Origin: Sphingomicrobium lutaoense
Lineage (GTDB): Bacteria > Pseudomonadota > Alphaproteobacteria > Sphingomonadales > Sphingomonadaceae
Direction: 5' to 3'
Assembly: GCF_014195685.1 (NCBI RefSeq)
Contig: NZ_JACICF010000002.1
Coordinates: forward strand, 248,001 to 312,000
DNA: 64,000 nucleotides
Shown here: positions 1 to 64,000 of the stretch, piece after piece
How the letters are laid out: every line of letters begins with the position of its first letter
How positions within the stretch are numbered: the stretch's first letter is position 1
The notes under the pieces: model-generated
Told to the model about the DNA's origin: nothing
Databases searched by the model: none
The model's input: the letters and a program-made list of their open reading frames with translations, nothing else
Made by a program: the position numbers and the translations under genes

Positions 1-1
1 G

Positions 2-352
2 GCGGCAGGGGCGGCGGTCGTGCTTGCCGCGCGCGCCGCGCTTGCGGCCAATCGCGACACGATCGATGTCATGCACGGCGTGGGTGCGACCGACGAGCAG
101 GTGGTGCGCCTCTTTCAATATCGCATCGCGCTCGACAGCCTTGTCGGCGGCGCCCTGGGGGCCGGACTGGCAGCGCTCGTGCTGCTGCTCGTTTCTGCGA
201 GCGGGCTGGCAATCGCCGGGCGCATGGCGGGACAGGCTTTGCTCTTCCCGGTCGACCTCTTGATGCTCGCTCTGCTGCCGCTCGGCGGGGCACTGCTTGC
301 GACACTGGTTGCAAGACGCGCGGTTTTGGTCTCTCTACGCGCCTTGCCATGA
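2..352 (+). CDS. ftsX: Cell division permease-like protein FtsX, 5' truncated
   Basis: This is the C-terminal end of FtsX, the membrane partner of the ATPase FtsE; together they regulate peptidoglycan hydrolysis at the division septum. The reading frame is already open at base 2, so the true start lies outside the window and 116 residues are visible. The stretch IDVMHGVGATDEQVVRLFQ is characteristic of FtsX and is followed by two strongly hydrophobic segments that would be the last transmembrane helices, then a short basic cytoplasmic end. The stop overlaps the next start as ATGA, so it is probably cotranscribed with the DUF218 gene and plsC. The family call rests on only about one third of the protein. 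Confidence 0.8.
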   Translation, partial: AAGAAVVLAARAALAANRDTIDVMHGVGATDEQVVRLFQYRIALDSLVGGALGAGLAALVLLLVSASGLAIAGRMAGQALLFPVDLLMLALLPLGGALLATLVARRAVLVSLRALP

Positions 353-885
353 TCCTTCGCCTCTTTTCCTTTGTTGCGCTCCTTTATGCGCTCGGATTCG
401 CACTGTTCAGCGTGACGCTGGGCGAGCCTGCGCGCGAGGACGCGCCCGAAACCGCCGCGATCGTCGTGCTCACCGGCGGTAAGGGCCGGATCGAGCAAGC
501 GGTCGACCGGCTGGCGGCGGGCAAGGCGGAACGGCTGCTCATCGCGGGCGCCGATCCGGTGGTGACCGAGGCCGATCTGGTCGAACGGCTCGGCGGCAAG
601 GACGAACTCATTGCCTGTTGCGTCGATCTGGGCTCGGAATCGGTCGATACCCGCTCCAATGCCGAAGAAGCGCACCGCTGGATCGAAAAGCATGGCTATC
701 GCGAACTGCGGCTCGTGACTTCCGACTGGCACATGCGCCGCGCCGCCTATGAATTCCGCCGCGAAATGGGCGATGAAGTCGACATCATCTTCGACGCGGT
801 GCCCACCCGGCCCGGCCTGTTCACCCTGTTCGGCGAATATAACAAATACGTCCTGCGCCGGATCGGCGTGCTCATGGGGGTATGA
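349..885 (+). CDS. YdcF-like DUF218 membrane-anchored protein
   Basis: A 178-residue protein with one N-terminal hydrophobic anchor (residues 4-22) followed by a DUF218 (YdcF/SanA-type) domain. Family marks are VVLTGGKGRIEQAV near residue 40, DTRSNAEEA near residue 100 and VTSDWHMRRAAYEF near residue 123. Members of this family are often placed in envelope metabolism, but the reaction is unknown. The start overlaps the ftsX stop (ATGA) and its own stop overlaps the plsC start. The neighbours suggest an envelope or division-linked role, which is inference. Confidence 0.82.
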   Translation: MILRLFSFVALLYALGFALFSVTLGEPAREDAPETAAIVVLTGGKGRIEQAVDRLAAGKAERLLIAGADPVVTEADLVERLGGKDELIACCVDLGSESVDTRSNAEEAHRWIEKHGYRELRLVTSDWHMRRAAYEFRREMGDEVDIIFDAVPTRPGLFTLFGEYNKYVLRRIGVLMGV

Positions 886-1568
886 TGGCCTTTCTGCGTT
901 CGACCCTCTTTCACCTGCTCTTCTATCCCGGCACGCTGCTCTATTGCCTTGCCGGACTCGCGGTCGCGCCGACGGGGCAGGGGGCCCTGCGCCATGTCGT
1001 CCATGGCTGGTCCAACTTTCACCACTGGCTGGTGCGCCATGTGCTCGGCATCCGCATGGAATGGGACGGGCAGATCCCCGACGGGCCCTTCCTCATCGCG
1101 GTCAAGCACCAGGCGATGGTCGAGACGGTCGAGGCGCTGCGCTTCGCGCACACACCGGTGGTGGTGATGAAGCGCGAACTGACCACCATGCCGATCTTCG
1201 GCTGGGTCAACCGGCGCTATGGCGTGATCGGGGTCGATCGCGAAGCGGGCGCGAGCGCGCTCCGCTCGATGATGAAGGAAGGGCAGAAGGCGGTCGCGGA
1301 AAAGCGGCCGGTGGTCATCTTCCCCGAAGGCACGCGCGTGCCCTTTGGCGCCGCGCCGCCGCTTCGCCCGGGCTTCGCGGGTCTCTACCGCGTGCTCAAG
1401 CTGCCGGTGGTGCCGGTCGCGCATGACAGCGGCAAGCTGTGGCCGCGCGGCTATGTCAAACATGCCGGGACGATCCGCTTCAAGGTGGGAGAGGTGATCG
1501 AGCCGGGCCTGCCGCGCGGCGAGGTCGAGGCGCGCGTCCACGCCGCGATTAACGCCCTCAATCCCTAA
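882..1568 (+). CDS. plsC: 1-acyl-sn-glycerol-3-phosphate acyltransferase
   Basis: A 228-residue PlsC family enzyme. It transfers an acyl chain to the sn-2 position of lysophosphatidic acid, giving phosphatidic acid at the inner membrane. There is a hydrophobic N-terminus (residues 3-28). The catalytic motif is KHQAMVE (His76 to Glu81, an HX4E variant of HX4D), and the substrate-binding motif FPEGTR lies at residues 147-152. Two ATG codons stand together at the start; the first overlaps the upstream stop. It is the last gene of the ftsX-DUF218-plsC run and faces pheT. Confidence 0.88.
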   Translation: MMAFLRSTLFHLLFYPGTLLYCLAGLAVAPTGQGALRHVVHGWSNFHHWLVRHVLGIRMEWDGQIPDGPFLIAVKHQAMVETVEALRFAHTPVVVMKRELTTMPIFGWVNRRYGVIGVDREAGASALRSMMKEGQKAVAEKRPVVIFPEGTRVPFGAAPPLRPGFAGLYRVLKLPVVPVAHDSGKLWPRGYVKHAGTIRFKVGEVIEPGLPRGEVEARVHAAINALNP

Positions 1569-1577
1569 GGTCCGTCA

Positions 1578-1596
1578 GGTCCGGATCTCCCGGGCC
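1578..1596. terminator. Possible bidirectional hairpin between plsC and pheT
   Basis: GGTCCGG and CCGGGCC can form a seven-pair stem (one G-T pair) around a five-base loop, in the 27-base gap between two convergent genes. There is no clear T-run on either side, so it is only a weak terminator candidate. Confidence 0.3.
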
Positions 1597-3947
1597 TAGC
1601 CTCTCAGCTTGGCGCCCTTTTTCTCCGCCGCGGCAATGATCGCCTGCGAGATCGCGCCGATTTCCTCGTCGGTGAAGCTCTTGTCCTCGGGCTGGAGGGT
1701 GACTTCGACCGCGAGGCTGAGACCGTCCTTGCCTTCGAAACGGTCGAAGGTGCGGACCTCGGTAATCCTTTTCTTGTCGGCACCCGCGATCGCCCGCTCG
1801 AGATCGGCGGCAGCAAGGTCGGCGGGAACGATGAAGGCGAAATCGCGGATCACCGGCTGCAGGGCAGAGGGCGCATAGGCCGCGCGTGCCCGGTCATTGT
1901 TGCGCGGTGCCGGGATCGCTTCCATGTCGATCTCGGCGGCCACGGTGCCGGTGGGCACGTCGAGCTGCTTCGCCAGCGCGGGATGCAATTCGCCGAACCG
2001 GGCGAGGATCTTCTTGGGACCAAGGCCGAGCTTGGCCGAGCGCCCGGGATGCCAATGCGGCCCGGCGTCCATGAACAGCTGGAGATTGGCGACGGGTGCG
2101 CCCGCTGCTTCGAGCAGCGCCAGCGCTTCGGCCTTGGCGTCGAAGGCGTCGAAACTGACCGCCTTGCCCTGCTGCCAGCCGCGCGGACGCTTCTGTCCGG
2201 CCAGCAGGAGCGTCGCGGTCGGCTTCTCGCCCTCGGCGAGATAGCGGCGCCCGATCTCGAACAGCCGGACGCTGTCGGCGCCGCGATCGAGATTGCGCCG
2301 CGCCGCGCCGGCAAGCCCCGGGAGAAGCGAAGGGCGCATCACCTTCATTTCCTCGCTGATCGGGTTGGCGAGCATATGTTCGCCCCCGCCGAGCAGTTCG
2401 GCCTGCTCTTCGGAAATGAAGCTCCAGGTGATGGTTTCGTTGAGCCCGCGTGCGGCAGCGGCGCGGCGGAGGCGCCGTTCGGCGACCTGCGCGCGCGATG
2501 CCACCGGCCTGGCCACGCCGTCCTGCCTCGGCAGCGCGGTCGAGGGCACCTGGTCATATCCGACGATGCGGGTGACTTCCTCGACCAGGTCGGCGGGGCC
2601 ATAGACATCGCGCCGCCACGTCGGGACGGTGACCATGTCGCCATCCACCTCGAAGCCAAGCGACCCGAGGATCTCGGCCTGCTTCTCGGGAGCGACCTGC
2701 ATCCCGCCCAGCGCCTCGGTGCGGTTCCAGTCGAACCGGATCTGGCGGCGCTCGGTCGGCGGGTCGCCCGCGCGCGTCACCTCGCTCGCTTCGCCTCCGC
2801 AGATGTCGAGAATGAGACGGGTCAGGATCGCCAGCCCCTCGTCGAGAAAAGCCGGGTCGACTCCCCGCTCGAAGCGGCTGCGCGCATCGCTGGTAAGGGT
2901 AAGCTTCTGGCCGGTGCGGGCGATCCGCTCGGGATCGAAATAAGCGACTTCGAGAAGCACGTCCTGCGTCTTTTCATCGACGCTCGTCTTCTCGCCGCCC
3001 ATGATCCCGCCGATGTCGTGCACGCCATTGTCATCGGCGATCACCGTCATCGTCCCGTCGAGGACATATTCCTTCTCGTTGAGCGCCAGCACCTTTTCGC
3101 CGTCGGCCGCGCGGCGGGCCGCCACCGCGCCCTGGAGCTTGGCGACATCATAGGCATGGCTCGGCCGCCCATGGTCGAGCATGACATAATTGGTGATGTC
3201 GACCAGCGCCGAGATCGGCCGCTGGCCCGCGGCCTTGAGGCGGCGCTGCATCCAGTCGGGAGACGCGCCATTGGTCAGCCCGCGAATGGTGCGGCCATAG
3301 AAGGCCGGACAGCCTTCGGGATCCTCGGTGCGGATCTCGACGGGGTTGGCGAACCGCGTCTCGATTTCGGGAATGTCGAGCGGCTTGAGCGTGCCCAGCC
3401 CCGCGGCGGCGAGGTCGCGGGCAATGCCGCGCACGCCCATGCAATCCTGCCGGTTGGGGGTGATCGCCACGTCGAACAAGGGATCGTCGAGCCCGGCATA
3501 ATCGGCATAGCTGGTGCCGACCGGCGCATCCTCGGGAAGCTCGATGATGCCGTCATGATCCTCGCCCAGCTCGAGCTCGCGCGCCGAACAGAGCATGCCG
3601 TTGGATTCAACCCCGCGAATGACGGCCTTGCCCAGCGTGAAATCGGGGCCCGGAACATGGACGCCCGGCCCGCCGAACACGCCGCGCATGCCTGCGCGCG
3701 CATTGGGCGCGCCGCACACCACCTGCATCGGCCCCTCGCCGGCATCGACGCTCAACACCTGAAGCTTGTCGGCTTCGGGATGTTTCTCGGCCGACAGCAC
3801 CTTTGCCACCGTGAAGGGGCGAAGCGCATCGGCGGGATTGCTCACTTCCTCGACCTCGAGGCCGATCGCGGTCAGCGTCTCGGCGATGTGCTCCGCGCTC
3901 GCGTCGGTATCGAGATGCTCCTTGAGCCAGGACAGGGTGAACTTCAT
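1596..3947 (-). CDS. pheT: Phenylalanyl-tRNA synthetase beta subunit
   Basis: A 783-residue beta chain of the alpha2-beta2 phenylalanyl-tRNA synthetase, which charges tRNA-Phe in the cytoplasm. It begins [19 protein letters not shown] and has the N-terminal EMAP/OB tRNA-binding region (about 40-150), B3/B4 editing region (about 210-380), B5 domain (about 400-470), catalytic-like core and the C-terminal ferredoxin-fold anticodon-binding domain (last 95 residues). Length matches the bacterial family. The ATG overlaps the pheS stop (ATGA), so the two subunits are translationally coupled. Confidence 0.96.
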
Positions 3948-5008
3948 GCGCCCACTCCCGCCGAAAGGGTGGGAACGTCGAGAAAGCGGAACCCGTAGTG
4001 GCGAAGCCAGCGCAGGTCGCCGTCGAAAAAGGCGCGCAAGTCATCCATCCCATATTTGAGCATCGCCAGTCGGTCGATCCCGCAGCCGAAGGCAAAACCC
4101 TGCCATTCGTCGGGGTCCAAACCGCAGGCCTCGATCACGCGGGGGTGGACCATGCCCGACCCCAGCACTTCCATCCAACCTTCCGAACCGCCGACCACGC
4201 GGCGGCCCTTCTCCTCGGACCAGCCGACATCGACCTCGGCCGAAGGCTCGGTGAAGGGGAAATAGCTCGGCCGCATCCGCAGCACGACATCGTCGCGCTC
4301 GAAAAATGCCTTGAGGAAAGTCTCCAGCGTCCACTTGAGATGCCCCATGTGGATGTCGCGATCGATCACCAGCCCCTCGACCTGGTGGAACATCGGGGTG
4401 TGGGTGGCATCGCTGTCGCTGCGATAGACCCGGCCCGGCGCGATGATGCGGAACGGCGGCTTGCCGCTCATCATCGTGCGGATCTGCACCGGCGAAGTGT
4501 GGGTGCGCAGAACGAGCGGCGTCTCGCCTTCCTCGGCCTCGACGTAGAAAGTGTCCTGCATCGCGCGCGCCGGATGCGCCTCGGGAATGTTGAGCGCCGA
4601 GAAATTGTGCCAATCGTCCTCGACCTCGGGGCCTTCGGCAACGGCAAAGCCCAGGTCGGCAAAAATCTCGGCAAGCTCGTCCATCACCTGGCTCACCGGG
4701 TGGATCGACCCCTGCGGCCCGCCATCGACCGGAAGCGAAAGGTCGAGCCGTTCGGTTGCCAGCCTGGCTTCCAGTTCGGCCTTCTCGAAGGCTTGCTTGC
4801 GCGCGGTGATTGCGTCCTGCACCGCTTCGCGGATGGCATGGATCTTCGGGCCCTCGACCTTGCGGGTGTCGGGATTCATCTTGCCCAAGGTCTTCAGAAG
4901 CGCGGTGATGCTGCCCGACTTGCCGAGCAGTTCGACGCGCAGCGCCTCGAGCGCGCTCATATCCTCGGTACCCTCGATGCGGGCGATTTCCTGGTCACGG
5001 TCGATCAT
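3944..5008 (-). CDS. pheS: Phenylalanyl-tRNA synthetase alpha subunit
   Basis: A 354-residue catalytic alpha subunit of phenylalanyl-tRNA synthetase. The N-terminal coiled-coil is followed by the class II core, with motif 2 around [20 protein letters not shown] and motif 3 near the C-terminus ([15 protein letters not shown]). I chose ATG at 5008, giving [13 protein letters not shown], because GGAAAG sits five bases upstream. A longer in-frame reading would start inside a terminator hairpin. Only about 20 bases separate the hairpin's T-run from this start, so expression must come from readthrough or from a promoter inside rplT. Confidence 0.95.
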
Positions 5009-5020
5009 GGGGGCTTTCCA

Positions 5021-5057
5021 TAAAGAAAGGGCGCGGAAAGCCAAGCCTTCCGCGCCC
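5021..5057 (-). terminator. Intrinsic terminator/attenuator between rplT and pheS
   Basis: On the minus strand a perfect ten-pair stem (GGGCGCGGAA with TTCCGCGCCC) encloses nine bases and is followed at once by TTTCTTTA. It lies just after rplT and ends immediately before the pheS ribosome-binding site. It is a good Rho-independent terminator by sequence; whether it is regulated is unknown. Confidence 0.75.
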
Positions 5058-5085
5058 TCCAGAAATGCTTTTGCCGTCAGCGCCT

Positions 5086-5451
5086 TCAGGCGGCTTCGGG
5101 CAGTGCCTTCTTGGCCTGCGCGACGATCGCGCTAAAGGCTTCCGGCTCATGCATCGCGAGGTCGGCCAGCACCTTGCGGTCGAGATCGACCTTGGCCAGC
5201 TTCAGCGCGTGCATGAAATTGCCATAGGTCATGCCTTCGGCGCGAACCGCGGCATTGATGCGCTGGATCCACAGGGCGCGGAAGCTGCGCTTCTTCGCCT
5301 TGCGGTCGCGATAGGCATATTGACCGGCCTTTTCGACGGCCTGGCGGGCGATGCGGATCGTGTTCTTGCGACGGCCATAATAGCCCTTCGCCGATTTCAG
5401 GAGCCGCTTGTGCTTTGCGCGCGTGGTGACGCCGCGTTTAACTCGTGCCAT
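5086..5451 (-). CDS. rplT: 50S ribosomal protein L20
   Basis: A 121-residue L20 starting [19 protein letters not shown], with the basic N-terminal tail and the compact C-terminal domain typical of the family. It binds 23S rRNA early in 50S assembly, and in other bacteria it can repress its own operon. It lies 12 bases after rpmI and forms an rpmI-rplT unit; infC, often the first gene of this operon elsewhere, is not adjacent here. Confidence 0.97.
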
Positions 5452-5463
5452 TTCCGCTTCTCC

Positions 5464-5667
5464 TTACTTGAGGCCGTAGGGTGCCCACTGCTTCACCGTC
5501 TTGGCGTCGCATTCGGCAAGCACCTTGGTGCCACGGTTGCTGCGGATATATTTGGCGTTGTGGCTGATCAGGCGGTGGCGCTTTCCAGCGACGCCGGCCT
5601 TGATCTTGCCGGTAGCGGTCATCTTGAAGCGTTTCTTGACGCCGCTCTTGGTCTTCAGCTTGGGCAT
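5464..5667 (-). CDS. rpmI: 50S ribosomal protein L35
   Basis: A 67-residue L35 starting [20 protein letters not shown], highly basic and full length. Its ATG has AGGAG a few bases upstream. It is first in the rpmI-rplT pair. The roughly 140-base leader back to prs contains short inverted repeats (TTCCAAATCATTGGAA, and TGCCGTGGCA nearer the gene) that could fold, but I cannot assign a known ribosomal-protein leader motif. Confidence 0.97.
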
Positions 5668-5778
5668 TTTCGTCTCCTAAACTCACCCGGATTTCCCGAG
5701 CGACGATTTCAACCTGCCACGGCAGCCCTCACTGGCCGGACCGGTCGGATTTCCAATGATTTGGAAGATCAGTGCGCG

Positions 5779-5807
5779 CACATAGAGAGGACGCGGCGAT
5801 TCTGCAA
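5779..5807 (-). promoter_or_regulatory. Candidate sigma-70 promoter for rpmI-rplT
   Basis: Reading on the minus strand, TTGCAG and TATGTG are separated by 17 bases just downstream of the prs stop and about 110 bases before rpmI. The match is moderate and no transcript evidence is available. Confidence 0.4.
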
Positions 5808-5809
5808 CC

Positions 5810-6742
<933 letters not shown>

Positions 6743-6844
6743 GGCTTGGATTCCCCTCGGGATTCGATTTGACCTCCCTTAGCGGCGGAAAAGTCGTTCG
6801 GGCAACCTTGCGAGTGCGCATCACCCGCTCTACGCCTCGCTGCC

Positions 6845-8503
6845 ATGAAATTCCGCCTTGCACTTTGCCAGATGAACCAGAGGGTCGGCGACCTTGCCGG
6901 CAATGTCGCGCGCATCCTCGAATGGCGCGCCCGCGCGGTCGAGGCCGGTGCCGACCTGGTGCTCTTTCCCGAGATGCAGGTCACCGGCTATCCGACCGAG
7001 GATCTCGTCCTGAAGCCCGAATTCGTGCGCCGCGCGATGGCCGCCAACGAAAAGCTTGCCGATGCCACCGCCGACGGCGGGCCGCCGATCATCTTCGGCT
7101 CGATCTATGCCGAGGGCGGTGCGCTCTACAATGGCGTGCTGATGGCGCAGAACGGCGGGATCGTCGAACGGCGCGCCAAGCGCGAACTGCCCAATTACGG
7201 CACCTTCGACGAATTGCGCGTCTTCACCCCGGGCCCGATGCCCGAGCCGGTCGAATGGAACGGCATCCGGCTCGGCCTGCCGATCTGCGAGGATATCTGG
7301 CAGGAACGGGTGTGTGCGCATCTGGTGGATCGCGGCGCCGAGATCCTGCTCGTCATGAACGGCAGCCCGTTCGAACTGCACAAGGACGATATCCGCCAGA
7401 AGATGGTCCGCGAACGGGTCAAGGAAACCGGCCTGCCGCTCGTCTATCTCAACCGCGTCGGCGGGCAGGACGAACTGGCCTTCGACGGGTCGAGCTTCGT
7501 CTGCAACGTCGGCGGCTCGATCCCCGTCCAGCTTCCCGACTGGGACGAAAAGATGACGCTGTGCGACTGGGAAAAAGGCGAGGACGGCTGGTATTGCGAA
7601 CCGGGCGAAATGGCCGCGCTCGATCCCTATCCCGAGGATGTCTATCACGCGATGATGACGGGGCTCGCCGAATATGTCGACGGCAACGGCTTCCCGGGCG
7701 TCATCCTCGGCCTGTCGGGCGGGATCGACAGCGCGCTCTCGGCGGCGGTCGCGGTCGATGCGCTGGGTGCCGAGCGCGTCTGGTGCGTGATGATGCCTTC
7801 CGACTATACCAGCAGCGACAGCCTCGAGGATGCCAGGGCCTGCGCCGAAATGCTCGGCTGCCGCTACGACATTATCCCGATCAAGCCCGGCACCGAAGCG
7901 ATGGAGCAGATGCTCGAACAGCCCTTCCACGGGACCGAACCGGGGCTCGCGGAAGAGAATATCCAGTCGCGGCTCAGGATGGTCACGCTGATGGCCTTGA
8001 GCAACCGCTTCGGCCCGATGGTGCTCACCACCGGCAACAAGAGCGAGATGAGCGTCGGCTATGCCACGCTCTATGGCGACATGGCGGGCGGCTATTCGGT
8101 GCTCAAGGATGCCTACAAGACCACGGTGTTCGAACTGTCGCGCTGGCGCAACCGCGTCCGCCCGCGGCTGGCAAAGGGACCCGACGGGCCGGTGATGCCC
8201 CAGCGGGTGATCACCAAGCCGCCGACCGCCGAATTGCGCCACGACCAGAAGGACGAGGACAGCCTGCCCCCCTACAAGCTGCTCGACCGCATCCTCGAAG
8301 GGCTGATCGAGGACGAGATTTCGGTCGCCGCCACCGCGCGGCGCACCGGCGCCGACGAGGAATTGGTCAGCCAGATCGAGAAACTGGTCCTGCGCGCCGA
8401 ATATAAGCGCCGCCAGGCCCCGATCGGCATCAAGATCGGATCGCGCAATTTCGGGCGCGACCGCCGCTATCCCATCACCAACCATTTCAGGACCGGACTA
8501 TGA
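6845..8503 (+). CDS. nadE: Glutamine-dependent NAD+ synthetase
   Basis: A 552-residue two-domain NAD synthase. The N-terminal nitrilase-type glutaminase carries the Glu-Lys-Cys triad (FPEMQVTGYP near residue 41, KRELPNYG near 115, LPICEDIW near 147). The C-terminal synthetase has the ATP loop LSGGIDSALSAAV near residue 293. Ammonia from glutamine amidates deamido-NAD in the last step of NAD synthesis. No strong Shine-Dalgarno precedes the ATG; TCTACG stands about ten bases upstream. The stop overlaps the next gene (ATGA). Confidence 0.95.
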   Translation: MKFRLALCQMNQRVGDLAGNVARILEWRARAVEAGADLVLFPEMQVTGYPTEDLVLKPEFVRRAMAANEKLADATADGGPPIIFGSIYAEGGALYNGVLMAQNGGIVERRAKRELPNYGTFDELRVFTPGPMPEPVEWNGIRLGLPICEDIWQERVCAHLVDRGAEILLVMNGSPFELHKDDIRQKMVRERVKETGLPLVYLNRVGGQDELAFDGSSFVCNVGGSIPVQLPDWDEKMTLCDWEKGEDGWYCEPGEMAALDPYPEDVYHAMMTGLAEYVDGNGFPGVILGLSGGIDSALSAAVAVDALGAERVWCVMMPSDYTSSDSLEDARACAEMLGCRYDIIPIKPGTEAMEQMLEQPFHGTEPGLAEENIQSRLRMVTLMALSNRFGPMVLTTGNKSEMSVGYATLYGDMAGGYSVLKDAYKTTVFELSRWRNRVRPRLAKGPDGPVMPQRVITKPPTAELRHDQKDEDSLPPYKLLDRILEGLIEDEISVAATARRTGADEELVSQIEKLVLRAEYKRRQAPIGIKIGSRNFGRDRRYPITNHFRTGL

Positions 8504-8940
8504 AATTTGCCTGCCTCCCGCTGATCGCCCTGCTTGCCGCCTGTTCGCAGGCCAGCGAGGAACCGGTGCCTGTCGCCAACGAGACTGCGCCCGAAATGGA
8601 GGCCGAAGCGCCCGCTCCGCCCCAGATCGAAGGCCGCTGGGAAGTGGCGAGCTATCGCAACGCCCCGCTGCCCGCCTCGGCAGCGATGCGCGCCAGCGCA
8701 AGCGAAAGCGAACTCACCGTGTCGAGCAGCTGCGCCAATATGCGCTGGAGCTATGAGCAGAACGGCAACATGATCCGCTTCACCCCGGTGTCGGGCCTGT
8801 CGGGCGGCTGCGCGGCCGATCCCACCAGCTTCGAAAATGGCGTCGCGCAGGCGATCGGCGATGCCAATATCGTGATGGACATGGGCGGGCGGCTCCAGCT
8901 GTCGGGCCCGGGCGGGGTCGTCGACCTCCAGGCTCTCTAA
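8500..8940 (+). CDS. Small lipoprotein with META-like domain
   Basis: A 146-residue protein with a lipoprotein signal peptide: the lipobox LLAAC puts the lipidated cysteine at residue 15. An Ala/Pro/Glu-rich linker (about 20-42) leads to a small domain beginning IEGRWEVASYRN with two further cysteines. The pattern resembles META/HslJ-type lipoproteins, but I do not recognise a specific family. It is coupled to nadE by ATGA and followed closely by a second lipoprotein of similar design, suggesting divergent tandem paralogues. Confidence 0.7.
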   Translation: MKFACLPLIALLAACSQASEEPVPVANETAPEMEAEAPAPPQIEGRWEVASYRNAPLPASAAMRASASESELTVSSSCANMRWSYEQNGNMIRFTPVSGLSGGCAADPTSFENGVAQAIGDANIVMDMGGRLQLSGPGGVVDLQAL

Positions 8941-8945
8941 GGCTC

Positions 8946-9461
8946 ATGCGCCTCGCCTTCCTCGGCGCTTTGTCTCTCGCGGGCTGCCAGCCTGCGGAAA
9001 GCGGCGCGGACAATGCGGTCGATCGCGCCGAGGAAGAATTGCCCCCCGAGGTCAAGCCGCTCCCCATCGGCGCGACCGCGCCTGCCGACATTGGCGGAGC
9101 GTGGCGCGTCGCGGGCGTCAACGGCAAGGAAATCGCGCTCGATTGGGGCGTCAGCGCCGAAATCGAAACCGGCCGAGAGGCGGCCCGCCTCACGCGCATC
9201 CGCGTCCAGTCGCAATGTATCTGGTTCGAACGGACCTTCCTTCACGACGGGATGCGCCTGCTGCCCGCACCGCCTCCACCCCCGCCCGGCGGAGAGGAGT
9301 CCGCCACGCGGCCCATCGTCACGATGTGCGCGCGCGGCCTGCTTCCGCAGGAAGAGGCGATGAAGGCGGCGCTCATGGGGGCCGAATGGGCCTATCGCCT
9401 GCCCGACGGCTCGCTGGTGCTCGACGGGTCGGCGGGCACGCTCACCCTCTTCACGCAATAG
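8946..9461 (+). CDS. Putative lipoprotein, partner of the preceding gene
   Basis: A 171-residue protein with a short signal peptide and lipobox SLAGC (cysteine 14), then an acidic linker and a domain starting IGGAWRVAGVNGKEIALDW. That opening echoes IEGRWEVASY of the previous lipoprotein, so the two probably share ancestry. A proline run (seven prolines, broken by one alanine) occurs near residue 105. Six bases separate it from the upstream gene. Function is unknown; an outer-membrane or periplasmic location is inferred from the lipobox. Confidence 0.62.
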   Translation: MRLAFLGALSLAGCQPAESGADNAVDRAEEELPPEVKPLPIGATAPADIGGAWRVAGVNGKEIALDWGVSAEIETGREAARLTRIRVQSQCIWFERTFLHDGMRLLPAPPPPPPGGEESATRPIVTMCARGLLPQEEAMKAALMGAEWAYRLPDGSLVLDGSAGTLTLFTQ

Positions 9462-9484
9462 GTGAAGAGGGCTAGGGGCGGGCC

Positions 9485-10789
9485 ATGAAAACGCGTTTCG
9501 CCCCTGCGCCCACGGGCCGGCTCCATGTCGGCAATATCCGCACGGCACTCCACAATTATCTCCTCGCGCGGCGCGAAGGCGGGACTTTCCTCCTGCGCAT
9601 CGACGACACCGACCGCGAACGCTCGCGCGAAGAATATGTCGAGGCGATCGGCGAGGATTTGCGCTGGCTCGGGCTCGAACCCGACGAGACCGCGCGCCAG
9701 TCGCAGCGGTTCGACCGCTATGAAGAGGCCTTCGAAAAACTCCGCGCGGCGGGGCGCATCTACGCCTGCTACGAGACCCCCGAGGAACTCGAGCTTCGCC
9801 GCAAGGTGCTGCTCGGGCGCGGCCTGCCGCCGGTCTACGAGCGCAAGGATCAAGACGCGCCCGTGCCCGAGGGCCGCGATCCGCACTGGCGCTTCCGCCT
9901 CGACCATGACGCGCCGATCGAATGGGAAGACCGTATCCGGGGCGTGCAGAAATTCGACCCCAGGCTGATTTCGGATCCGGTGGTGCGCCGCGCCGACGGC
10001 AGCTGGCTCTACATGCTGCCGAGCGTGGTCGACGATATGGACCTCGGCATAACCCATGTCGTGCGCGGCGAGGACCATGTCACCAATTCGGCGATCCAGC
10101 TGCAGATGTTCGATGCGCTGGGTGCCAGGCGCCCCGTCCTCGCGCACGAAGCCCTGCTCGTTGCCGCCGAAGGCAAATTGTCCAAGCGGCTCGGCTCCGT
10201 CGGGGTCGAGGAAATGAAGGCGCGCGGGCTCGAACCGATGGCGTTGCTCTCGCTCCTCGCGCGGATCGGCACCTCGCAGCCGGTCGAGCCAATGGACGAT
10301 CTCGACCGCCTCGCCCAAGGGCTCGACTTTGCCCATTTCGGTCGTGCGCCCGCGCATTTCGACATGGCCGAGGTCGAGGCGCTCAACGCCAAGCTTCTCC
10401 ACGCCGCCTCCTACGAGGAGGTCGCTGACCGCTTGCCCGACGAAATCGGCGAAGCGCATTGGCAGGCACTTCGCGGCAATATCGCGCATCTTGCGGAAGC
10501 CGCCGATTATGTCCCGATCTTCACGGGCGAGATCGACGCTCCCGAACCGAGCGAAGAGGATCGCACTTTCCTCGAGACCGCCGCCAACCTCGCCGAGGGG
10601 CTCCCCTTCGACGATGGGATCTGGTCCGCGCTCACCGCTGCGCTCAAGGAAGAAACGGGACGGCGCGGCAAGGCGCTCTTCCTTCCGCTTCGCCTCGCGC
10701 TCACCGGCCGGTCCTCGGGTCCCGAGATGGCGGCGATGCTGCCGCTCATCGGCAAGGAGCGGGCGGTTCGCAGGCTGCTCCGCCGCTAG
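9485..10789 (+). CDS. gltX: Glutamyl-tRNA synthetase
   Basis: A 434-residue class I synthetase charging tRNA-Glu. The HIGH-type motif lies in PAPTGRLHVGNIRTAL at residues 7-22 and the KMSKS-type motif is KLSKR near residue 237. It is shorter than the E. coli enzyme (471). Alphaproteobacteria often carry two gltX copies, and whether this one charges tRNA-Glu, tRNA-Gln or both cannot be read from the sequence. No Shine-Dalgarno is seen; GCTAGG ends eight bases before the ATG, a pattern seen at other possibly leaderless genes in this window. Confidence 0.92.
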   Translation: MKTRFAPAPTGRLHVGNIRTALHNYLLARREGGTFLLRIDDTDRERSREEYVEAIGEDLRWLGLEPDETARQSQRFDRYEEAFEKLRAAGRIYACYETPEELELRRKVLLGRGLPPVYERKDQDAPVPEGRDPHWRFRLDHDAPIEWEDRIRGVQKFDPRLISDPVVRRADGSWLYMLPSVVDDMDLGITHVVRGEDHVTNSAIQLQMFDALGARRPVLAHEALLVAAEGKLSKRLGSVGVEEMKARGLEPMALLSLLARIGTSQPVEPMDDLDRLAQGLDFAHFGRAPAHFDMAEVEALNAKLLHAASYEEVADRLPDEIGEAHWQALRGNIAHLAEAADYVPIFTGEIDAPEPSEEDRTFLETAANLAEGLPFDDGIWSALTAALKEETGRRGKALFLPLRLALTGRSSGPEMAAMLPLIGKERAVRRLLRR

Positions 10790-10843
10790 CGCGCACTGCT
10801 GCCGGGGCTGGCGCGGCCCGCCGCCCCGCCCTATCTAGACGCA

Positions 10844-11167
10844 ATGTCCATCCTTCCTCCCATCTTCGGACCGCGCGAAGCCGGCAATGATCTGATTGCC
10901 TTCCTTCGCCGCCGCAGCCGCGAACAGACGATCGGCGCGATCCTCGCGGTGCTCGTCACGGTGATCATCGTGCTCGTTTTCTTCATCGATCCCAAGGTGA
11001 ACACCGCGCCGGGCGCGACGATCACCTATGTCGAAAGCTGGGACGCCGACCGCAGCGACGAGGAAATCATCGCGCAGCAGCAGGCCGATATGAAAGCCGC
11101 CGAGGAAGCGCGCCGCCTGCGCCAGGAGGAATATCGCGAATTGAGCAACCAGCTGGGCATTGAATGA
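10844..11167 (+). CDS. Small single-pass membrane protein heading the riboflavin genes
   Basis: A 107-residue protein with a charged N-terminus (LRRRSREQ), one transmembrane helix at about residues 29-48, and a charged, probably coiled-coil C-terminus rich in Glu, Ala, Gln and Arg (about 70-105). I do not recognise a family. It overlaps ribD by ATGA, so it is the first gene of the rib operon. TATCTA ends six bases before the ATG and there is no Shine-Dalgarno, so the mRNA may be leaderless. A link to flavin metabolism is only suggested by position. Confidence 0.7.
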   Translation: MSILPPIFGPREAGNDLIAFLRRRSREQTIGAILAVLVTVIIVLVFFIDPKVNTAPGATITYVESWDADRSDEEIIAQQQADMKAAEEARRLRQEEYRELSNQLGIE

Positions 11168-12138
11168 GCGGAAGCGCCGTCCGCTGGATGGGCGAAGCGA
11201 TCGCGCTCGGGCGCTCGGCGCTCGGCGAGACCGCGCCCAATCCCAATGTCGGCTGCGTGATCGTCCGCGATGACCGGATGATTTCGGGCGGCGCGACCGG
11301 GCGCGGCGGACGGCCCCATGCCGAAAAGATCGCGCTCGACCAGGCGGGCGAGGCAGCGCGCGGCGCCACGCTCTACACCAGCCTCGAACCCTGCGCCCAC
11401 CGCAGCGACCGAGGCCCCACCTGCGCCGCGATCATTCCCGAAGCAGGCATCGCCAGGGTGATCATCGCCACCGAGGATCCCGACCCGCGCACCGCGGGCG
11501 AAGGCATCCGCGCGCTTCGCGATAGGGGCCTGAGCGTCGAGGTCGGCGCCTGCGCGCAGCAGGCGCGTGACAGCATGGCGGGCTATTTCATGCGCGTCAC
11601 CAAGGGGCGCCCGCGCATCACGCTCAAGCTCGCGCTCTCGATCGACGGCAAGATCGCGCTGCCCTCGGGCGAATCCAAATGGATCACCGGCGAGGATGCG
11701 CGCGCCCATGTCCATCTCGAACGCGCCCATGCCGACATGATCCTCGTCGGCCGCGGCACGCTGCGCGCCGACAATCCCTCGCTCGACGTGCGCCTGCCGG
11801 GGCTCGAGGAACGCTCCCCCCGCCGCGCGCTCCTCACCCGGGGCGATCCGGTCGAGGGCTGGGAAACGCTGTCGAGCCCCGAACAGGTCTATGACCTCGA
11901 CGGCGTCAACGAACTTCTGATCGAAGGCGGGTCGGGCGCGGCCACCGCTTTCCTCAAGGCCGACCTCGTCGACCGCATCCTCATCTACCGCGCGCCGCTG
12001 CTCATCGGCGAAGGGCGCAACAGCGTGGGCTATATCGGGCTCGACGCGATTGCCGATGCGCATGGCCGCTGGCAGGTCAGCGACGGCAAGGCGCTTGGCA
12101 TCGACCGGCTGGAAGTCTACGAGCGCGTCCGGGGATAA
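11164..12138 (+). CDS. ribD: Bifunctional pyrimidine deaminase/reductase
   Basis: A 324-residue RibD catalysing the second (deaminase) and third (reductase) steps from GTP to riboflavin. The deaminase has APNPNVGCVIV (about residue 24), the zinc-site HAEKIALDQ and LEPCAHRSDRGPTC. The reductase begins near residue 140 (KLALSIDGKIA) and ends with a typical LIEGGSGAATAFL segment. It is somewhat shorter than E. coli RibD. The start overlaps the upstream stop. Its TAA stop is in the same frame as ribE and four codons before it. Confidence 0.93.
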   Translation: MSGSAVRWMGEAIALGRSALGETAPNPNVGCVIVRDDRMISGGATGRGGRPHAEKIALDQAGEAARGATLYTSLEPCAHRSDRGPTCAAIIPEAGIARVIIATEDPDPRTAGEGIRALRDRGLSVEVGACAQQARDSMAGYFMRVTKGRPRITLKLALSIDGKIALPSGESKWITGEDARAHVHLERAHADMILVGRGTLRADNPSLDVRLPGLEERSPRRALLTRGDPVEGWETLSSPEQVYDLDGVNELLIEGGSGAATAFLKADLVDRILIYRAPLLIGEGRNSVGYIGLDAIADAHGRWQVSDGKALGIDRLEVYERVRG

Positions 12139-12150
12139 GGAGGCAGCACC

Positions 12151-12753
12151 ATCTTCACCGGCATCATCACCGACATCGGAACCGTCCGCAGCGCCGAGAA
12201 GCGCGACGACCTGCGGCTCGTCATCGGCTGCTCCTACGACATGGGCTCGGTCGATCTGGGTGCCTCGATCGCCTGTTCGGGCGTCTGCCTCACGGTGGTC
12301 GACAAGGGTGGGGACTGGTTCGCGGTCGATGTCAGCGACGAGACCATCGCCCGTACCGCCGATGCGCTGTGGCACGAAGGCGCACGCCTCAATCTAGAAC
12401 GCGCGCTCAAGGTGGGCGATGAACTGGGCGGGCATATCGTCACCGGCCATGTCGACGCGGTGGCGAAGATCGTCTCCGCCGAGGAAGTGGGCGGCTCGAC
12501 GCGGCTCGCCATCGAGGCTCCGCGCGTGCTCGCCGGCGCGATCGCGCCCAAGGGCTCGATCACGCTCGACGGGGTCTCGCTCACCGTCAACCATGTCGAG
12601 GACCAGGCCGAGACGACCCGCTTCACGGTCAACCTCATCCCCCATACCGCCGAGCACACCACCTTCGATCAAGTCAGCGAAGGCCGCTCGCTCAATCTCG
12701 AGATCGACGTGCTCGCTCGCTATATCGACCGGATGCTCGCCAACCGGATGTGA
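12151..12753 (+). CDS. ribE: Riboflavin synthase alpha chain, apparent AUC start
   Basis: A 200-residue riboflavin synthase, which dismutates two lumazines to riboflavin. It has two lumazine-binding repeats with SGVCLTVV and GHVDAVAK in the first and DGVSLTVNHV in the second. The family begins MFTGII; here the matching codons read ATC-TTC-ACC-GGC-ATC-ATC from 12151, and AGGAGG lies seven bases upstream. No ATG, GTG or TTG occurs in frame between the ribD stop (12136) and ATG 12241, which would remove the conserved first 30 residues. I therefore take AUC as the start, or suspect a G-to-C change or sequence error. Confidence 0.85.
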   Translation: MFTGIITDIGTVRSAEKRDDLRLVIGCSYDMGSVDLGASIACSGVCLTVVDKGGDWFAVDVSDETIARTADALWHEGARLNLERALKVGDELGGHIVTGHVDAVAKIVSAEEVGGSTRLAIEAPRVLAGAIAPKGSITLDGVSLTVNHVEDQAETTRFTVNLIPHTAEHTTFDQVSEGRSLNLEIDVLARYIDRMLANRM

Positions 12754-12769
12754 TGAAGGCGCTTGCCTA

Positions 12770-12787
12770 ATCACATTTCAGTGTGAT
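12770..12787. promoter_or_regulatory. 18-bp palindrome in front of the ribB fusion gene
   Basis: ATCACA-TTTCAG-TGTGAT is a perfect six-base inverted repeat with a six-base spacer, placed between the ribE stop and the start at 12800. It overlaps a possible -10 (GATAGC, 12785-12790) and suits a dimeric helix-turn-helix regulator. The protein encoded just downstream itself begins with such a domain. Confidence 0.55.
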
Positions 12788-12799
12788 AGCGGCGCCGCC

Positions 12800-14080
12800 A
12801 TGTCTATCCAATTGATCGAACGCGTCACCGCCCTCGTCGAGAAAGGCGAGATCAGCCGTGCCGGTCTCGCCCGCGCCGCCGGGCTCCATCCCAACAGCCT
12901 GCGCAAACTCGGCTCGGAGGAATGGAATCCCACCGCCGACACGCTCGGCCGCCTCGAAAAATTCCTCGGCAAGAGCGAAGTGCTCGTCGGCGCCGAGGAA
13001 ATCATCAACGAAGCGCGCAATGGCCGCATGTTCATCCTCGTCGACGATGACGATCGCGAAAATGAAGGCGACCTCGTCATTCCCGCGCAGATGGCGACTC
13101 CCGACGCGATCAATTTCATGGCCCGCCACGGGCGCGGGCTGATCTGCCTTGCGCTCGGCAAGGAACGGGTCGACCAGCTCGGCCTCGAACCGATGGCGCG
13201 GGTCAACCGCGAAAGCATGGGGACCGCCTTCACCGTCTCGATCGAGGCGCGCGAAGGCGTCACCACGGGGATCAGCGCCGCCGACCGCGCGCGCACCATC
13301 GCGGTCGCCATCGACGCTTCTAAGGGCAGCGACGACATCGTCACTCCGGGCCATGTCTTCCCGCTCACCGCGATGCCGGGCGGCGTGCTGGTGCGCGCGG
13401 GCCATACCGAAGCGGCGGTCGATGTCTCGCGGCTCGCAGGCCTCAATCCCTCGGGGGTGATCTGCGAGATCATGCGCGATGATGGCACGATGGCGCGGCT
13501 CGACGACCTCATCGATTTCGCCGCGACCCACGGCCTCAAGATCGGCACCATCCGCGACCTCATCGCCTACCGCCTCAAGAAGGATCATATGGTCGAGGAA
13601 GTCGCCGAAACGCGCTTCAATGCCGAAAGCGGCGCGGCCTGGACCGCGCGCGTCTTCCGCGACAAGGCCACCGGCGCCGAGCAGATGGCGCTCGTTCATG
13701 GCGCGATCGACCCCGACAAGCCCACGCTGGTGCGGATGCACAGCCTCGATCTCTTCACCGACGTGCTCGGCGAGAAAAGCGAGCGTTCGGGGCTCCTGAA
13801 GGGCGCGATGCGGATGATCGAAAAGGAAGGCGCGGGCGTGCTCGTCGCGCTCCATGCCGCTTCGCCCGGCTCGCTCAGCCTCGCCACCAACTTGCGCTCG
13901 GGCAAGCCCGCGCAATCGAGCGAGGCGATCCGCAGCTATGGCGTGGGCGCGCAGATCCTCGCCGCGCTCGGCATCCATGACATGATCCTTCTCTCGAACA
14001 CCCGCCATTCGCCCGTCGCGCTCGACGGCTACGGCCTCGCGATCGTCGAGGAACGACCCATCGAAACGGGAGAAGCCTGA
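12800..14080 (+). CDS. ribB: HTH-fused DHBP synthase with cysteine-less GCHII-like domain (RibBX type)
   Basis: A 426-residue three-part protein. Residues 5-57 look like a Cro/XRE helix-turn-helix ([19 protein letters not shown] then [14 protein letters not shown]). Residues about 62-265 are 3,4-dihydroxy-2-butanone 4-phosphate synthase, with the acidic loop [20 protein letters not shown] and GHTEAAVD. The C-terminal part resembles GTP cyclohydrolase II, but the zinc cysteines are absent: the stretch is [20 protein letters not shown] where GCHII has a CxDxG/CDCG-like signature. This matches the RibBX variant known in Proteobacteria, so GCHII activity is not expected. No Shine-Dalgarno precedes the ATG. 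Confidence 0.9.
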
Positions 14081-14499
14081 TGGCGCGCATCCTGATTGCC
14101 GAAGCCCGCTTCTACGAGGAGCTGAACGACCAGCTCCTCGCCGGCGCCCGTGCGGCGATCGAGGCGGCGGGGCATGAACATGAAACGATCACCGTGCCGG
14201 GCGCGCTCGAACTGCCGGGCGCCATCGCGCTCGCCTCCGAAAGCGGGCGCTACGATGCCTATGTCGCGATTGGCATCGTGATCCGCGGCGAGACCTATCA
14301 TTTCGAAATCGTCGCGGGCGAAAGCGCGCGCGGGCTGATGGCGCTCACCATGGACGGGCTGGCGATCGGCAACGGCATTTTGACGGTCGAGAATGACGCC
14401 CAGGCCGAAGTCCGCGCCAATCCGGCCAAGAAGGACAAGGGCGGCGAAGCGGCGCGCGCGGCGCTGGCAATGCTCGAACTGCGCGAACGCTTCGCCTAG
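14080..14499 (+). CDS. ribH: 6,7-dimethyl-8-ribityllumazine synthase
   Basis: A 139-residue lumazine synthase, condensing the RibB and RibD products into lumazine for RibE. It shows [16 protein letters not shown] near residue 38, [14 protein letters not shown] near residue 66 and NGILTVEND near residue 98. Its ATG overlaps the upstream TGA (TGATG), so it is translationally coupled to the ribB fusion. No ribA is present in this operon, so GTP cyclohydrolase II must be encoded elsewhere. The stop shares a CTAG with the convergent SOUL gene. Confidence 0.95.
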
Positions 14500-15116
14500 T
14501 TGGCGGCGGGCGGATCGAGCGCCAGCTCGAACCACAATTCGTTGCGCCGCAGCGGGCCGGGCATCGCGGGCGAATTGAAAAAGGCATATTCGGGCGTGTC
14601 GAAGAGGATCTCCTCCTCGCGCGTTCCAAGCCATTCGCGCAGCCTCTTTTCCTCGGCCTCGAGATCATATTCCTCGGGCCGCCCCGAAAAGCGCACCAGC
14701 GCGATCCGCCGCGCCTCGACATGGCGCAGTTCGACATCGGCAGGCGGGCGCGGCAGCGTTTTCACGCTTTCGCCCTCGGGCATCACGAAGCGCACCGTCC
14801 AATGGTCCTCGCTGGCCTGCCGCTCGATCACCGGCGCGGTCATCGGCAGCGAATCCCCGTCATGGCTGCGCGCGAAGATATAGTCGGCGAGCGTGCGAAA
14901 ACCCGCGCGGATCGCTTCGCGGCGCGATCCCGAACAGACGGTCTCGGCGACCCACATCGGCAGATAGTCGCGGATCTCGAAATCGCCCTCCTTCTCGACG
15001 AGGAGATAATCGGGTTCGGGCGTCGCCCGCTCGCGCAAAAGATAGCGCGCACCGCCCGCAAGCGTGAGGCCAAGCAGCAGCCCGCCCCCCAGCAGCCATT
15101 TGCCCCTGCGCTTCAT
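14496..15116 (-). CDS. SOUL-family heme-binding protein, membrane anchored
   Basis: A 206-residue protein with a basic N-terminus and one hydrophobic segment (about residues 8-24) followed by a SOUL domain starting [24 protein letters not shown] proteins bind heme or other tetrapyrroles in several organisms; the bacterial role is unclear. The ATG at 15116 overlaps the stop of the upstream oxidoreductase gene (ATGA), so the two are cotranscribed. A periplasm-facing domain is inferred. Confidence 0.8.
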
Positions 15117-16201
15117 GCCGTCACCTCCTCGCCCATCGCGGGATAGTCGACATAGCCTTCGGGCCCCCGCGTGTAGAAAGTCGTCTTGTCCCAGTCGTTG
15201 AGCGGCGCGTCCTTGCGGAAACGCTCGACCAGGTCGGGATTGGAAATGAAGGGGCGGCCGAAGGCGATGAAATCGCAAAGCCCCGAATCGAGCATCGCCT
15301 GTGCATCCTCGCGCCCGAAATCGCTGTTGAGCCCCATCTTGCCACCATAGACCGCGCGCATGTGCGGGCTCACTCGCTCCATCTCGGTCGCGACGAAGGT
15401 CGAATCGGGACCGGGTTCGCGCATCTCGAGCCAGGGCAGCCCGATCTCGTCGAGGATTTGCGCCGCGGTAGTGAACAGCGTCTCGGGATCGCTGTCGTCC
15501 ACGCCCTGAACCGCGCCCAATGGCGACAGGCGAAGCCCGGTGCGCTCCATCCCGATCTCGCTCGCCACGGCTTCGCACACTTCTCGCATCAGGCGACAAC
15601 GGTTCTCGGCGCTGCCTCCATATTCATCCTCGCGCCGGTTCACTCCGTCGCGCAGGAACTGGTCGATCAGATAGCCATTGGCGCCATGGATCTGCACGCC
15701 GTCGAACCCAGCGCGCATCGCATTGGCGGCGGCGCGGGCATAATCGGCCAGCGTTTCCTCGACATCGCTTTTGGTCATCGGCCGCGCCTCGACCGGCTCC
15801 TGCTTGCCTTCGAATGTATGGAGCCGCACGGGCGCGGTGGTGGCGCTCGACGACAAGGGCGCATCGCCGCCCATCGAGGGATGCACCAGCCTTCCCATGT
15901 GCCAGAGCTGCGCGACGATCCGTCCGCCGGCTTGGTGCACCGCTTCGGTAACGGGTTTCCAGCCCTCGACTTGCGCATCGCTCCACAGGCCCGGCGCATA
16001 GGGCCAGCCCAGCCCGCGCTTTGAAATGCCCGTCGCTTCGGAAATGATCAGGCCCGCACTCGCCCGCTGGCGATAATATTCGACCGCCAGCGGCCCATGC
16101 ACACCCTCGCGGTCGGCGCGCCCGCGGGTCAAGGGAGCCATCAGGATGCGGTTGGGACAGTCGATCGCGCCAAGCGAAATCGGGTCGAACAGGCTGGTCA
16201 T
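15113..16201 (-). CDS. Old Yellow Enzyme family alkene reductase
   Basis: A 362-residue FMN-dependent NADH:flavin oxidoreductase of the NemA/OYE type, reducing activated C=C bonds. Family marks are APLTRGRAD near residue 23, WHMGRLVHP near 100, and VQIHGANGYLIDQFLRDG near 180 with the substrate-binding His-Asn pair in HGAN. Two ATG codons lie side by side; I chose 16201 because GGAG lies five bases further from it than from 16204, the better spacing. It is first in a two-gene unit with the SOUL protein. The physiological substrate is unknown. Confidence 0.9.
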   Translation of the reverse strand: MTSLFDPISLGAIDCPNRILMAPLTRGRADREGVHGPLAVEYYRQRASAGLIISEATGISKRGLGWPYAPGLWSDAQVEGWKPVTEAVHQAGGRIVAQLWHMGRLVHPSMGGDAPLSSSATTAPVRLHTFEGKQEPVEARPMTKSDVEETLADYARAAANAMRAGFDGVQIHGANGYLIDQFLRDGVNRREDEYGGSAENRCRLMREVCEAVASEIGMERTGLRLSPLGAVQGVDDSDPETLFTTAAQILDEIGLPWLEMREPGPDSTFVATEMERVSPHMRAVYGGKMGLNSDFGREDAQAMLDSGLCDFIAFGRPFISNPDLVERFRKDAPLNDWDKTTFYTRGPEGYVDYPAMGEEVTA

Positions 16202-16276
16202 CATTTCTCCGGTCGGTTGGCGGTCGCTTGTCACTTTCAATGCCTCAACGACAGGCTTGTATCCCTGCCCCGCCCG

Positions 16277-17179
16277 ATGCAAGCCCGCCAGATGAAAGCG
16301 CCCGTCGCCCCTTTCATCCCCTTGCTTGCCCTGCTCGGCGGGTCGAGCGCGCTGGCGCTCGGTCCCTGGCTCGTCCGGCTTGCCGATGTCGGGCCGCTGG
16401 TGTCGGCCTTCTGGCGGCTGTCGCTCGCGGTGCCGATGCTCGCGCTTCTCGCGCTGGCGGTAGGACAGTCGCTCCGCGCACCGCCGCGCCGGGCCTTCCT
16501 CGTCATCATGCTCGCCGCCGCTTTCTTCGCTGCCGACCTCGCTTTCTGGCACATGGGCATTCACCTCACCAAGCTCGGCAATGCCACGCTGTTCGGCAAT
16601 TTCGGCAGCTTCGCCTTCGCCATCTACGGGCTGTGGCTGGCGCGCAAGCTTCCCACCGCCGGACAGGTCGCCGCGCTTCTGCTCGCCGCGCTCGGAACGG
16701 TGCTTCTCCTGTCGGGAAGCATGGAAGTGAGCGCCGCCAATCTGCGCGGCGATCTGCTCACCCTGCTCGCGGGACTTCTCTACGCGGGCTATCTCATCGG
16801 GGTCGACCGCGCCCGCGCTTCGATCGAGCCTGTCACGCTCCTGTTCTGGGCAACGCTGTGGGGCGCGATCTTCCTCGCGCCGGTGACCTTGCTCTCGCCC
16901 GACCCCGTCTTCTCGGGCGAATGGAGCGCGCTTATCGCGCTGGCCTTTTCCAGCCAGCTCGTCGGGCAGGGCCTGCTCGTCTATGCGATCGGTCGCCTGC
17001 CCCCGCTAGTGGTCGGTCTCGGGCTTCTCACCCAGCCCGCCATCTCGGGCCTGATCGGCTGGTGGGCCTATGGAGAGGTTTTCACCCTTATCGACTGGAC
17101 CGGCGCGGTCGCGGTCGCGGCGGCACTGGTGCTCGTGCGCTTGCGTCCGCGCCCGCGCATCGCCACTATGGTGCCATGA
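16277..17179 (+). CDS. EamA/DMT family transporter
   Basis: A 300-residue protein with about ten hydrophobic segments arranged as two five-helix EamA repeats. Marks include WRLSLAVPML in the first repeat and LLTQPAISGLIGWWAYGE in the second. It belongs to the drug/metabolite exporter superfamily; the substrate is unknown. ATG 16277 and ATG 16292 are both possible. Its stop overlaps the COQ9-like gene start (ATGA). Confidence 0.85.
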   Translation: MQARQMKAPVAPFIPLLALLGGSSALALGPWLVRLADVGPLVSAFWRLSLAVPMLALLALAVGQSLRAPPRRAFLVIMLAAAFFAADLAFWHMGIHLTKLGNATLFGNFGSFAFAIYGLWLARKLPTAGQVAALLLAALGTVLLLSGSMEVSAANLRGDLLTLLAGLLYAGYLIGVDRARASIEPVTLLFWATLWGAIFLAPVTLLSPDPVFSGEWSALIALAFSSQLVGQGLLVYAIGRLPPLVVGLGLLTQPAISGLIGWWAYGEVFTLIDWTGAVAVAAALVLVRLRPRPRIATMVP

Positions 17180-17823
17180 CCTCTCCGCTCGAAAATCTCC
17201 GGCGCAAACTGTCGCTCGTCGTGGCCGAAAATGCCGTGTTCGACGGTTGGACCGACAAGGCGGTGATTGCCGCCGCCGACCAGCTGGGGATCGACCGCGA
17301 TCAGGCGCGGCTCGCTTTTCCCGACCGCCCCGCCGACATGGTGGCGGCCTGGATCGAAGGCGTCGACGCCGCGATGGTCGAGGCCTTTCCGCCCGAAAAG
17401 ATCGCCGCGATGAAGGTCCGCGACCGCATCCGCAACCTCATCTGGTTCCGATTGGAAACCGCCGCCCCCGCGCGCGAAGCGATGCGCAGCGCTCTGTCGA
17501 TCCTCGCCATGCCGCAGAATGTGCCGCTGGGCCTGCGCACCGGCTGGAACAGCGCCGATCTCATGTGGCGGCTCGCCGGCGACACTTCGACCGACTATAA
17601 TCATTACAGCAAGCGGCTCATTCTCTCGGGCGTCTACGGCTCGACCCTGCTTGCCTGGCTCGATGATGACAGCGATGGCTGGCAGGAAACCGCCGCCTTC
17701 CTCGATCGCCGCCTCGCCGACGTGATGCGCTTCGAAAAATTGAAGTCGAGCTGGAAGAGCGGATCGGCGCACCGTCCCAGCATCACCCGCTTCCTGGGAC
17801 GGCTTCGCTACCCTGCACGCTAG
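17176..17823 (+). CDS. COQ9-family ubiquinone biosynthesis accessory protein
   Basis: A 215-residue COQ9-like protein. The family has a TetR-like helical fold and binds lipids, helping ubiquinone biosynthesis enzymes reach their substrate. The N-terminal region has FDGWTDKAVIAAADQLGID, and the middle has the conserved YNHYSKRLILSGVY and TLLAWLDDDS segments. The ATG at 17176 overlaps the transporter stop. It ends shortly before the feoAB promoter region. Confidence 0.85.
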   Translation: MTSPLENLRRKLSLVVAENAVFDGWTDKAVIAAADQLGIDRDQARLAFPDRPADMVAAWIEGVDAAMVEAFPPEKIAAMKVRDRIRNLIWFRLETAAPAREAMRSALSILAMPQNVPLGLRTGWNSADLMWRLAGDTSTDYNHYSKRLILSGVYGSTLLAWLDDDSDGWQETAAFLDRRLADVMRFEKLKSSWKSGSAHRPSITRFLGRLRYPAR

Positions 17824-17841
17824 GGCTGGCCATTCTCTGTC

Positions 17842-17860
17842 GTTATTGATAATCAGTCGC
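17842..17860. promoter_or_regulatory. Candidate Fur box before feoA
   Basis: GTTATTGATAATCAGTCGC matches 14 of 19 positions of the classical E. coli Fur consensus and ends one base before the feoA ATG. The same bases contain GATAAT, a possible -10, so a bound Fur would cover promoter and start. The match is by eye. Confidence 0.55.
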
Positions 17861-17861
17861 A

Positions 17862-18131
17862 ATGACGAAGGCGAATCTTCCCGATACCCTCGCGCTCGAC
17901 CAGCTTGCGGTCGGCGTGCGCGCGCATATTTCGGACATCGACTGGTCGATCCTGGCCGTTGGCGATGCCCTGCGCCTGAAGAATTTCGGCTTTGACGAAG
18001 GGGTGGCGATCGAAGCGCTCCATCTCGGGCCGTTCGGTCGCGATCCGCTGGCGGTCAAGGTGGGCCGCATGACCGTTGCCATCCGCCGCGCCCATGCCGC
18101 GGCGGTTCGCGTCGTCCCGCTCGCGGCGTGA
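17862..18131 (+). CDS. feoA: Ferrous iron transport protein A
   Basis: An 89-residue FeoA, a small SH3-like cytosolic partner of the FeoB Fe2+ channel. It has the usual order of a LDQLAVGVRAHI strand, an LRLKNFGFDEGVAIEAL segment and a C-terminal VKVGRMTVAIRRAHA. No Shine-Dalgarno is visible and GATAAT ends eight bases before the ATG, so translation may be leaderless. The stop overlaps the feoB GTG start. Confidence 0.85.
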   Translation: MTKANLPDTLALDQLAVGVRAHISDIDWSILAVGDALRLKNFGFDEGVAIEALHLGPFGRDPLAVKVGRMTVAIRRAHAAAVRVVPLAA

Positions 18132-19978
18132 CCCCGACAAAGCTTGTCGCCGTCGCTGGCAATCCCAATGCCGGCAAGAGCGCGCTGTTCAACGCCCTCA
18201 CCGGCGCACGGCAGAAGGTGGGCAATTATCCCGGCGTGACGGTCGAGCGCCATGCCGGCCGCCTGCGCCTCGGCGAGGACCGCTTTGCCGAGCTGGTCGA
18301 CCTTCCCGGCGCCTACAGCCTCGATCCCGGCAGCCCCGACGAAGCGGTCACCCGCAGCGTGGTGATGGGCGAAGGCGAATATGAACGCCTTCCCGATGCG
18401 CTGGTGATCGTGCTCGACGCCGCCAATCTCGACAACCATCTGCGCTTCGCGCTCCAGCTCATCGGGCTCGGACTGCCCACCATCGTCGCGCTCAACATGA
18501 TGGACCTCGCCAGGCGCGACGGCCTCGAAGTCTCTGCCGAGCGCCTGTCGGAGGAACTGGGCGTCCCCGTGATCGAAACCGTCGCGGTTCGCCGCAAGGG
18601 GATCGAGGAATTGCGCCTCGCGATCGACGAGACGCTGGCCAGTCCGCGCGACATCCGCCCGGGCGAGGGGCCGGTCGAGGACATTCTCACGCTCCAGCGG
18701 CGCGCCCGCGACATTGCGGTCAAGGCGATAATTTCGGAAACCCCGGTGCGGCGCATCACCCACCGGCTCGACGGGATCCTGCTGCATCCGCTGATCGGCC
18801 CGATCATCCTCGCGCTTCTCCTGTTCACCATTTTCCAGGCGGTGTTCGCCTGGGCGGCTCCGCCCGCCGATGCGCTCGAAGGCGGGGTGATCGCGCTGGG
18901 CGAATGGGTCGCCGCGACGCTCCCCGACGGCTGGCTCAAGTCGCTGATCGTCGACGGGCTGTTCGCGGGCGTGGGCGCGGTGGTGGTCTTCCTCCCGCAG
19001 ATCCTCATTCTCTTCCTCTTCATCCTAATCCTCGAAAGCACGGGCTATATGGTCCGCGCGGCTTTCCTGATGGACCGGCTGATGAGCCATGCCGGGCTCA
19101 ACGGGCGCGCCTTCATTCCCCTGCTGTCGAGTTTCGCCTGCGCGGTGCCGGGCATCATGGCGACCCGCACCATCGACGATCCGAGGGACCGGCTCACCAC
19201 CATCCTCATCGCGCCCCTGATGACCTGTTCGGCGCGGCTGCCGGTCTATGCGCTGATCATCGCGGCCTTCATCCCCAACCGCACCGTCGGCTGGGGCATC
19301 GGGCTGCAGGGCCTCGTGCTGTTCGGCCTCTATGCCGCGGGCGTCATCGGCGCGCTCGTCGTCGCGACCATGCTACGCCGCTCGGTGGTCAAGGGCACCG
19401 GCGGAAGCTTCATGATGGAAATGCCCAAATATCAGCTTCCCCAGCTGCGCGACGTGGCGATCGGCCTGTGGCAGCGCGCGGTGATCTTCCTGCGCCGGGC
19501 GGGCACCATCATCCTTGCCACCACGGTCATCCTCTGGGCGCTGGCAAGCTTTCCCAAGGCCGCGCCCGGCGAGAACCAGGTCGAGGCCTCGATCGCGGGC
19601 CACATCGCCAGCGGCATCGAGGTGGTGGTCGAACCGATCGGCTTCAATCGCGACATCAGCCTCGCCTTGCTGCCCGCGATGGCCGCGCGCGAAGTTGCGG
19701 TCGCGGCGATCGGCACCGTCTATGCGCTCGACGCCGAGGACGAGGAAGGCCTGGCAACGCTCGAGGAACGGCTCGCGGGCCGGTGGAGCCTCGCGACCGC
19801 GCTCGCATTCCTCGCCTGGTTCGTGTTCGCCCCGCAATGCGTCTCGACGATCGCGGTGACCCGCCGCGAGACCAATGGCTGGAAATGGCCGGCCTTCATG
19901 GTCGGCTATCTCTTCGCCATCGCCTATGTCGCGGCGGGGATCACTTATTGGACGGCCGTCGCCTTCGGTCTCGGCTGA
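18128..19978 (+). CDS. feoB: Ferrous iron transport protein B
   Basis: A 616-residue FeoB, the inner-membrane Fe2+ transporter. The N-terminal G domain has G1 GNPNAGKS (about residue 11), G2 NYPGVTVE, G3 DLPGAYS and G4 NMMDL. The membrane part has the paired gate motifs with cysteines SFACAVPGIMATR and MTCSARLPVYALII. It is shorter than E. coli FeoB (773), and no FeoC follows. The start is GTG overlapping the feoA stop (GTGA). It ends one base before a convergent TonB receptor. Confidence 0.95.
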   Translation: MTPTKLVAVAGNPNAGKSALFNALTGARQKVGNYPGVTVERHAGRLRLGEDRFAELVDLPGAYSLDPGSPDEAVTRSVVMGEGEYERLPDALVIVLDAANLDNHLRFALQLIGLGLPTIVALNMMDLARRDGLEVSAERLSEELGVPVIETVAVRRKGIEELRLAIDETLASPRDIRPGEGPVEDILTLQRRARDIAVKAIISETPVRRITHRLDGILLHPLIGPIILALLLFTIFQAVFAWAAPPADALEGGVIALGEWVAATLPDGWLKSLIVDGLFAGVGAVVVFLPQILILFLFILILESTGYMVRAAFLMDRLMSHAGLNGRAFIPLLSSFACAVPGIMATRTIDDPRDRLTTILIAPLMTCSARLPVYALIIAAFIPNRTVGWGIGLQGLVLFGLYAAGVIGALVVATMLRRSVVKGTGGSFMMEMPKYQLPQLRDVAIGLWQRAVIFLRRAGTIILATTVILWALASFPKAAPGENQVEASIAGHIASGIEVVVEPIGFNRDISLALLPAMAAREVAVAAIGTVYALDAEDEEGLATLEERLAGRWSLATALAFLAWFVFAPQCVSTIAVTRRETNGWKWPAFMVGYLFAIAYVAAGITYWTAVAFGLG

Positions 19979-19979
19979 T

Positions 19980-22142
19980 TCAAAGCTGCCCGCTGATCGA
20001 GAAGCGGAAGATCGGCCCGAAACTGCGTTCCCATTGCTCGGTAAAGGCCACCGGCCCGTCACGCCGGTCGACATAGGCAATCCGCTCGAACCCGTCCTTG
20101 GTGCCGAGCAGGTTCACCACGGTCGCCCGCATCGTCATGCCCGCGACATCCTTATTCTCGACGAACAGCCAGGCGACCGGCTTGGTCTGGTAGCCGTGCG
20201 CCCATTGGTCGAGGCGGAAAGTAGGCGCCTGTCGCCCATATTCCATTCCCCCGCCCCAGGCCCAGTCGCTGCCCGGGATGTCGTGGCGCAGATCGAGATT
20301 GGTGTAGAAACGCTGGATCCCGCTGATCTGTCGGTCGAGCCCGGTCAGCGGGTCCTCGACGCTGGTGTCGGTGACCATCCCGAAAAGATTGAGCCGCGCA
20401 CCCTTCCAGCCGATGGGGTCGAACAGCAAGGTGCCCTCGATCATCCCTTGCACGACGAAGGCGCTGTCGAGATTGCCGAGCGCTTCCTCGGTGGGCGAGA
20501 CGGGAATCGAATCGACGATATCGCTGATCTCGGCGACGCGGATCTCGGGCGTGATCGAGCCCCATGCACCGAGCTTCTGCACGAATTCGAGTTCGGCGCG
20601 CCACCGCTGCGGCGGGACCAGGTTGAAATTGTTCGACCGGTCGGTGTCGTTGGCGACATCGACCGAAGCGAGGAAATCGAAGAAGTTGAGCTGGTCGACT
20701 CGCCGCTCGATCTTGGCATTGACCGTCAAATCGTCGCTGGCGGTCCAGGCCAGCGTCAGCGAACCCTTGGGCCGCCAGAAGCTGCGCGTGAGGTCGCCCG
20801 CCGAAATCTGGCTATATTCGCCCCCTAGGCCGAATTGCACGTTGAGGTCCGATCCAAGGGGACGGCCATAGGTGACGATCGATTCGGCGCGCTTCTCCTC
20901 GACCCGCGCATTGGCGCCGGGCAGCGCGACCGGCTGCTCGATGCCATTTTCATCGCGCAGGAACAGCGAGGCTTCGCTGTCGAGCGAATTATAGGCGCCC
21001 TCGAGGCTCCACTGCATGTCGCCGCCGAGCGCCTTGAAACCATATTCGCTGCGCAGGATCGTCTCGGCTTCGTCGACTTCCTGCTCGAACCGACCGCCGC
21101 GCACCACCGATCCGGGTTCGCGCAACTGGCGGGTGAACTCGCTGAAGGTCGGGCTATGCTCCTGCCGCCGCAAGCCGATCAGCTTGAGCCGCCCGCCACC
21201 GAGCGCGAATTCATAATCGCCGCCCAGTTCGTAATTCCACTCGTCCTCGCCGCCGAGATTGAGCTCGTCGACGATCGCGTCGTCGGAATTGACCGCCACG
21301 CCCTCGATCCGCCGGTCGAAAAAGACCAGCTGGAAGGAGCCGTTGACGTTCAGAAGATTGCCGTTCCCGGCCATGCGCGACAGCGACGCCGAAAGCTGCG
21401 GCCGGTCGCTGAAATAGGTCGCATCCTCCTCGGTGATGGCAAGCAGCTGGCCATTGCCGTCGCGCCGCACCTCGGGGCCGCGGTGGCCCTGCCGCCCGGC
21501 ATCATTCTCGAGACTGACGGTCACGTCGTTGCGCCCGATCGCGCCGCTCGCGCTCACTTCGAACTTGGAATAGAGATTCTCGTGATTGCGGCGGATCTCG
21601 GGTTCATATTCGAAATTGCCCGACCATTTGCCCGACTTGGCGATGACATTGGCGACCTGACCGCTGAGGCCCGGAATCGCCAGTGTCGCACCGTCGACGA
21701 TGTCGATCCGCTCGACCGCGTCGGCCGAGATGCGCGACAATGCATCGCGCGCATCGTTCGACTTGCCCGACACGCGCTGGCCGTTGATGAGCACATTCTG
21801 CTTGGCCTGCCCCAGCCCGCGGCTGCCATCGTCGCCGCCCTGGATGGTGAAGCCCGGAATGCGCCGCACCATGTCGAGCGCGTTCTGCGGCGCGAACTGG
21901 ACGAAATCGGCCGGGGTGAAGCTGCGCGACGCCAGCGGCCCCTGCGGCTGGAGCGGATCGGTCGCGGCGGCCTGGCTGTCCTCGCCGCTTTCATTGCCTC
22001 CCTCGGGCGGCGGAGTGTCGCTCGCCGGATCGCCGGGCGTCGCGGGCAAGGCATCCTGCACGCTCGTTGCCGCCATCACGGGGCCGGCGGCGCCCATGGC
22101 GATGATCGCCAGCACGCTCGTCATGATCGGAGTTTTCGTCAT
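19980..22142 (-). CDS. TonB-dependent receptor
   Basis: A 720-residue outer-membrane receptor. ATG 22142 gives MTKTPIMTSVLAIIAMGAAG and a signal peptide cut near PVMA. The plug domain (about 70-200) shows PADFVQFAPQNALDMVRRIP, NVLINGQRVSGKS and DAVERIDIVDGATLAIPGL. The rest is a beta-barrel with repeated alternating strands, ending FRFSISGQL, without the usual terminal aromatic residue. The substrate is unknown. It is convergent with feoAB, so an iron role is possible but not shown, and I see no Fur box in its own upstream region. Confidence 0.87.
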   Translation of the reverse strand: MTKTPIMTSVLAIIAMGAAGPVMAATSVQDALPATPGDPASDTPPPEGGNESGEDSQAAATDPLQPQGPLASRSFTPADFVQFAPQNALDMVRRIPGFTIQGGDDGSRGLGQAKQNVLINGQRVSGKSNDARDALSRISADAVERIDIVDGATLAIPGLSGQVANVIAKSGKWSGNFEYEPEIRRNHENLYSKFEVSASGAIGRNDVTVSLENDAGRQGHRGPEVRRDGNGQLLAITEEDATYFSDRPQLSASLSRMAGNGNLLNVNGSFQLVFFDRRIEGVAVNSDDAIVDELNLGGEDEWNYELGGDYEFALGGGRLKLIGLRRQEHSPTFSEFTRQLREPGSVVRGGRFEQEVDEAETILRSEYGFKALGGDMQWSLEGAYNSLDSEASLFLRDENGIEQPVALPGANARVEEKRAESIVTYGRPLGSDLNVQFGLGGEYSQISAGDLTRSFWRPKGSLTLAWTASDDLTVNAKIERRVDQLNFFDFLASVDVANDTDRSNNFNLVPPQRWRAELEFVQKLGAWGSITPEIRVAEISDIVDSIPVSPTEEALGNLDSAFVVQGMIEGTLLFDPIGWKGARLNLFGMVTDTSVEDPLTGLDRQISGIQRFYTNLDLRHDIPGSDWAWGGGMEYGRQAPTFRLDQWAHGYQTKPVAWLFVENKDVAGMTMRATVVNLLGTKDGFERIAYVDRRDGPVAFTEQWERSFGPIFRFSISGQL

Positions 22143-22180
22143 TCCCTTTTGCTTTCCTTGGTCACGGCCCCACCCGCACC

Positions 22181-22195
22181 TGACAAGCTGACAAG
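22181..22195. repeat. Direct repeat upstream of the TonB receptor
   Basis: TGACAAG occurs twice with one base between, about 40 bases upstream of the receptor start in the divergent gap to ssb. Such spacing could serve a regulator, but none is identified. Confidence 0.35.
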
Positions 22196-22362
22196 TGCAG
22201 CATTGGATGAACGCCATGTGAATTGTCGCGGGCGCTTCGACCAACGACGCCGCGCCGCCAACCAGCGACCATCAAGGTTGCCTCTCGAAACCCGCTTTCG
22301 CCCATGGACAGGGTGGAGCGCCCTGCCTATCGAAAGGGAAAGAGACAAGAGGAGAATTACCC

Positions 22363-22863
22363 ATGGCGGGCGTGAACAAGGTCATTCTGGTAGGCAATCT
22401 CGGCGCGGACCCCGAGGCGCGCTCGCTGTCGAATGGCGGCGAGGTGGTGAACCTGCGCGTGGCGACCAGCGAGACCTGGAAGGATCGCGACGGCAACCGG
22501 CAGGAACGCACCGAATGGCACCAGGTGGTGATCTGGAACGAAAATCTCGGCCGGGTCGCGAAAAACTATCTGAAAAAGGGCAGCAAGGTCTATCTCGAAG
22601 GCCAGCTGCAGACTCGCAAGTGGCAGGACCAGAATGGCAATGACCGCTATTCTACCGAAGTGGTCTTGCAGCGCTACCGCGGCGAACTGGTGCTGCTCGA
22701 TCCGCGCGAAGGCGGCGGCGGTGGCGGCGGCTACGGCAACCAGGACCAGGGCTTTGGCGGCGGTGGCGGCTTCGGCGGCGGAAGCGGCGGTGGCGGCGGA
22801 CAGCAGTCGCGTCCCCAGCCCGCGGCCTTCGACAACGACCTGGACGACGACGTTCCCTTCTAG
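22363..22863 (+). CDS. ssb: Single-stranded DNA-binding protein
   Basis: A 166-residue SSB starting [18 protein letters not shown]. The OB-fold covers about 1-110. A glycine-rich linker, broken by Gln and Phe, follows, and the acidic tip DLDDDVPF recruits replication and repair partners. AGAGGAGA lies upstream of the ATG. The stop forms a CTAG overlap with the convergent DUF177 gene, and a probable terminator lies inside that gene. Confidence 0.96.
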
Positions 22864-23372
22864 GGCTGGTCGTCCGTCTTCTTCTTGAGCGCCGACAAGG
22901 CGCCGAAGGGGCCGGCTTCCTCCTCCGAGAGGACGCCGGCCCTTTTCAGTTCGGCATCGGCATTGGGGCTGCGCGGATAAGGCTCGAGCGACAGGCTCAG
23001 CGTATCGACCAGCGCATCGCCCAGTTCGATCCGCGCGCCATCGTGGAAGACCACGTCCATTTCGCCTTCGTCGAGCTCGACTTCCTCTTCCCCGCCTTCG
23101 ATCGGCGCGGGGATGAAGCGGATCGCGAACGCCTCGTCGACATGTTCGGGTACCGGTTCGCCGGTCGCCACGCAGGCCTGCACCGCATCGGCCTTGACCC
23201 GCCCTTCGGCACTCACCGCCTCGCCGTCCCGATGAAGCACCGCATGGGCCGAGAAATGCTCGAGCGCCTCGAGGCCCAGCCGGTCGGCGATCGCCGCGCG
23301 TTCCTTCTCGTCGGCGGTCACGTCGATCCGGTCGCCGTCGCGGATCTCGCTCAATCGGATCGGGTCGATCAT
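22860..23372 (-). CDS. DUF177 (YceD-like) protein
   Basis: A 170-residue DUF177 protein of the alphaproteobacterial YceD-like type. YceD homologues elsewhere are linked to 23S rRNA accumulation; the exact role is unknown. The central region [20 protein letters not shown] and an acidic patch ([15 protein letters not shown]) are typical. ATG 23372 forms TGATG with the chaperone stop and has better Shine-Dalgarno spacing than the upstream ATG at 23378. It is coupled to the cytochrome chaperone gene, a pairing that suits Alphaproteobacteria. Confidence 0.8.
22906..22946 (+). terminator. Possible ssb terminator inside the DUF177 gene
   Basis: GGGCCGGC (22909-22916) pairs perfectly with GCCGGCCC (22935-22942), with an 18-base loop and TTTT after the second arm. 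It lies 45 bases past the ssb stop, within the coding region of the opposite-strand gene. The long loop lowers confidence. Confidence 0.45.
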
Positions 23373-23881
23373 CACCATTTTCCCTGCATTACTTCGTCAT
23401 CGTCGGCCCCGTCGAGCTGCTCGGAGAAACGGCGCAGCCGCTCGGCGGCGAAGGTCGCTGATTCCTCGCACGGCGGCTTGTCGCGGAAGATGCTGAAATC
23501 GCTCGCCGCCTGCCATTCTTCCTCGCCGTCCTGCGCGCGGCGCCAGATATCGACTCGGCTGGCGAGCGCGCCGACCAGCCCGCGCACCTGCTTGCCGATG
23601 GTGGTGTCGAAGCCGATCTCGCGCATCTGCGCGTCCATGTCGGCAATGAATTGTTCGGTGAGCGAGACCGAGCCGCGCACCGCTTCCTCGCTGCCCCGTT
23701 CGAGCCGCAGGATGGTGAGCGCGACCAGGCTCGAAAGCACGGCAAACCGCCCGTCCATGTCGTCCTCGACCCTGCCGTCGCGATACCATTCGGGCCGGCG
23801 CGCCTCGGCGACCAGCGCCGCATAGGGCGCGCCCGCATCGGCTCCGCTGCTGGACCTGAACAGGGACAATATCCGTCGCAT
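23372..23881 (-). CDS. Ubiquinol-cytochrome c chaperone family protein
   Basis: A 169-residue member of the CBP3-like family that assists assembly of the cytochrome bc1 complex in mitochondria. It shows PYAALVAEARRPEWYRDGRV near residue 18, a DGRFAVLSSLVALTILRLER segment, and IADMDAQMREIGFDTTIGKQ near residue 80. ATG 23881 is preceded by AGGAAGAGG. The divergent neighbour is bamE. Function in bacteria is inferred from the family. Confidence 0.82.
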   Translation of the reverse strand: MRRILSLFRSSSGADAGAPYAALVAEARRPEWYRDGRVEDDMDGRFAVLSSLVALTILRLERGSEEAVRGSVSLTEQFIADMDAQMREIGFDTTIGKQVRGLVGALASRVDIWRRAQDGEEEWQAASDFSIFRDKPPCEESATFAAERLRRFSEQLDGADDDEVMQGKW

Positions 23882-23989
23882 GCCTCTTCCTTTCGGGCGA
23901 ACGGCCCTTGCGCCATCGCCCTTTGGCCGCATATTGGGCGAAAGGCCGCGCTGCAAGGGCGCGGGCACGAATCCCGATGAGGCCCGAAT

Positions 23990-24451
23990 ATGCGTTTGAA
24001 GTTGATGATCACCCTGGCTGCCGCCACCGCGCTCGCAGGATGCGCGGGAATCCGCGATCAGTCGGGCTATATCGCATCGGAAGAGCTGGTTCAGGCGATC
24101 GAACCGGGAATCGACAATAAGGAATCGGTGCAGGCCACGCTCGGCCGCCCGACCTTCACCGGCCAGTTCGACGACAACCAATGGTATTATGTCAGCCGCC
24201 AGACCAGCCAGTTCGCTTTCCGCCGCCCGCGCGTGACCGACGCCCGGGTGCTGGCGATCAGCTTCGATGCGCAGGGAAATGTCGTCTCGGTGAACGAGAC
24301 CGGCGAGGAACTGGCGATCAACATCACGCCCAATGGCGACGAGACCCCGACCCTGGGCCGCGAACGCAGCTTCTTCGAGGAATTGTTCGGCGGGATCGGA
24401 CAGGTCGGCGGCCTCGGTCCGGGCGGCCCGGGTGGCGGCGGCCCGCGCTAG
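23990..24451 (+). CDS. bamE: Outer membrane assembly lipoprotein BamE
   Basis: A 153-residue SmpA/OmlA domain lipoprotein, the small BamE part of the BAM complex that folds outer-membrane proteins. The lipobox ALAGC places the lipid on cysteine 18. The domain follows with LVQAIEPGIDNKESVQATLG and NQWYYVSRQTSQFAFRRP. The C-terminus is a glycine/proline-rich tail not found in short enterobacterial BamE. Its divergent position opposite the cytochrome chaperone is typical for the group. Confidence 0.87.
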   Translation: MRLKLMITLAAATALAGCAGIRDQSGYIASEELVQAIEPGIDNKESVQATLGRPTFTGQFDDNQWYYVSRQTSQFAFRRPRVTDARVLAISFDAQGNVVSVNETGEELAINITPNGDETPTLGRERSFFEELFGGIGQVGGLGPGGPGGGGPR

Positions 24452-24488
24452 GCTTGCCGCACGGCGGCGGCCCGCCTAATCGGATGGC

Positions 24489-25250
24489 ATGACCGCGACC
24501 CCATCCTCGATGAGCTATAGCGAGTTTCTCGCGCTCGATACCCTGCTCGATGCCCAGCACATGCACTCCGACGTGCATGACGAGATGCTGTTCATCATCA
24601 TCCACCAGACCAAGGAACTGTGGCTCAAGCAGATCCTCTTCGAACTGGATCATGCCACCGAGCTTCTGCGCCGCGACCAGTTCACGCTGGTCCACAAGGC
24701 ATTGTCGCGGATCAGCCGCATCCAGACGGTGATGACATTGTCCTGGGATATTCTCGCGACGCTCACCCCCGCCGATTATATGAAATTCCGCCATGTGTTC
24801 GGCACCGCCTCGGGCTTCCAGTCGGCGCAGTTCCGCGAGATGGAATATCGCATGGGCATCAAGGACGCCCGCTTCCTCCGCAACTATGAGGATGGCAGCG
24901 AAGCGCGCGCACGGCTCCAGCAGGCGCTCGACGCTCCGAGCCTGTGGGACGAAGCCGTCGCCGCCCTCGAACGCGCGGGCTTTTCGGTCGGCAGCGAACA
25001 GGAAATCGCCGCTGCCTGGCTCGCCGTCTATCGCGACACCGAAAGATACCCCGAACTCTACGGCCTCGCCGAAAAGCTCGTCGATCTCGACGATGCGCTC
25101 GCGGCCTGGCGCCACAAGCATGTGCTCACGGTCGAACGGGTGATCGGCCAGAAAACCGGTTCGGGTGGCTCTTCGGGCTCGGCCTATCTCAAGTCGACCC
25201 TCGACAAGCGCGCCTTCCCCGCTCTCTGGGACCTGAGGACCGAGATTTGA
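24489..25250 (+). CDS. kynA: Tryptophan 2,3-dioxygenase
   Basis: A 253-residue heme dioxygenase opening the indole ring of tryptophan to N-formylkynurenine. It begins near YSEFLALDTLLDAQ and contains DEMLFIIIHQTKELWLKQIL and MKFRHVFGTASGFQSAQFRE, all conserved in the family, with the C-terminal KTGSGGSSGSAYL loop. CCTAAT ends eight bases before the ATG and no Shine-Dalgarno is seen. The stop overlaps the next gene's TTG start, giving a two-gene tryptophan catabolic unit. Confidence 0.93.
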   Translation: MTATPSSMSYSEFLALDTLLDAQHMHSDVHDEMLFIIIHQTKELWLKQILFELDHATELLRRDQFTLVHKALSRISRIQTVMTLSWDILATLTPADYMKFRHVFGTASGFQSAQFREMEYRMGIKDARFLRNYEDGSEARARLQQALDAPSLWDEAVAALERAGFSVGSEQEIAAAWLAVYRDTERYPELYGLAEKLVDLDDALAAWRHKHVLTVERVIGQKTGSGGSSGSAYLKSTLDKRAFPALWDLRTEI

Positions 25251-26410
25251 GCTTCAAGCCGCTTTTCTCCAAGAGCCTTTCGGCCGATCCCGACCGGCTC
25301 CACTTCGCCGCGCACAGCCACCATCTCTGGCCCGATGCCTCCTTCGCGGGGCAGGTCCGCTGCTGGGAGGATGCCGCGCGGCTCGCCGACCGCAAATGGG
25401 ACAGGGTGATGGGTGAAATCTGGCCCGCCGCCTGCGCCGAGGTGGGCCGCGAACTGGGCCATGTCCCCGCCGACCGCATCGTCTTTGCCGGCAACACGCA
25501 CGACTTTCTCGTTCGCCTTGCCGCCGCCGCGCCCCAGCGCTTCGGGCGCAAGCTGCACATTCTCACCAGCGATGGCGAATTCCACAGCGCGCGCCGCCAG
25601 TTCGCTCGCTGGGTCGAGGAGGATTCGATCCGCCTCGAGACCATCCCCGCCCTGCCCGCCGAAAGTTTTTCCGAGCGCTTCACCCAGGCCGCCGCCACGG
25701 GCGATCATGACCTCGTCCTCGTCAGCCAGGTGATGTTCGGTTCTGGCCGCATCGCGAGCGATCTCGACCGGCTCGTCGAACTGTCGCGCCCCGAAGGCCC
25801 CTGGGTGGTGATCGACGGCTATCACGCCTTCATGGCGATCGAGGAGCCTTTTCCCGAACGCTGGTCCGACAAGGCCTTCTACCTCGCGGGCGGCTATAAA
25901 TATGCGATGGCAGGCGAGGGGATGGGCTTCATGTCCTGCCCGCCGGGCTATGGCGAACGCCCGCCGATCACCGGCTGGTATGCCGAGTTCGAGGATCTCA
26001 CCCTACCGCCCGGCATGATCGGCTATGCGCGCGATGCGATGCGCTTCATGGGCGCGACTTTCGATCCGAGCGCGCTCTACCGTTTCCTCGCGGTGCGCGA
26101 AGCGCTTGCCGAGAACGGCCTCGACACTGCACGCATCTCGGGCCGGGTCGCGCGCCTCCACGCCCAGCTGGTCGATGGGCTTGGCGACACGGTCTTCGCG
26201 CGCGCCGAACTATTGAACCCGCTCGATGGCGGTCCGCACGCCCGCTTCCTCGCCTATCGCCACCCCGACGCGGCGCGCTGGTGCAAGGCGCTCGGCGAGC
26301 GCAATTGCATCGTCGATGTGCGCGGCGAGGTGATCCGGCTGGGCCTCGGCCTTTATCATGACGAAGAGGATATCGACCGCTTCGCCGCGCTGGCCCGCGT
26401 TCTAGCCTAG
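25247..26410 (+). CDS. Class V PLP-dependent enzyme, kynureninase-like
   Basis: A 387-residue fold-type I PLP enzyme, probably acting on kynurenine given its overlap with tryptophan dioxygenase. The likely PLP lysine lies in LAGGYKYAMAGEGMGFM; VVIDGYHAFMAIEEPF carries the aspartate that contacts the ring nitrogen. The segment after the lysine differs from the GGPG of typical kynureninases, so another class V reaction is possible. No ATG fits; TTG at 25247 overlaps the upstream TGA (TTGA) and gives a complete N-terminus SFKPLFSKSL. A kynurenine formamidase is not adjacent. Confidence 0.75.
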   Translation: MSFKPLFSKSLSADPDRLHFAAHSHHLWPDASFAGQVRCWEDAARLADRKWDRVMGEIWPAACAEVGRELGHVPADRIVFAGNTHDFLVRLAAAAPQRFGRKLHILTSDGEFHSARRQFARWVEEDSIRLETIPALPAESFSERFTQAAATGDHDLVLVSQVMFGSGRIASDLDRLVELSRPEGPWVVIDGYHAFMAIEEPFPERWSDKAFYLAGGYKYAMAGEGMGFMSCPPGYGERPPITGWYAEFEDLTLPPGMIGYARDAMRFMGATFDPSALYRFLAVREALAENGLDTARISGRVARLHAQLVDGLGDTVFARAELLNPLDGGPHARFLAYRHPDAARWCKALGERNCIVDVRGEVIRLGLGLYHDEEDIDRFAALARVLA

Positions 26411-27049
26411 CCCTTTTTCGAGCAGGCGGTTGGCGGCGCGCGCCACCGCTTCGGGATCTTCCTTGCCCCACACGCCGAAGCGCAGTCCCAGGAAGACATT
26501 CATTCCCATCACCGCCCAGGCGCGCACTTCGCGCTCGAGCGCGTCTTCGGCGGGCCGGATGTCGTCGGCGCGGGCCAGCCGCTCGGAAATGCGCGCCGCC
26601 GAATCGCGATAATGTTTCTCGAACCCGGCCGGATCGACGAATTCGGATTCATCGATGATCCGATAGACTTCCTTGTGGCCCCGCACGAACTCGAGAAAGG
26701 CGTGGAGCGCGCGCCGCTCGCTGTCGATCCCGCCGGTCGCCCCGGCAAGCGCGGGGGCGACATGATCGCGCACCCGCGCCGACATGTCGGCGACCAGCGC
26801 CGCGAACACTTCCTCCTTCGAATCGAAATAGGTGTAGAAAGTGCCGAGCGCGACCTTGGCCCGCTGGGTGATCGCAACGATCGAGGAATCGGCAAAACCC
26901 ACCTGCCCGAATTCGATCCGCGCGGCATCGAGGATCGCCGCGCGGGTCTTTTCGCCACGCGCGGTGCGCGGCTGCTTGGACGCGCCCGATCGCTTGGGGC
27001 CAGCGCCTGTCCGCCCGGTTTCGCTGCCCTTGCCCCGTCCCGCGCCCAT
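26402..27049 (-). CDS. TetR family transcriptional regulator
   Basis: A 215-residue TetR-type regulator. A basic, glycine-rich N-terminal extension (about 30 residues) precedes the DNA-binding domain: TRAAILDAARIEFGQVGFAD, then IVAITQRAKVALGTFYTYFDSKEEVF. The C-terminal half would be the ligand domain; the ligand is unknown. ATG 27049 is preceded by GGGA seven bases upstream. It is divergent from a TonB receptor-MFS pair, with a palindrome in between, so it probably controls those genes. Its 3' end overlaps the upstream class V enzyme gene by nine bases. Confidence 0.87.
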   Translation of the reverse strand: MGAGRGKGSETGRTGAGPKRSGASKQPRTARGEKTRAAILDAARIEFGQVGFADSSIVAITQRAKVALGTFYTYFDSKEEVFAALVADMSARVRDHVAPALAGATGGIDSERRALHAFLEFVRGHKEVYRIIDESEFVDPAGFEKHYRDSAARISERLARADDIRPAEDALEREVRAWAVMGMNVFLGLRFGVWGKEDPEAVARAANRLLEKGLG

Positions 27050-27062
27050 GCCCAATTCCCGA

Positions 27063-27082
27063 AGTTGAATGATGGTTCAACT
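27063..27082. promoter_or_regulatory. Candidate TetR operator
   Basis: AGTTGAA-TGATGG-TTCAACT is a perfect seven-base inverted repeat with a six-base spacer, lying between the tetR start (14 bases away) and the TonB receptor start. Position and symmetry fit a TetR dimer site. Confidence 0.6.
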
Positions 27083-27154
27083 TTCATTATAGCAGCTGAA
27101 ATGCCGCGGCAACAGGGCTGTCGATCCCATGCCGCAACAGGGGAGGAAATCATC

Positions 27155-29500
27155 ATGAATCGCATTGCATATCGCTCGGTCCTTCTGGCCGGCATCGCGG
27201 GCACCGCCCTGCTCGCGCAACCCGCCTTCGCACAGGACAGTGTCCAAGAGGTGATCGAGGAGACCGATGCCGCCGAAGCCATGGCCCAGCAGGATGGCGA
27301 AATCGTCGTCACCGCTCGCCGCCGCGTCGAACGGCTCCAGGACGTGCCCATCTCGCTCACTGCCTACTCGGGCGACCAGCTCGAACGCGAAGGCGCGATC
27401 GACATCACCGACATCGCCGACACCACCCCCAACGTCACGCTTGAAGTGTCGCGCGGCACCAACTCGACGCTCACCGCCTTCATCCGCGGCGTGGGGCAGC
27501 AGGATCCGGTCGCCGGGTTCGAACAGGGGGTCGGCATCTATCTCGACGATGTCTATCTCAACCGCCCGCAGGGCGCGGTCCTCGACATTTACGATGTCGA
27601 ACGGATCGAGGTGCTACGCGGCCCGCAGGGCACGCTCTATGGTCGCAACACCATCGGCGGCGCAGTCAAATATGTCACGCGCCGCCTGCCTACCGACACC
27701 AGCTTCTCGGCCAAGGGGGTCGTGGGCACCTATGGCCAGACCGACCTCGTGGCCAAGGCTTCCACGCCGCTCGGTGACCTGGTGCGTGTCGGCGTGGGCG
27801 CGGCGCGCCTCCACCGCAACGGTTTTGGCGAGAACCTCACCACCGGCCAGGAAAATTACGATAAGGACATCTTCGCGGTCCGCGCCAGCCTCGAAGCCGG
27901 GGGCGGAGTGGACGAACCTTTCTTCCGCTTAAGCGGCGACTATACCGAGGACAATAGCAATCCGCGCGGTGGCCATCGCCTCATCCCGGGTCTCGCTTCG
28001 GGCGCGCCGGTGCTCGATAATGTCTTCGACACGCGCGGCGGGCTGGTCGATCCCGAACAGCAGGTGACCGCCAAGGGCGTCTCGGCCTATCTCGAATGGC
28101 CGCTCGGCGAAATGCTCACCTTCAAGTCGATCAGCGCCTGGCGCGCCGACGACAGCGCGACGCCGATCGACTTCGACACGCTTCCCGCGGTCGATCTCGA
28201 CGTCCCCGCGCTCTATGCCAACGAACAGTTCAGCCAGGAATTCCAGCTCGGCTTCTCGTCGAGCCGTCTGAACGGCGTGCTCGGCGCCTATTTCCTCGAC
28301 GCCGATGCCGAAACCGTGTTCGACGTGCGCCTCTTCACCCTGTTCAACGGCCTGACCGCGCTCACCCAGGGCGAGGTCGAAACCAACAGCTGGGCACTGT
28401 TCGGCGATTTCACCTACGACCTCACCGACCGGATCAGCGTCTCGCTCGGTGGCCGCTATACCAATGACCAGCGCAACAGCCGGGTGTTCCGCGAAACCTA
28501 TCTGGGCGGGGGCTCGCCGATCTTCGGCGGCGCCGGGATCGTCTTCGCCACCACTTCGGATTTCGAAGGCTCGCGCACCGACAAGGATTTCACTCCGCGC
28601 GCCTCGATCAGCTTCAAGCCCAATGACGATCACCATCTCTACGCCAGCTATGCCGAGGGCTTCAAAGGCGGCGGCTTCGATCCGCGCGGCCAGACCACGG
28701 CGACGCCCGATTTCAACAATGACGGATCGGTCACCCCCGACGAAGTCTATGATTTCCTCGCCTTCGATCCCGAAACGGTCAAAAGCTACGAGATCGGCTG
28801 GAAGGGCAGCCTCGGCGACCGGGTGAATGCCAGCCTTGCACTGTTCAACGCCGATTATGAGGATGTGCAGATCCCGGGCTCGGTCGGCGTCACCGATGTC
28901 AACGGCAACCAGAATTTCATCGGCATCACCACCAATGCCGCCAAGGCACGCATCCGCGGCCTCGAATTCGAAGGCGTTGCGCGCCTCCTTGGCACCGCAT
29001 CGCCCTCGCGGCTCGACTTCGGCTGGTCGCTCGGCCTGCTCGATGCCGAATATCTGCGCTATATCGACAATCGCGGCATCGACGTCTCGGACAGCCGCAA
29101 GGTCCAGAACACTCCCGAGGTCACGGCGTCGGGCTCGCTCACCTATGGCACCCCGATGGGTGGCGGCTATCTCACCGCCAACACCACCGTCAGCTATCGC
29201 GGCGACAGCCAGCAGTTCGAACTCGCCAGCCCGCTCGACCAGGAAGGCTTCGCGCTCGTCGATGCCGGCCTCACCTGGGAACTGCCGGGCGACCATTGGA
29301 CCATCGGCGCCTATGCGAAGAATCTGTTCGACAAGGAATATATCGTCGCGGGCTATAACTTCCTCGCGCAGGATCCTGACAGCGGGGAACTGGTGATGGT
29401 CGGCGGCCGTCCGGTGCCCACGCTCGGCACCGAAGGCACGCTGACGGCCTATTATGGCAATCCGCGCCAGCTGTTCCTGTCGGTGGGCTACCGCTTCTGA
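27155..29500 (+). CDS. TonB-dependent receptor
   Basis: A 781-residue outer-membrane receptor. ATG 27155 is preceded by GGGAGGA and starts a signal peptide ending LLAQPAFAQ. A TonB-box-like segment GEIVVTARRR comes next, then the plug with AYSGDQLEREGAIDITDIAD and IEVLRGPQGTLYGRNTIGGA. The barrel ends in the classical aromatic LFLSVGYRF. Sphingomonads use many such receptors for plant or aromatic compounds and siderophores. The adjoining TetR and MFS genes suggest a regulated uptake route for a small organic substrate. Confidence 0.93.
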   Translation: MNRIAYRSVLLAGIAGTALLAQPAFAQDSVQEVIEETDAAEAMAQQDGEIVVTARRRVERLQDVPISLTAYSGDQLEREGAIDITDIADTTPNVTLEVSRGTNSTLTAFIRGVGQQDPVAGFEQGVGIYLDDVYLNRPQGAVLDIYDVERIEVLRGPQGTLYGRNTIGGAVKYVTRRLPTDTSFSAKGVVGTYGQTDLVAKASTPLGDLVRVGVGAARLHRNGFGENLTTGQENYDKDIFAVRASLEAGGGVDEPFFRLSGDYTEDNSNPRGGHRLIPGLASGAPVLDNVFDTRGGLVDPEQQVTAKGVSAYLEWPLGEMLTFKSISAWRADDSATPIDFDTLPAVDLDVPALYANEQFSQEFQLGFSSSRLNGVLGAYFLDADAETVFDVRLFTLFNGLTALTQGEVETNSWALFGDFTYDLTDRISVSLGGRYTNDQRNSRVFRETYLGGGSPIFGGAGIVFATTSDFEGSRTDKDFTPRASISFKPNDDHHLYASYAEGFKGGGFDPRGQTTATPDFNNDGSVTPDEVYDFLAFDPETVKSYEIGWKGSLGDRVNASLALFNADYEDVQIPGSVGVTDVNGNQNFIGITTNAAKARIRGLEFEGVARLLGTASPSRLDFGWSLGLLDAEYLRYIDNRGIDVSDSRKVQNTPEVTASGSLTYGTPMGGGYLTANTTVSYRGDSQQFELASPLDQEGFALVDAGLTWELPGDHWTIGAYAKNLFDKEYIVAGYNFLAQDPDSGELVMVGGRPVPTLGTEGTLTAYYGNPRQLFLSVGYRF

Positions 29501-29506
29501 GCCGAA

Positions 29507-29550
29507 GGGCGGCGGCACCTTCCTCAAAATGGGATGGCCAGCCGCCGCCC
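29507..29550 (+). other. Long-loop inverted repeat between receptor and MFS genes
   Basis: GGGCGGCGGC pairs perfectly with GCCGCCGCCC across 24 bases. No T-run follows, so it is not a standard intrinsic terminator; it could stabilise the upstream mRNA end. Confidence 0.4.
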
Positions 29551-29572
29551 CGCCCGCTAGCAGGGGCGCCAT

Positions 29573-30883
29573 ATGAAGAGCGGGACCGACATGGATGCAG
29601 CGCAGCCGGCCAAGGGTGCGATCGGCGGGCGGGGCGTGATGATGCTGATGCTCGTTATCGCCTATACGCTCAACTTCATCGACCGGCAGATCATCGGCAT
29701 CCTCGCCGAACCGATCAAGGAAGACCTGGGCCTCAGCGACGGTCAGCTCGGCTGGATGGGCGGCCTCGCCTTCGCGCTTTTCTACACCGCGCTCGCAATT
29801 CCCTTGGCGATGCTCGCCGACCGCAAGAACCGCAGCTGGATCATCGCCATCGGCCTCACCTTGTGGAGCGGCGCGACCGCGATCTGCGGCCTTGCGCAGA
29901 ATTTCTGGCAACTCTTCCTCGCCCGCATGAGCGTCGGGGTCGGCGAAGCCGCGGGCGTTGCACCTGCCTATTCGCTCATCTCCGATCTCTTCCCGCCCGA
30001 ACGGCGCGCGCGGGCGCTGGCGATCTTCTCGCTCGGCATTCCCATCGGTTCGGCGCTCGGCGTCCTGTTCGGCGGGCTGATCGCCGCCGAGGTCGACTGG
30101 CGCGCCGCCTTCATCGTGATCGGCCTCGTCGGCATCGGCTTCGCCCCCATCTTCAAATATTATGTCCGCGATCCCGGCCATGGCCGCCATGAAGACGGTC
30201 CGCGCGGCCAGGCGCCGCGCTTCATGACGGTCTTCCGCCTGATCGCCTCCAAACCCAGCTTCTGGTTTCTCTCCTTCGGCGCGGGCATGTCCTCGATGGC
30301 GGGCTATGGCTTCGCCTTCTGGATCCCCAGCTTCCTTGCCCGCAGCTTCGACCTGTCGCTGGTCGACCGCAGCTGGATCATGGCGGGTATTGCCTTTTTC
30401 GGCGGCGCGGCGGGAATCTGGTTCGGCGGCGTGCTCGGCGACAAGCTCGGCTCGGCGCGCGCGGGCGGCTATGCCAAGCTGTGTGCTATCGCCTTCGCGA
30501 TCACCCTGCCCACCTATCTTCTCGCTTTCTCTTCCGAGATCCTGTGGCTGAGCTTCATCCTCTTCCTCATTCCCTCGGCGCTCGCGCTGATGTGGCTGGG
30601 GCCGGTGGTCACCGCGATCACCAAGCTGGTCCCGCCCGAAATGCGCGCCACCGCTTCGGCGCTCTTCCTGTTCATCAACAATCTCATCGGCCTCGGTCTC
30701 GGTTCGCCGATGATCGGGGAGATTTCGGACGCGCTCACGCCGCTCTACGGCGACGAGGCGCTGCGCTATTCGGCGATGCTCACCACCATGGTCTATGCCG
30801 GCGCGGCGATCCTCATGCTGCTCGCCGCTCGCCGTCTCGACCGCGACGTGGTGCAGCCCGCACCCGCTCCGCAGCCCGCCTGA
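29573..30883 (+). CDS. MFS transporter, spinster-like
   Basis: A 436-residue major facilitator with twelve predicted helices. Helix 1 contains YTLNFIDRQIIGILAEPIK, the loop 2-3 signature reads MLADRKNR, and VGVGEAAGVAPAYSLISDLF follows in helix 4-5. This spinster-like subgroup is common beside TonB receptors in sphingomonads. It would move the receptor's substrate across the inner membrane, which is inference. GCTAGC stands eleven bases before the ATG; no Shine-Dalgarno is clear. An in-frame ATG at 29591 is an alternative start. Confidence 0.88.
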   Translation: MKSGTDMDAAQPAKGAIGGRGVMMLMLVIAYTLNFIDRQIIGILAEPIKEDLGLSDGQLGWMGGLAFALFYTALAIPLAMLADRKNRSWIIAIGLTLWSGATAICGLAQNFWQLFLARMSVGVGEAAGVAPAYSLISDLFPPERRARALAIFSLGIPIGSALGVLFGGLIAAEVDWRAAFIVIGLVGIGFAPIFKYYVRDPGHGRHEDGPRGQAPRFMTVFRLIASKPSFWFLSFGAGMSSMAGYGFAFWIPSFLARSFDLSLVDRSWIMAGIAFFGGAAGIWFGGVLGDKLGSARAGGYAKLCAIAFAITLPTYLLAFSSEILWLSFILFLIPSALALMWLGPVVTAITKLVPPEMRATASALFLFINNLIGLGLGSPMIGEISDALTPLYGDEALRYSAMLTTMVYAGAAILMLLAARRLDRDVVQPAPAPQPA

Positions 30884-31123
30884 TCGCGAAAGGTTCCGGG
30901 GCAACTTCCTCCGTTTCGGACCTATCGGCCCTGCCTGACCCTGCGTAAAGCGCGACAAGCGGCCAGCATGGAACCGCTTCGCCTTCGGATCGGCCCCGGC
31001 ATGCCCCATTCCACCAAAGCACTCGCCGCAAAAGTCGCCCCGCCTAAGGCTCTTTTCCCTAGCCCTTGGCGAGGCGCGCGTTATAGTGCCTCCAACTTCA
31101 TTTTCACGGGGGCATGAAACGCA
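30884..31123. other. Intergenic region before dnaN
   Basis: About 240 bases without a convincing gene. TATAGT at 31082-31087, about 36 bases before the dnaN ATG, is a plausible -10, with only a weak -35. I see no dnaA-box cluster or tRNA. Confidence 0.4.
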
Positions 31124-32227
31124 ATGAAAGCGACCATTGAACGGGCGGTTCTTCTCAAAAGCCTAGGCCATGTCCAATCGGTGGTTGAACGGCGCAATAC
31201 CATTCCCATCCTCTCGAACGTGCTTCTCGAGGCCAGCGAGGAAGGCTCGCTCCGCTTGATGGCGACCGACCTTGATCTGCAGGTCGACGAAAGCGTTTCG
31301 GCAGAGGTCAGCCAGGCCGGTGCCACCACCGTGCCCGCGCACACTTTCTTCGACATCGTCCGTAAGCTTCCCGAGGGCAGCCAGGTGGAATTGAGCGCCG
31401 CCGACGGCAAGATGCAGGTCAATGCGGGCCGCGCGCGCTTCAACCTCCAGACCCTCCCGCGCGACGATTTCCCGGTGATCGCCGAAGGCGACCTGCCGAC
31501 CCGTTTCGAACTGCCCGCGGCGACGCTGCGCCAGATCATCGACAAGACGCGTTTCGCGATCTCGAACGAGGAAACCCGCTATTATCTGATGGGCATCTTC
31601 CTCCATGTCGCCGACGACAAGCTCAAGGCCGCGGCCACCGACGGTCACCGCCTCGCGCGCGTCACGGTCGAAAAGCCCGAGGGCGCCGACGGCATGCCCG
31701 ACATCATCATTCCCAAAAAATGCGTTGGCGAATTGCGCAAGCTGCTCGACGAGGTCGAGGGCACGGTCGAGGTCTCGCTGTCGGGCTCGAAGGTCCGCTT
31801 CGGACTCGGCGCGGCGGTGCTCACTTCCAAGCTCATCGACGGGACCTTCCCCGACTATAACCGCGTCATCCCGACCGCCAATGACAAGCTGCTGCGGATC
31901 GACCCCAAGAGCTTCATGGCAGGCGTCGATCGCGTCGCCACCATCGCCAGCGAAAAGACCCGTGCGGTCAAGATGGCGGTCGACAGCGACAAGGTCACTC
32001 TCTCGGTGACCAGCCCCGAAAATGGCGTCGCGGTCGAGGAAGTCCCCGCCAGCTACGGCTCGGACGGGCTAGAGATCGGATTCAACGCCCGCTATCTCAT
32101 GGACATTCTCCATGAAATCGAAGGCGATACGGTCGAGGTGCATCTTGCCGACGCCGCCGCGCCCACGCTGCTGCGCGAAAGCGACGACAGCCCGGCGCTC
32201 TACGTGCTGATGCCGATGCGCGTCTGA
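31124..32227 (+). CDS. dnaN: DNA polymerase III beta clamp
   Basis: A 367-residue sliding clamp that encircles DNA and tethers polymerase III and repair factors. It begins [20 protein letters not shown] and has the three repeated clamp domains, with [14 protein letters not shown] in the first, DGHRLARV in the second and the C-terminal YVLMPMRV groove strand. It is followed by a strong terminator and then recF. dnaA is not adjacent. Confidence 0.97.
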
Positions 32228-32255
32228 TCGGACGCGCTTCGCTCACTCGCTTGAC

Positions 32256-32281
32256 GGGGCGGCGCGTGCCGCCCCCATTTT
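32256..32281 (+). terminator. Intrinsic terminator after dnaN
   Basis: GGGGCGGC-GCGT-GCCGCCCC forms a perfect eight-pair stem with a four-base loop, followed by CCATTTT. It lies 29 bases after the dnaN stop and 40 bases before recF, so the two are probably not one simple transcript. Confidence 0.75.
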
Positions 32282-32321
32282 GCATCCCCCCGGGGCGGAA
32301 AACTGTGGCAAGAGGCGGGGC

Positions 32322-33377
32322 ATGATCAGCCGCCTCGCCCTTACTGATTTCCGCAATCATGAAGATACGGCGATCGCGCCGGGCGCGGGCTTCGTCATGC
32401 TCTCGGGCAACAATGGCGCGGGCAAGACCAACATGCTCGAAGCCGTCTCGCTTTTCTCGCCGGGCCGGGGAATGCGCCGCGCTCCGCTCCGCGAGATGGC
32501 GCGGCAGGGCGGGCCCGGCAATTTCTCGATCGCCGCTTCGCTCGGCGACGGAGTGACGCTCGGTACCGGCACGCTCCCCGCCACCCCCGACCGGAGGCAA
32601 TTGCGCATCAACGGCGCCGCCGCGCCGGTCTCGCAGCTGGGCGAATGGCTCTCGGTGCTCTGGCTCACTCCCGCGATGGACCGGCTGTTCACCGACAGCG
32701 CAGGGGGGCGCCGCCGCTTCCTCGACCGGCTGGTGCTCGCGCTCGAACCTTCGCACGCCCGCCACGCCAGCCGCTACGAAGCCGCGATGCGCGCGCGCAA
32801 CAAGCTGCTGGCCGAACCGCAAGCCCCCGACCCTCAATGGCTCGCCGCGCTCGAAGCGGGGATGGCCGAACATGGCGAAGCGCTCGCCGAAGCGCGCGCC
32901 CACAGCGTCGCCCAACTCAACGAAGCGATCGCGGCGATGCCCGAAGGCGATTTTCCCCGCGCATCGCTGGCGCTCGATGGCTGGTCGGGCGGCGACCTTG
33001 CACGCGCACTCCAGGAGGGCAGGGGACGCGATGCCCGGGCGGGCCGCGCGCTCGCCGGCCCCCACCGGCAGGACCTTCTCGTCACCCATATCGCCAAGCA
33101 GCAGCCCGCCGCGCTGGGCTCGACCGGCGAACAGAAAGCGCTGCTCCTTGGCCTCGTCCTCGCCCATGCCGACGTGGTGGCCGAGCGGCGCGGTTCTCCA
33201 CCCATCCTCCTTCTCGACGAAGTCGCTGCGCATCTCGATCCCGGCCGCCGCGCGGCGCTCTATGCGCGGCTCGAAGGCCGGGGCCAGACCTGGATGACCG
33301 CCACCGAAGGCGCGCTGTTCGAAGGCCTGTCCGGCAGCCACTACCGGCTCGACGGCGGAACGGTCGTCACGAATTAA
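32322..33377 (+). CDS. recF: DNA replication and repair protein RecF
   Basis: A 351-residue RecF, an SMC-like ATPase loading RecA at gaps. Walker A is GNNGAGKTN (about residue 30), the signature-like segment is [20 protein letters not shown], and Walker B is [13 protein letters not shown] chose ATG 32322 ([14 protein letters not shown]) because the family begins there, not at an upstream in-frame ATG at 32280 that overlaps the terminator T-run. The dnaN-recF order is conserved in bacteria. Confidence 0.94.
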
Positions 33378-33442
33378 CTGGCCATTCATCGCCGGATCGC
33401 TATATCGGCGACCAACAATGGCGCGCCGACCAGCGGCGTGAT

Positions 33443-33459
33443 GCCCCTTCAGACGGGGC
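33443..33459 (+). other. Small hairpin in the helicase leader
   Basis: GCCCC and GGGGC pair around a seven-base loop in the 190-base leader before the DEAD-box helicase gene. Its GGGGC arm could also pair with the C-run downstream, so it may take part in alternative folding. Confidence 0.35.
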
Positions 33460-33498
33460 GGCCCTGCGCGCCTCCGCCTTCACGGCTCTCCTATCACG

Positions 33499-33522
33499 CG
33501 GGGTGCTAAATTCCCCCGTTTT
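33499..33522 (+). terminator. First candidate attenuator in the helicase leader
   Basis: CGGGG pairs with CCCCG across ten bases, and TTTTC follows directly. The stem is short, but the arrangement is that of an intrinsic terminator. Confidence 0.4.
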
Positions 33523-33525
33523 CAT

Positions 33526-33556
33526 GCGACGTCCCTCATCCGGGGCGGCGCTTTTT
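33526..33556 (+). terminator. Second candidate attenuator abutting the helicase RBS
   Basis: GCGACGTCCC and GGGGCGGCGC form a ten-pair stem with one A-G mismatch and one G-T pair around TCATCC, followed at once by TTTTT. The ribosome-binding site CAGGAT starts at the next base, and the helicase ATG is ten bases beyond the T-run. Confidence 0.65.
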
Positions 33557-33566
33557 CAGGATATTT

Positions 33567-34871
33567 ATGACTTTCCAATCTCTCGGGCTCTCCAGCCCCA
33601 TTCTCGCTGCGCTCGATGCGCAGGGATATAACAAGCCCACGCCCATCCAGGCGCAGGCCATTCCGCCCGTGCTCGCGGGCAAGGATCTCGTCGGCATCGC
33701 GCAGACGGGTACCGGCAAGACCGCGGCCTTCGTGCTGCCCACCATGCAGCGCCTTACCGAGGCGGCTCCCGGCCGCCCCGTGCCGGGCCGTGCCCGCATG
33801 CTCGTGCTTGCCCCGACCCGCGAACTGGCCGCCCAGATCGCGACCAGTGCGCGCAACTATGCGGCGGGCCAGCATGTCCGCGTCGGCGTGGTGTTCGGCG
33901 GCGTTCCGGTGCCGCGCTCGATCCGCGAAGTGAGCCGCGGGCTCGACATTCTCGTCGCCACCCCGGGCCGCCTGCTCGACCTCGTCGACCAGCGCGCGCT
34001 TGACCTGTCGGCGCTCGAGATCCTCGTGCTCGACGAAGCCGACCAGATGCTTGACCTGGGCTTCATCCACGACCTCAAGCGGATCGTGAAGATCATCCCC
34101 GAAAAGCGGCAGACCCTGTTCTTCTCGGCGACCATGCCCAAGCAGATCCGCCAGCTCGCCGATCGCTTCTGCCATCACCCGGTCGAAGTGAAGGTGACGC
34201 CCGTCGGCACCACCGCCGAGCGCGTCCGCCAGGCTGTGACCTTCGTCAACCAGCGCGAAAAGCAGGCGCTTCTCAATCTCTTCTTCCAGACCGAGACGAT
34301 CGACCGCTCGCTCGTTTTCTCGCGCACCAAGCATGGCGCCGACCGCATCGTGCGCCGTCTTGGCAAGATCGGCATCGAGGCCGCGGCAATCCATGGCAAC
34401 AAGAGCCAGCCGCAGCGCGAAAAGGCGCTCGCCGCCTTCCGCGAAGGCAGCATCCGCATCCTCGTGGCGACCGACATCGCGGCGCGCGGGATCGACATTC
34501 CGGGCGTGAGCCATGTCGTCAATTTCGACCTGCCCAATGTCGCCGACCAATATGTCCACCGCATCGGGCGCACCGCGCGCGCAGGCGCCGAAGGCATTGC
34601 CTACAGCTTCTGCGACGATGAGGAGCGCCCCTATCTGCGCGGCATCGAGAAGCTCATCCGCCAGCGCATCGGCGATGTGCCGCTGCCCGAAAATTTCAAC
34701 GAAGCCGTCGCTGCGGTCGAGGATGCGGGCGAGGACCGCGGCCCGCGCCGTTCGCGTCGTCCGCGCCATCCGATCAAGCCCAAGGGCCAGCATGGCAAGC
34801 CCGCTAATGGCGCGAAGAAGCGCCGTCCGCGCCCCCAGCGCAAGGGTCAGCGCCGCCCCGCGAGCGCCTGA
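33567..34871 (+). CDS. rhlE: DEAD-box RNA helicase, RhlE type
   Basis: A 434-residue ATP-dependent RNA helicase. The motifs are complete: Q motif GYNKPTPIQAQAIP, motif I AQTGTGKTAAF, Ia PTRELAAQI, II LDEADQMLDLGF, III FSATMP, V VATDIAARGIDIPGVSH and VI HRIGRTARAG. A basic Arg/Lys/Gly-rich tail (about 385-434) fits RNA binding. RhlE proteins act in ribosome assembly and RNA decay and are often cold-regulated. The leader carries possible attenuators directly before the ribosome-binding site. Confidence 0.92.
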   Translation: MTFQSLGLSSPILAALDAQGYNKPTPIQAQAIPPVLAGKDLVGIAQTGTGKTAAFVLPTMQRLTEAAPGRPVPGRARMLVLAPTRELAAQIATSARNYAAGQHVRVGVVFGGVPVPRSIREVSRGLDILVATPGRLLDLVDQRALDLSALEILVLDEADQMLDLGFIHDLKRIVKIIPEKRQTLFFSATMPKQIRQLADRFCHHPVEVKVTPVGTTAERVRQAVTFVNQREKQALLNLFFQTETIDRSLVFSRTKHGADRIVRRLGKIGIEAAAIHGNKSQPQREKALAAFREGSIRILVATDIAARGIDIPGVSHVVNFDLPNVADQYVHRIGRTARAGAEGIAYSFCDDEERPYLRGIEKLIRQRIGDVPLPENFNEAVAAVEDAGEDRGPRRSRRPRHPIKPKGQHGKPANGAKKRRPRPQRKGQRRPASA

Positions 34872-34880
34872 CGCAAGGGA

Positions 34881-36128
34881 TCAGGCCGGGATGTCGAAGG
34901 CTCTTCGATAGGCCCGGCCGAGCCGCTGCTTCTCCATCTCGTCGGCCATCGCCGCGCGGCTGCGCTCGAGGCAATGCTCGGCCATCTCGAGCAGCCATTT
35001 GCGCGCGCCCGGACAACGCCGGGCGAGCGAGCCGAGCAACTTCTGCACCTGCATCCCGACTTCGACCACACCTGCACCGTCGCGCGCGATGGGCAGGACA
35101 AGATCCTCGACCATTTCCTGAAGCGAAAGCGGCATATCGACCAGCCCCGGCAGCGGCGGCGACGGCGGCCGTTCGGGATCGATGAAATGGTCGAGCACCC
35201 GCTGCCCCGCCACCAGCGAGGCGATCGCGGTCCCGGGATCGTTGACCGCGGGCGACAGCGCCCGGCTCGCCACTTCGGCCAGCACCACCATCCCGAACCG
35301 CGGATCCTGGTCGAAATCGCGTGACCGCGCGATGCTGAAGGCGTCGCAGACCATTTCGTCGGTGAGCCCCTCGACAGGCGCATCGGCCCAGGCCACCGGC
35401 AGGCCGGGATCGACGAAATGTCCTGCCGCGCTGACGAGGTGCAACTGTGCACCCTCGTCCCGGACAAGGCTGCTCAGCTTGCCGCGATCGACATGCGCGA
35501 CATAGCCCGTGCGGTCGCAGGAAAAGCTCTGCGCCGCCGCCTCGGGCGCATGGGTCTCGACCCGCCCCGCGAACAGCGTCGGCCCGGGATAGGCGTCGAG
35601 CGCGGCGATCGCCTGCCGCTCGACCCGCTTGATCGTGTCCCCGACCCGCCCGAAGGTCGACAGTTGCGCGATCCAGCGCAACAGCGTGATCGAGATCCAC
35701 ACGATCACCCCGATCGTCCCGATGAACAGCACGACGCGCCCCTGCGGCCCGTACAGCTGGCTCGACAGCGCCACCAGCCCGACGATCGCGAACAGGAAAC
35801 CGCCGAGGAAGGTCGAGATGGCGTTCTGCGCCGCCGCGTCCTCGATCAGCAGTTCGGTCGCGCGCGGAGAGCCCATCTGCGCCGCGCCTGAAAAGGCCGC
35901 CACCATCGCGGTCAACGAGAAGGTCGTCACCGCCAGCATCGAGGATGCGAGGATGGTGAGGATGTCATCGACCGCATCGGCGCCCATGGTGACGCTGAAT
36001 TCATAGGGAATGATCGGCGCGAGCCACGCCGCGGCGAGCGCGATCAGCACCGATCCCGCGCTGATTGCAGCCGCGCGAAACCAGATCCGCCGCACCAATT
36101 GTTGGATGAACCAGCGCCACCGCGGCAC
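34881..36128 (-). CDS. DUF2254 membrane protein
   Basis: A 415-residue DUF2254 protein with four N-terminal transmembrane segments (about 18-38, 55-82, 104-123 and 130-153) and a soluble C-terminal half with DPRFGMVVLAEVASRALSPA and DPGTAIASLV. The function of the family is unknown. I start it at GTG 36128 (VPRWRWFIQQLVRRIW) because GGAGAGGAG lies six bases upstream and the family begins near WRW. A longer reading from ATG 36272 would add 48 low-complexity residues. It is convergent with the helicase gene and divergent from gyrB. Confidence 0.82.
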   Translation of the reverse strand: MPRWRWFIQQLVRRIWFRAAAISAGSVLIALAAAWLAPIIPYEFSVTMGADAVDDILTILASSMLAVTTFSLTAMVAAFSGAAQMGSPRATELLIEDAAAQNAISTFLGGFLFAIVGLVALSSQLYGPQGRVVLFIGTIGVIVWISITLLRWIAQLSTFGRVGDTIKRVERQAIAALDAYPGPTLFAGRVETHAPEAAAQSFSCDRTGYVAHVDRGKLSSLVRDEGAQLHLVSAAGHFVDPGLPVAWADAPVEGLTDEMVCDAFSIARSRDFDQDPRFGMVVLAEVASRALSPAVNDPGTAIASLVAGQRVLDHFIDPERPPSPPLPGLVDMPLSLQEMVEDLVLPIARDGAGVVEVGMQVQKLLGSLARRCPGARKWLLEMAEHCLERSRAAMADEMEKQRLGRAYRRAFDIPA

Positions 36129-38813
<2,685 letters not shown>

Positions 38814-38823
38814 TCCGGGCGAG

Positions 38824-39585
38824 ATGACTCTCACCGTCGCTTCCTTCAACATCCGCAAGGCGATCGGGACCGATCGCAAGCGGCGCCCCGAACGGGTGCT
38901 GTCGGTGCTCGAGGAAATCGGTGCCGACATCATCGCGCTGCAGGAAGCCGACAAAAGAGTGGGAACGCGCGGCGCGGCGGTGCCGCACGAACTGATCGAC
39001 GACCATGGCCATTGGCAGCCGGTGGATTTCGACGTCTCGCACGGCAAGCTGCTCGACATCCTGCCCGACCATCCGGTGACCGCGCCGATGATGGGGCGGC
39101 TCAACACCCGCAATCTCGGCTGGCACGGCAATGCCATCCTCGTCCGCAAGGGCACGCGCATTCTCGATGCCGAGGCGCTCGACCTGCCCACGCTCGAACC
39201 GCGCGGCGCGGTGATGGTCGAACTGGAAGTCGATAGCGGCCCGGTGCGCATCATCGGGATGCATCTCGATCTCTCGGGCCTCTATCGCAAGAAACAGGTC
39301 GATCGCATCGTCGCCCATATCGAGGCGCGCCATGCGCACATGCCCACCATCGTGATGGGCGACAGCAACGACTGGCGTCCCGACCCGCCCTGCTTCTCGG
39401 CTTTCTCGGGGCGCTTCCGCCTCGCCGACTGCGGGCCGAGCTTCCACAGCCGCAAGCCGATGGCCGCGCTCGACCGCATCATCGTCGACAAGGCATTCGA
39501 GATCGAACGATCGGGGGTCCACCGCAGCGCGGCGGCACGCAAGGCCTCGGACCATCTGCCCGTCTGGGCGCGGCTCAAGCGCTAG
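38824..39585 (+). CDS. Endonuclease/exonuclease/phosphatase family protein
   Basis: A 253-residue EEP-fold metal-dependent hydrolase. Family motifs are LTVASFNIRKA, IIALQEADKR, IGMHLDLSG, VMGDSNDW and the C-terminal ASDHLPVWA, carrying the Asn, Glu, Asp and His active-site residues. The substrate could be a phosphodiester in nucleic acid or lipid. It starts ten bases after gyrB and shares a CTAG stop overlap with rpoN. Confidence 0.85.
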   Translation: MTLTVASFNIRKAIGTDRKRRPERVLSVLEEIGADIIALQEADKRVGTRGAAVPHELIDDHGHWQPVDFDVSHGKLLDILPDHPVTAPMMGRLNTRNLGWHGNAILVRKGTRILDAEALDLPTLEPRGAVMVELEVDSGPVRIIGMHLDLSGLYRKKQVDRIVAHIEARHAHMPTIVMGDSNDWRPDPPCFSAFSGRFRLADCGPSFHSRKPMAALDRIIVDKAFEIERSGVHRSAAARKASDHLPVWARLKR

Positions 39586-41018
39586 GCACCGCGCTCCATC
39601 TTGCGCTGGCGGCGGCGCTGCACCGATGAACCGATCCCCATCGCTTCGCGATATTTGGCGACCGTCCGCCGCGCGAGGTCGAATCCCTGCTCCTTCAGAA
39701 GCTTGACCAGCGCATCGTCGGAGAGGATCTTCTCCTCGTTGTCGATCAACTGCTTGATCGCCGCCTTGACCGCCTCGGCAGCCGCGCCTTCCTCGCCATC
39801 GGCCGAGGCTACCCCCGAGCCGAAGAAATATTTGAGCTCGTAGAGCCCGCGCTCGCACAGCAGATATTTGTTCGAGGTGACGCGGCTCACGGTCGATTCA
39901 TGCATCTCGATCGCCTCGGCGACCTTGGCGAGCGTCAGCGGCTTCAATGCCGCCACGCCTTCGCGGAAAAAACCTTCCTGCTGCTTCACGATCTCGATCA
40001 CCGTGCGCACGATCGTCTGCGCCCGCTGGTCGAGCGCCTTCACCAGCCAGTTGGCGCTGGCGAGATGATCGGCCAGCCAGGCCTTGCTCTGCTTGTCGCT
40101 CGCCCCCGCCTTCAAATCGGCATGATATTCGCGATTGACCAGCAGCCTCGGCAGCGCCGCCTGGTTGAGTTCGACGCTCCACCCCTTGCCGCTTTCGCGG
40201 ACGAAAACGTCGGGCACGACATCCTCGGCGGGCCGCTCGGAAAACTGGCAACCGGGCTTGGGATCATAGCTGCGCAATTCGCGCACCATGTCGGCAAGAT
40301 CCTCCTCGTCGACACGGCAGATGCGCTTCAGATCGGCCATCCGCCCCTTGGCGAGATAGTCGAGATTGTCGATCAGCCGCGCCATCGCGGGATCGTAGCG
40401 GTCGGCCGCCTTGGCCTGCAGCGCCAGGCATTCGGCCAGCGAGCGCGCTCCCACCCCCGGCGGATCGAGCGACTGCACCAGTTCGAGCGCTTTTTCGGCT
40501 TCCTCGATCTCGACCGAGAAAGCCGAGGCGATCTCGCGCAGCGGGGTTTCGAGATAGCCCGTTTCCCTGAGTTCGTTGACGATCGTCTCGGCGATCTGCC
40601 CCAGCCGCCCGGGCGTCCCCGCCAGTTGGTCGAGAAGATGTTCGGAAAGGCTGTGCGGCTTATATTCGAGCCGGTCGAAATCGAACGCCTCGGCTGCCTC
40701 GCCCATCGGCAGGTCGGGCAGGCTGTCGGTCTCGCGCGCGGCGGCCTCGGCATCCCAGTCGAGCGCCTCGTCGCCCTCGCCAAAATGCTCGACGCTATCG
40801 ACCTGGTCGGGATCGCCTGGCTCTACCTCGGGCGCGGCGGGCTCCTCGTCGCGGTCGCCGCGCTCGACTTCGAGAAGCGGATTCTTCGCCAGCTCCTCGG
40901 CAATCACCTGCTCGACCTCGACGCTCGACAGCGCAAGCAGCTTGATCGCCTGCTGCAATTGCTGGGTCATGACCAGCGACTGGGTCTGACGGATATCGAG
41001 GCGTGGTCCGAGGGCCAT
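39582..41018 (-). CDS. rpoN: RNA polymerase sigma-54 factor
   Basis: A 478-residue sigma-54, which directs transcription from -24/-12 promoters with AAA+ activators. Region I is the Gln/Leu-rich QTQSLVMTQQLQQAIKLLAL. An acidic linker spans about 45-110. The C-terminal RpoN box ARRTVAKYRE recognises the -24 element. I start it at ATG 41018 (MALGPRLDIRQTQ). It follows lptB by ten bases as in many Proteobacteria. The hpf and ptsN genes that often follow are absent; a convergent hydrolase gene lies there. Confidence 0.95.
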   Translation of the reverse strand: MALGPRLDIRQTQSLVMTQQLQQAIKLLALSSVEVEQVIAEELAKNPLLEVERGDRDEEPAAPEVEPGDPDQVDSVEHFGEGDEALDWDAEAAARETDSLPDLPMGEAAEAFDFDRLEYKPHSLSEHLLDQLAGTPGRLGQIAETIVNELRETGYLETPLREIASAFSVEIEEAEKALELVQSLDPPGVGARSLAECLALQAKAADRYDPAMARLIDNLDYLAKGRMADLKRICRVDEEDLADMVRELRSYDPKPGCQFSERPAEDVVPDVFVRESGKGWSVELNQAALPRLLVNREYHADLKAGASDKQSKAWLADHLASANWLVKALDQRAQTIVRTVIEIVKQQEGFFREGVAALKPLTLAKVAEAIEMHESTVSRVTSNKYLLCERGLYELKYFFGSGVASADGEEGAAAEAVKAAIKQLIDNEEKILSDDALVKLLKEQGFDLARRTVAKYREAMGIGSSVQRRRQRKMERGA

Positions 41019-41028
41019 GACCGTGCCT

Positions 41029-41811
41029 CTAGAGGGCGAAGCTTTCGCCCAGATAAAGACGCCGCACCTCGGCATCGGCGACCAGCGCCTGCGGGGTGCC
41101 CTGGAACAGCACCTGCCCGTCATAGATGATGCAGGCCCGATCGACGATATCGAGCGTCTCGCGCACATTATGGTCGGTGATCAGCACCCCGATATCGCGA
41201 TTCTTGAGCTCGCGGATGAGGTCGCGGATATCGCTGATCGACAGGGGATCGATCCCCGCGAAGGGCTCGTCGAGCAGCATGATGGTGGGATCGGCCGCCA
41301 GCGCGCGCGCGATCTCGCAGCGCCGCCGCTCGCCCCCCGACAACGCCATCGCCGGACTGTCGCGAAGCCCCGTCAGCCCGAATTCATCGAGAAGCTGCTC
41401 GAGCCGCGCCTCGCGCGCATCGCGCACCGGCTCCGAAATCTCGAGCACCGAGAGGATATTCTGCTCGACCGTCAGCCCGCGAAAAATGCTCGTTTCCTGC
41501 GGCAGGTAACCCAGCCCCAGGATCGCGCGCCGGTACATGGGAAGATCGGTAATGTCGCGCCCGTCGAGAATGATGCGCCCGGCATCGGGGCGCACCAGCC
41601 CCATCACCGAATAGAAGCTCGTCGTCTTGCCCGCGCCATTGGGGCCGAGCAGCCCGACCACCTCGCCGCGCGCCACTGCCATCGACACGTCCTTGAGGAC
41701 CACTTTCTTGTCATAGCTCTTGGCGATTGACTTGACCTGCAGTCCGCGGGTCTCGACTTCCTCGGGCACGTCCGACAGGTCGGTGCGCACCTGCTCCTCG
41801 ACGTCGGCCAT
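41029..41811 (-). CDS. lptB: LPS export ABC transporter ATP-binding protein
   Basis: A 260-residue ABC ATPase powering LPS extraction from the inner membrane. Walker A is GPNGAGKTTSF, the signature is LSGGERRRCEIARAL, Walker B is IMLLDEPFAGID, and the switch His is in LITDHNV. An N-terminal extension of about 25 residues precedes the conserved start. The ATG overlaps the lptA stop (TGATG). Confidence 0.95.
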   Translation of the reverse strand: MADVEEQVRTDLSDVPEEVETRGLQVKSIAKSYDKKVVLKDVSMAVARGEVVGLLGPNGAGKTTSFYSVMGLVRPDAGRIILDGRDITDLPMYRRAILGLGYLPQETSIFRGLTVEQNILSVLEISEPVRDAREARLEQLLDEFGLTGLRDSPAMALSGGERRRCEIARALAADPTIMLLDEPFAGIDPLSISDIRDLIRELKNRDIGVLITDHNVRETLDIVDRACIIYDGQVLFQGTPQALVADAEVRRLYLGESFAL

Positions 41812-42347
41812 CAGTTGCGCTGCGGCACCGTGAAGCGTCCCCGCACACGGCCACCTTCCCGTTCGACGCCCGCAGGCCCGCCGTCCATCACCGCGCGCCC
41901 CGACTTGAGGTCGATGGTGAGTCGCGAACCCATCAGTTCGCTGCGCCCCTGCGCGAGCCGGACATTGCCGACCATGGTGATGATCGACCGGTCGAGATCA
42001 TAAACGGCAAAATCGCCCCGCGCGGTTTCCTTGGCGCTGCGCACCGTCACCCCGCCCGAGGCGTCGAGCCGGTCGATCTCGATTCCCTGCCCGCTCGAAT
42101 AAGCGATCCGCAGCCGCTCGGTCGTGAGCGTAAGGCCCGCTTGGCGAACCACCACATTGCCCACGAACAGCGCCCGGTCCTCGCGGTCCTGCACCTCGAT
42201 CCGGTCGGCGGCGACATCGACGGGCGCGTTGATGTCATGCCCCGCCAGCGCGGACCCGCGTTCCTGCGTGGCGGCCATGGCCCCCGCACCCGCGACAAGG
42301 CTCAGCGCGGCGGCGGCCAGGAGAGATTTGGCATGCATATTGCTCAT
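41811..42347 (-). CDS. lptA: LPS transport periplasmic protein LptA
   Basis: A 178-residue OstA-type bridge protein carrying LPS across the periplasm. A signal peptide (to about AGAMA) is followed by the LptA fold starting INAPVDVAADRIEVQDRED, then GNVVVRQAGLTLTTERL and GNVRLAQGRSELMG repeats. ATG 42347 overlaps the lptC stop (ATGA); a second ATG at 42338 is possible. Confidence 0.9.
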   Translation of the reverse strand: MSNMHAKSLLAAAALSLVAGAGAMAATQERGSALAGHDINAPVDVAADRIEVQDREDRALFVGNVVVRQAGLTLTTERLRIAYSSGQGIEIDRLDASGGVTVRSAKETARGDFAVYDLDRSIITMVGNVRLAQGRSELMGSRLTIDLKSGRAVMDGGPAGVEREGGRVRGRFTVPQRN

Positions 42348-42982
42348 CTGACGCCCCCTTGCCGGATTTTCAAGGTCGCACGTCCCTCGAGACTGACCGT
42401 GCGCTCGCCGAGGTCGGCGGTCATTCCCCCGGCGCTGAACTCGCCGAGCCGCATCGCTCCGGTGACGCGATCCTGGCTCCACAGCCGCCGTTCGCCGAGA
42501 TCGACGATCACGTCGCTGGTATCGAGCCGGTAGCCGTCGGGCCCGCGCACGCGGATGCCGCCGATGATTTTCACTCGCTTGGCGTCGATGTCGTAAAGCC
42601 CCTGGTCGGCGCGCACGACCAGCGGCCCGCGCTCGAGATTGAGCCGCGCCGCCATGCCCTCGATGGCGACGATCGGCACCTTGCTCGACTGCTGGAGCGC
42701 TTCGTCGGCGACGATGGTGAACAGCTGGCCCTTGTTGTCCTCGCCGGTATAGCGCGCTTTCTCGACTCGCATCCGCTCGGGCGCCTGCTCGACATCCTTC
42801 TTGTCGAGGATGAAGCTGACATCGCCGCGCTCGGACAAGGGCGCGAACAGCAGGATGGCGAGAAGGATCAGCCCCGCCGCGGGCAATCCCCATTTCATCA
42901 ACCGCACGACATGGTCGTGGCGGCTGCCGGGCTCGGCCCAGCGCCGCTTGATCGCGCGTTCGCGGCGGGCGGTTTCGCTCAT
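42344..42982 (-). CDS. lptC: LPS export protein LptC
   Basis: A 212-residue LptC, the bitopic inner-membrane protein that passes LPS from LptBFG to LptA. An Arg-rich cytoplasmic N-terminus and a transmembrane helix at about residues 29-47 precede the periplasmic beta domain (ALLQ-type strands with GMAARLNLERGPLVVRADQG). It starts directly after the RNase D gene and overlaps lptA. Confidence 0.85.
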   Translation of the reverse strand: MSETARRERAIKRRWAEPGSRHDHVVRLMKWGLPAAGLILLAILLFAPLSERGDVSFILDKKDVEQAPERMRVEKARYTGEDNKGQLFTIVADEALQQSSKVPIVAIEGMAARLNLERGPLVVRADQGLYDIDAKRVKIIGGIRVRGPDGYRLDTSDVIVDLGERRLWSQDRVTGAMRLGEFSAGGMTADLGERTVSLEGRATLKIRQGGVR

Positions 42983-43603
42983 CTAGCTATGCGCGAAAAT
43001 GTCGACCTCGTCCCACCCGGCAAGGTCGAGCCGCGCCCGGAAGGGCAGGAAGTCGAAACAGGCCTGCGCCAGCTCGGTGCGCTGTTCGCGCTCGAGCCGC
43101 TTTTCGAGTTCGGCCTTGAGTTCATGGAGAAAGCGCACGTCGCTCGCGGCATATTCGCGCTGCGCGTCAGAAAGCTCGGGCCCGCCCCAGTCGGAGCTCT
43201 GCTGCTGCTTGGAGATATCCTTGCCGAGGATTTCCTTGACCAGCTCCTTGAGGCCATGGCGATCGGTATAGGTGCGCACCAGCCGGCTCGCGGTGCGGGT
43301 GCAGAACAGGGGCGCCGCCATCACGCCCAGATAGGCTTCCATGATGGCGATGTCGAAACGCGCGAAATGGTAGAGCTTGAGGCGATTGGGATCGCCCAGC
43401 AGCGCTTTCAGATTGGGCGCATCATAGTCGCTGTCGGGCGAAAAGCGCACGAGGTGCTCGTCGGGCCCGCCGTCGGAAAGCTGCACCAGGCACAGCCGGT
43501 CGCGCCCCGGCAGCAGTCCCATCGCCTCGGTATCGACCGCGATCGGGCCGTCGCCGAACATGTCGGCCCGGGGCAGGTCTTCTTCGTGGAAATGGACGGC
43601 CAT
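42983..43603 (-). CDS. rnd: Ribonuclease D-like 3'-5' exonuclease
   Basis: A 206-residue DEDDy exonuclease. Motifs are IAVDTEAMGL (Exo I), YHFARFDIAIM (Exo II) and REYAASDVRFL (Exo III with the tyrosine). It is a short form: the HRDC domains of the 375-residue E. coli RNase D are missing, as is common in Alphaproteobacteria. It heads the rnd-lptC-lptA-lptB-rpoN run. A tRNA or small-RNA processing role is inferred from the family. Confidence 0.88.
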   Translation of the reverse strand: MAVHFHEEDLPRADMFGDGPIAVDTEAMGLLPGRDRLCLVQLSDGGPDEHLVRFSPDSDYDAPNLKALLGDPNRLKLYHFARFDIAIMEAYLGVMAAPLFCTRTASRLVRTYTDRHGLKELVKEILGKDISKQQQSSDWGGPELSDAQREYAASDVRFLHELKAELEKRLEREQRTELAQACFDFLPFRARLDLAGWDEVDIFAHS

Positions 43604-43815
43604 GGGTACTCCTTATGCTGATGCGCGTGCGAGGCCATAGCCTCTCGCCCCCTGCCTTGCCAGAAGCTGTCCGAGGAATCACTAGGATAACTCCGCTTTT
43701 TCCTGTATGACCACGCTGGTGCGCGCGGATTTTGCCGTGCCACGGGCGATTCTAGGGCTTTCGACTCCGGCCCGATCGCGCAATGGGTTTTAGGAGCGAA
43801 GAAGTTTGGACGGGC
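43604..43815. other. Leader region before the cold-shock-domain gene
   Basis: About 210 bases between divergent rnd and the cold-shock gene. It includes a 28-codon reading frame from ATG 43707, not supported as a gene, and an in-frame ATG at 43783. Long leaders are usual for cold-shock mRNAs, but I recognise no conserved motif. Confidence 0.3.
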
Positions 43816-44619
43816 ATGGGTTTCGATAGAGGGCGTAAAGGCGACCGCGGCGGTCGCGGTCGTGACAAGCGGGACGGGTTTTTCGGAGAAGACAGCTACC
43901 AGGATCGCGGCGGATTTTCGGATCGCGGCGGTTTCGGCGGCGGCGGTGGCGGCGGTTATGGTGACCGTGGCGGCCCCGGCGGCGGCGGCTATCAGGATCG
44001 TGGCGGCGACTATGGCGGCGGCGGTGGCGGTGGCTATCGCGGCGGCGGTGGCGGCGGCGGCGGTTATCGCGGCGGCGGCGGTGGATACCGCGGCGGCGGC
44101 GGTGGCGGAATGCCTCCGCAGGTCGTTGGCGAAGGCAAGGGCACCGTCAAATTCTTCAATCCGCAGAAGGGCTTCGGCTTCATCGTCCGTGACGATGGCG
44201 GCGAAGATGTCTTCGTGCACATCTCGGCGGTCGAAGCTGCGGGTCTCACCGATCTCGCCGACGGCCAGCCGGTCGAATTCACGCTCGTCGATCGCGGCGG
44301 TCGCGTGTCGGCCACCGATCTCCGGATCGAGGGTGAGCCGATGCAGGTCGAACGGGGCGGCGGCGCTCCTGCCGGCGGCGGCTTCAACAAGCGCGAGCTG
44401 ACCGGCGAAACCGCGACCGGCACGGTCAAGTTCTTCAACGCGATGAAGGGCTTCGGCTTCATCCAGCGCGATGACGGACAGCCCGATGCCTTCGTGCATA
44501 TCTCGGCAGTCGAACGTGCCGGCATCCCCACGATCAACGAGGGCGACCGGTTCGAATTCGATCTCGAAGTCGACCAGCGCGGCAAATATGCCGCGGTGAA
44601 TCTCAAGCCGGCCAGCTAA
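43816..44619 (+). CDS. RGG-rich protein with two cold-shock domains
   Basis: A 267-residue RNA-binding protein. The N-terminal 100 residues are a low-complexity Arg/Gly/Asp/Tyr region with RGG and GGGGY repeats. Two cold-shock domains follow, each with an RNP1 KGFGFI: the first around GTVKFFNPQKGFGF, the second around GTVKFFNAMKGFGF. Two-domain cold-shock proteins occur in Alphaproteobacteria, but this long RGG-like arm is notable. I favour ATG 43816 (MGFDRGRKG), though ATG 43783 is in frame and neither has an ideal Shine-Dalgarno. A strong terminator follows. Confidence 0.85.
   Translation: MGFDRGRKGDRGGRGRDKRDGFFGEDSYQDRGGFSDRGGFGGGGGGGYGDRGGPGGGGYQDRGGDYGGGGGGGYRGGGGGGGGYRGGGGGYRGGGGGGMPPQVVGEGKGTVKFFNPQKGFGFIVRDDGGEDVFVHISAVEAAGLTDLADGQPVEFTLVDRGGRVSATDLRIEGEPMQVERGGGAPAGGGFNKRELTGETATGTVKFFNAMKGFGFIQRDDGQPDAFVHISAVERAGIPTINEGDRFEFDLEVDQRGKYAAVNLKPAS
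43920..44110 (+). repeat. GGC/GGT-rich simple repeat in the cold-shock gene
   Basis: Bases here are mostly GGCGGCGGT-like units encoding glycine runs with Tyr, Arg and Asp. The stretch is prone to slippage and may vary in length between strains. Confidence 0.7.
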
Positions 44620-44642
44620 GGCCGAGCGCGAATCACGCAAGG

Positions 44643-44676
44643 AGCCCGTCCGGCATTGCCGGGCGGGCTTTTGCTT
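44643..44676 (+). terminator. Intrinsic terminator after the cold-shock gene
   Basis: A twelve-pair stem (AGCCCGTCCGGC with GCCGGGCGGGCT, one T-G pair) closes on a three-base loop and is followed by TTTGCTT. It ends four bases before the next gene's ATG. Confidence 0.85.
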
Positions 44677-44679
44677 GTC

Positions 44680-45210
44680 ATGGACAAACGCGTGATCACC
44701 ATCGACCCTGCCACTCCCGCCGATCGCGACTCGCTCCACGCGCTCATCGAATCGGCCTATCGGGGCGACAGCGCGCGGCGCGGCTGGACGCATGAAGCCG
44801 ACCTGCTCGGCGGCCAGCGCACCGATCCCGAAGCCCTGGCCGACCTGCTTGCCGACCCCGCCCAGACCATGCTCGTCGCGCGCGACGGGCAGCGCCTGTG
44901 CGGCTGCATCGCGCTCGCCGACAAGGGCAGGGACCGCTTCTATTTCGGGATGCTCACGGTCGATCCCCGCATGCAGGGCGCGGGCCTTGGAAAGCAGTTG
45001 CTCGACGCCGCCGAGGATTTCGCGCGCCAACAGGGCGCCAAGGTGATGGAAATGCAGGTCATCGCCCAGCGCACCGACCTCATCGCCTGGTATGAACGGC
45101 GCGGCTATCGCGCCACCGGCGGGACCGCGCCTTTCCCGATGCATGATCCGCGCTTCGGCCTGCCCAAGCGCGACGATCTTGTCTTCGCCCTGTTCGAAAA
45201 GCCGCTCTAG
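44680..45210 (+). CDS. GNAT family N-acetyltransferase
   Basis: A 176-residue acetyl-CoA-dependent acyltransferase. The acetyl-CoA loop is VDPRMQGAGLGKQLLDAAE (about 88-106) and a C-terminal YERRGYRATGG is typical. The substrate is unknown. I start at ATG 44680 because longer readings begin inside the terminator. Its stop shares a CTAG with the convergent DNA ligase gene. Confidence 0.85.
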   Translation: MDKRVITIDPATPADRDSLHALIESAYRGDSARRGWTHEADLLGGQRTDPEALADLLADPAQTMLVARDGQRLCGCIALADKGRDRFYFGMLTVDPRMQGAGLGKQLLDAAEDFARQQGAKVMEMQVIAQRTDLIAWYERRGYRATGGTAPFPMHDPRFGLPKRDDLVFALFEKPL

Positions 45211-46793
45211 GTCACCATCCGGCGCAAGGTCTCGATGCGGTCGGCTTCCTCGGCGGGCTTGTCGTCGCGGATGCGGCTGATGCGCGGAAAGCGCATCGCC
45301 AGTCCCGACTTGTGGCGCGCCGACAGGTGGATCGAATCGAACGCCACTTCGAGAACGAGGCTTTTCTCGACTTCGCGCACCGGCCCGAAGCGGTTGATGG
45401 TGTTGCGCCGGACGAAACGGTCGAGCCGCTTCAATTCCTCGTCGGTGAACCCGAAATAGGCCTTGCCCACGGGCAGAAGCTCGCCCTCCTCGGTCCAGCA
45501 GCCGAAGGTATAGTCGGAAAAATAGGAAGAGCGTTTGCCCGACCCGCGCTGGGCATACATCATCACGCAATCGGCATTGAGCGGATCGCGCTTCCATTTG
45601 TACCACAGCCCCGTTCGCCGCCCCGCGACATAGGGGCTGTCGCGCCGCTTGAGCATCAGTCCCTCGACGCCGCTGTCGCGCGCGGCATCGCGCATCTCGC
45701 CCAGCGCATCGAAACTGTCGGCCTCGATCAATTGCGACAGGTCGAACCGCGCATCGTCGAGCGTGGGAACGAATTTCTCGAGCCGTTCGCGCCGTCTTTC
45801 CCAGGCCTGCTCGCGCTGGTCCTCGCTGCCCTCGAACAAGATGTCGTAGAGCCGGACGAAGGCGGGAAAGTCGCGCTGCATCTTCGCGCTCACATTCTTG
45901 CGTCCCAGGCGCTGCTGGAGCGCATTGAAACTGCCGGCCTGCCCGCCCTGTTCGGCGCCGCGCACCAACAATTCGCCATCGACCACCCCGTCGCGGTCGA
46001 ATGCCTCACAGACATCGGGAAAGCTGTGCCCGATATCGTCGCCCGTGCGGCTGTAGAGCCGGGTTTCCCCGCCCGCGCGCACGATCTGGACGCGGATCCC
46101 GTCCCATTTCCACTCGGCGGCATAGTCGCGAAGGTCGATGCGCTTCTCGTCCTCGAGCGGATGGGCCAGCATGAAGGGGCGGAACACCGGCAGTTCGGCG
46201 ACATCGGGCGGCTCGGCGCGACCCTCGGCCCAGGCGAACAGGTCAGTGAAGGGCGGCTCCATCGCGTGCCACACTTCCTCGACCGCATCGACCTCCAGCC
46301 CGAAGGCATCGGCGAGTGCCTGCTTGGCGAGCCGAGCCGACACGCCCACGCGCAAGGCGCCGGTGGCGACCTTGATCAGCGCATAGCGCCCCGAGGCATC
46401 GAGATGGTCGAGCATCTCGGCAAGAAGGGCAGGGGCCTCGGACCGGCTCGCCGCTTTCAGCCGCTCGACCGCTTCGCCCAGCCCCAGCGTCCCATCGTCC
46501 ACTTCGGGACGCCCGTCGGCAGCATCGTCCCAGAGAAGTGACAGCGTCTCGGCCGAATCGCCGACATAGTCGCGGCTCATCTTGTAGAGGACGGGATCGA
46601 TCCGCTCCTCGGCGAGGCGGCGGATCACCGCGGGCTTCACATGGGGAATGTCGACTTGCCCCGTCAGCGCGGCGAGCGCGATTCCCCGGTCGGGATCGGG
46701 CGCCGACTTCAGATAATCGCCGATCAGCCGCAGCTTGGCGTTGCGCGACCGCGTGTAGGTGAGGTCGTCGAGAAGGCGGGAGAAGGCACGCAT
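45207..46793 (-). CDS. ATP-dependent DNA ligase
   Basis: A 528-residue ATP-dependent ligase. A helical N-terminal region precedes the adenylation domain, with the lysine motif EWKWDGIRVQ (about residue 229), YSRTGDDIG, DGELLV, EGLMLKRRDSPY and WYKWKRD. The OB domain follows. It resembles the single-chain ligases of Proteobacteria linked to damage tolerance, whose usual neighbours, an MBL-fold exonuclease and a DEXH helicase, are not here. The essential NAD-dependent LigA would be elsewhere, so this is probably a repair enzyme. Confidence 0.88.
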   Translation of the reverse strand: MRAFSRLLDDLTYTRSRNAKLRLIGDYLKSAPDPDRGIALAALTGQVDIPHVKPAVIRRLAEERIDPVLYKMSRDYVGDSAETLSLLWDDAADGRPEVDDGTLGLGEAVERLKAASRSEAPALLAEMLDHLDASGRYALIKVATGALRVGVSARLAKQALADAFGLEVDAVEEVWHAMEPPFTDLFAWAEGRAEPPDVAELPVFRPFMLAHPLEDEKRIDLRDYAAEWKWDGIRVQIVRAGGETRLYSRTGDDIGHSFPDVCEAFDRDGVVDGELLVRGAEQGGQAGSFNALQQRLGRKNVSAKMQRDFPAFVRLYDILFEGSEDQREQAWERRRERLEKFVPTLDDARFDLSQLIEADSFDALGEMRDAARDSGVEGLMLKRRDSPYVAGRRTGLWYKWKRDPLNADCVMMYAQRGSGKRSSYFSDYTFGCWTEEGELLPVGKAYFGFTDEELKRLDRFVRRNTINRFGPVREVEKSLVLEVAFDSIHLSARHKSGLAMRFPRISRIRDDKPAEEADRIETLRRMVT

Positions 46794-46846
46794 CGCCGCA
46801 TCAACGGCTCGCCGGGCGCTTTGGCTCCCGCCCGCTTCTCACCGCT

Positions 46847-47344
46847 TCAGCCCTTCTGCGCGGCTTCGAACAGGAACCAGGCCCGCTCTTCGGCGGCATC
46901 GATCCATTCGTCGATCACCGCGCTGGTGGCATGGTCCCTCGCCTCGTCGGCAATGTCTTTCAGCTCGCGCAGCGATTCGACCATCGCCAGATTGTCGTCG
47001 CGCAGCTCGGCAAGCATGTCGGCGGCGCTCACATAATCCTTGTCATTGTCGCTGATCGTCTGGCGGCGCGAGACATCGCCGATCGACCGCAGCGTGGTGC
47101 CGCCGGTCTTGCGCACCCGCTCGGCGATCGCATCGGTGGTCCCGAGAATCGCCGCGGCCTGCTCGTCGAACAGCAGGTGATAGTCGCGAAAATGCGGTCC
47201 CGAGACGTGCCAGTGGAAATTCTTGGTCTTGAGATAGAGCGCATAGCTGTCGGCCAGCAGGCGGTTGAGCCCGTCGCCGACATCCTTGATGTCATTGCTC
47301 TTCAGATCGGTGGGGGTGGCCAGTTTCTCGGCAACGTCGGTCAT
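46847..47344 (-). CDS. dps: Dps-family ferritin-like protein
   Basis: A 165-residue Dps, a DNA-protecting mini-ferritin that oxidises and stores iron. The ferroxidase motif is NFHWHVSGPHFRDYHLLFDEQ-like, with the His, Asp and Glu ligands in place. ATG 47344 (MTDVAEKLATP) has AGAGGA upstream. A small hairpin (TGGGGT/ACCCCA) lies in the leader. Binding of DNA by the short N-terminus is not evident. Confidence 0.9.
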   Translation of the reverse strand: MTDVAEKLATPTDLKSNDIKDVGDGLNRLLADSYALYLKTKNFHWHVSGPHFRDYHLLFDEQAAAILGTTDAIAERVRKTGGTTLRSIGDVSRRQTISDNDKDYVSAADMLAELRDDNLAMVESLRELKDIADEARDHATSAVIDEWIDAAEERAWFLFEAAQKG

Positions 47345-47465
47345 GAAATCCTCTTGATTGCTGGGGTTCATCACCCCAACGAACCCCCGCCGCGATGGTT
47401 CGAGGCATTATCTTCATGGCTCTAATCGGCTCGCTGACTTGACAAAGCGCCCCTCCACCGCCAAA

Positions 47466-47487
47466 GAGCCGCCGACCGGGGCGGCTC
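47466..47487. other. Hairpin in the dps/rpmG divergent region
   Basis: GAGCCGCC and GGCGGCTC pair perfectly around six bases. It lies 48 bases before rpmG. TTGACA at 47439-47444 could be a -35 for rpmG, but the matching -10 is poor. Confidence 0.35.
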
Positions 47488-47534
47488 CTTGCGTGCCGCT
47501 CTTCTTGTATTACCGCAATTTTGGGACCTGACCG

Positions 47535-47702
47535 ATGGCCAAACCGGCAACCGTCAAGATCAAGCTCGTCAGCACCGCCGACACCGGCTTTTTCTACGTG
47601 ACGAAGAAGAATCCGCGCAACATCACCGAAAAGATGGTGCAGCGCAAATATGATCCGGTCGTGCGCAAGCATGTGGATTTCAAGGAAGCGAAGATCAAGT
47701 AA
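47535..47702 (+). CDS. rpmG: 50S ribosomal protein L33
   Basis: A 55-residue L33 reading [20 protein letters not shown] and ending [10 protein letters not shown], with the conserved YVTKKNPRN core. It is the zinc-free type, without CxxC pairs. L33 sits near the E site of the 50S subunit. It stands alone, divergent from dps, and is followed by its own terminator. Confidence 0.95.
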
Positions 47703-47739
47703 GCCGGTCTTTCGACACCTTGGCCTCGGGCCGAATCGG

Positions 47740-47768
47740 CGGGACCCCTAGTGGGTCCCGTCTTCGTT
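47740..47768 (+). terminator. Intrinsic terminator after rpmG
   Basis: CGGGACCC and GGGTCCCG form a perfect eight-pair stem with a five-base loop, followed by TCTTCGTT. The divK stop codon of the opposite strand lies inside the loop region. Confidence 0.7.
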
Positions 47769-48143
47769 CGGGGCTCCTGTTTCTTCCAACAGGCGCGCCA
47801 CCGTCTCGGCAAAGCGCGCCACCGAGATCGGCTTTTCGAGATAGGCCGCCGCACCCGCATTGCGGATCCGCTCGTCATCGCCTTCGCCCGCATAGGCGGT
47901 CACCGCCATGATCGGCACATGGGCAAGCTTTTCCTCGCCCTTCAAGAGCCCCATCAGCTCGATCCCGTCGAGATAGGGAAGCTGGATGTCGGTGATGACG
48001 AGGTCGGGCTCGATCCTGAGCGCGGTTTCCATCGCCTCGCGGCTGTCCATCACCCCGGTGGCTTCATGGCCATGCGCAGTGAGCAAGTCGCAGAACAACT
48101 TGATGTTCAACGCGTTGTCCTCGACAACCATGATCTTGGCCAT
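47748..48143 (-). CDS. divK: Single-domain response regulator DivK
   Basis: A 131-residue receiver-only protein very like Caulobacter DivK: it begins MAKIMVVEDNALNIKLFCDL, with the phosphorylated Asp in VITDIQLPYLDG, Thr in MAVTAYAGEGD and Lys in AYLEKPISVARFAETV. DivK controls cell polarity and CtrA activity through PleC/DivJ-type kinases. ATG 48143 is chosen for spacing from AGGGGA; ATG 48152 is possible. No kinase gene is adjacent. Confidence 0.9.
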   Translation of the reverse strand: MAKIMVVEDNALNIKLFCDLLTAHGHEATGVMDSREAMETALRIEPDLVITDIQLPYLDGIELMGLLKGEEKLAHVPIMAVTAYAGEGDDERIRNAGAAAYLEKPISVARFAETVARLLEETGAPNEDGTH

Positions 48144-48183
48144 GGAATGCATTTCCCCTGCTCGATAAGGCGGCGAATAGGCG

Positions 48184-48450
48184 ATGACGCGCGATAGTAC
48201 AAATGATCCTCCGGTCCTGGCGCTCCGGGCGCTCGCCGCCACGCTCGCCGACGAGCGGCGCGCCGAGCGGCTGCTCGCGCTCACCGGCCTCGACGCCGAA
48301 GGCCTGCGCGCCCACCTGGGAGAGCCCGCGCTCCTCGCGCAGATGCTCGCTTTCCTCGAAAGCCACGAACCCGACCTTCTCGCGGTCGCCGCCGACCTCG
48401 ACGTCGATCCCGCGCAGCTGGTCGCCGCGCGCCAGGCGCTCGAGGCATGA
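48184..48450 (+). CDS. DUF3572 family protein
   Basis: An 88-residue, mostly helical, acidic protein matching the alphaproteobacterial DUF3572 type (LALRALAATLADERRAERLL, then GEPALLAQMLAFLESHEPDL). Function is unknown. In related genomes it sits near divK, as here. It overlaps the next gene by ATGA. Confidence 0.75.
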   Translation: MTRDSTNDPPVLALRALAATLADERRAERLLALTGLDAEGLRAHLGEPALLAQMLAFLESHEPDLLAVAADLDVDPAQLVAARQALEA

Positions 48451-49061
48451 AGCGCCCGCTCCTCATCACCGACTGCGACGAAGTGCTTTTGCACATGGTC
48501 GCCCATTTCGATGCCTGGCTGTCCGAAGCCCATGGCATTCACTTCGCCTTCGAAACCGGCAGCTTCGGCGGCTCGATGACCTATCGCGCCACCGGCGAAC
48601 CGGTCCCCGAAAGCGAGGTCTGGCCGCTGCTCGATCAATTCTTCCGCGGCGAGATGGACCGCCAGACCGTCGTGCCCGGCGCGGTCGAGGCGCTCGGCCG
48701 AATCGGGGAAGTCGCCGACATCGTCATCCTCACCAACATCGGCGATGAAGCGCATCCCTGGCGCGTGGCGCAGCTCGAACGCCATGGCATCCGCCACGAA
48801 GTGATCTGCAACCGCGGCGGCAAGGGCCGCCCCGCACGCGACATCATCGCCCGCCACGGCCCGCGCGCCACGGCCTTCGTCGACGATCTGCCGATCCACC
48901 ATCGCTCGGTAGCGAAGCACGCTCCCGAGACCTGGCGGCTGCACATGGTCGCCGAACCCCGCCTCGCGCCCGCGGTCCCCGATGCCGAACATGCCCATGT
49001 CCGCATCGATCATTGGGACGGAGCGCTTCCATGGCTGCTCGAAAGACTGGAGACTGCATGA
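48447..49061 (+). CDS. HAD family hydrolase
   Basis: A 204-residue haloacid dehalogenase-fold phosphatase. The nucleophile motif is LLITDCDEVLLHM, motif II is IVILTNIGDE, and the acidic motif IV is ATAFVDDLPIH. The substrate is unknown. It is coupled by ATGA to both neighbours. Confidence 0.83.
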   Translation: MKRPLLITDCDEVLLHMVAHFDAWLSEAHGIHFAFETGSFGGSMTYRATGEPVPESEVWPLLDQFFRGEMDRQTVVPGAVEALGRIGEVADIVILTNIGDEAHPWRVAQLERHGIRHEVICNRGGKGRPARDIIARHGPRATAFVDDLPIHHRSVAKHAPETWRLHMVAEPRLAPAVPDAEHAHVRIDHWDGALPWLLERLETA

Positions 49062-49807
49062 CCCGCACCCTGTTCATCACCGGCGTCACCGCGGGCATCG
49101 GCGAAGCCACCGCAAGGCGCTTCCTCGAGGACGGCTGGCAAGTGGTCGGGACGGGCCGGCGGCAGGACCGTCTCGACGCGCTCGCAAGCGATCTCGGCGA
49201 CCCCTTCCACCCGGTGACCAGCGACATGCGCGATCTTGCTGATCTCGGCCGCGTGGTGCGCCAGCTTCCCGAACGCTTCGCGGGCATCGACCTTCTCGTC
49301 AACAATGCCGGCCTCGCGCCCCCGATGGACGATTTCCAGGACGCGGATCTCGAAAAACAGCTCAACGCGATGCGCACCAACATGGACGGGCTGATCGTGC
49401 TCACCCGCCATCTCCTGCCCACCCTCATCGAGCGCAAGGGCGCGATCATCAATCTCGCTTCGGTGGCGGGCAGCTATCCCTATCGCGGCGGCGCGGTCTA
49501 TGGCGCGACCAAGGCCTTCCTGACCCAGTTCAGCCTGTCGCTGCGCTCGGACCTGTCGGGCACCGGAGTGCGCGTCACCTCGATCGAGCCCGGCATGGTC
49601 GAGACCGAATTCACCCTCGTTCGCACCGAGGGCGACCGCCAGGCTTCCGAGGCGCTCTATGCCGACATGGAGCCGATGACCGCCGAGGACATCGCCGAGA
49701 CGATCCACTGGGCCGCGACACGGCCCCCGCACCTCAATATCAACCGCCTCGAGCTCATGCCCACCAGCCAGAGTTTCGCGGGCTTCACGGTCCATCGCGG
49801 CGCTTGA
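49058..49807 (+). CDS. SDR family oxidoreductase, YdfG-like
   Basis: A 249-residue short-chain dehydrogenase. The NADP loop is TGVTAGIGEATARRF, the structural motif LLVNNAGLAPP, the catalytic Ser in LASVAGSYPY and YGATK. It resembles YdfG, an NADP-dependent 3-hydroxy acid dehydrogenase; the true substrate is unknown. The ATG at 49058 overlaps the HAD stop. Confidence 0.87.
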   Translation: MTRTLFITGVTAGIGEATARRFLEDGWQVVGTGRRQDRLDALASDLGDPFHPVTSDMRDLADLGRVVRQLPERFAGIDLLVNNAGLAPPMDDFQDADLEKQLNAMRTNMDGLIVLTRHLLPTLIERKGAIINLASVAGSYPYRGGAVYGATKAFLTQFSLSLRSDLSGTGVRVTSIEPGMVETEFTLVRTEGDRQASEALYADMEPMTAEDIAETIHWAATRPPHLNINRLELMPTSQSFAGFTVHRGA

Positions 49808-49840
49808 CGGCGACGGGGCTCCGCGCGCAGGACGAGCGCC

Positions 49841-50302
49841 ATGACCATTGAAGAAAAACTCGCCGAACATGGCATCACCCTTCCGGCGCCCGCCGTGCCG
49901 GTCGCTTCCTATCTTCCCGCGGTCGAAGCGGGCGGCCTCCTCCACATCTCGGGCCAGATCTCGATGGACGAGGAAGGCAGTCTCATCACCGGCACGCTGG
50001 GCAAGGATCTCGACGTCGCCGAAGGCCAGGCCGCGGCCGAACGCTGCGGGGTGATGCTGATTGCCCAGATGAAGAAGGCGCTGGGCTCGCTCGACCGGGT
50101 CGAGCGCATCGTGAAGCTCGGCGGCTTCGTCAATTCCACGCCCGACTTCACTGACCAGCCCAAGGTGGTCAACGGCGCATCGGACCTCATGCAGCTGGCG
50201 TTCGGCGACGCGGGTCGCCACGCCCGTTCGGCGGTCGGCGTCAACACGCTGCCGCTGGGCGTCGCGGTCGAAGTCGATGCGATCGTCAAGGTCCGCGACT
50301 GA
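49841..50302 (+). CDS. RidA family protein (YjgF/Rid)
   Basis: A 153-residue Rid-superfamily protein. RidA members hydrolyse reactive enamine/imine products of PLP enzymes. Typical segments are GLLHISGQISMDEEGSLITG, LGSLDRVERIVKLGGFVNS and RSAVGVNTLPLGVAVEVDAI. The length suggests a Rid6/Rid7-type member, not RidA itself. The following gene overlaps its end by 26 bases. Confidence 0.83.
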   Translation: MTIEEKLAEHGITLPAPAVPVASYLPAVEAGGLLHISGQISMDEEGSLITGTLGKDLDVAEGQAAAERCGVMLIAQMKKALGSLDRVERIVKLGGFVNSTPDFTDQPKVVNGASDLMQLAFGDAGRHARSAVGVNTLPLGVAVEVDAIVKVRD

Positions 50303-50999
50303 TCCACTCGATCCCGGCCCCGGGGGTTTCTGCCACCGGGGCCTGCACGGGCCGGGTGTCCCGGAAAATTCGCTCGCTTCCTTCCGCGCCGCGATCGACC
50401 TGGGGCTTGGCATCGAATGCGATCTCCAATTGTCGGGCTGCGGCACCGCGATGGTCTTCCACGATCGCGATGGTCGCCGCCTGTGCGCGCGCCCCGACGT
50501 GGTGGCGAATTCGAGCGCGGAGGAAATGGCGGGCTGGTCGCTGCTCGGCACCGAGGAGACCGTTCCCACGCTGGCCGCGATGCTCGATCTGGTGGCGGGC
50601 CGCGTTCCGCTGCTTCTCGAAATGAAGGAGGAAGGCCGCAATGGCGAGCGGATCGCGGCGGCAACCCTCGCGGCGATGCGCGACTATGACGGCCCGGTCG
50701 GGCTGATGAGCTTTTCGGCCCGCGCGATGGCCTTCATCCGCAAGGTCGCGCCCGAGGTGCGGCGCGGACTGGTGCTTTCGGGGCGCGACGTGCCGCTCCG
50801 CCGCTGGGACAAGATCCGCCGCTCGCGACCCCAGTTCACCGCGGTAAAGGTGAGCGTCGCGCACCAGCCCTGGGCACAGAAAATGCGCGAAGATGCCCCG
50901 CTCTACGGCTGGACCGCGCGCACCGGCGCCGAGGCGCGGCGCCTTGCACGCCATGTCGATGCCACCATCTGGGAAGGCGATGGCCGACCAGGCCCCTGA
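50277..50999 (+). CDS. Glycerophosphodiester phosphodiesterase
   Basis: A 240-residue GDPD-family TIM barrel. The catalytic segments are FCHRGLHGPGVPENSLAS, GIECDLQLSG and MVFHDRDGRRLC, followed by LLLEMKEE. It cleaves glycerophosphodiesters to glycerol 3-phosphate and an alcohol. ATG 50277 inside the RidA gene is the only standard start before the conserved region. Its end overlaps the next gene by 20 bases. Confidence 0.85.
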   Translation: MRSSRSATDPLDPGPGGFCHRGLHGPGVPENSLASFRAAIDLGLGIECDLQLSGCGTAMVFHDRDGRRLCARPDVVANSSAEEMAGWSLLGTEETVPTLAAMLDLVAGRVPLLLEMKEEGRNGERIAAATLAAMRDYDGPVGLMSFSARAMAFIRKVAPEVRRGLVLSGRDVPLRRWDKIRRSRPQFTAVKVSVAHQPWAQKMREDAPLYGWTARTGAEARRLARHVDATIWEGDGRPGP

Positions 51000-52131
51000 C
51001 ATCCACGCCCGCCTCGAAGGCGCGATCGCCGATGTGGATGCGGACAGCTGGGACGCGCTCGCGGGAAAGGGCGATCCCTTCCTCTCGCACGCTTTCCTCC
51101 GGCTTCTCGAAGAATCGGGAAGCGTGGGCGGGACAAGCGGCTGGAGCCCGCTTCACCTCACGCTGCATCGCGGCGACCGGCTGATCGGCGCGGCGCCTGC
51201 CTATCTCAAGGCGCACAGCCAGGGCGAATATGTGTTCGACCATGGCTGGGCCGATGCCTGGCATCGCGCGGGCGGCGAATATTATCCCAAGCTTCTCGTC
51301 GCGATTCCCTTCACTCCCTGCCCGGGCCCGCGCCTCCTCGGAGAGAATCGCGCAATTCTCGTCGGGGCGATGGAAGGCGTCGCCCGGCAGAACGGGTTGA
51401 GTTCGGTGCACGCGACCTTTTGCGAGGAAGAGGATGTGCAGGTCTTCGAGGAGCGCGGCTGGCTGGTGCGCGAAGGGCTGCAATTCCATTGGCGCAACCA
51501 TGGCTATCACAGCTTCGACGATTTCCTCGCCGCGCTCACCAGCCGCAAGCGCAAGGCGATCCGCAAGGAACGGCGGACCGCTTGCGAAGGGCTCGAGATC
51601 CGCACGCTGCGCGGCGATGAGATCGGCCCCGAAGCGGCGGATGCGATGTGGCGCTTCTACCAGGATACGGGCGCGCGCAAATGGGGGCATCCCTATCTCA
51701 CCCGCGCCTTCTTCGACGCGATGGTCGAAAGGCTGGGCGACCGCTTGCTGATGTTTCTCGCCTGCCGCGACGGGGAGCCCATCGCGGGCGCGCTCAACCT
51801 CGTCGGCCAGGACACGCTTTATGGCCGCTATTGGGGGGCGCTCGAACATCGCCCCTTCCTCCATTTCGAGTTGAGCTACTATCGCGCGATCGAATGGGCG
51901 ATCGAAAATGGCCTCCAGACCGTGCAGGCCGGCGCGCAGGGCGAACATAAGGTGGCGCGCGGCTATGAACCGGTGATCACCCGCTCGGCCCATTATCTCC
52001 CGCACCCCGACTTTGCCGAGGCGGTGGCCCGCTTCATCGAGGGCGAAAGGCGCGCGGTCGCCGCCGAGCGCCGCTATTATCTCGATCTTCTGCCCTACCG
52101 CTCCGAAGTGCTGTCGAACATCGCCACCTGA
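50980..52131 (+). CDS. GNAT/FemAB-like N-acyltransferase (COG3146 type)
   Basis: A 383-residue protein of the peptidogalycan biosynthesis/recognition family (two GNAT-like halves). Segments include WDALAGKGDPFLSHAFLRLL near the start, YVFDHGWADAWHRAGGEYYP, HATFCEEEDVQVFEERGWLV and RKAIRKERR. The substrate is unknown. ATG 50980 follows GGGAAGGCG. Its 3' end overlaps the convergent isoaspartyl peptidase gene by 37 bases. Confidence 0.8.
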   Translation: MADQAPDIHARLEGAIADVDADSWDALAGKGDPFLSHAFLRLLEESGSVGGTSGWSPLHLTLHRGDRLIGAAPAYLKAHSQGEYVFDHGWADAWHRAGGEYYPKLLVAIPFTPCPGPRLLGENRAILVGAMEGVARQNGLSSVHATFCEEEDVQVFEERGWLVREGLQFHWRNHGYHSFDDFLAALTSRKRKAIRKERRTACEGLEIRTLRGDEIGPEAADAMWRFYQDTGARKWGHPYLTRAFFDAMVERLGDRLLMFLACRDGEPIAGALNLVGQDTLYGRYWGALEHRPFLHFELSYYRAIEWAIENGLQTVQAGAQGEHKVARGYEPVITRSAHYLPHPDFAEAVARFIEGERRAVAAERRYYLDLLPYRSEVLSNIAT

Positions 52132-53018
52132 CGCGTGCCGCGCGCATCGCAGCGCGCGCGATACATTCCGGGCGTGGTGAAGCTCCAGGCCGCTTCGCCC
52201 GAGGGGGCGACCGCGATCATGCCCCCGGTGCCCCCCATCGCGCCGATCTCGGCGAGCACCGCGTCGAGCGCGCTTTGCAGATCCTCGTTGCAGAACCGCA
52301 TCCGCGCGCAGACCTCATGCGCGGCAGCCGCACGGATGAACACTTCGCCGAGGCCCGTCGCCGAAACCGCGGCGGCGCGGTCGTCGGCATAGGTGCCCGC
52401 TCCGATCAGCGGCGAATCGCCGATCCGGCCCCATCTCTTGGCGGTCAGCCCGCCGGTCGAGGTGGCAGCGGCGACATGGCCCGCCTCATCGACCGCGACT
52501 GCGCCGATGGTGCCATATTTGATCTCGGCGTCGAACGCCTCCGACCCGCGCGCGAGAAGCTCGTCGAGCTGGCGCCGCCGCTCGGGGGTGACGAACCAGG
52601 TGTTGGGCACCTGCTCCAGTCCCTGTTCGAGCGCGAATTCCTCGGCACCGCCACGTCCCATCAGGACATGGGGGCTCTTTTCCATCACCGCGCGCGCCGC
52701 GCTGATCGGCGCACGCGTGGTGCGCAGTCCGGCGACCGCCCCGGCGCGCCGCTCGGCGCCTTCCATGATTGCGGCGTCGCATTCGACATGGCCGTCATGC
52801 GCGAGCACGCTTCCGCGCCCGGCATTGAAGGCGGGATCCTCTTCCATCGCGCGCGCCGCGGCTTCGACCGCGTCGATCGCGCTCCCGCCCTTGGCAAGCA
52901 CTTGCTCGCCCGCGTCGAGCGCATCGCCAAGGCCGTCATGCGCGGCCTTCTCCATCTCGGGATCGAGGCTTCCGGGGCGCATCGAACCGGCGCCGCCATG
53001 TATCATCAGGGACCACAT
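52095..53018 (-). CDS. Isoaspartyl peptidase/L-asparaginase, cytoplasmic type
   Basis: A 307-residue Ntn-hydrolase that cleaves itself at a threonine and then removes isoaspartyl residues or hydrolyses asparagine. The nucleophile Thr is in IKYGTIGAVAVD, followed by the [22 protein letters not shown] substrate region. I start at ATG 53018 (MWSLMIHGGAGS) as the family begins near IHGGAG; no signal peptide is present. A second, exported homologue lies at 55392-56453. Confidence 0.88.
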   Translation of the reverse strand: MWSLMIHGGAGSMRPGSLDPEMEKAAHDGLGDALDAGEQVLAKGGSAIDAVEAAARAMEEDPAFNAGRGSVLAHDGHVECDAAIMEGAERRAGAVAGLRTTRAPISAARAVMEKSPHVLMGRGGAEEFALEQGLEQVPNTWFVTPERRRQLDELLARGSEAFDAEIKYGTIGAVAVDEAGHVAAATSTGGLTAKRWGRIGDSPLIGAGTYADDRAAAVSATGLGEVFIRAAAAHEVCARMRFCNEDLQSALDAVLAEIGAMGGTGGMIAVAPSGEAAWSFTTPGMYRARCDARGTRQVAMFDSTSER

Positions 53019-53061
53019 GGCCTTGGCCCCTAGCCGATGGGGCATCCGAAATCCAATCCGC

Positions 53062-53098
53062 TTGACCCTGCGATCATAAAGATATAAATATGATATCA
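53062..53098 (+). promoter_or_regulatory. AT-rich promoter/operator before the SPFH gene
   Basis: TTGACC and TATAAA are 15 bases apart, followed by the palindrome TGATATCA (53091-53098) next to a second GATAT. This AT-rich patch stands out in GC-rich surroundings and lies before GGGAGA and the SPFH ATG. Confidence 0.5.
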
Positions 53099-53116
53099 AT
53101 TAAGGGAGAAAGTGAA

Positions 53117-54016
53117 ATGACCGACACCCATGTCCTCGGTCTCGCGGCCAGCAAGGAACGCGAAGCCCATACCTATAGCGGCTATCCGATGCTGCTCGTC
53201 CTGCTGCTGCTCGCCGCGGTGCAGGTCTTCGGCGTGCTCCACCTCGTCCGCAATGGCGAGGGGGCGATGATCGCGCTGGTCATTGCGGTGCCGATCCTCC
53301 TCGTTCTGGTCGCGGCGGGTTTCTACATGCTCCAGCCCAACCAGGCCGCGGCGATCACCCTGTTCGGCGACTATCGCGGCACCGACCGCACCACGGGCCT
53401 GCGCTGGGTATGGCCGTGGATGATGCGCACCAAGGTCTCGGTGCGCGCCAACAATTTCATTTCCGACACGATCAAGGTGAACGATCTTCGCGGCAACCCG
53501 ATCGAGATGGCGGCGCAGATCGTCTATCGCGTGGTCGATACCGCCCAGACCCTGTTCGACGTCGACGATTACAAGGAATTCGTCCGCGTCCAGGTCGAAG
53601 CCGCGATCCGCACCGTGGGCGCGCGCTACCCCTATGACGATTTCGACCAGGAAGACATCACCCTGCGCGGCCATCTCGAAGAGGTGGGCATCGAGTTGAA
53701 GCGCGAGATCCGCGCTCGCCTCGCGGTCGCCGGGATCACCGTCGACGAATGCGGCTTCACCCATCTGGCCTATGCCCGCGAGATCGCCGGCGCGATGCTC
53801 CGCCGCCAGCAGGCGCAGGCCGTGGTCGCCGCGCGCCAGACGCTCGTTCACGGCGCGGTCGGCATGGTCGAGATGGCTTTGGAGGAACTGTCCGAAAAGG
53901 ATGTCGTTGAACTGGATGACGAACGGCGCGCCGCGATGGTATCGAACCTGATGGTGGTGCTGTGCGGGGAACGCGACACGCAACCCGTCGTCAACGCCGG
54001 CAGCCTCTACACCTGA
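53117..54016 (+). CDS. SPFH/Band 7 domain membrane protein
   Basis: A 299-residue prohibitin/stomatin-like protein. Two hydrophobic segments (about 24-43 and 52-74) precede the SPFH domain: [40 protein letters not shown] and [15 protein letters not shown]. The end is a helical, Ala/Gln-rich region that would oligomerise. Such proteins scaffold membrane microdomains and protease complexes. ATG 53117 follows GGGAGA. The two small downstream genes appear cotranscribed. Confidence 0.87.
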
Positions 54017-54036
54017 GCGACAGGAGAAGATTTCCG

Positions 54037-54240
54037 ATGGCCAAGGCCCGGAAAGCCTTTCCCCTCCGCGTCGATCCCGACCTCTGGTCGGCGGTCGAAC
54101 GGCTCGCCGCGACCGAATTGCGCTCGGCCAATGCGCAGGTGGAGATCCTCCTTCGCGAAGCGCTCCACGATCGCGGCGTCAAGCTCAAGCCGCCCGGCGC
54201 CGCGCCGCGCCGCGGCCGCCCGCCGAAGGACAAGGAATGA
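54037..54240 (+). CDS. Arc-type ribbon-helix-helix protein
   Basis: A 67-residue protein with a ribbon-helix-helix fold: KAFPLRVDPDLWSAVERLA forms the strand and first helix, RSANAQVEILLREAL the second helix. The tail is basic and proline-rich (RRGRPPKDK). Arc-type proteins bind DNA as dimers and often repress their own genes or act as antitoxins; no toxin-like gene is adjacent. AGGAGA precedes the ATG. It sits 20 bases after the SPFH gene and overlaps the next by ATGA. Confidence 0.8.
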   Translation: MAKARKAFPLRVDPDLWSAVERLAATELRSANAQVEILLREALHDRGVKLKPPGAAPRRGRPPKDKE

Positions 54241-54503
54241 CCCACCACGAAGGCCCCGAATGGTTTCATGCCAAACGCTATGGCTGGGGCGCGGGCCTGC
54301 CCTGCGCCTGGCAGGGCTGGGCACTGCTCCTCGGCTATGCGCTGGTCGCGATCCTGTCGGGCATCTTCCTCGCCGAACGCTCGCTCATCGCCTTCCTCGC
54401 GATCCTCGTCCCGCTCACCTTGCTGTTCGTGCTGATCGCCTCGCGCACCACGAGGGGCGGCGCCTGGCGCTGGCGCTGGGGAAAGAACAAGGACAGCTGG
54501 TAG
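54237..54503 (+). CDS. Small membrane protein, third gene of SPFH unit
   Basis: An 88-residue protein with two hydrophobic helices (about 27-45 and 50-67), an aromatic N-terminus (EWFHAKRYGWGAGLP) and a Trp/Arg-rich end (WRWRWGKNK). I recognise no family. It is coupled to the ribbon-helix-helix gene and convergent with the nuclease gene. A role with the SPFH protein at the membrane is inference from position. Confidence 0.7.
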   Translation: MTHHEGPEWFHAKRYGWGAGLPCAWQGWALLLGYALVAILSGIFLAERSLIAFLAILVPLTLLFVLIASRTTRGGAWRWRWGKNKDSW

Positions 54504-54510
54504 GAACGCC

Positions 54511-55395
54511 CTAGAAGCGGCGGAACGGCGGCGCCTTGCCCTCGACGATCGCTTCGTCAAGCAGCCGCGCCAGCCGCAGCCCGCCTTTCACTACCGATTC
54601 GCGCGCCACCGGGATCAGCCTATCGACATCCTCTTCGCTCAAGGTCGCCGCTTCCTCGACGTCCCCCGCGCAAGGATCGCGGTCGAGAAGGCTCGGATAG
54701 GCATGGTCGCGCGCCACCGCCCACATCTCGCGGCTCCAATCGACCACATTGCCACCTGCCATCGCCGCGATCTCTTCGGCGTGATAGCCCGACAGAAGAC
54801 CCTCCGCCCCGCCCGGCGGCGTCGAGATCGCCCGCTCGGCAAGATAGCCGTCCCAGATGGCATGGAGATTGGTGCCCTTGATATGGCCATAATGGGCATC
54901 GACCCGGTTACCTCCAAGGTCGCCCTTGTCCCCGGCATGCATCGGCTGGTGCAGATCGCCCACGAAATGCAGGAGGAAGGCCAGCGCCTCCACCCGCGCC
55001 CGCGTCGGCAATTCCCGGTCGGCGAGCAGCCGGGCGTTGCGCTCGATCTGCGCCGCGACGCAATTGCCGTCCTTGCACGGCCCCGAAAGGTCGAACGGCT
55101 CGCAGATATTCACATTCTGATAGTGCCAGGAAAAGGCATAGGCATAGCGATCGCCCAGCCGCTTGATGCAGTCGGGCCAATAGGCCGCATCCTCGATGCT
55201 CGCGATCCGGCAGGTCGGCGTCTGCAAAAGTTCGTCCTGCGCCATCAGGCGGCGGATCTCGGCGCGGGTCTCGGGCCGGACATTGTCGAGGGCGATCCGC
55301 GCCACCACGCCATGCCCATATTCCCAATAGGCCGTCGCCGGCGCCGCGAAGGCCAAGCCCAGCGCGGCCAGCAATCCCGCCAGCCAGCGCATCAT
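54511..55395 (-). CDS. S1/P1 nuclease, exported
   Basis: A 294-residue zinc-dependent S1/P1 nuclease. After a signal peptide cut near APATA, the mature protein starts YWEYGHGVVARIA, with the Trp and His zinc ligands near the N-terminus. HYQNVN and the trinuclear zinc motif FLLHFVGDLHQPMHAGD then GGN follow. It would degrade single-stranded DNA or RNA outside the cytoplasm for phosphate or nucleotides. The ATG overlaps the stop of the upstream isoaspartyl peptidase, so both are made together. Confidence 0.9.
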   Translation of the reverse strand: MMRWLAGLLAALGLAFAAPATAYWEYGHGVVARIALDNVRPETRAEIRRLMAQDELLQTPTCRIASIEDAAYWPDCIKRLGDRYAYAFSWHYQNVNICEPFDLSGPCKDGNCVAAQIERNARLLADRELPTRARVEALAFLLHFVGDLHQPMHAGDKGDLGGNRVDAHYGHIKGTNLHAIWDGYLAERAISTPPGGAEGLLSGYHAEEIAAMAGGNVVDWSREMWAVARDHAYPSLLDRDPCAGDVEEAATLSEEDVDRLIPVARESVVKGGLRLARLLDEAIVEGKAPPFRRF

Positions 55396-56453
55396 TCCTC
55401 GTCCCCGTAGATCGCGACCTGCCGCTGGCCGTCGCTCGTCGCCTTGCCGCGATACATTCCGGGCGTGTCGAAGGCCCAGACCGGCGTGCCGTCGGGCGCC
55501 AACAGGATGACGCCTCCCGATCCGCCCAGCTCGCCCACCTCGGTAATCGCCTTGTCGGCGGCCAGCTGCGCGACCTGTGCCGCAAGGCCCGGACGGCTCG
55601 CCATCGAGCCCGCTTCCTCGCTCACCTCGCGCTCGATGCGCTCCAATTGGCTGCACACCCGATAGGCGACCGCCAGCCGGATGAAATATTCGCCCGAGCC
55701 CGTCGCCGACAGCCCGCATTTCGCATTGGCATAGGTGCCCGCCCCGATGATCGGGCTGTCCCCGATGCGTCCCCAGCGCTTGCCGGTCATTCCCCCGGTC
55801 GAGGTACCCGCCGAGATCACGCCGTCGCGGTCGATCGCCACCGCGCCCACGGTGCCGAACTTGCCGTCATCGTCGAGCTGGCTGACCTTTTCGCGCCGCT
55901 TGGCGCGCGCCTTGTGCCGCTTGAGCGAATCGAAGCGGTGCTGGGTGAAGAAATAGTCGGGCTTCACCTGCTTCAGCCCCTGGTCCCGCGCGAACTGGTC
56001 CGCGCCTTCGCCCGACAGGAGGACATGGGGGCTCTCCTCCATCACCTTGCGCGCAAGCAGAATGGGATTGCGGGTCGTCGAGGCTCCCGCCACCGCCCCG
56101 GCTTCGAGCGTATCGCCGCGCATGATCGAGGCATCGAGCGAATTGGTCTCCTCCCAGGTGAAGACCGCGCCCTTGCCGGCGTTGAAATTGGGATCGTCCT
56201 CGAGAACCGTGATCGCGGCGGTCACCGCATCGAGCGAGGAACCGCCCGCCGCCAGAACTTCCGACCCGGCATCGAGCGCGCGGTCGAGCGCGGCGCGGAT
56301 CTCGGCATCCTTCTCAGGCGTCATCGCGTCGCGCTTGATCGTCCCCGCACCGCCATGGATGACGATCGACCATTGCCCCTCCTCGGCAAGGGCGGTCTGG
56401 GGCAGGGTGGCAAGGGCGAAAAGCGCGGCAATCAGCCAGGACAGGATCTGCAT
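55392..56453 (-). CDS. Isoaspartyl peptidase/L-asparaginase, exported type
   Basis: A 353-residue Ntn-hydrolase with a signal peptide (residues 1-23, ending TALA). The nucleophile Thr lies in [15 protein letters not shown], followed by [21 protein letters not shown] charged insert ([17 protein letters not shown]) stands just before the cleavage site. It is a paralogue of the cytoplasmic enzyme at 52095-53018. Coupling to the S1/P1 nuclease gene by ATGA suggests a shared periplasmic scavenging task, which is inference. Confidence 0.88.
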
Positions 56454-56529
56454 GGTCTTCTTCTATCGCGATGCTCCCACCTTTGCACCCCGCCAAATGC
56501 CCTGTCCGGGCGCCCCCGCGAGGAACGGC

Positions 56530-56558
56530 TTTAGTTCCCGCCCAAGCCTCCCTATATT
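56530..56558 (+). promoter_or_regulatory. Candidate promoter of ispG with leaderless start
   Basis: TTTAGT and TATATT are 17 bases apart, and the -10 ends seven bases before the ispG ATG. There is no Shine-Dalgarno. Transcription would begin at or next to the A of ATG. Confidence 0.5.
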
Positions 56559-56565
56559 GGCCCCC

Positions 56566-57693
56566 ATGTCCGCAATCCGTCCCTGGCGCACCATCGAGCG
56601 CCGCAAGAGCCGCCAGATCATGGTGGGCAATGTCGCCGTGGGCGGCGATGCCCCGATCAGCGTGCAGACCATGACCAACACGCCGACCAGCGATGCACCG
56701 GCGACCATCGACCAGATCCACCGCTGCGAGGAAGCGGGGGCGGACATCATCCGCGTCTCCTGCCCCGACACCGCCTCGACCGCGGCGCTGGGCCGCATCG
56801 TTCAGGCCGCCCATGTGCCGATCGTCGCCGACATCCATTTCCACTACAAGCGCGCGCTCGAGGCTGCCGATGCGGGCGCGGCCTGCCTGCGCATCAATCC
56901 CGGCAATATCGGCTCGGATGAGCGGGTGAAGGAAGTCGTCGCCGCGGCGCGCGCCAATGGCTGCGCGATCCGCATCGGGGTCAATGCCGGCAGCCTCGAA
57001 AAGGATCTGCTTGAAAAATATGGTGAACCCTGCCCCGAGGCGCTGGTCGAAAGCGCGATGGACCATATCCGCATCCTCGAGGATCATGGCTTCCGCGACT
57101 ACAAGGTCGCGGTGAAGGCCAGCGACGTGTTCCTCGCGGTCGCGGCCTATTCCGAACTGGCCTCGCAGGTCGATTGCCCGCTCCATCTCGGCATCACCGA
57201 GGCAGGGGGCCTCATCGGCGGCACGGTCAAGAGCGCGGTGGGGATGGGCTCGCTGCTCTGGGCGGGGATCGGCGACACGATCCGCGTCTCGCTCTCGGCC
57301 GAACCCGAGGAAGAGGTGCGCGTCGGCTATGAAATCCTCAAGACGCTCGGCATCCGTGCGCGCGGTGTCCGCGTCGTCAGCTGCCCGAGCTGCGCGCGGC
57401 AGGGCTTCGATGTCATCCGCACCGTCCAGACGCTCGAGGAGCGGCTCCAGCATATCAAGACCCCGATGAGCCTCTCAGTGCTCGGCTGCGTGGTCAACGG
57501 GCCGGGCGAAGCGCGCGAAACCGACATCGGCATCACCGGCGGGGGCAATGGCAAGCATATGGTCTATCTGTCGGGCGTGACCGACCATCATGTGCAGGAT
57601 GAGGACATGATCGACCATATCGTCCGACTGGTCGAGGCCAAGGCCGCCGAGATCGAGGCGGGCGAAGCCTCGGCCTTCGTCGCCGCCGAATGA
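56566..57693 (+). CDS. ispG: 4-hydroxy-3-methylbut-2-enyl diphosphate synthase
   Basis: A 375-residue [4Fe-4S] enzyme (IspG/GcpE) of the non-mevalonate isoprenoid pathway, converting MEcPP to HMBPP. The N-terminal barrel has [20 protein letters not shown]; the cluster cysteines lie in [17 protein letters not shown] and [13 protein letters not shown], with the catalytic Glu in NGPGEA. ATG 56566 ([18 protein letters not shown]) fits the family. The stop overlaps the next ATG. Confidence 0.95.
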
Positions 57694-58232
57694 ACAATCT
57701 TCTTCCCACCGCGCTCGTCGCGCTGGTCGGGATCGGCGCGATCGATTGGGCGCTCACCCCCGCTTACGCGCCGCCGAAGGAAGCCCCGCCCGCAGCCGAA
57801 AGCCACGCGCCCGCGCATCCCGAGGCGCGCCCCTTCGACGCCCATGCCGACGCGATGGCCGCGGTCGATGCCGCGCTCGCCCGCGCGTCGCGGCGCGGCA
57901 CCCATGTCCTTCTCGTGATGGGTGCCAATTGGTGCCACGACAGCCGCGGCCTCGCAGGACTGTTCGAAACCCCCGACATGGCCTCGTTGATCGAGGAGCA
58001 TTTCGAATTGGTCTATGTCGATGCCGGTCGCCCGCGCGAGGAGGATGTCCACAATCTCCATGTCGCGCGCCGCTTCGGGGTCGAACGGCTCGAAGGCACC
58101 CCCAATCTCTTCATCCTCTCGGCGGAGGGCGAACTCTTGAACCCGCCCGAGGACGTCATCGGCTGGACCGATGCGGCCAGCCGCGATCCGGGCGACATCC
58201 GCGATTTTCTCCTCGCTCATCGCCTGCGCTGA
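57690..58232 (+). CDS. Thioredoxin-like protein with single active-site cysteine
   Basis: A 180-residue protein with an N-terminal hydrophobic segment (about 5-26, signal or anchor), a His/Ala/Pro-rich linker and a thioredoxin fold. The active-site region is [16 protein letters not shown], with one cysteine where thioredoxins have Cxx[21 protein letters not shown] and the cis-Pro segment GTPNLFIL follow. This WCxDS form is seen in thioredoxin-related families whose redox role is uncertain. It is coupled to ispG. Confidence 0.75.
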
Positions 58233-58264
58233 CACTCGACAGGGTGCAAGGGCCGGAGTAGCGG

Positions 58265-59161
58265 ATGGCCATGCAGCGCATCTCGCCTCTCCTTGCCTAT
58301 CTGGTCGCGATTCTCGCGGTCGGCTTCCTCTCGGGGATGGATGCCGCGATGAAGAAGGTCGGGCTCGAACATGGCGCACTCGCGGCGCTGTCGTGGCGCG
58401 CGCTCATCGCCGCTCCGCTCGTCGGCATGATCTATTTCTGGCTGCGCAAGGGCCCGCCCGGCCGCACCGCGCTTCGCTATCACTGGATGCGCGGGGTGCT
58501 GATGGTCCCGATGAGCATCGCTTTCTTCTGGGGTCTGAACCGCGTCCCGATGGCACAGGCGATCGCGCTGGCTTTCATCGCGCCGCTTCTCGCTCTGGTG
58601 CTGGCAGGCCCGATCCTCGGTGAACGGGTCGGCCCGCGCATCGTCGCGGGCTCGCTGCTCGCCTTCGCGGGCGTGCTCACCATTTTCGCAGGGCAGGCGC
58701 AGGCCGATCTCGGGCGCGACGCGATGCTCGGCAGCCTCTCGATCCTCGGCTCGGCCTGCCTCTATGCACTCAACATCCTTCTCATGCGACGCCAGTCGCA
58801 GTCGGCGGGGCCGTGGGAAATCGCCTTTTTCTATTTCGCGGTGGCGGGCCTCGGCTTCTGGATCGTCAATCTCTTCACCGGCCTGCCGCCCTTCCCGCAG
58901 GAATCGGCGGGAACGCTGGTCATCGCGACATTGCTCTCGATCGCCGGAATGCTCGGATTGGCCTGGGCCTATGCCCATGGCGAAGCCGCCTATCTTTCCT
59001 CGTCCGAATATTCGGGCTTCATCTGGGCGGCCTTCATCGGCTTCCTCGTCTTTGGCGAAATCCCCTCGCCCTGGACAATGGCGGGCGCGGTGGCAATCGT
59101 CACCGGCTGCTGGATCGCCGCGCGCACCCGCCGCGTCGATCATGCGATGGAAGCCGCCTGA
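58265..59161 (+). CDS. EamA/DMT family transporter
   Basis: A 298-residue protein with about ten hydrophobic helices in two EamA repeats (FLSGMDAAMKKVGLEHGALA, later AYLSSSEYSGFIWAAFIGFL). It belongs to the drug/metabolite exporters; the substrate is unknown. It is not a close copy of the DMT protein at 16277-17179. It lies 32 bases after the thioredoxin-like gene. Confidence 0.86.
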   Translation: MAMQRISPLLAYLVAILAVGFLSGMDAAMKKVGLEHGALAALSWRALIAAPLVGMIYFWLRKGPPGRTALRYHWMRGVLMVPMSIAFFWGLNRVPMAQAIALAFIAPLLALVLAGPILGERVGPRIVAGSLLAFAGVLTIFAGQAQADLGRDAMLGSLSILGSACLYALNILLMRRQSQSAGPWEIAFFYFAVAGLGFWIVNLFTGLPPFPQESAGTLVIATLLSIAGMLGLAWAYAHGEAAYLSSSEYSGFIWAAFIGFLVFGEIPSPWTMAGAVAIVTGCWIAARTRRVDHAMEAA

Positions 59162-59167
59162 TCTTTC

Positions 59168-59184
59168 CTTGTGACAAGTTGTGA
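59168..59184. promoter_or_regulatory. Palindrome/direct repeat before the third TonB receptor
   Basis: CTTGTGACAAG is an 11-base palindrome, and TTGTGAC recurs ten bases on, about 80 bases before the receptor gene. The TGACAAG element also occurs twice upstream of the receptor at 19980-22142. Confidence 0.4.
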
Positions 59185-59258
59185 CGCTTGCACCGCTTGT
59201 TTCCGGCGCGGCAGGCGGGCCACAAGATGCCTCTTTCCCATCCTTGCGGAGTGTAGCC

Positions 59259-61673
59259 ATGTTCCCGCGTACCGTTCTTGCCCTGCTCGCCGGCACCGCG
59301 CTCGCCGCACCGCTCGCCGCGCAGCAGGCCGAACCTTCGCAGGACCCGACGCAGGCCGGCGACCAAGAGGTCATCATCGTCGAGGCCCAGCGACCGCGCG
59401 GCAGCGCGCTCGGCGACATCGACCCCGAATATGTGCTCGACCCGCGCGACATCGCCGCCACCGGTGCCAACAACATCGAGGAACTGCTCGATGCCCTCGC
59501 GCCCGAGATCGGCTCGGTGCGCGGTCGCGGCGGGGGCGGGGGACGCCCGGTGCTGCTCGTCAACGGCAAGCGCATCTCGGGCTTTCGCGAATTGCGCAAC
59601 TTGCCTCCCGAAGCGATCGAGCGGATGGACATCCTGCCCGAGGAAACCGCGCTGCTCTACGGCTACAAGGCCGACCAGCGAGTGGTGAATTTCGTGCTGC
59701 GCGAGAATTTCCATTCGACCACGCTGGGTCTCGAAGGCCAATGGGCGACCGACGGCGGGCGCGAAGGCGGCGAACTGGATCTCGACCGGCTGATGCTGAA
59801 AGGCGGGGCGCGCACCAACATCTCGCTCGATGTGGAAGGCGATGCCCTGCTCCGCGAAAGCGAACGGGGCATCGCGCTCCAGCCGGTGCAGCTCGCCGAC
59901 ACCAGCCTCGATCCGCGCTCCTCGCGCAGCCTGCTGCCCGAACGGCGGATGGTGCGCCTCGATTTCAGCCATGCCCGCCCGATTGGCAATCTCAACGGCT
60001 CGGCCAGCCTCGAGGTCGAACAGAGTGAAAATGACAGCCTGCTCGGTCCTTCGTTCGCCGCCCTCACCCTGCCTGCCGACAGCCCCTATGCCCGCCAGCC
60101 CGAGGACGAGGACATCCTCCTCGCAAGCGGGCTTCCCGCGCTTGGCCGCGACAGCCGCACCCGCTCGGCCAATCTTGCCGCGGTCCTCAATGGCCCGCCC
60201 GCCGAATGGGGTTGGTCCACGACCCTGTCGGCGGCGCTCGCCGATCGGCGGACGCTCACCGATCGCGGCGCCGATGTCGCGGCTTTCCAGGACCGGCTCG
60301 ACGCGCTCGATCCCGCTGCCGATCCCTTCGCTTCGCCGGGCTTCAACGCTCTGGCGGTGGAGGAAGCCACTTCGCTCACCCGCAGCCTCGCCGCCGATGG
60401 CGTCTTGAACGGCACGCTCGGCGCGGCGACGCTCACGCTGCGCGCCAATTCAAGCTGGATGGCGATCGAAAGCGAAGGTTTTCGCGACGGTCAGCCGCTC
60501 GCCACCGACCTCTCGCGCCGCCGCAACGCCGCGGCCTTCAGCGCCGATGCCCCGGTCTTCGACAATCTCGGCCTCAACGCCAATGGCGAGGTGGAACATG
60601 TCTCGGACTTCGGAACGCTCACCAGCATCGGCGCGGGCTTCAACTGGAAACCCACGCGAAAACTCGACCTGATCGGCAGCTGGACGCGCGAAGAAGGCGC
60701 CCCCGGCCTTGGCCAACTGGGCGATCCGCGCATCGCCAGCCCCGCCACCCGCTTCTTCGATTTCGTGACCGGCGAAAGCCTGCTTGTCACCGCCATCTCG
60801 GGCGGCAATCCCGATCTTCTCGCTGACCGGCGCAACGTCTGGAAACTCGCCGCGGGCTGGCGCCTTCCCACCCGCACCGACCTCAACCTGCGCACCGAAT
60901 ATGTGCGCGAACGGATCGACGATCCCGCCGCTTCCTTCCCCGCCGCCAGCGCCGCGATCGAAGCCGCCTTCCCCGACCGCTTCGTGCGCGACGGGGACGG
61001 CACGCTCCTGCTGGTCGATCTCACCCCCGTCAATTTCGATGACCAGCGCCGCGACACGCTCCGCACCAGCCTAAATTGGAGCAAGAGCAGCGGCGGCCCC
61101 CGCGGCCCGCGCCGCGGCCCGCCCGGCCGCGGACGCGGCGGCCGCATCTATGCCGCTCTCTTCCACACGCTCACCCTCACCGACGACGTGCGCATTGCCC
61201 CGGGCCTCCCCCGTCTCGACTATCTCGGCGGCGAAGCCAAGGGCGGCACCGGCGGCCAGCCCCGCCACGAAATCGAAGCCCGCGCGGGCATCTTCAAGAA
61301 CGGCTTTGGCCTGCGCCTCTCGGGCGCCTGGCGCAGCGCCACCCGCGTCGACAGCGGCGATTCAAGCCTGCGCTTCGACGATTTCGCCACGATCGATCTG
61401 CGCGCCTTCGTCAATTTCAGCGACCGGCAGGGCCTCATCGAAAAGGCCCCCTGGCTCCGCGGAACCTCGCTCCGCCTCTCGGTCGACAATCTCTTCAACG
61501 CCCGCCCCGACGTGCGCGACGCGCAAGGCCTCGTGCCGACCCGCTACCAGCCCGCGCTCATCGAGCCCCTGGGCCGCACGGTCGGCATCGCGATCCGCAA
61601 GATTTTCGTCCCCAGCCGCTACACCCGGCCAAGCGGTCCCCCGCAAAGGGGCCGGGGCCAACGAGGCGACTAG
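59259..61673 (+). CDS. TonB-dependent receptor with RG-rich segments
   Basis: An 804-residue outer-membrane receptor. A signal peptide ends near PLAAQQ, a TonB-box-like QEVIIVEAQRPRG follows, then a plug with NNIEELLDALAPEIGSVRG, LLVNGKRISGFRELRNLPPE and LPEETALLYGYKADQRVVNF. The barrel carries an Arg/Gly/Pro-rich stretch around GGPRGPRRGPPGRGRGGRIY (about residues 610-630), and the C-terminus runs past the last likely strand (IAIRKIF) into a basic tail PSRYTRPSGPPQRGRGQRGD. Most receptors end with an aromatic residue, so this end is unusual. GGAG lies eleven bases before the ATG. Confidence 0.85.
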   Translation: MFPRTVLALLAGTALAAPLAAQQAEPSQDPTQAGDQEVIIVEAQRPRGSALGDIDPEYVLDPRDIAATGANNIEELLDALAPEIGSVRGRGGGGGRPVLLVNGKRISGFRELRNLPPEAIERMDILPEETALLYGYKADQRVVNFVLRENFHSTTLGLEGQWATDGGREGGELDLDRLMLKGGARTNISLDVEGDALLRESERGIALQPVQLADTSLDPRSSRSLLPERRMVRLDFSHARPIGNLNGSASLEVEQSENDSLLGPSFAALTLPADSPYARQPEDEDILLASGLPALGRDSRTRSANLAAVLNGPPAEWGWSTTLSAALADRRTLTDRGADVAAFQDRLDALDPAADPFASPGFNALAVEEATSLTRSLAADGVLNGTLGAATLTLRANSSWMAIESEGFRDGQPLATDLSRRRNAAAFSADAPVFDNLGLNANGEVEHVSDFGTLTSIGAGFNWKPTRKLDLIGSWTREEGAPGLGQLGDPRIASPATRFFDFVTGESLLVTAISGGNPDLLADRRNVWKLAAGWRLPTRTDLNLRTEYVRERIDDPAASFPAASAAIEAAFPDRFVRDGDGTLLLVDLTPVNFDDQRRDTLRTSLNWSKSSGGPRGPRRGPPGRGRGGRIYAALFHTLTLTDDVRIAPGLPRLDYLGGEAKGGTGGQPRHEIEARAGIFKNGFGLRLSGAWRSATRVDSGDSSLRFDDFATIDLRAFVNFSDRQGLIEKAPWLRGTSLRLSVDNLFNARPDVRDAQGLVPTRYQPALIEPLGRTVGIAIRKIFVPSRYTRPSGPPQRGRGQRGD

Positions 61674-62200
61674 CGCGCCTTGCAGCGAGCGATCGAATCC
61701 TCGATGATCTTGAGCGCATCCTCGCGCCCGCCCCACTTGCCGACCCGCACCCACTTCTCCTTCTCGAGATCCTTGTAGTGGGTGAAGAAATGCTCGATCT
61801 GCTCGACCACGATGGGCGGCAGGTCGCTATAATCCTCGACATTCTTGTAATAAGGCGAGACCTTGGTCACCGGCACGGCGAGCAGTTTCTCGTCGCCCCC
61901 CGCCTCGTCCTCGAGATGGAGCACGCCGACCGGCCGGGCGCGAATGACCGTCCCCGGCAACAGCGCCCAGCGCGTCATCACGAGGCAGTCGAGCGGATCG
62001 CCATCGTCGCACAGGGTCTGCGGCACGAAGCCGTAGTTGGCGGGATAGCGCATCGGGGTGTGGAGGATGCGGTCGACGAACATCGCCCCCGCTTCCTTGT
62101 CGAATTCATATTTCACCGGCTCGCCGCCGATCGGCACTTCGATGAAAACGTTCAGCTCGTGCGGGACATTGTCGCCCGCGGGAATCAGGTCGATGTTCAT
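61670..62200 (-). CDS. ppa: Inorganic pyrophosphatase
   Basis: A 176-residue soluble family I pyrophosphatase that hydrolyses PPi and pulls biosynthesis forward. The signature is DGDPLDCLVMT with its three metal-binding aspartates; VEIPIGGEPVKYEFDKEAG-type opening and HFFTHYKDLEKEKWVRVG near the end are typical. It is divergent from hisS and shares a CTAG stop overlap with the TonB receptor gene. Confidence 0.96.
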   Translation of the reverse strand: MNIDLIPAGDNVPHELNVFIEVPIGGEPVKYEFDKEAGAMFVDRILHTPMRYPANYGFVPQTLCDDGDPLDCLVMTRWALLPGTVIRARPVGVLHLEDEAGGDEKLLAVPVTKVSPYYKNVEDYSDLPPIVVEQIEHFFTHYKDLEKEKWVRVGKWGGREDALKIIEDSIARCKAR

Positions 62201-62339
62201 GGCCCCGCGCCTCTAACCCCTTCTTTTGCCAGCACAAGGGCTTTTTCGCCGGTTGCCTGCGCGGACGGGACGGTTCGCGCTCCATGTCGTGAGGGCTGGA
62301 AAGCGCGCCCGAGGCCAGCTAAGCGGCCCCTTTAGAGCC

Positions 62340-63632
62340 ATGACCAGATCTTCGCCTCCCCGCCCGATCAAGGGCACGCAAAGCCTTTACGGCGAACCCG
62401 CCGAGCGCTTCCACCATGTCATCGACTGTTTCGACCGGGTGCGCCGTCTCTACGGCTTCCGCCGCGTCGAGGTGCCGGTGTTCGAGGCAACGGGCGTGTT
62501 CGCGCGCACCATGGGCGAGACCACCGATGTCGTCTCCAAGGAGATGTGGTCCTTCGAAAGCCGCTCCGAAGGCTCGGTCACGCTGCGCCCCGAATTTACC
62601 GCGGGCATCGCGCGCGCCTTCCTTTCCGAGGGCTGGCAGCAGCATGTCCCGATGAAGGTCGCGGTCCACGGCCCCGCCTTCCGCTACGAGCGCCCGCAGA
62701 AGGGCCGCTACCGCCAGTTCCATCAACTGGATGCCGAGGTGATCGGCAGCGACGATCCGCTGGTCGATGTCGAACTGCTCGCGTTCGGCGCCCAGCTGCT
62801 CGAGGAGTTGGGGATCGAGGGCGTGACCTTGCGCCTCAACACGCTCGGCGATGCGCAGAGCCGCGACAATTGGCGCGCCGCGCTCATCGAGCATTTCTCG
62901 GCGCATCGCGATGAATTGTCCGAGGACAGCCGCGACCGGCTCGAGCGCAATCCGCTGCGCATCCTCGATTCCAAGGACCCGCGCGACCGGCCGTTCGCGC
63001 AAAGCGCGCCGACCATGCAATTGTCGAGCGAGGCCGAGGATTTCTTCGGCCAGGTACGTGCGGGCCTCGACGCCGCGGGCATCGCCTATCAGCTCGACCC
63101 CCATCTCGTTCGCGGGCTCGACTATTATCGCCATACTGCCTTCGAATTCGTCACCGACAGGCTCGGCGCGCAAGGCACCGTGCTCGCGGGCGGGCGCTAT
63201 GACGGACTCATCGAGGCTCTGGGCGGTCCCCATGTCCCGGCGGTCGGCTGGGCGGCAGGGATCGAACGGCTTGCCATGCTTCTCGACCGCGACGTGAGCG
63301 AGCGGATCGAGGCGGCGATCCTGCCGATGGGCGAGGAAGCGCGCCTCGCCGCGATCCACGCCGCGACGCGGCTGCGCGCCGAGGGCATCTCGGCCGAGAT
63401 CTTCGCCAGCGGCAAGCTCGGCAAGCGGATGAGCCGTGCCGACCAGGCCGGTGCCCTGGCGGCAATCGTGATCGGCGAGGAAGAAGTGACCTCGGGCCAA
63501 TATCAATATAAGCATCTCGCCAGCGGCGAGCAGCGCGCCCTCGACATGGAGGCGATCATCGACGCGCTCGTCGACGAAGCCGCCGAACGCGACCTTTCCT
63601 CCTTCGAAGCCGATCTTGGAGACCATGACTGA
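62340..63632 (+). CDS. hisS: Histidyl-tRNA synthetase
   Basis: A 430-residue class II synthetase charging tRNA-His. Motif 1 is near the [13 protein letters not shown] opening, motif 2 is [19 protein letters not shown], and the histidine-specific loops are [15 protein letters not shown] and AGGRYDGL. The anticodon-binding domain follows ([19 protein letters not shown]). ATG 62340 gives [14 protein letters not shown], and no Shine-Dalgarno is clear. The stop overlaps prfA (TGATG). Confidence 0.95.
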
Positions 63633-64000
63633 TGCCCAGGGTTTCGGACGACCGTATCGCCGCGATCGAAGCGAAAAAGGCCGAGCTGTCGCAAGCGATG
63701 GCAGCAGGCGACCTCGCGCCCGAGGATTTCGTTCGCCTGTCGAAGGAATATGCCCAGATCGAACCCGTCGCCGCGGCCGCGCGCGAAGTGCGCCGCCTGC
63801 GCGCCGAACGGGCCTCGCTCCAGGAAATGACCCGCGATGCCGATGCCGAGATGCGCGCGATGGCCGAGGAAGAGCTCGAGGAAATCGACGAGCGCCTGCC
63901 GCGCGCCGAACAGAAGCTCGCGGTTCAATTGCTGCCCAAGGACGCCGCCGACGATCGCCCCGCGATGCTCGAAGTGCGCGCCGGCACTGGCGGTGACGAA
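63632..64000 (+). CDS. prfA: Peptide chain release factor 1, 3' truncated
   Basis: The first 123 residues of RF1, which reads UAG and UAA stops. It begins [19 protein letters not shown] and contains the helical domain 1 ([20 protein letters not shown]) and the start of domain 2 ([19 protein letters not shown] then TGGDE). The PxT and GGQ motifs lie outside the window. It is translationally coupled to hisS. Confidence 0.93.

Follow-up and report, generated by a model that had tools for sequence, protein, structure and literature searches.

In Escherichia coli, infC and pcnB both start at AUU. Noncanonical starts are also used in Staphylococcus aureus, which belongs to a different phylum from the organism analysed here, Sphingomicrobium lutaoense. 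According to the available text of the S. aureus report, infC of that species starts at AUA, and further noncanonical starts belong to ccpN (AUA), cvfC1 (AUU) and citZ (AUA), the last being reported for one strain lineage (PMC13009471). In Borrelia burgdorferi, the AUU start of pncA (bbe22) was shown by biochemistry, genetics and a crystal structure, as described in the accessible part of that study (PMC13398362). For Caulobacter, the available sections of the mapping study state that about 0.25% of mapped coding sequences use a near-cognate, non-NTG start codon and that 24.6% of starts have a Shine-Dalgarno sequence (SD) (PMC4117421). An E. coli N-terminomics survey, in the portion available, lists one ATC among 17 upstream starts and describes forms of lumazine synthase (there called ribE) that start at ATT (PMC13245402). 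The available portions of these Caulobacter and E. coli surveys contain no riboflavin synthase case (PMC4117421, PMC13245402), and no riboflavin synthase with an AUC start was found among the literature matches listed.

The stretch of DNA analysed here (the window, 64,000 nucleotides) comes from a 2.08 Mb genome that is assembled into two contigs and has a listed completeness of 100%, and it holds the one RibE locus found in that genome. All genes of the cluster lie on the forward strand. The deaminase/reductase gene ribD (positions 11164 to 12138; 324 aa) scores 260.3 bits against TIGR00326 (cut-off, 156.35) and ends in TAA at 12136 to 12138. The riboflavin synthase gene, ribE, occupies 12151 to 12753 (200 codons and a stop) when counted from its proposed start codon, an ATC at 12151 to 12153 that would be read as formyl-methionine. 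The next cluster gene, ribB (12800 to 14080), encodes a protein with a helix-turn-helix at its N terminus and a GTP cyclohydrolase II-like domain at its C terminus, and the next rib gene is ribH, for lumazine synthase (14080 to 14499; TIGR00114, 99.6 bits; cut-off, 84.6). Read directly from the window, the ribD-ribE junction is ...CGG GGA TAA GGA GGC AGC ACC ATC TTC ACC GGC ATC ATC... The SD, TAAGGAGG (12136 to 12143), which we take to be complementary to the usual 3' end of 16S rRNA, overlaps the ribD stop codon and lies 7 nt upstream of the ATC. Within it, AGGAGG spans 12138 to 12143 and is followed by the spacer CAGCACC (12144 to 12150), just as an earlier, sequence-only reading of this DNA had placed it. 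The frame from 12139 stays open for 204 codons; TAA is all that stands upstream in frame, and the first in-frame NTG 3' of the ATC is an ATG at 12241 to 12243, 30 codons on, so that a gene caller confined to NTG would trim 30 residues off this RibE. RNA structure at the ribE start showed nothing unusual (z = 1.29). With a probability of roughly 0.86, we propose that ribE is translated from the AUC at 12151 with formyl-methionine, the strong SD offsetting the codon mismatch and termination of ribD feeding re-initiation.

RibE scored above the curated cut-offs of NF006767 (228.7 bits; cut-off, 155) and TIGR00187 (180.3 bits; cut-off, 156.6) and contains two lumazine-binding repeats (two PF00677 Lum_binding places in Pfam). 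The NF006767 profile aligned over positions 1 to 192 from the ATC, and position 1 also fell on the ATC in TIGR00187 and in NF009566, the latter with a score below its own cut-off. Nine rows of solved structures were compared. Chain residue 1 corresponded to the ATC in six riboflavin synthase rows, one of them a single domain; the remaining three rows were two lumazine proteins, in which residue 2 fell on the codon after the ATC, and one fusion construct. The residues FTG directly follow the start codon in all 69 genus genomes with a readable ribE start, and FTGIITDIG follows it in all three genomes with ATC. In codons 2 to 30, dN was lower than dS against three members of the same clade, only modestly so against one of them, G197 (0.20 and 0.30), and change at the protein level was somewhat faster in these codons than in codons 31 to 60.

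The genus sample comprised 71 genomes, 70 of which were matched; one (G184) gave no match and another (G164) lacked the 5' end, leaving 69 readable starts. These were ATG in 63 genomes, ATC in three (the window genome, G000, together with G197 and G189), TTG in two (G174 and G145) and GTG in one (G162). The comparison with related genomes that had been proposed from the sequence thus returned ATC in 3/69, and the proposed AUC start was supported by its recurrence in G197 and G189, by the SD and by the fall of profile and structure residue 1 on the ATC. Starts were also read in 87 genomes (27 and a further 60) belonging to other genera of the same family, part of 143 matched and picked by score and strand rather than at random; 84 had ATG, two TTG, one GTG and none ATC. 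A pattern scan of public genomes that included Ile-FTGIITD gave eight confirmed loci, all with ATG; G197 and G189 were absent from its results and near records may be omitted, so it has little bearing on the genus.

The assemblies of G197 and G189 are both listed as 99% complete (3 and 4 contigs), and the letters around the ATC differ among the three genomes. The ribD stop begins 17 nt (TGA, G197) and 7 nt (TAG, G189) before the ATC, which places ribD in another frame in both. The 93 codons that lead from the preceding stop to the ATC in G197 contain no in-frame NTG, and G189 has an upstream in-frame TTG (-17) and ATG (-28) that overlap ribD and might conceivably serve as starts. The lack of a usable NTG start at the conserved N terminus accordingly holds for the window and for G197, with the TTG and ATG of G189 lying inside ribD. 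In the nearest relative, G166, the ribE start is an ATG sharing bases with the ribD stop (TAATG), an arrangement also seen in G077, G149 and G161.

A FastTree tree of RibE, RibD and RibB from 69 genomes, with the start column excluded, united G000, G166, G189 and G197 in one clade (support, 0.941). The tree of RibE alone lacked this four-species clade and placed G189 apart from G000 and G197. A second FastTree tree, of 4,320 columns of neighbouring genes from six genomes with G154 and G172 as the only outgroups, recovered the four-species clade in 57/60 bootstraps and G189 with G197 in 60/60, and joined G166 to G000 in 29/60 and to G189 plus G197 in 29/60. The three species sharing ATC are 0.28 to 0.43 substitutions per site from one another. 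Since their clade includes the ATG-starting G166, ATC either arose once, in the ancestor of the four species, and was later lost in G166, or arose on two occasions; in this reading the ATC start has persisted across at least one speciation event (G189/G197).

An exact SD match of 5 nt or more, at a spacing of 4 to 9 nt, was found in 3/3 ATC genes, 8/63 ATG genes and 1/3 GTG/TTG genes (Fisher P = 0.0036, ATC versus ATG). The anti-SD duplex energies of the ATC genes were -12.2, -8.9 and -8.6 kcal/mol, against a median of -6.0 for ATG genes (P = 0.005); as the ATC cases are related by descent, both P values overstate independence and are indicative only. Ranked by duplex energy among all 69, the ATC genes stood 3rd (the window ribE, -12.2), 7th and 10th, and the GTG/TTG genes 1st, 9th and 12th, but with just one of the latter three passing the match test, SD compensation is no strict rule. 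The spacings of the three ATC genes in the anti-SD register were 7, 6 and 6 nt. Within 42% of the window genome, where 621 of 757 gene models have an NTG near the coding boundary, one of the 621 had an 8-nt SD match and five reached -12.2 kcal/mol. Given that an SD accompanies only 24.6% of Caulobacter starts, an SD of eight bases would be conspicuous for an alphaproteobacterium. The occurrence of ATC, ATG, GTG and TTG at the same codon with differing SDs in close relatives offers a natural experiment on an SD paying for a weak start.

We considered whether the ATC might be an ordinary ATG that was misread or misassembled, or that has mutated in this strain alone, as the sequence-only reading had allowed. 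The change is of one base, and 63 of the 69 relatives do have ATG, but ATC stands at the homologous codon in three species, in G197 and G189 amid different surrounding letters, which makes sequencing error very unlikely; the strong SD, the intact frame and the finding of a single RibE locus also argue against it, and we regard this explanation as highly improbable. Even less credible is a true start downstream at 12241, which is the first in-frame ATG and would give a shortened RibE. The cost of 30 residues, correctly foreseen in the earlier reading, falls within the range aligned to the six riboflavin synthase structure rows, and the conservation of FTG after the start codon in 69/69 genomes and the excess of dS over dN in codons 2 to 30 are likewise at odds with such a start. 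The least plausible explanation is that readthrough of the TAA, yielding a RibD-RibE fusion, is the sole or main source of RibE. That ribD and ribE share a frame in the window, with the TAA and four codons between them, had been rightly described and would permit a fusion, but the fusion drawn from it is not supported, because ribD is in another frame in G197 and G189; the SD, moreover, points to initiation. That the two genes share a frame in the window is most likely coincidental. The best reading of the sequence remains that the near-cognate AUC is a genuine start rescued by the SD.

Whether such a start has a role is a separate question. It may be real but neutral, tolerated since sufficient enzyme is made with the help of the SD and of coupling to ribD, and we lean slightly toward this version of the AUC reading. 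G166 of the same clade has ATG, and TTG or GTG starts of ribE occur in 3/69 genus genomes and 3/87 genomes of other genera; set against neutrality, ATC is common to three species at the distances given above, though two gains are possible. It is rather unlikely, by comparison, that the clade practises start-codon control, in which the AUC and the strong SD would tie RibE output to the level of IF3 and to ribD translation and, together with an AUA-started infC, form an IF3-sensitive set in a lineage in which the search for an FMN riboswitch found none. A start-codon throttle on ribE is possible, and drift is at least as likely, given that TTG and GTG have also come to serve as ribE starts.

For initiation at the AUC, the ordinary initiator tRNA would place formyl-methionine at 12151, and the eight-base SD would compensate for the mispaired third base of the codon. 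Since the SD overlaps the ribD stop codon, ribosomes finishing ribD would arrive, and could be held, next to the AUC and be able to re-initiate; this coupling probably also helps to rescue the start. We infer initiation at the AUC, re-initiation coupling and a yield of RibE per message below that of an AUG. The available text of a study of IF3 reports that high IF3 inhibits noncanonical starts and SD-less re-initiation and that re-initiation in E. coli rose more than threefold when an SD was added (PMC2268962). The available part of the S. aureus report puts expression from AUA and AUU starts, relative to AUG, at about 10% in one medium, with ccpN reaching up to 30% in another (PMC13009471).

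Like infC (AUU/AUA), ribE would have a near-cognate AUH start with an SD; unlike infC, it has no known link to IF3, and its AUC occurs in 3/69 genus genomes as against ATA in 6/6 read for infC. It resembles E. coli pcnB in being a housekeeping gene with a near-cognate start, whereas pcnB uses AUU and encodes a polymerase. Among the S. aureus cases, as far as the available text describes them, ccpN and cvfC1 share with ribE a strong extended SD and conservation between species, and citZ, like ribE, encodes a metabolic enzyme (PMC13009471); those cases differ in using AUA or AUU and in having ribosome profiling or reporter proof, the ribE AUC being a candidate read from sequence. As in the accessible account of pncA/bbe22 (PMC13398362), translation must begin at the near-cognate codon for the enzyme to retain its conserved N terminus, although that codon is AUU in pncA/bbe22 and AUC in ribE. 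The E. coli ATC start, in the available survey text, gives an extended form and is not a sole start as proposed for ribE (PMC13245402). The earlier description of AUC and AUU starts as known mainly for infC was too narrow, given the reported starts of Borrelia pncA and S. aureus ccpN, citZ and cvfC1 (PMC13009471, PMC13398362). Metabolic genes with AUC as the only usable start are rarely documented, and ribE would add one to the short list of such starts.

In the six genus genomes read, infC (in the window genome, L140, G000:C2:75044-75532) seems to have an ATA start preceded by GGAGA, as judged from the conserved position and the SD, suggesting that near-cognate starts are used in this lineage; in the window genome an ATG lies 4 codons after the ATA. 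A screen for near-cognate starts over 864 kb (42%) of this genome, with 757 gene models, flagged nine candidates (earlier versions, 3 and 4), and the sole SD match longer than 6 nt was that of ribE. For one other candidate, a GGDEF-EAL gene (L146), comparison with four relatives showed an upstream ATG that G166 and G197 also have at a similar position; the remaining seven were assessed only by eye. A genome-wide relaxation of start choice was considered and rejected with 9/757 models flagged, but the screen, having missed infC (stretch L227), gives only a weak negative.

As to an initiator tRNA with a different anticodon, among 42 typed tRNA places three anticodons were CAT and none was GAT, though the elongator tRNA-Ile(GAT), which must exist, is also missing, and only the CAT genes were checked for initiator features. 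Both tRNA-Ile(GAT) and tRNA-Ala(TGC) were absent from these 42 places and from two further ARAGORN hits (L158, L229), possibly having been lost with the rRNA operons in assembly. In the initiator tRNA (L266:1501-1577), A29:U41 replaces the first of the three anticodon-stem G:C pairs, as it does in all 20 readable genomes of 28 searched (6 without a match, 2 with partial matches); because A29:U41 occurs in and beyond the genus, it does not by itself explain the ATC.

Elsewhere in the cluster, the N-terminal helix-turn-helix of RibB is of the Cro/CI type (PF01381, 23.4 bits; cut-off, 23) and accompanies ribB at each of the 64 genus loci, out of 69, where that gene is present. Searches for an FMN riboswitch in the window and in the six genus genomes in which infC was read came up empty, and with none found the helix-turn-helix could regulate the rib genes. 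A second RibE-like match was seen in G214 (L129), beside a ribD-like stretch on another contig and out of register at its start. In the GTP cyclohydrolase II-like C terminus of RibB (13598 to 14059), the cysteine cluster usual in such domains seems by eye to be missing; a second, stronger GTP cyclohydrolase II locus is present at G000:C2:212108.
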